Shown: piece by piece, positions 1 to 12,028 of the stretch | Layout: every line of letters starts with the position of its first letter | How positions within the stretch are numbered: position 1 is the first letter of the stretch | DNA from: an uncultured Odoribacter sp. | GTDB lineage: Bacteria; Bacteroidota; Bacteroidia; Bacteroidales; Marinifilaceae | Length of the DNA stretch: 12,028 nucleotides | Assembly (NCBI GenBank): GCA_947176455.1 | Contig: CAMWQQ010000029.1 | Location: 1 to 12,028, forward strand | Reading direction: 5' to 3' | Notes under the pieces: model-generated | What the model saw: only the letters and a program-made list of their open reading frames with translations | What the model was told of the DNA's origin: nothing | Databases searched by the model: none | Translations under genes and position numbers: made by a program

Positions 1-1398
<1,398 letters not shown>

Positions 1399-1427
1399 CT
1401 AAACTTAAAAGTCTGTCTACTGTTCCT

Positions 1428-4400
1428 TTACACCAGGTTCACACTCAATCCAAGTCCTCTCAGTTCATGCAACAAAACGTTGAATGATTCCGGAAGTCCC
1501 GGTGTCGGCATTGGCTCTCCTTTTACAATGTGCTCGTAAGTCTTGGTACGGCCCATCACGTCGTCCGACTTCACGGTCAGAATCTCCTGCAGGATGTGGG
1601 CAGCACCGAATGCCTCCAGCGCCCAAACCTCCATTTCACCGAAACGCTGACCACCGAACTGCGCTTTACCGCCCAAAGGCTGCTGCGTAATCAAAGAGTA
1701 CGGTCCGATGGAACGGGCGTGCATCTTGTCGTCGACCATGTGGCCCAGTTTCAAGAAGTAAGTCACACCCACCGTCGCAGGCTGGTCGAAACGCTCTCCG
1801 GTTCCACCGTCATACAGATAAGTGGTTCCGTAGCGGGGCAGACCTGCCTTGTCCGTGTACTCGTTGATGTCTTCCAGGCTTGCACCGTCGAAAATCGGAG
1901 TAGCAAACTTCAATCCCAGCTCTTTTCCAGCCCAACCCAATACAGCCTCGAAAATCTGTCCCAGGTTCATACGGGAAGGCACACCCAGCGGATTCAAGCA
2001 AATGTCCACCGGCGTACCGTCTGCCAGGAACGGCATATCCTCTACCCTCACGACGCGCGATACGATACCCTTGTTACCGTGACGTCCTGCCATCTTATCA
2101 CCGATTTGCAGTTTACGTTTCTTGGCAACGTAAACTTTCGCCATTTTGATGATACCGGAAGGAAGCTCGTCTCCTACGGTCGCATTGTATTTCTTACGCT
2201 TCATCTGACCCTCGATTTCCTTGTATTTCAGCACGAAATTGTGCAACAGGTCGCGAATCATGTCGTTCTTCTGCTTGTCCGTCGTCCACTTGTTCGGATT
2301 CACTTCCAGGAAATTCAGGCTTTGCAGGGTTTTCAGCGTAAACTTAACTCCCTTCGGAATCACATCCTCGTTCAGGTAATTTCTTACCCCCTGGGAAGTT
2401 TTTCCGTTGGTCAATTCAAACAACTTTTCAACCAGCAGACCGGTCAAATCGCCCACTTTCCGCTCGAATTGCTCGTCAATCTCGGCAAGAACCGTTTTTC
2501 CGGCAGCCTTGCTCTTCCGGTCACCCAGCATGCGCTGGAACAATTTCTTGTCGATAATCACACCGCTCAACGACGGAGAAGCCTTCAACGAGGCATCTTT
2601 CACGTCGCCCGCCTTGTCTCCGAAAATGGCGCGTAGCAATTTTTCCTCCGGACTGGGATCGGATTCTCCCTTCGGGGTAATCTTACCAATCATGATGTCA
2701 CCCGGCTTGATGCGGGCACCGATACGAATGATACCGTTCTCGTCCAAATCCTTGGTGGCGTCCTCGCTGACATTCGGTATATCGGATGTCAATTCCTCCA
2801 AACCGCGTTTCGTTTCACGCACTTCCAAAGAATACTCGTCCACGTGAACAGAAGTAAACACGTCGTTCCGGACGATATTTTCGGAAATAACGATAGCATC
2901 CTCATAGTTATATCCCTTCCAGGGCATATAAGCCACTTTCAGGTTGCGTCCCAGAGCCAGTTCACCGCCTTCGGAAGAATAACCTTCCGTCAGGATTTCG
3001 CCCTCCTCCACACGCTGTCCTTTCCGGACAATCGGACGCAGGGTCATGGTCGTACTCTGGTTCGTACGCTTGTATTTCGGCAGAATATATTCCTTGGTAT
3101 CCCCGTCGAAGGACACAAAACGTTCCTCCTCCGTCTGGTCATACTTGATCACGATGCGACGACCGTCCACAAAATCAACGACACCCGGTCCCTCAGCAAC
3201 AATCTGGGTACGGGAATCGCGAATCAGGGAAGCCTCCAGACCGGTTCCCACAATCGGAGCCTGCGGTTTGATAATGGGCACTGCCTGACGCATCATGTTT
3301 GAACCCATCAAGGCACGGTTAGCATCGTCGTGTTCCAGGAAAGGAATCAAAGAAGCCGCAATGGAGGCAATCTGGTTGGGAGCCACGTCGATTAAATCGA
3401 TATTCTCAACCTCCTCAACCGGGAAATCACCGTCCTTGCGGGATTTTGCCCGCTTGTTCACAAAATGACCGTCATCGGCAACCTTGGCATTCGCCTGGGC
3501 AATCACCAGTCCTTCTTCCTCCTCTGCCGACAAATACTTCACGCCTTCGTCGGAAAGGTCCACCACGCCTTTGTTCACCTTGCGGTAAGGCGTCTCGATG
3601 AAACCCAGATCATTGATCTTCGCATATACGCAAAGAGAAGAAATCAAACCGATATTCGGACCTTCCGGCGTCTCAATGGGACAAAGACGTCCGTAGTGCG
3701 TATAATGCACGTCTCGAACCTCGAAACCGGCACGGTCACGCGACAAACCACCGGGTCCCAGAGCCGACATACGCCGCTTGTGCGTAATCTCGGCAAGCGG
3801 GTTCGTCTGGTCCATAAACTGTGACAAAGCATTCGTTCCGAAAAACGAATTAATCACAGAAGACAATATCTTGGAATTAATCAAATCCACCGGAGTGAAC
3901 ACCTCGTTGTCCCGCACGTTCATGCGCTCCCGGATGGTACGCGCCATTCTCGCCAGACCGACGCCGAACTGGTTGTACAACTGCTCCCCGACGGTACGCA
4001 CGCGACGGTTGCTCAAGTGGTCGATATCGTCCACGTCCGTCCGCGCATTCAGCAACTTGATCAGATACTTGATAATCTCAATGATATCCTCTTTCGTCAG
4101 CACGCGAATTTCCGGATCCGTAGACAAGCCCAGTTTCTTGTTCAACTTGTAACGACCCACATCTCCCAGGTCATAACGCTTGTCAGAGAAGAACAGCTTG
4201 TCGATAACATCGCGGGCTGTCGCCTCGTCTGGCGGTTCCGAACTACGCAACTGCCTGTAAATGTGCATCACAGCCTCTTTCTCCGAGTTACACGGGTCCT
4301 TCTGCAAGGTGTTGTATATAATGGCGTAATCCGCCAGATTCTGTTTTTCCTTGTGCAACAAAATCGTCTTTGCACCGGAATCCACAATCGCGTCAATATG

Positions 4401-5240
4401 TTCGTTCTCCAAAACCGTCTCACGGTCCACGATGATTTCGTTACGCTCGATGGACACCACCTCACCGGTATCCTCGTCCACGAAATCCTCCACCCACGTC
4501 TTCAAAACACGTGCAGCCAATCTGCGACCAACGACTTTTTTCAATCCCGATTTGGAAACATTCACTTCGTCCGCCAAATCGAAAATTTGCAGAATATCCT
4601 TATCCGTCTCAAAACCGATAGCACGCAACAAAGTAGTCACCGGCAACTTCTTCTTCCGGTCGATGTATGCGTACATCACATTGTTGATGTCCGTGGCAAA
4701 TTCAATCCATGAACCCTTGAACGGAATGATTCTGGCAGAATAAAGTTTGGTACCGTTCGCATGAACACTCTGGCCGAAAAATACACCCGGCGACCGATGC
4801 AGCTGAGACACGATGACGCGCTCGGCTCCATTGATGACAAAAGTGCCTTTGGGTGTCATATACGGCACATTCCCCAGATATACGTCTTCAATCACCGTGT
4901 CGAAATCCTCATGCTCGGGATCCGTACAATACAACTTCAATTTGGCCTTCAACGGGGCTCCGTAAGTCAAGCCCTGCTCCAAACACTCGTCAATGGTATA
5001 ACGAGGCGGATCGATGAAATAGTCCAAAAATTCCAGAACGAAATTGTTCCGGGTGTCGGTGATTGGGAAGTTCTCCTTGAAAACAGTATACAGGCCTTCG
5101 TTCTTTCTGTTTTCAGGCGTCGTACCCAATTGAAAAAAGTCCTTGAAAGACTTTAATTGCACTTCAAGAAAATCAGGGTATTGCAACTGATTCTTCGTGG
5201 AGGCAAAACTTATTCTCTTGTTTGAAGTATTTGAAGACAT
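1428..5240 (-). CDS. rpoB: RNA polymerase subunit beta
   Basis: Complete 1270-residue beta subunit, the length I expect for Bacteroidales. It forms one side of the active-site cleft and the rifampicin pocket. The Rif cluster contains [20 protein letters not shown], with Asp477, His487 and Ser492 at the positions of E. coli Asp516, His526 and Ser531. Classical resistance positions are therefore wild type; Thr479, Ala483 and Met491 replace E. coli Asn518, Ser522 and Ile530. [12 protein letters not shown] at 1047-1058 supplies active-site lysines 1049 and 1057 (E. coli 1065 and 1073). The C-terminal [19 protein letters not shown] and [20 protein letters not shown] motifs are intact. Start is ATG at 5240 ([12 protein letters not shown]), stop TAA at 1428-1430, no Shine-Dalgarno. 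It is separated from rplL by 92 bp that contain a perfect hairpin, the widest protein-to-protein gap in the operon. Confidence 0.99.
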
Positions 5241-5281
5241 CTAATAATTTTTTGGAACCTAAACAATATTAACAACAAAAC

Positions 5282-5310
5282 GGTTTAGAGTCAAAAATTG
5301 ACTCTAAACC
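5282..5310 (-). terminator. Perfect hairpin between rplL and rpoB (attenuator or processing site)
   Basis: A perfect 13-bp inverted repeat (GGTTTAGAGTCAA and its complement) closes a 3-nt loop. On the transcribed strand the second arm is followed by GTTTTGTTGTT, a broken U-rich tract. This resembles a weak intrinsic terminator lying between the ribosomal protein genes and rpoBC. A smaller stem, ACCC-TTC-GGGT followed by TTTT, lies just upstream at 5316-5326. In E. coli the same junction carries an attenuator and an RNase III site, which makes partial termination or cleavage here plausible. The stem is seen directly; the function is inferred. Full termination is unlikely because no promoter is visible before rpoB. 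Confidence 0.7.
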
Positions 5311-5332
5311 TTAAAACCCGAAGGGTCTATGC

Positions 5333-5713
5333 TTATTTAAGTTCAACCTCAGCTCCTGCTTCTTCCAGTTGAGCTTTCAATTGTTCAGCTTCTTCCTTGG
5401 AAACTTTTTCCTTCAAAGGAGCCGGAGCCTTGTCAACTAATTCCTTAGCCTCTTTCAATCCAAGACCAGTCAGCTCTTTCACCAACTTAACAACGCCCAA
5501 TTTTGCAGCACCGCCTGATTTCAGGATTACATCAAACTCAGTCTGTGCGGCAGCAGCACCACCAGCTTCACCACCGGCTGCCGGAGCAGCTACAACAGCA
5601 GCAGCGGCTGCAGGTTCGATACCGTACTCTTCTTTTAAGATGTCAGCTAACTCTTTTACGTCTTTTACTGTCAGGTTAACCAGTTCTTCTGCAAGTTTTT
5701 TCAAATCTGCCAT
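5333..5713 (-). CDS. rplL: 50S ribosomal protein bL12 (L7/L12)
   Basis: The 126-residue stalk protein that recruits and stimulates translational GTPases such as EF-Tu and EF-G. The N-terminal dimerisation and L10-binding helices (about 1-33, [20 protein letters not shown]) are followed by a flexible Ala/Gly-rich hinge at about 35-57. The globular C-terminal domain starts near residue 58, with [20 protein letters not shown] and then [17 protein letters not shown], the factor-binding helices. ATG at 5713 gives the conserved MADLKKLAE start. It lies 47 bp after rplJ, the usual L10-L12 pair made in unequal amounts for the stalk. No Shine-Dalgarno precedes it, only A/T-rich sequence, although the protein is needed in several copies per ribosome. 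Confidence 0.99.
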
Positions 5714-5760
5714 TTCGATAAGTATTTAAAATGTTTTTATTCAAAAAATGATAATTTAAA

Positions 5761-6279
5761 TTATGCTCTATCTTCCAAAGTCTTAAGCACTCCTCCGATA
5801 GTGTTTTTCCCTGATTCCAAAGCAGAGATAAGTTTTTGCATCGGCGATTGCAACAACAGTACGATATCTCCCAGCAACTCCTCCTTGGATTTGATGCTGA
5901 CCAGAGCGTCCAGTTGATTCTCACCTACATAGGCACATTCTTCCACGAAAGCAGCCTTCAGCACAGGTTTGTCATGGCTCTTGCGGAACTCCTTGATCAA
6001 TTTGGCAGGAGCATTTCCCGTTTCAGACAGCATGACAGCACTGGAGCCTTTCAATACGCCATAAATTTCTTTATAGTCGGCTTCCAGACCTTCCAAAGCC
6101 ACCCGCAACAAAGTGTTCTTTACCTGTATCAGCTTGATGTTGGCGTCGAAGCAAGCCTTGCGCAATTCCTGCGTGGAGGCTGCGTCCAACTCCGAGATAT
6201 CACTGATATAGATATGCTTGTGGGCTTTAATCTGCTCGGTTAAATTGTCTATGATTACTTGTTTTTCTTCCCTTTTCAT
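5761..6279 (-). CDS. rplJ: 50S ribosomal protein uL10
   Basis: A 172-residue uL10, the stalk base protein that binds 23S rRNA and carries the bL12 dimers. The N-terminal rRNA-binding domain begins MKREEKQVIIDNLTEQIKAH and includes the family segment KLIQVKNTLLRVALE at about 49-63. The C-terminal helix (about 130-172, LGDIVLLLQSPMQKLISALE) is the expected docking site for bL12. In E. coli the L10-L12 complex represses translation by binding a leader before rplJ. Here only 29 bp separate rplJ from rplA, so any such site would have to include the rplA end or be elsewhere. AAAGGA occurs 11 nt before the ATG at 6279, too distant to count as a good ribosome binding site. Confidence 0.99.
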   Translation of the reverse strand: MKREEKQVIIDNLTEQIKAHKHIYISDISELDAASTQELRKACFDANIKLIQVKNTLLRVALEGLEADYKEIYGVLKGSSAVMLSETGNAPAKLIKEFRKSHDKPVLKAAFVEECAYVGENQLDALVSIKSKEELLGDIVLLLQSPMQKLISALESGKNTIGGVLKTLEDRA

Positions 6280-6308
6280 TCTACAAATGGTCCTTTAAAG
6301 GTTAATAA

Positions 6309-7004
6309 TTAATCAAGTAATGACTTAAGGTCTAATTTAATACCGGGACTCATTGTACTTGACAGGAATACACTCTTCACATAAGTACCCTTTGCAGCAG
6401 AAGGTTTCAGTTTCTGGATAGTGGCCATGAACTCACGGGCATTATCCTTGATCTTCTCAGCATCGAAATTCACCTTACCGATAGAAGTGTGTACAATACC
6501 GAACTTGTCAACTTTAAAGTCAATCTTTCCCTGCTTTACCTCGTTCACGGCCTTACCGATTTCCATGGTAACCGTACCGCTCTTCGGGTTAGGCATCAAT
6601 CCACGCGGACCCAAGATTCGTCCTAAAGCACCAATTTTACCCATGATGGCAGGCATCGTAATGATGATATCGATATCAGTCCAACCTGATTTCAATTTCT
6701 CAATATACTCATCCAAACCTACATAGTCGGCTCCTGCAGCCTTGGCCTCTTCCTCCTTGTCGGGCGTACAGAGAACCAAAACGCGAACCTCCTTACCGGT
6801 GCCGTGGGGCAAAGTCACCACGCCGCGAACCATTTGATTAGCCTTGCGCGGGTCAACCCCCAGACGAACGTCCATGTCAACTGACGCATCGAACTTGGTG
6901 AAAGTGATGTCCTTCACCAGCTGAGCAGCTTCCTCGATGGTATAAAACCTACCATCTTCGATTTTCTCTAAAGCTAACTTCTTATTTTTTGTCAGTTTAC
7001 TCAT
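6309..7004 (-). CDS. rplA: 50S ribosomal protein uL1
   Basis: A 231-residue uL1, which forms the mobile L1 stalk that guides deacylated tRNA out of the E site. The family signature [20 protein letters not shown] spans about 125-144 and joins the two domains; the N-terminal part has [20 protein letters not shown] at about 38-57. In several bacteria L1 also represses the rplK-rplA mRNA by binding a site that mimics its rRNA target. I could not identify such a site here by eye. Start ATG at 7004 ([20 protein letters not shown]) lies 24 bp after the rplK stop and has no Shine-Dalgarno. Confidence 0.99.
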
Positions 7005-7028
7005 TACGTTTGAAGTATTACGAATTCA

Positions 7029-7466
7029 TTAAAAAGGTTTCTCACCGTCAATGGTGATCCCCATACTTCTGGCAGTTCCAGCTACCATGCTCATCGCTTT
7101 TTCAATCTCAAAAGCATTCAAATCGCTCATCTTGCCCGTAGCGATTTCCCGCACCTTGTCCCAGGATAAGGAAGCCACCTTCTTACGGTTGGGCTGGTCT
7201 GAGCCGGATTTGATTTTCGCAGCTTCCAAAAGCTGAATAGCAACAGGCGGCTGTTTGGTGATGAAATCAAATGATTTGTCCCCGTACACCTGAATGATTA
7301 CCGGAATAATCTTTCCAGCCTGATCCTGAGTTCTCGCATTGAACTGCTTGCAGAAGTCCATGATGTTGACTCCTTTGGAACCCAAGGCAGGACCTACTGG
7401 AGGAGAAGGATTCGCGGCACCAGCTTTAATCTGTAGCTTTATGAGAGCTTCAACTTCTTTTGCCAT
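7029..7466 (-). CDS. rplK: 50S ribosomal protein uL11
   Basis: A 145-residue uL11, part of the GTPase-associated centre at the base of the L12 stalk; in bacteria with a RelA-type factor it is also needed for sensing uncharged tRNA. The N-terminal domain has the conserved proline-rich [20 protein letters not shown] at about 19-38. The C-terminal rRNA-binding domain includes KTGSD-like [15 protein letters not shown] and ends with [23 protein letters not shown]. Length and both domains are typical. ATG at 7466 is 18 bp after the nusG stop; the upstream CACGGAAAAA is at best a weak ribosome binding site. Confidence 0.99.
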
Positions 7467-7484
7467 TTTTTCCGTGTTTAAATA

Positions 7485-8033
7485 TTATTCTTTTTCTACC
7501 TGCATGAAACTTAATTCCAGAGGCGTCTGGCGACCAAAAACCTTGACAATGACCTTGACACGTTTCTTGTCGTTATTCACCTCCTCTATCACACCGGTAA
7601 AACCGTTGAACGGTCCGTCTGTAACTTTTACGGATTCGCCAACGACGTAAGGTATGTTTATCTCCTCGGGTTGTTCCGCCTGTTTGTCCACCGTTCCGAG
7701 AATCCGGTTAATCTCCGCTTGACGCATCGGTACCGGCTCTCCGCCTTTGGTTTCCCCCAGGAAGCCCATTACGTTCGTGATGTCACGAAGCATATGGGGG
7801 ATTTCGCCGACAAGAGCAGCCTCTATCATCACGTAGCCGGGGAAAAAGTTCCGCTCTTTGCTGATCTTCTTTCCGTTTCGCACCTGATAAATCTTCTCGG
7901 TAGGTATCAAAACCTGTGAAACATAATCCTGCAGCCCTAAACTGGCAACCTCGCTTTCAATGTATTCCTTCACCTTTTTCTCCTTTCCACCGACCACACG
8001 AAGTACATACCATCTTTTCTTAATTTCTGCCAT
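7485..8033 (-). CDS. nusG: Transcription termination/antitermination factor NusG
   Basis: A 182-residue NusG, which binds the RNA polymerase clamp and links it to Rho or to the ribosomal protein uS10. The NGN domain (about 5-115) opens with RWYVLRVVGGKEKKVKEYIE and contains the conserved FFPGYVMI at 63-70. The KOW domain (about 128-180) contains VGESVKVTDGPFNGFTGVIE. No extra domain is inserted, so this is the housekeeping NusG rather than a specialised paralogue of the UpxY/LoaP kind. Its place between secE and rplK is the classical arrangement. ATG at 8033 follows secE by 18 bp, without a Shine-Dalgarno. Confidence 0.99.
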   Translation of the reverse strand: MAEIKKRWYVLRVVGGKEKKVKEYIESEVASLGLQDYVSQVLIPTEKIYQVRNGKKISKERNFFPGYVMIEAALVGEIPHMLRDITNVMGFLGETKGGEPVPMRQAEINRILGTVDKQAEQPEEINIPYVVGESVKVTDGPFNGFTGVIEEVNNDKKRVKVIVKVFGRQTPLELSFMQVEKE

Positions 8034-8051
8034 GTCTGTTCTGAGGATTAA

Positions 8052-8240
8052 TTACAACATACCATATATAAAGTCCATCACATGTCTGAATGCGAAATCC
8101 ATCACAAAAATACCCACCGCAATAATGACGGAAGCAATCATTACTATGGTTGCACTGCTCTGGAGTTCAGACCATGACGGCCAGGAGACCTTATGAACCA
8201 GCTCGTTGTAAACGTCTGTAAAATAAGCTTTTATATTCAT
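8052..8240 (-). CDS. secE: Preprotein translocase subunit SecE
   Basis: A 62-residue single-span SecE, which clamps SecY in the inner-membrane translocon. The cytoplasmic amphipathic part ends in the family signature HKVSWPSWSEL at about 16-26, and one hydrophobic segment (about 29-51, rich in Ile, Val and Ala) is the membrane span. ATG at 8240 gives MNIKAYFTDVYNEL, the normal length for the short, one-span form. The open frame extends upstream to 8327, but that would run through the tRNA-Trp gene and has no homology to the family, so it is not used. The tRNA gene lies 57 bp upstream and nusG 18 bp downstream. Confidence 0.97.
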   Translation of the reverse strand: MNIKAYFTDVYNELVHKVSWPSWSELQSSATIVMIASVIIAVGIFVMDFAFRHVMDFIYGML

Positions 8241-8297
8241 CTGTCTATCAATTGAAAATTTCAAGACCGCAAAATACGGCTTAAAATTCAAATTAAG

Positions 8298-8370
8298 CAC
8301 GGGAGGAGAGACTCGAACTCCCGACACCTGGTTTTGGAGACCAGTGCTCTACCAACTGAGCTACACCCGT
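8298..8370 (-). tRNA. tRNA-Trp (anticodon CCA)
   Basis: A 73-nt tRNA between tuf and secE. It folds with D-stem GCTC/GAGC, anticodon stem CTGGT/ACCAG around the loop CTCCAAA (anticodon CCA), and T-stem GGGAG/CTCTC around TTCGAGT. The acceptor stem ACGGGTG / CTCCCGT pairs except at T6 opposite T67, where E. coli tRNA-Trp has a C-G pair. The discriminator is G73, as expected for tryptophan. The 3' CCA is not encoded. The tRNA must be excised from the tuf-secE transcript, so its RNase P and 3' processing also cut the polycistronic mRNA. Confidence 0.97.
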
Positions 8371-8375
8371 AAACG

Positions 8376-8413
8376 GTAGGTTGCAAACCGACCGAAGTCC
8401 ATTTACAACCTAC
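8376..8413 (-). promoter_or_regulatory. UUCG-capped hairpin between tuf and tRNA-Trp
   Basis: A 38-nt inverted repeat. The outer arms GTAGGTTGTAAA and TTTGCAACCTAC pair over 12 positions with one U-G wobble, and the top is a GAC-UUCG-GUC cap, a very stable tetraloop fold. The 3' arm ends 5 nt (CGTTT) before the mature 5' end of the tRNA, and the 5' arm starts 12 nt after the tuf stop codon. There is no true T-run, so it does not look like an ordinary terminator. RNase P cleavage at the tRNA would leave tuf mRNA ending in this hairpin plus CGUUU. The sequence ACGGGTGTAG of the tRNA 5' end is duplicated at 8410-8419, overlapping the hairpin's first arm. Confidence 0.8.
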
Positions 8414-8425
8414 ACCCGTATGTTA

Positions 8426-9613
8426 TTACTCGATGATCTCGGTAATCTGACCAGCACCTACGGTACGACCGCCTTCACGGATAGCGAAGCGAAGACCGAG
8501 TGAGCAAGCTACCGGAGTCAGCAACTCAACCGTGATGGTTACGTTATCTCCCGGCATAACCATTTCAGTTCCTTCCGGCAGAGAAATTTCACCGGTTACG
8601 TCCATCGTACGCAGATAGAACTGAGGTCTGTACTTGTTGTGGAACGGAGTGTGACGACCACCTTCTTCTTTCTTCAGGATATAAACCTCAGCCTTGAACT
8701 TGCTGTGCGGTTTAACTGAACCCGGTTTTGCCAATACCATACCACGTTTAACTTCGTTCTTGTCGATACCGCGGAGCAACAAACCAACGTTATCTCCGGC
8801 TTCACCTTCATCCAGCAATTTGCGGAACATCTCAACTCCGGTACAAACCGTCTTCTTACCGTCAGCACCCAGACCGATGATTTCCAACTCGTCACCTACG
8901 TGTACAACACCGGTTTCGATACGACCCGTTGCCACAGTTCCACGACCAGTGATTGAGAACACGTCCTCAACCGGCATCAGGAACGGTTTTTCATTGTCAC
9001 GCGGAGGAAGCGGAATCCAAGTATCAACAGCGTCCATCAACTCCATTACTTTCTCTTCCCATTTCGGTTCTCCGTTCAATGCACCCAGTGCAGAACCCAG
9101 GATGATCGGAGTGTTGTCACCGTCATATTGATAGAAGTTCAACAGCTCACGAACTTCCATTTCAACCAATTCCAACATTTCAGCGTCGTCAACCATGTCC
9201 ACCTTGTTCAGGAACACAACGATCTTCGGAACGTTTACCTGACGAGCCAACAGGATGTGCTCACGAGTCTGGGGCATCGGACCGTCAGTAGCGGCGCAAA
9301 CCAAGATAGCACCGTCCATCTGAGCAGCACCAGTAACCATGTTCTTTACATAGTCGGCGTGTCCCGGGCAGTCAACGTGTGCATAGTGACGGCTTGCAGT
9401 AGAATACTCTACGTGAGCGGTGTTGATCGTGATACCTCTTTCTTTCTCCTCCGGAGCGTTATCGATAGAATCGAAAGAACGCAACTCAGAAAGACCTTTC
9501 TTTGCCAGCACAGTAGTGATTGCTGCCGTCAAAGTGGTTTTACCGTGGTCAACGTGACCGATAGTACCGATATTTACGTGTGGTTTTGACCTGTCAAACT
9601 TTTCTTTAGCCAT
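8426..9613 (-). CDS. tuf: Translation elongation factor EF-Tu
   Basis: A 395-residue EF-Tu, the GTPase that brings aminoacyl-tRNA to the ribosome. The G motifs are complete: GHVDHGKT at 19-26, Thr62 in RGITI, DCPGH at 81-85, NKVD at 136-139 and SAL at 174-176. Domains 2 and 3 follow, ending in [15 protein letters not shown]. Start ATG at 9613 gives [20 protein letters not shown]. It is the first gene after a near-consensus promoter and has a leader of about 110 nt with A/T-rich sequence but no Shine-Dalgarno before the start. Position upstream of tRNA-Trp, secE and nusG resembles tufB of E. coli. A second tuf copy elsewhere cannot be assessed from this window. Confidence 0.99.
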
Positions 9614-9730
9614 GACTTTAAAACTTTTTATTATTAAACAATTTATCTCGAATAACTCTTCTTCTCTGCAAAAACAAGGTTTTCAAACACTTACATCTAC
9701 AAGCGCCGTCAAACCGTACTTTTAAGCGTG

Positions 9731-9761
9731 CAAATATAAGTAAATAATTCTGTCCTGCAAA
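9731..9761 (-). promoter_or_regulatory. Promoter of the tuf-tRNA-secE-nusG-rpl-rpoBC operon
   Basis: On the minus strand TTTG (9761-9758), 19 nt, then TATATTTG (9738-9731) fits the Bacteroidota primary sigma consensus TTTG / TAnnTTTG with its usual spacing. Transcription should begin near 9724, giving an untranslated leader of about 110 nt before tuf. The upstream element lies only 9 bp beyond the hpf stop codon, and no terminator is visible between hpf and this promoter, so some read-through from hpf is possible. The match is seen; activity is inferred. Confidence 0.85.
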
Positions 9762-9770
9762 ATTATTTCT

Positions 9771-10073
9771 TTAAAATCCCTCTCTTTCTTTTTCCTTGAC
9801 TTTCACCAACTGGCGTTTCAGCACGTCATACAACTCATCAACTGCTTCTTCGAACTTTTTGGCGTTCTTCTTGGCGAAAACATCCTGCCCTTTAACGGAC
9901 ACGGTCGTTTCCACCACCTTGTTTTCCAACTTATCGTCCTTTTCCAGCTTCAGAGCGACCTCGATGCCGACAATCCCGTCGTGATACTTTTCCAGCTTGG
10001 AAAACTTTTTCTGAATGAAATCCTCCAACTGGGAACTCGCGGAAAAACCGACCGCATTGATTTTCATTTCCAT
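9771..10073 (-). CDS. hpf: Ribosome hibernation promoting factor (short HPF/RaiA type)
   Basis: A 100-residue protein of the HPF/YfiA (RaiA) family, which binds the decoding channel of idle 30S subunits and blocks translation in stationary phase or stress. The family fold is recognisable from MEMKINAVGFSASSQLEDFI at the start, the KLEKYHDGIVGIEVALKLEK strand region, and the basic KGQDVFAKKNAKKFEEAVDE helix. It ends right after the helix, so it lacks the C-terminal dimerisation domain of long HPF. Start is ATG at 10073, 7 nt after a perfect AAAGGAGG (10088-10081). An in-frame ATG at 10091 overlaps that ribosome binding site and is rejected. The gap to the xerC stop is 19 bp, so the two are probably co-transcribed. 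A strong Shine-Dalgarno is unusual here. Confidence 0.95.
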   Translation of the reverse strand: MEMKINAVGFSASSQLEDFIQKKFSKLEKYHDGIVGIEVALKLEKDDKLENKVVETTVSVKGQDVFAKKNAKKFEEAVDELYDVLKRQLVKVKEKEREGF

Positions 10074-10080
10074 AACGTTT

Positions 10081-10088
10081 CCTCCTTT
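10081..10088 (-). promoter_or_regulatory. Strong Shine-Dalgarno of hpf
   Basis: AAAGGAGG with a 7-nt spacer (AAACGTT) before the ATG at 10073. It decides the start codon, since the alternative ATG at 10091 would lie upstream of it. It is notable because none of the operon genes downstream has a comparable sequence. Confidence 0.85.
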
Positions 10089-10092
10089 CATT

Positions 10093-11022
10093 TTAAGCTC
10101 TGGGATGAGCCTCGTTATAAACCCGTTTCAAACTTTCAAAAGAATTGTGAGTATAGACCTGCGTGGCCGCCAGACTGGAATGCCCCAGCAATTCGCGAAT
10201 GGCCTCGATGCAAGCGCCGTTGTTCAGCAACGCCGTGGCAAACGAGTGGCGCAAGATATGCGGACTGCGTTTCGCCAGCGAGGTCACCTCCCCCAGGCAC
10301 TTTTTGACGTGCCGGTAGACGTACTTCTCGTTGGCAGGCGCACCGTCGTCCGTGATGAAAAAGAAATCGTGCCCCTTTCCGGACAACCTCTTCTCCCTTT
10401 CCGCCAGATACGCCCGAATTTCCTCCATCAAATCCTCCAGCAACGGAACAATCCGCTGTTTGTCTCCCTTTCCAGTGACCCTGACCATCCCGGCACTCAT
10501 GTCCAGGTCGTCCAACTTCAGGGCGACAAGCTCCGAACGCCGCATGCCCGTGTAGTAAGCCACCATCAGGAACATCAAATCCCGGAAAGTGGAAAAATCC
10601 TCTTTCCCGGATTCTTTCCCATCCAGCAAATCATCCATCTTATAGTCCGGCACGAACACCGGCAGACGCTTTCCGATTTTGGGAGCGACCACCGTTTCCG
10701 TAGGATCTTCCTGAAGCACCCCCTCCCGCATCTGGTAACGGAAAAAAGTCCGCAACGAACTCAATTTCCGCCGCACGGATTTGGGCGTCATCGCCTTGGG
10801 CCTGTAAACGGCATCCCCCTTGGAAAATTCCAGCTTACCGGACATCAGCCCGACTTCAAATCGCCTGACCATGCCCGATGTCACCTCCGTCCATTCGTGA
10901 ATGAACTCCACTTTTTCACAGAACTCCGAAAATTGATTCAAATCCTCCTCATAAGCCTTCAATGTCAACGGCGAATACCGCTTCACATTTTTCAGATATA
11001 TCAGGAACGACTCAATTTCCAT
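10093..11022 (-). CDS. xerC: Tyrosine recombinase, XerC/XerD type
   Basis: A 309-residue tyrosine site-specific recombinase. The N-terminal SAM-like core-binding domain (about 1-100) starts MEIESFLIYLKNVKRYSPLT. The catalytic domain has all active residues: Arg161 in TGMRRSEL, Lys185 in TGKGDKQR, His255 and Arg258 in HILRHSFA, His281 in LLGHSS, and nucleophile Tyr290 in VYTH. Xer recombinases resolve chromosome dimers at dif, and the length and intact catalytic set fit that role. Its stable setting among ribosomal genes also argues for a chromosomal Xer rather than a phage or transposon integrase. The symbol is by family resemblance; XerC and XerD cannot be told apart with certainty here. ATG at 11022 is chosen because AAAGGAG (11036-11030) is 7 nt upstream; an in-frame TTG at 11028 would be too close. 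Confidence 0.93.
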   Translation of the reverse strand: MEIESFLIYLKNVKRYSPLTLKAYEEDLNQFSEFCEKVEFIHEWTEVTSGMVRRFEVGLMSGKLEFSKGDAVYRPKAMTPKSVRRKLSSLRTFFRYQMREGVLQEDPTETVVAPKIGKRLPVFVPDYKMDDLLDGKESGKEDFSTFRDLMFLMVAYYTGMRRSELVALKLDDLDMSAGMVRVTGKGDKQRIVPLLEDLMEEIRAYLAEREKRLSGKGHDFFFITDDGAPANEKYVYRHVKKCLGEVTSLAKRSPHILRHSFATALLNNGACIEAIRELLGHSSLAATQVYTHNSFESLKRVYNEAHPRA

Positions 11023-11029
11023 ACTCAAT

Positions 11030-11036
11030 CTCCTTT
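11030..11036 (-). promoter_or_regulatory. Shine-Dalgarno of xerC
   Basis: AAAGGAG with a 7-nt spacer to ATG 11022. It settles the start against the TTG at 11028, which would leave only one base between ribosome binding site and start codon. Confidence 0.75.
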
Positions 11037-11044
11037 AAACGCAC

Positions 11045-11075
11045 CTAATTTAACCTATTTCCCCGGAAAAACAAA
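11045..11075 (-). promoter_or_regulatory. Candidate promoter of xerC-hpf
   Basis: TTTG (11075-11072), 19 nt, then TAAATTAG (11052-11045), which matches TAnnTTTG at all but one of its fixed positions. Transcription would start near 11038, leaving a short leader that contains little more than the ribosome binding site. The spacing equals that of the tuf promoter. It overlaps the T-rich end of the possible rpsU terminator. Confidence 0.5.
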
Positions 11076-11119
11076 ATCCGGACGGAAATATGATTCGCAA
11101 CCTGCGATTTTTCCGCTCC
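11067..11119 (-). terminator. Possible rpsU terminator
   Basis: On the transcribed strand an imperfect hairpin (11119-11080) pairs GGAGCGGAAA with TTTCCGTCC (one bulge) and TCGCA with TGCGA, and is followed by GGATTTTGTTTTT. An internal loop weakens the stem, and the T-run starts two bases after it. It sits between the rpsU stop and the candidate xerC promoter, where a boundary would make sense. Confidence 0.4.
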
Positions 11120-11156
11120 TTTCTACGAAACGGCAAAGGCAGGAAACGCCGGACAA

Positions 11157-11348
11157 TCAATCCTCAGCCATCTGCAAGCTCTGCTTGTAGATGGCCTTGA
11201 TGCGCTGTGCACGGTTGCGCACGGAAGGTTTCGTAAACGCCTGACGGTCTCTCAGCTCTTTTACGACACCGGTTTTTTCAAATTTTCTTTTGAATTTCTT
11301 CAAGGCTCTTTCAATATTCTCGCCTTCTTTTAAAGGAACAATAATCAT
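11157..11348 (-). CDS. rpsU: 30S ribosomal protein bS21
   Basis: A 63-residue bS21, a small basic protein of the 30S platform close to the 3' end of 16S rRNA. The conserved start MIIVPLKEGENIERALKKFK is followed by RKFEKTGVVKELRDRQAFTK and an Arg/Lys-rich tail. In Flavobacterium johnsoniae, bS21 with bS18 and bS6 holds the anti-Shine-Dalgarno in a pocket. From memory a conserved Tyr54 of bS21 takes part, and residue 54 here is Tyr (KAIYKQ). ATG at 11348 has no Shine-Dalgarno directly in front and an in-frame TAA lies shortly upstream, so the start cannot be extended. The gene has its own promoter and a structured leader, which points to independent control. Confidence 0.97.
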   Translation of the reverse strand: MIIVPLKEGENIERALKKFKRKFEKTGVVKELRDRQAFTKPSVRNRAQRIKAIYKQSLQMAED

Positions 11349-11530
11349 GATGTTTAAATTTTAGGTTGATTGATTCGCATATTTTATCCACTCTGAATCC
11401 TGTTCAAAGCCACGAAAAACCGCGTCGTTCTTCGTGTTCCTGTCAAATTTTACTCCTATACTCTCTCCGGAATAAAAGCACCTCCTTTCAAAGTGGATTG
11501 ATATTAATGCGTTAAACAATACAAAATTGG
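11349..11530 (-). promoter_or_regulatory. Structured rpsU leader with extended Shine-Dalgarno
   Basis: The stretch between promoter and rpsU holds no convincing gene but clear structure. GAAAGGAGGTG (11489-11479) matches the expected 3' end of Bacteroidota 16S rRNA (CACCUCCUUUC) over 11 bases, yet lies about 130 nt before the rpsU start. A 12-bp long-range stem pairs ATCCACTTTGAA (11498-11487) with TTCAGAGTGGAT (11397-11386), with one U-G wobble, so the GGAGG sits just inside the base. Inside that domain a 10-bp hairpin (11436-11411, CACGAAGAAC / GTTTTTCGTG, loop GACGCG, one G-U pair) is well formed. CCCTCC near the predicted transcript start (11534-11529) could alternatively pair with the GGAGG. 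An eight-codon frame ATG...TAA (11380-11354, MRINQPKI) ends 5 nt before rpsU. The layout suggests control of rpsU translation; the mechanism is inferred. Confidence 0.7.
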
Positions 11531-11534
11531 AGGG

Positions 11535-11570
11535 CAAAGATAAAGCAAAAAAAGAAGAAAAAGCAGCAAA
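11535..11570 (-). promoter_or_regulatory. Candidate rpsU promoter
   Basis: TATCTTTG (11542-11535) is an exact match to the Bacteroidota -7 element TAnnTTTG. The best TTTG upstream (11570-11567) is 24 nt away, slightly longer than usual, so the -33 part is weak. Transcription from here would start near 11528 and give a leader of about 180 nt for rpsU. Confidence 0.6.
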
Positions 11571-11577
11571 TCACCGG

Positions 11578-11717
11578 AAAAAATTCAGTTTATAAAGTTT
11601 GAAAGTTTATAAGGTTCATAAAGTACAAAGGCATTCTCCGGACAATCATTTGCCAAACGCCTCGCAAAAGCCCAAAACTTTATAAACTTTATGAACTTTA
11701 TGAACTTTATGAACTTT
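11578..11717 (-). repeat. Inverted arrays of a 9-bp repeat, terminator-like
   Basis: Four tandem copies of TTTATRAAC fill 11679-11714 on the plus strand. Facing them at 11588-11624 are degenerate copies of the reverse complement (GTTYATAAA): GTTTATAAA, GTTTGAAA, GTTTATAAG, GTTCATAAA. The two arrays can pair into a stem of about 35 bp with one bulge and several wobbles or mismatches, around a non-repeated loop of about 54 nt. On the minus strand the second arm is soon followed by TTTTTT (11583-11578), so the structure could end transcripts from the upstream small gene before the rpsU promoter. It is not a CRISPR: the units are tandem without spacers. Confidence 0.75.
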
Positions 11718-11724
11718 CTACTAA

Positions 11725-12006
11725 TCAAGGATTCAACAAGTCTTTGCAGTAATAGCCCAGAATCCCGTTAATCATCGTTACATAATTCCGGGCTTTCTGG
11801 TTGCCGGGATTCAAACGAAGCAACGCGTTGAATTGGTTCAACGCCCCCGCAAAATCGGCTTCCGCATAAATCAACTCGCCCAGCCGCATCAAAAGCTCCT
11901 CTTCCGCCCCCTGCTCCGCCAATTGCCGCTCAAGCAAGGCAATCGCCTCTCTCCTCCGTCCCTCCTCCACCATTTTCCGTATCTCTTGTTCCGTCATCAT
12001 AATCAT
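11725..12006 (-). CDS. Small TPR-like protein of unknown function
   Basis: A 93-residue, mostly helical protein with no signal peptide or membrane segment. Residues about 18-50 (EAIALLERQLAEQGAEEELL) and 51-85 (FAGALNQFNALLRLNPGNQK, then ARNYVTMINGIL) look like two helix pairs of the tetratricopeptide type; the NPGNQKA turn is typical. It ends GYYCKDLLNP. I recall similar short TPR proteins in Bacteroidales but know no function. Three in-frame ATGs (12006, 12000, 11997) compete; 12006 is used because GGAAGAGA lies a few bases upstream, but this is weak. The bases before it would allow an upstream frame ending in TAA at 12011-12009, too short to judge. It is followed by the inverted repeat array. 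Confidence 0.75.
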   Translation of the reverse strand: MIMMTEQEIRKMVEEGRRREAIALLERQLAEQGAEEELLMRLGELIYAEADFAGALNQFNALLRLNPGNQKARNYVTMINGILGYYCKDLLNP

Positions 12007-12028
12007 CGTTATCTCTTCCCGTTGACTG

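Follow-up and report, generated by a model that had tools for sequence, protein, structure and literature searches.

The closest described counterpart of the locus reported here is rpsU of Flavobacterium johnsoniae. According to the available text of PMC9976891, bS21 helps conceal the 16S rRNA tail in this species, and 30S subunits lacking bS21 favor rpsU via an adjacent extended Shine-Dalgarno sequence (SD); Tyr54 is the bS21 residue named, and this autoregulation is treated as a clear case of specialized bacterial ribosomes. The accessible part of PMC8710568 likewise covers the F. johnsoniae bS21 circuit. McNutt et al. 2023 (PMC9976891) scanned the initiation region, using positions -25 to -40 as the mock window, and in the same available text no Bacteroidales passed their criteria. 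In Escherichia coli, 30S subunits bind the structured leader of the tisB mRNA approximately 100 nt ahead of the start region, through a single-stranded region and an S1-binding 5' pseudoknot that precede a sequestered RBS (PMC7708055, sections available). Strong SDs that stand apart from the start codon within the 5' UTR are known from Bacillus as STAB-SDs, and the ermC, atpE, and cryIIIA leaders stabilize mRNA, a strong SD being a determinant even without a start codon (PMC3997798, sections available). Candidate ribosomal protein leaders, 20 in number, are listed in PMC7247131, whose main text, in the portion available, mentions neither S21 nor rpsU.

The rpsU leader of an uncultured Odoribacter sp. 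resembles that of F. johnsoniae, as described in the available text of PMC9976891, in the gene concerned, a long complementarity to the 16S tail, a bS21 with Tyr54, an SD near the 5' end of the leader, and a singly transcribed gene. Unlike the predicted 25-nt F. johnsoniae leader with its SD beside the ATG (PMC9976891), the SD here and in relatives lies 110 to 350 nt away, with a folded stretch between. The leader is structured, as in tisB, with a candidate 30S-binding site well upstream of the start; this candidate site is an extended SD rather than a single-stranded region with a pseudoknot (PMC7708055, sections available), and the rpsU start is not known to be sequestered. With STAB-SDs the leader shares a strong SD remote from the start codon, its transcription being inferred here from a promoter element, whereas the available account of STAB-SDs (PMC3997798) has no link to a ribosomal protein hiding the anti-SD. 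With the leaders in the accessible part of PMC7247131 it shares the character of a structured Bacteroidia ribosomal-protein leader; here, however, the 30S subunit rather than the free protein would be the probable ligand. The literature on rpsU and bS21 leaders of Bacteroidetes and Bacteroidales, mainly non-subscription papers available in part, yielded no distal SD. As judged from sequence comparison, the distal SD is conserved in the rpsU leaders of two families of Bacteroidales and occurs sporadically, as single cases, in further families.

The window, the whole 12,028-nt stretch of Odoribacter DNA that was analyzed, carries the following elements of the rpsU locus.

11157 to 11348, minus strand: rpsU, encoding bS21 (63 aa by translation, with Tyr54; PF01165, E 5.9e-19).
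11479 to 11489, minus strand: extended SD, GAAAGGAGGTG; all 11 positions complement the 16S tail read in Odoribacter G044, with a pairing energy of -19.3 kcal/mol.
11535 to 11542, minus strand: TATCTTTG, a putative -7 promoter element of the form TAnnTTTG, 52 nt 5' of the SD 13-mer.

We take TAnnTTTG to be the Bacteroidota-type -7 promoter element, and the rpsU transcript in the window is expected to start a few bases downstream of it. The preliminary description had reported the 11-base 16S match approximately 130 nt before rpsU and a start codon with no SD of its own, and both observations were confirmed: 130 nt separate GAAAGGAGGTG from the ATG (11348-11346), and within the 32 nt that precede the ATG, 16S pairing reached -1.4 kcal/mol at best vs. 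-19.3 kcal/mol at the distal site. The latter value passes the SD threshold in the available text of PMC9976891 (< -13 kcal/mol; energies are from RNAduplex here and from free_scan in that paper), with the SD of the window lying outside the initiation region that is used to recognize extended-SD autoregulation of rpsU. The window's own assembly (67.7% complete) yielded no 16S 3' end. Among 56 genomes of the family, two search patterns each matched 1/56, and the 16S tail was taken from G044 alone; since complete family genomes also lacked a match, the rRNA may be missing or withheld from the collection. The tail of G044, an Odoribacter that is also the source of leader L006, reads GGATCACCTCCTTTCTATGG and pairs with all 11 SD bases. 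We consider pairing of the distal site with 16S rRNA very probable. With either A or G allowed at its middle base, the 11-mer occurred three times in its own genome vs. four times for the reversed control; it is not rare there, and the conserved property is its place.

Rfam models at gathering score matched a tRNA as the sole hit in the window and none over the rpsU leader, while matches below that score between 11300 and 11760 were low-complexity miRNA models or one weak match. A 58-codon open frame with a TTG start and no Pfam match spans the leader (11361-11537, minus strand). Between an upstream TPR-like gene and the rpsU promoter lies an AT-rich imperfect inverted repeat with AAAGTTCATAAAG units (11591-11728), which drew low-complexity Rfam matches below threshold.

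The first reading of the leader had also placed the SD at the base of a long-range stem with a hairpin folded inside it. Both were present in the minimum-energy fold, which comprised the following helices.

11487 to 11498, minus strand: 5' arm of a 12-bp stem in the minimum-energy fold; its final three bases overlap the start of the SD (SD bases 1 to 3).
11386 to 11397, minus strand: 3' arm of the same stem in the minimum-energy fold, kept in L006.
11411 to 11436, minus strand: 10-bp hairpin inside the stem (11436-11427 with 11420-11411), all pairs kept in L006.
11448 to 11477, minus strand: local hairpin of 9 bp in the minimum-energy fold, immediately 3' of the SD (11477-11469 with 11456-11448).
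11376 to 11511, minus strand: outer 5-bp long-range helix (CGCAT at 11511-11507 with ATGCG at 11380-11376) in the minimum-energy fold.

The predicted fold was more stable than most shuffles (z -2.46; 4/200 equally stable) and had only a few pairs near the rpsU start codon. The 12-bp stem, which includes one G-U, and the 10-bp hairpin were fully kept only in L006, the leader nearest to the window by eye (85% mean column identity; 12/12 and 10/10 pairs, with one double change, in the hairpin). Covariation of the two stems, proposed as a check, gained no support: the window and L006 gave a score equaled by 243/500 shuffles, two sequences having no power, and the alignment of seven Odoribacter leaders yielded four weak consensus pairs, leading us to reject a common fold. 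In the other five Odoribacter leaders, the best stem retained 8, 8, 9, 10, and 10 of the 12 pairs, mostly at other places. An ACGCAT/ATGCGT outer helix, or a shorter form of it, could be drawn in all seven; its 5' arm is identical in 7/7 and thus uninformative on covariation. Nor did the predicted folding bring the SD close to the start codon, as had been argued, the path between them in the predicted window fold being 56 steps vs. a mean of 24 in shuffled leaders. Leaders were stabler than shuffles (z <= -1.6) in 13/23 cases in the window's family and 40/66 in the Dysgonomonadaceae. SD-to-ATG fold distance in these two sets resembled that of shuffles (on average, a fraction of 0.48 and 0.55 of the shuffles matched or undercut the leader's distance, figures that include L292 and L316 with a misplaced SD), which speaks against the geometric argument, and fold-based closeness was rejected.

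Within the window's family, whose genera include Odoribacter (g1 and g17), Butyricimonas (g3 and g4), and Marinifilum (g12), rpsU was found in 48 of the 56 genomes sampled. A distal SD was present in 23/48 leaders (g1, g3-g7, g16, and g17), including every Odoribacter and Butyricimonas leader read, at positions -111 to -197 and with pairing energies of -15.7 to -22.2 kcal/mol; the remaining 25 leaders (g2 and g8-g15) had none. Most of these 23 SDs have the form GRGG, in which either A or G at the variable base keeps the pair with the 16S tail. AUU follows the SD core by 4 to 9 nt in 19/23 (window: 11464-11482) and could be a nonstandard start or reflect shared descent. Butyricimonas-type leaders showed a predicted pairing of the sequence behind the SD with codons 1-6 of the rpsU start region; it was nearly invariant, with uncompensated breaks at some pairs in L018, and was set aside. 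In the first pairing survey, the starts of L057-L072 had been set at an inner Met, a shift of 15 nt.

Across the order, we drew 294 Bacteroidales genomes, of which 267 had rpsU, and analyzed 142 leaders among the matches listed. Combined with the 48 family leaders and searched 40 to 400 nt upstream of rpsU, these 190 leaders contained 25 sites at <= -17 kcal/mol vs. 1 on the opposite strand and 2 in the reversed sequence, and 33 at <= -15 kcal/mol vs. 5 and 7, respectively. Eight of the 142 order-wide leaders passed -15.5 (controls, 2 and 2), namely, three from Dysgonomonadaceae (L164, L254, and L272), four discarded by the promoter test described below, and L183, an ambiguous match in a leader of another family. 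As the site is missing in 25/48 family leaders and nearly all 142 order-wide leaders, it is not generally needed in Bacteroidales. An additional sample of named genomes (80 loci) placed distal SDs in the Rikenellaceae (Rikenella at -165 and Millionella at -198), in Dysgonomonas sp. HGC4 and D. alginatilytica (-167 and -168), and in three MAGs. The Millionella and Rikenella leaders (L081 and L089) carry, by eye, a pyrimidine stretch approximately 45 nt before the ATG that is complementary to the distal SD; it resembles a leader-encoded anti-SD and could pair with the SD. Assignment of another family, f98, to the Rikenellaceae was not borne out (60-69% identity to the Rikenella query), and its leaders stand outside the analysis. 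In two MAG leaders (L124 and L149) the promoter element is followed after 19 nt by a distal SD, which lies at -275 and -285, respectively.

The family f17 was identified as Dysgonomonadaceae because its leaders recur in named loci (L112 and L146 of g134, and Fermentimonas L128 of g200). Of its 81 sampled genomes, 72 had rpsU; 70 loci were taken and 69 were readable, L317 being left out of the count because a contig end lay too near rpsU. The distal SD was present in 66/69 leaders, at -147 to -350 and -16.3 to -17.6 kcal/mol. The place of the distal SD, unlike the two stems of the window, is conserved in relatives in both families, and the suggestion that an SD set apart from its gene differs in architecture from the usual adjacent SD is upheld at the level of sequence. 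Exceptions were L298 and L306, which had no SD, and L281, where the SD is adjacent. The last is the same stretch as L128 (G404, Fermentimonas, g200), in which the promoter-SD block lies 10 nt from the ATG: CAAATAGAAAGGAGGTTATTGCA, two bases, then ATG. Its genus mates L283 and L284 carry the same block at -166 and -155 (L284 counted from the SD 13-mer start), and L281/L128 represents a natural form that lacks the stretch separating SD from ATG.

We then scrutinized the relation of the SD to the promoter in loci up to L302, a survey in which L040 was absent, L065, L181, and L268 were possibly on the wrong strand, and some of the 72 distal-SD rows were one genome in two collections. In leaders without a strong SD, TAnnTTTG was found within 110 nt of the ATG in 199/215 cases. 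In the 72 distal-SD rows it lay mostly 17 to 63 nt 5' of the SD, the distance being 17 to 21 nt in most Dysgonomonadaceae, 37 nt in Rikenellaceae, and 42 to 63 nt in most Odoribacter and Butyricimonas leaders (outliers: L009, 99 nt; L287, 35 nt; L302, no element). Seven candidates (L106, L110, L111, L157, L226, L252, and L253) were rejected as distal SDs, a promoter element lying between site and ATG. In seven rows from six Butyricimonas-type genomes, TATTTTTG occurs just behind the SD in addition to the upstream element; it is absent in L015, L023, and L025. The combined pattern TTTG-N6-20-AGARRGGAGGTT matched 65 times in the 81 Dysgonomonadaceae genomes, 57 times before rpsU (56 genomes) and 8 times elsewhere, vs. 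15 matches for its reversed control. In the window's family the corresponding pattern was not specific (46 matches, 19 before rpsU; reversed control, 28).

Structures around the SD differ by lineage, and the g33 group is the one with strong covariation. In the 22 leaders of this Dysgonomonadaceae genus, a 13-pair hairpin begins a few bases behind the SD, with 96.5% of cells paired (39 to 53% if slid) and double changes in 8/13 pairs; of 500 shuffles, none scored as high in four of five measures and one did in the fifth. In other Dysgonomonadaceae genera, GAGGTT and the bases that follow can pair with a later leader segment. With the register fixed, this helix was significant against shuffles (p <= 0.05) in 21/44 leaders outside g33 and not in 23, and in 15 of the 21 the partner ends 13 to 43 nt before the ATG. 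Pair changes occur at several positions, but the partner was picked as the best match, which biases such counts toward pairing. An SD-flank duplex as a universal trait was rejected (54 leaders; mean z, -1.1 for 3' flanks and -0.7 for 5' flanks).

In these leaders an extended SD follows a putative promoter, close to where the rpsU mRNA is expected to begin, and a long, usually well-folded stretch separates it from the ATG. By analogy with F. johnsoniae, we consider it on balance probable that the leader is a sensor of bS21 status. 30S subunits without bS21 would pair with the distal SD and be kept at the head of the rpsU message; a held subunit would then move on to the A/U-rich rpsU start (standby transfer), and bS21 synthesis would climb until 30S subunits are filled. 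In Dysgonomonadaceae, where the SD or neighboring bases may lie in a helix with leader sequence, the 16S tail would partly displace that helix, and this displacement could set a threshold. Sensing of bS21 is proposed because of the F. johnsoniae circuit and the one species with the adjacent form, and standby transfer, one of three candidate routes by which the site could be coupled to rpsU, is favored because that form is positioned for initiation. Positional conservation, promoter linkage, the control counts, the g33 hairpin, and Tyr54 likewise support the sensor reading, whereas the lineage-variable structure, SD and ATG not being near in folds, and the nonspecific promoter-SD pattern in the window's family weaken it, as does the distance, SD action over more than 100 nt being unusual. 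The fit to the F. johnsoniae circuit (PMC9976891, available text) suggested in the preliminary description is supported by this conserved, promoter-linked SD. Our data suggest that the distal SD represents, at long range, the known bS21 self-regulation circuit that was reported missing from Bacteroidales. Its movement with the promoter, together with one natural form without the intervening stretch, makes this a testable long-range version, and raises the question of how far from the start codon an SD can reach in bacteria whose ribosomes normally ignore SDs.

A possible though less probable alternative is a switch that senses rRNA, in which a leader partner near the rpsU start would clamp part of the SD or its neighbor, and only a freed 16S tail would displace it and open the start. 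In g201, for example, GAGGTTATTGT can be drawn with ACAATAATCTC, ending 13 to 22 nt before the ATG. If true, such a switch would have the ribosome's RNA tail itself as its ligand and would sense incomplete ribosomes directly.

The SD could instead be a 5' stabilizer of the STAB-SD type, a reading we regard as rather unlikely. 30S subunits without bS21 bound at the SD would shield rpsU mRNA from decay, rpsU translation would be SD independent, and the circuit would run via mRNA level. The element-to-SD distance in most Dysgonomonadaceae puts the SD close to the presumed 5' terminus, an SD is missing from the rpsU start region, and the ermC, atpE, and cryIIIA leaders offer a precedent (PMC3997798, sections available). 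However, the SD is less terminal in most Odoribacter and Butyricimonas leaders, the long SD-to-ATG stretch would be superfluous, and in the species with the adjacent form this same SD is spaced for initiation, a better fit to translation.

Returning to the bases that follow the SD, we searched for mini-ORFs, defined as ATG, TTG, or GTG located 2 to 12 nt 3' of the SD and followed within five codons by a stop. They were found in 43/89 leaders vs. 13.2 expected from shuffles (Dysgonomonadaceae part, 41/66 vs. 8.9), although rows within a genus are related, so that independence is overstated. All 22 g33 leaders read ATG-N6-stop (TGA 20, TAA 1, and TAG 1), the ATG adjoining the covarying hairpin, while g134 (5/5) and g201 (7/7) have TTG-TAA. 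Such an SD might drive a very short leader ORF, whose ribosome would open the SD helix and stop, rpsU then being translated by reinitiation or from a freed start. We judge this doubtful for the leaders as a whole, given that the signal is near expectation in g200 (1/18) and in the window's family (2/23), where AUU alone is common, and that the spacing of 2 to 4 nt is shorter than the 9 to 11 nt of five adjacent rpsU SDs.

Transcription attenuation governed by a ribosome at the SD is very unlikely: some Butyricimonas leaders have, by eye, a hairpin and then a T run, but the window leader has no terminator-like site (0 found, 0.3 expected) and by eye no T run stands directly behind the covarying g33 hairpin. 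Least probable is a chance match in an ordinary structured leader without ribosome pairing, disfavored by a position conserved across genera though flanks diverge, by A/G swaps at the middle SD base that keep the 16S pair, by the 25 sites vs. 1 and 2 in controls, and by promoter linkage in Dysgonomonadaceae, even though the 11-mer and its reverse have similar genome-wide frequencies, the promoter-SD pattern of the window's family is found 46 times vs. 28 reversed, and 7/72 distal rows, with a promoter element between site and ATG, resemble chance matches. Among the loci surveyed, one genome (G277) carries two rpsU copies (L158 and L160) approximately 3 kb apart on one contig.
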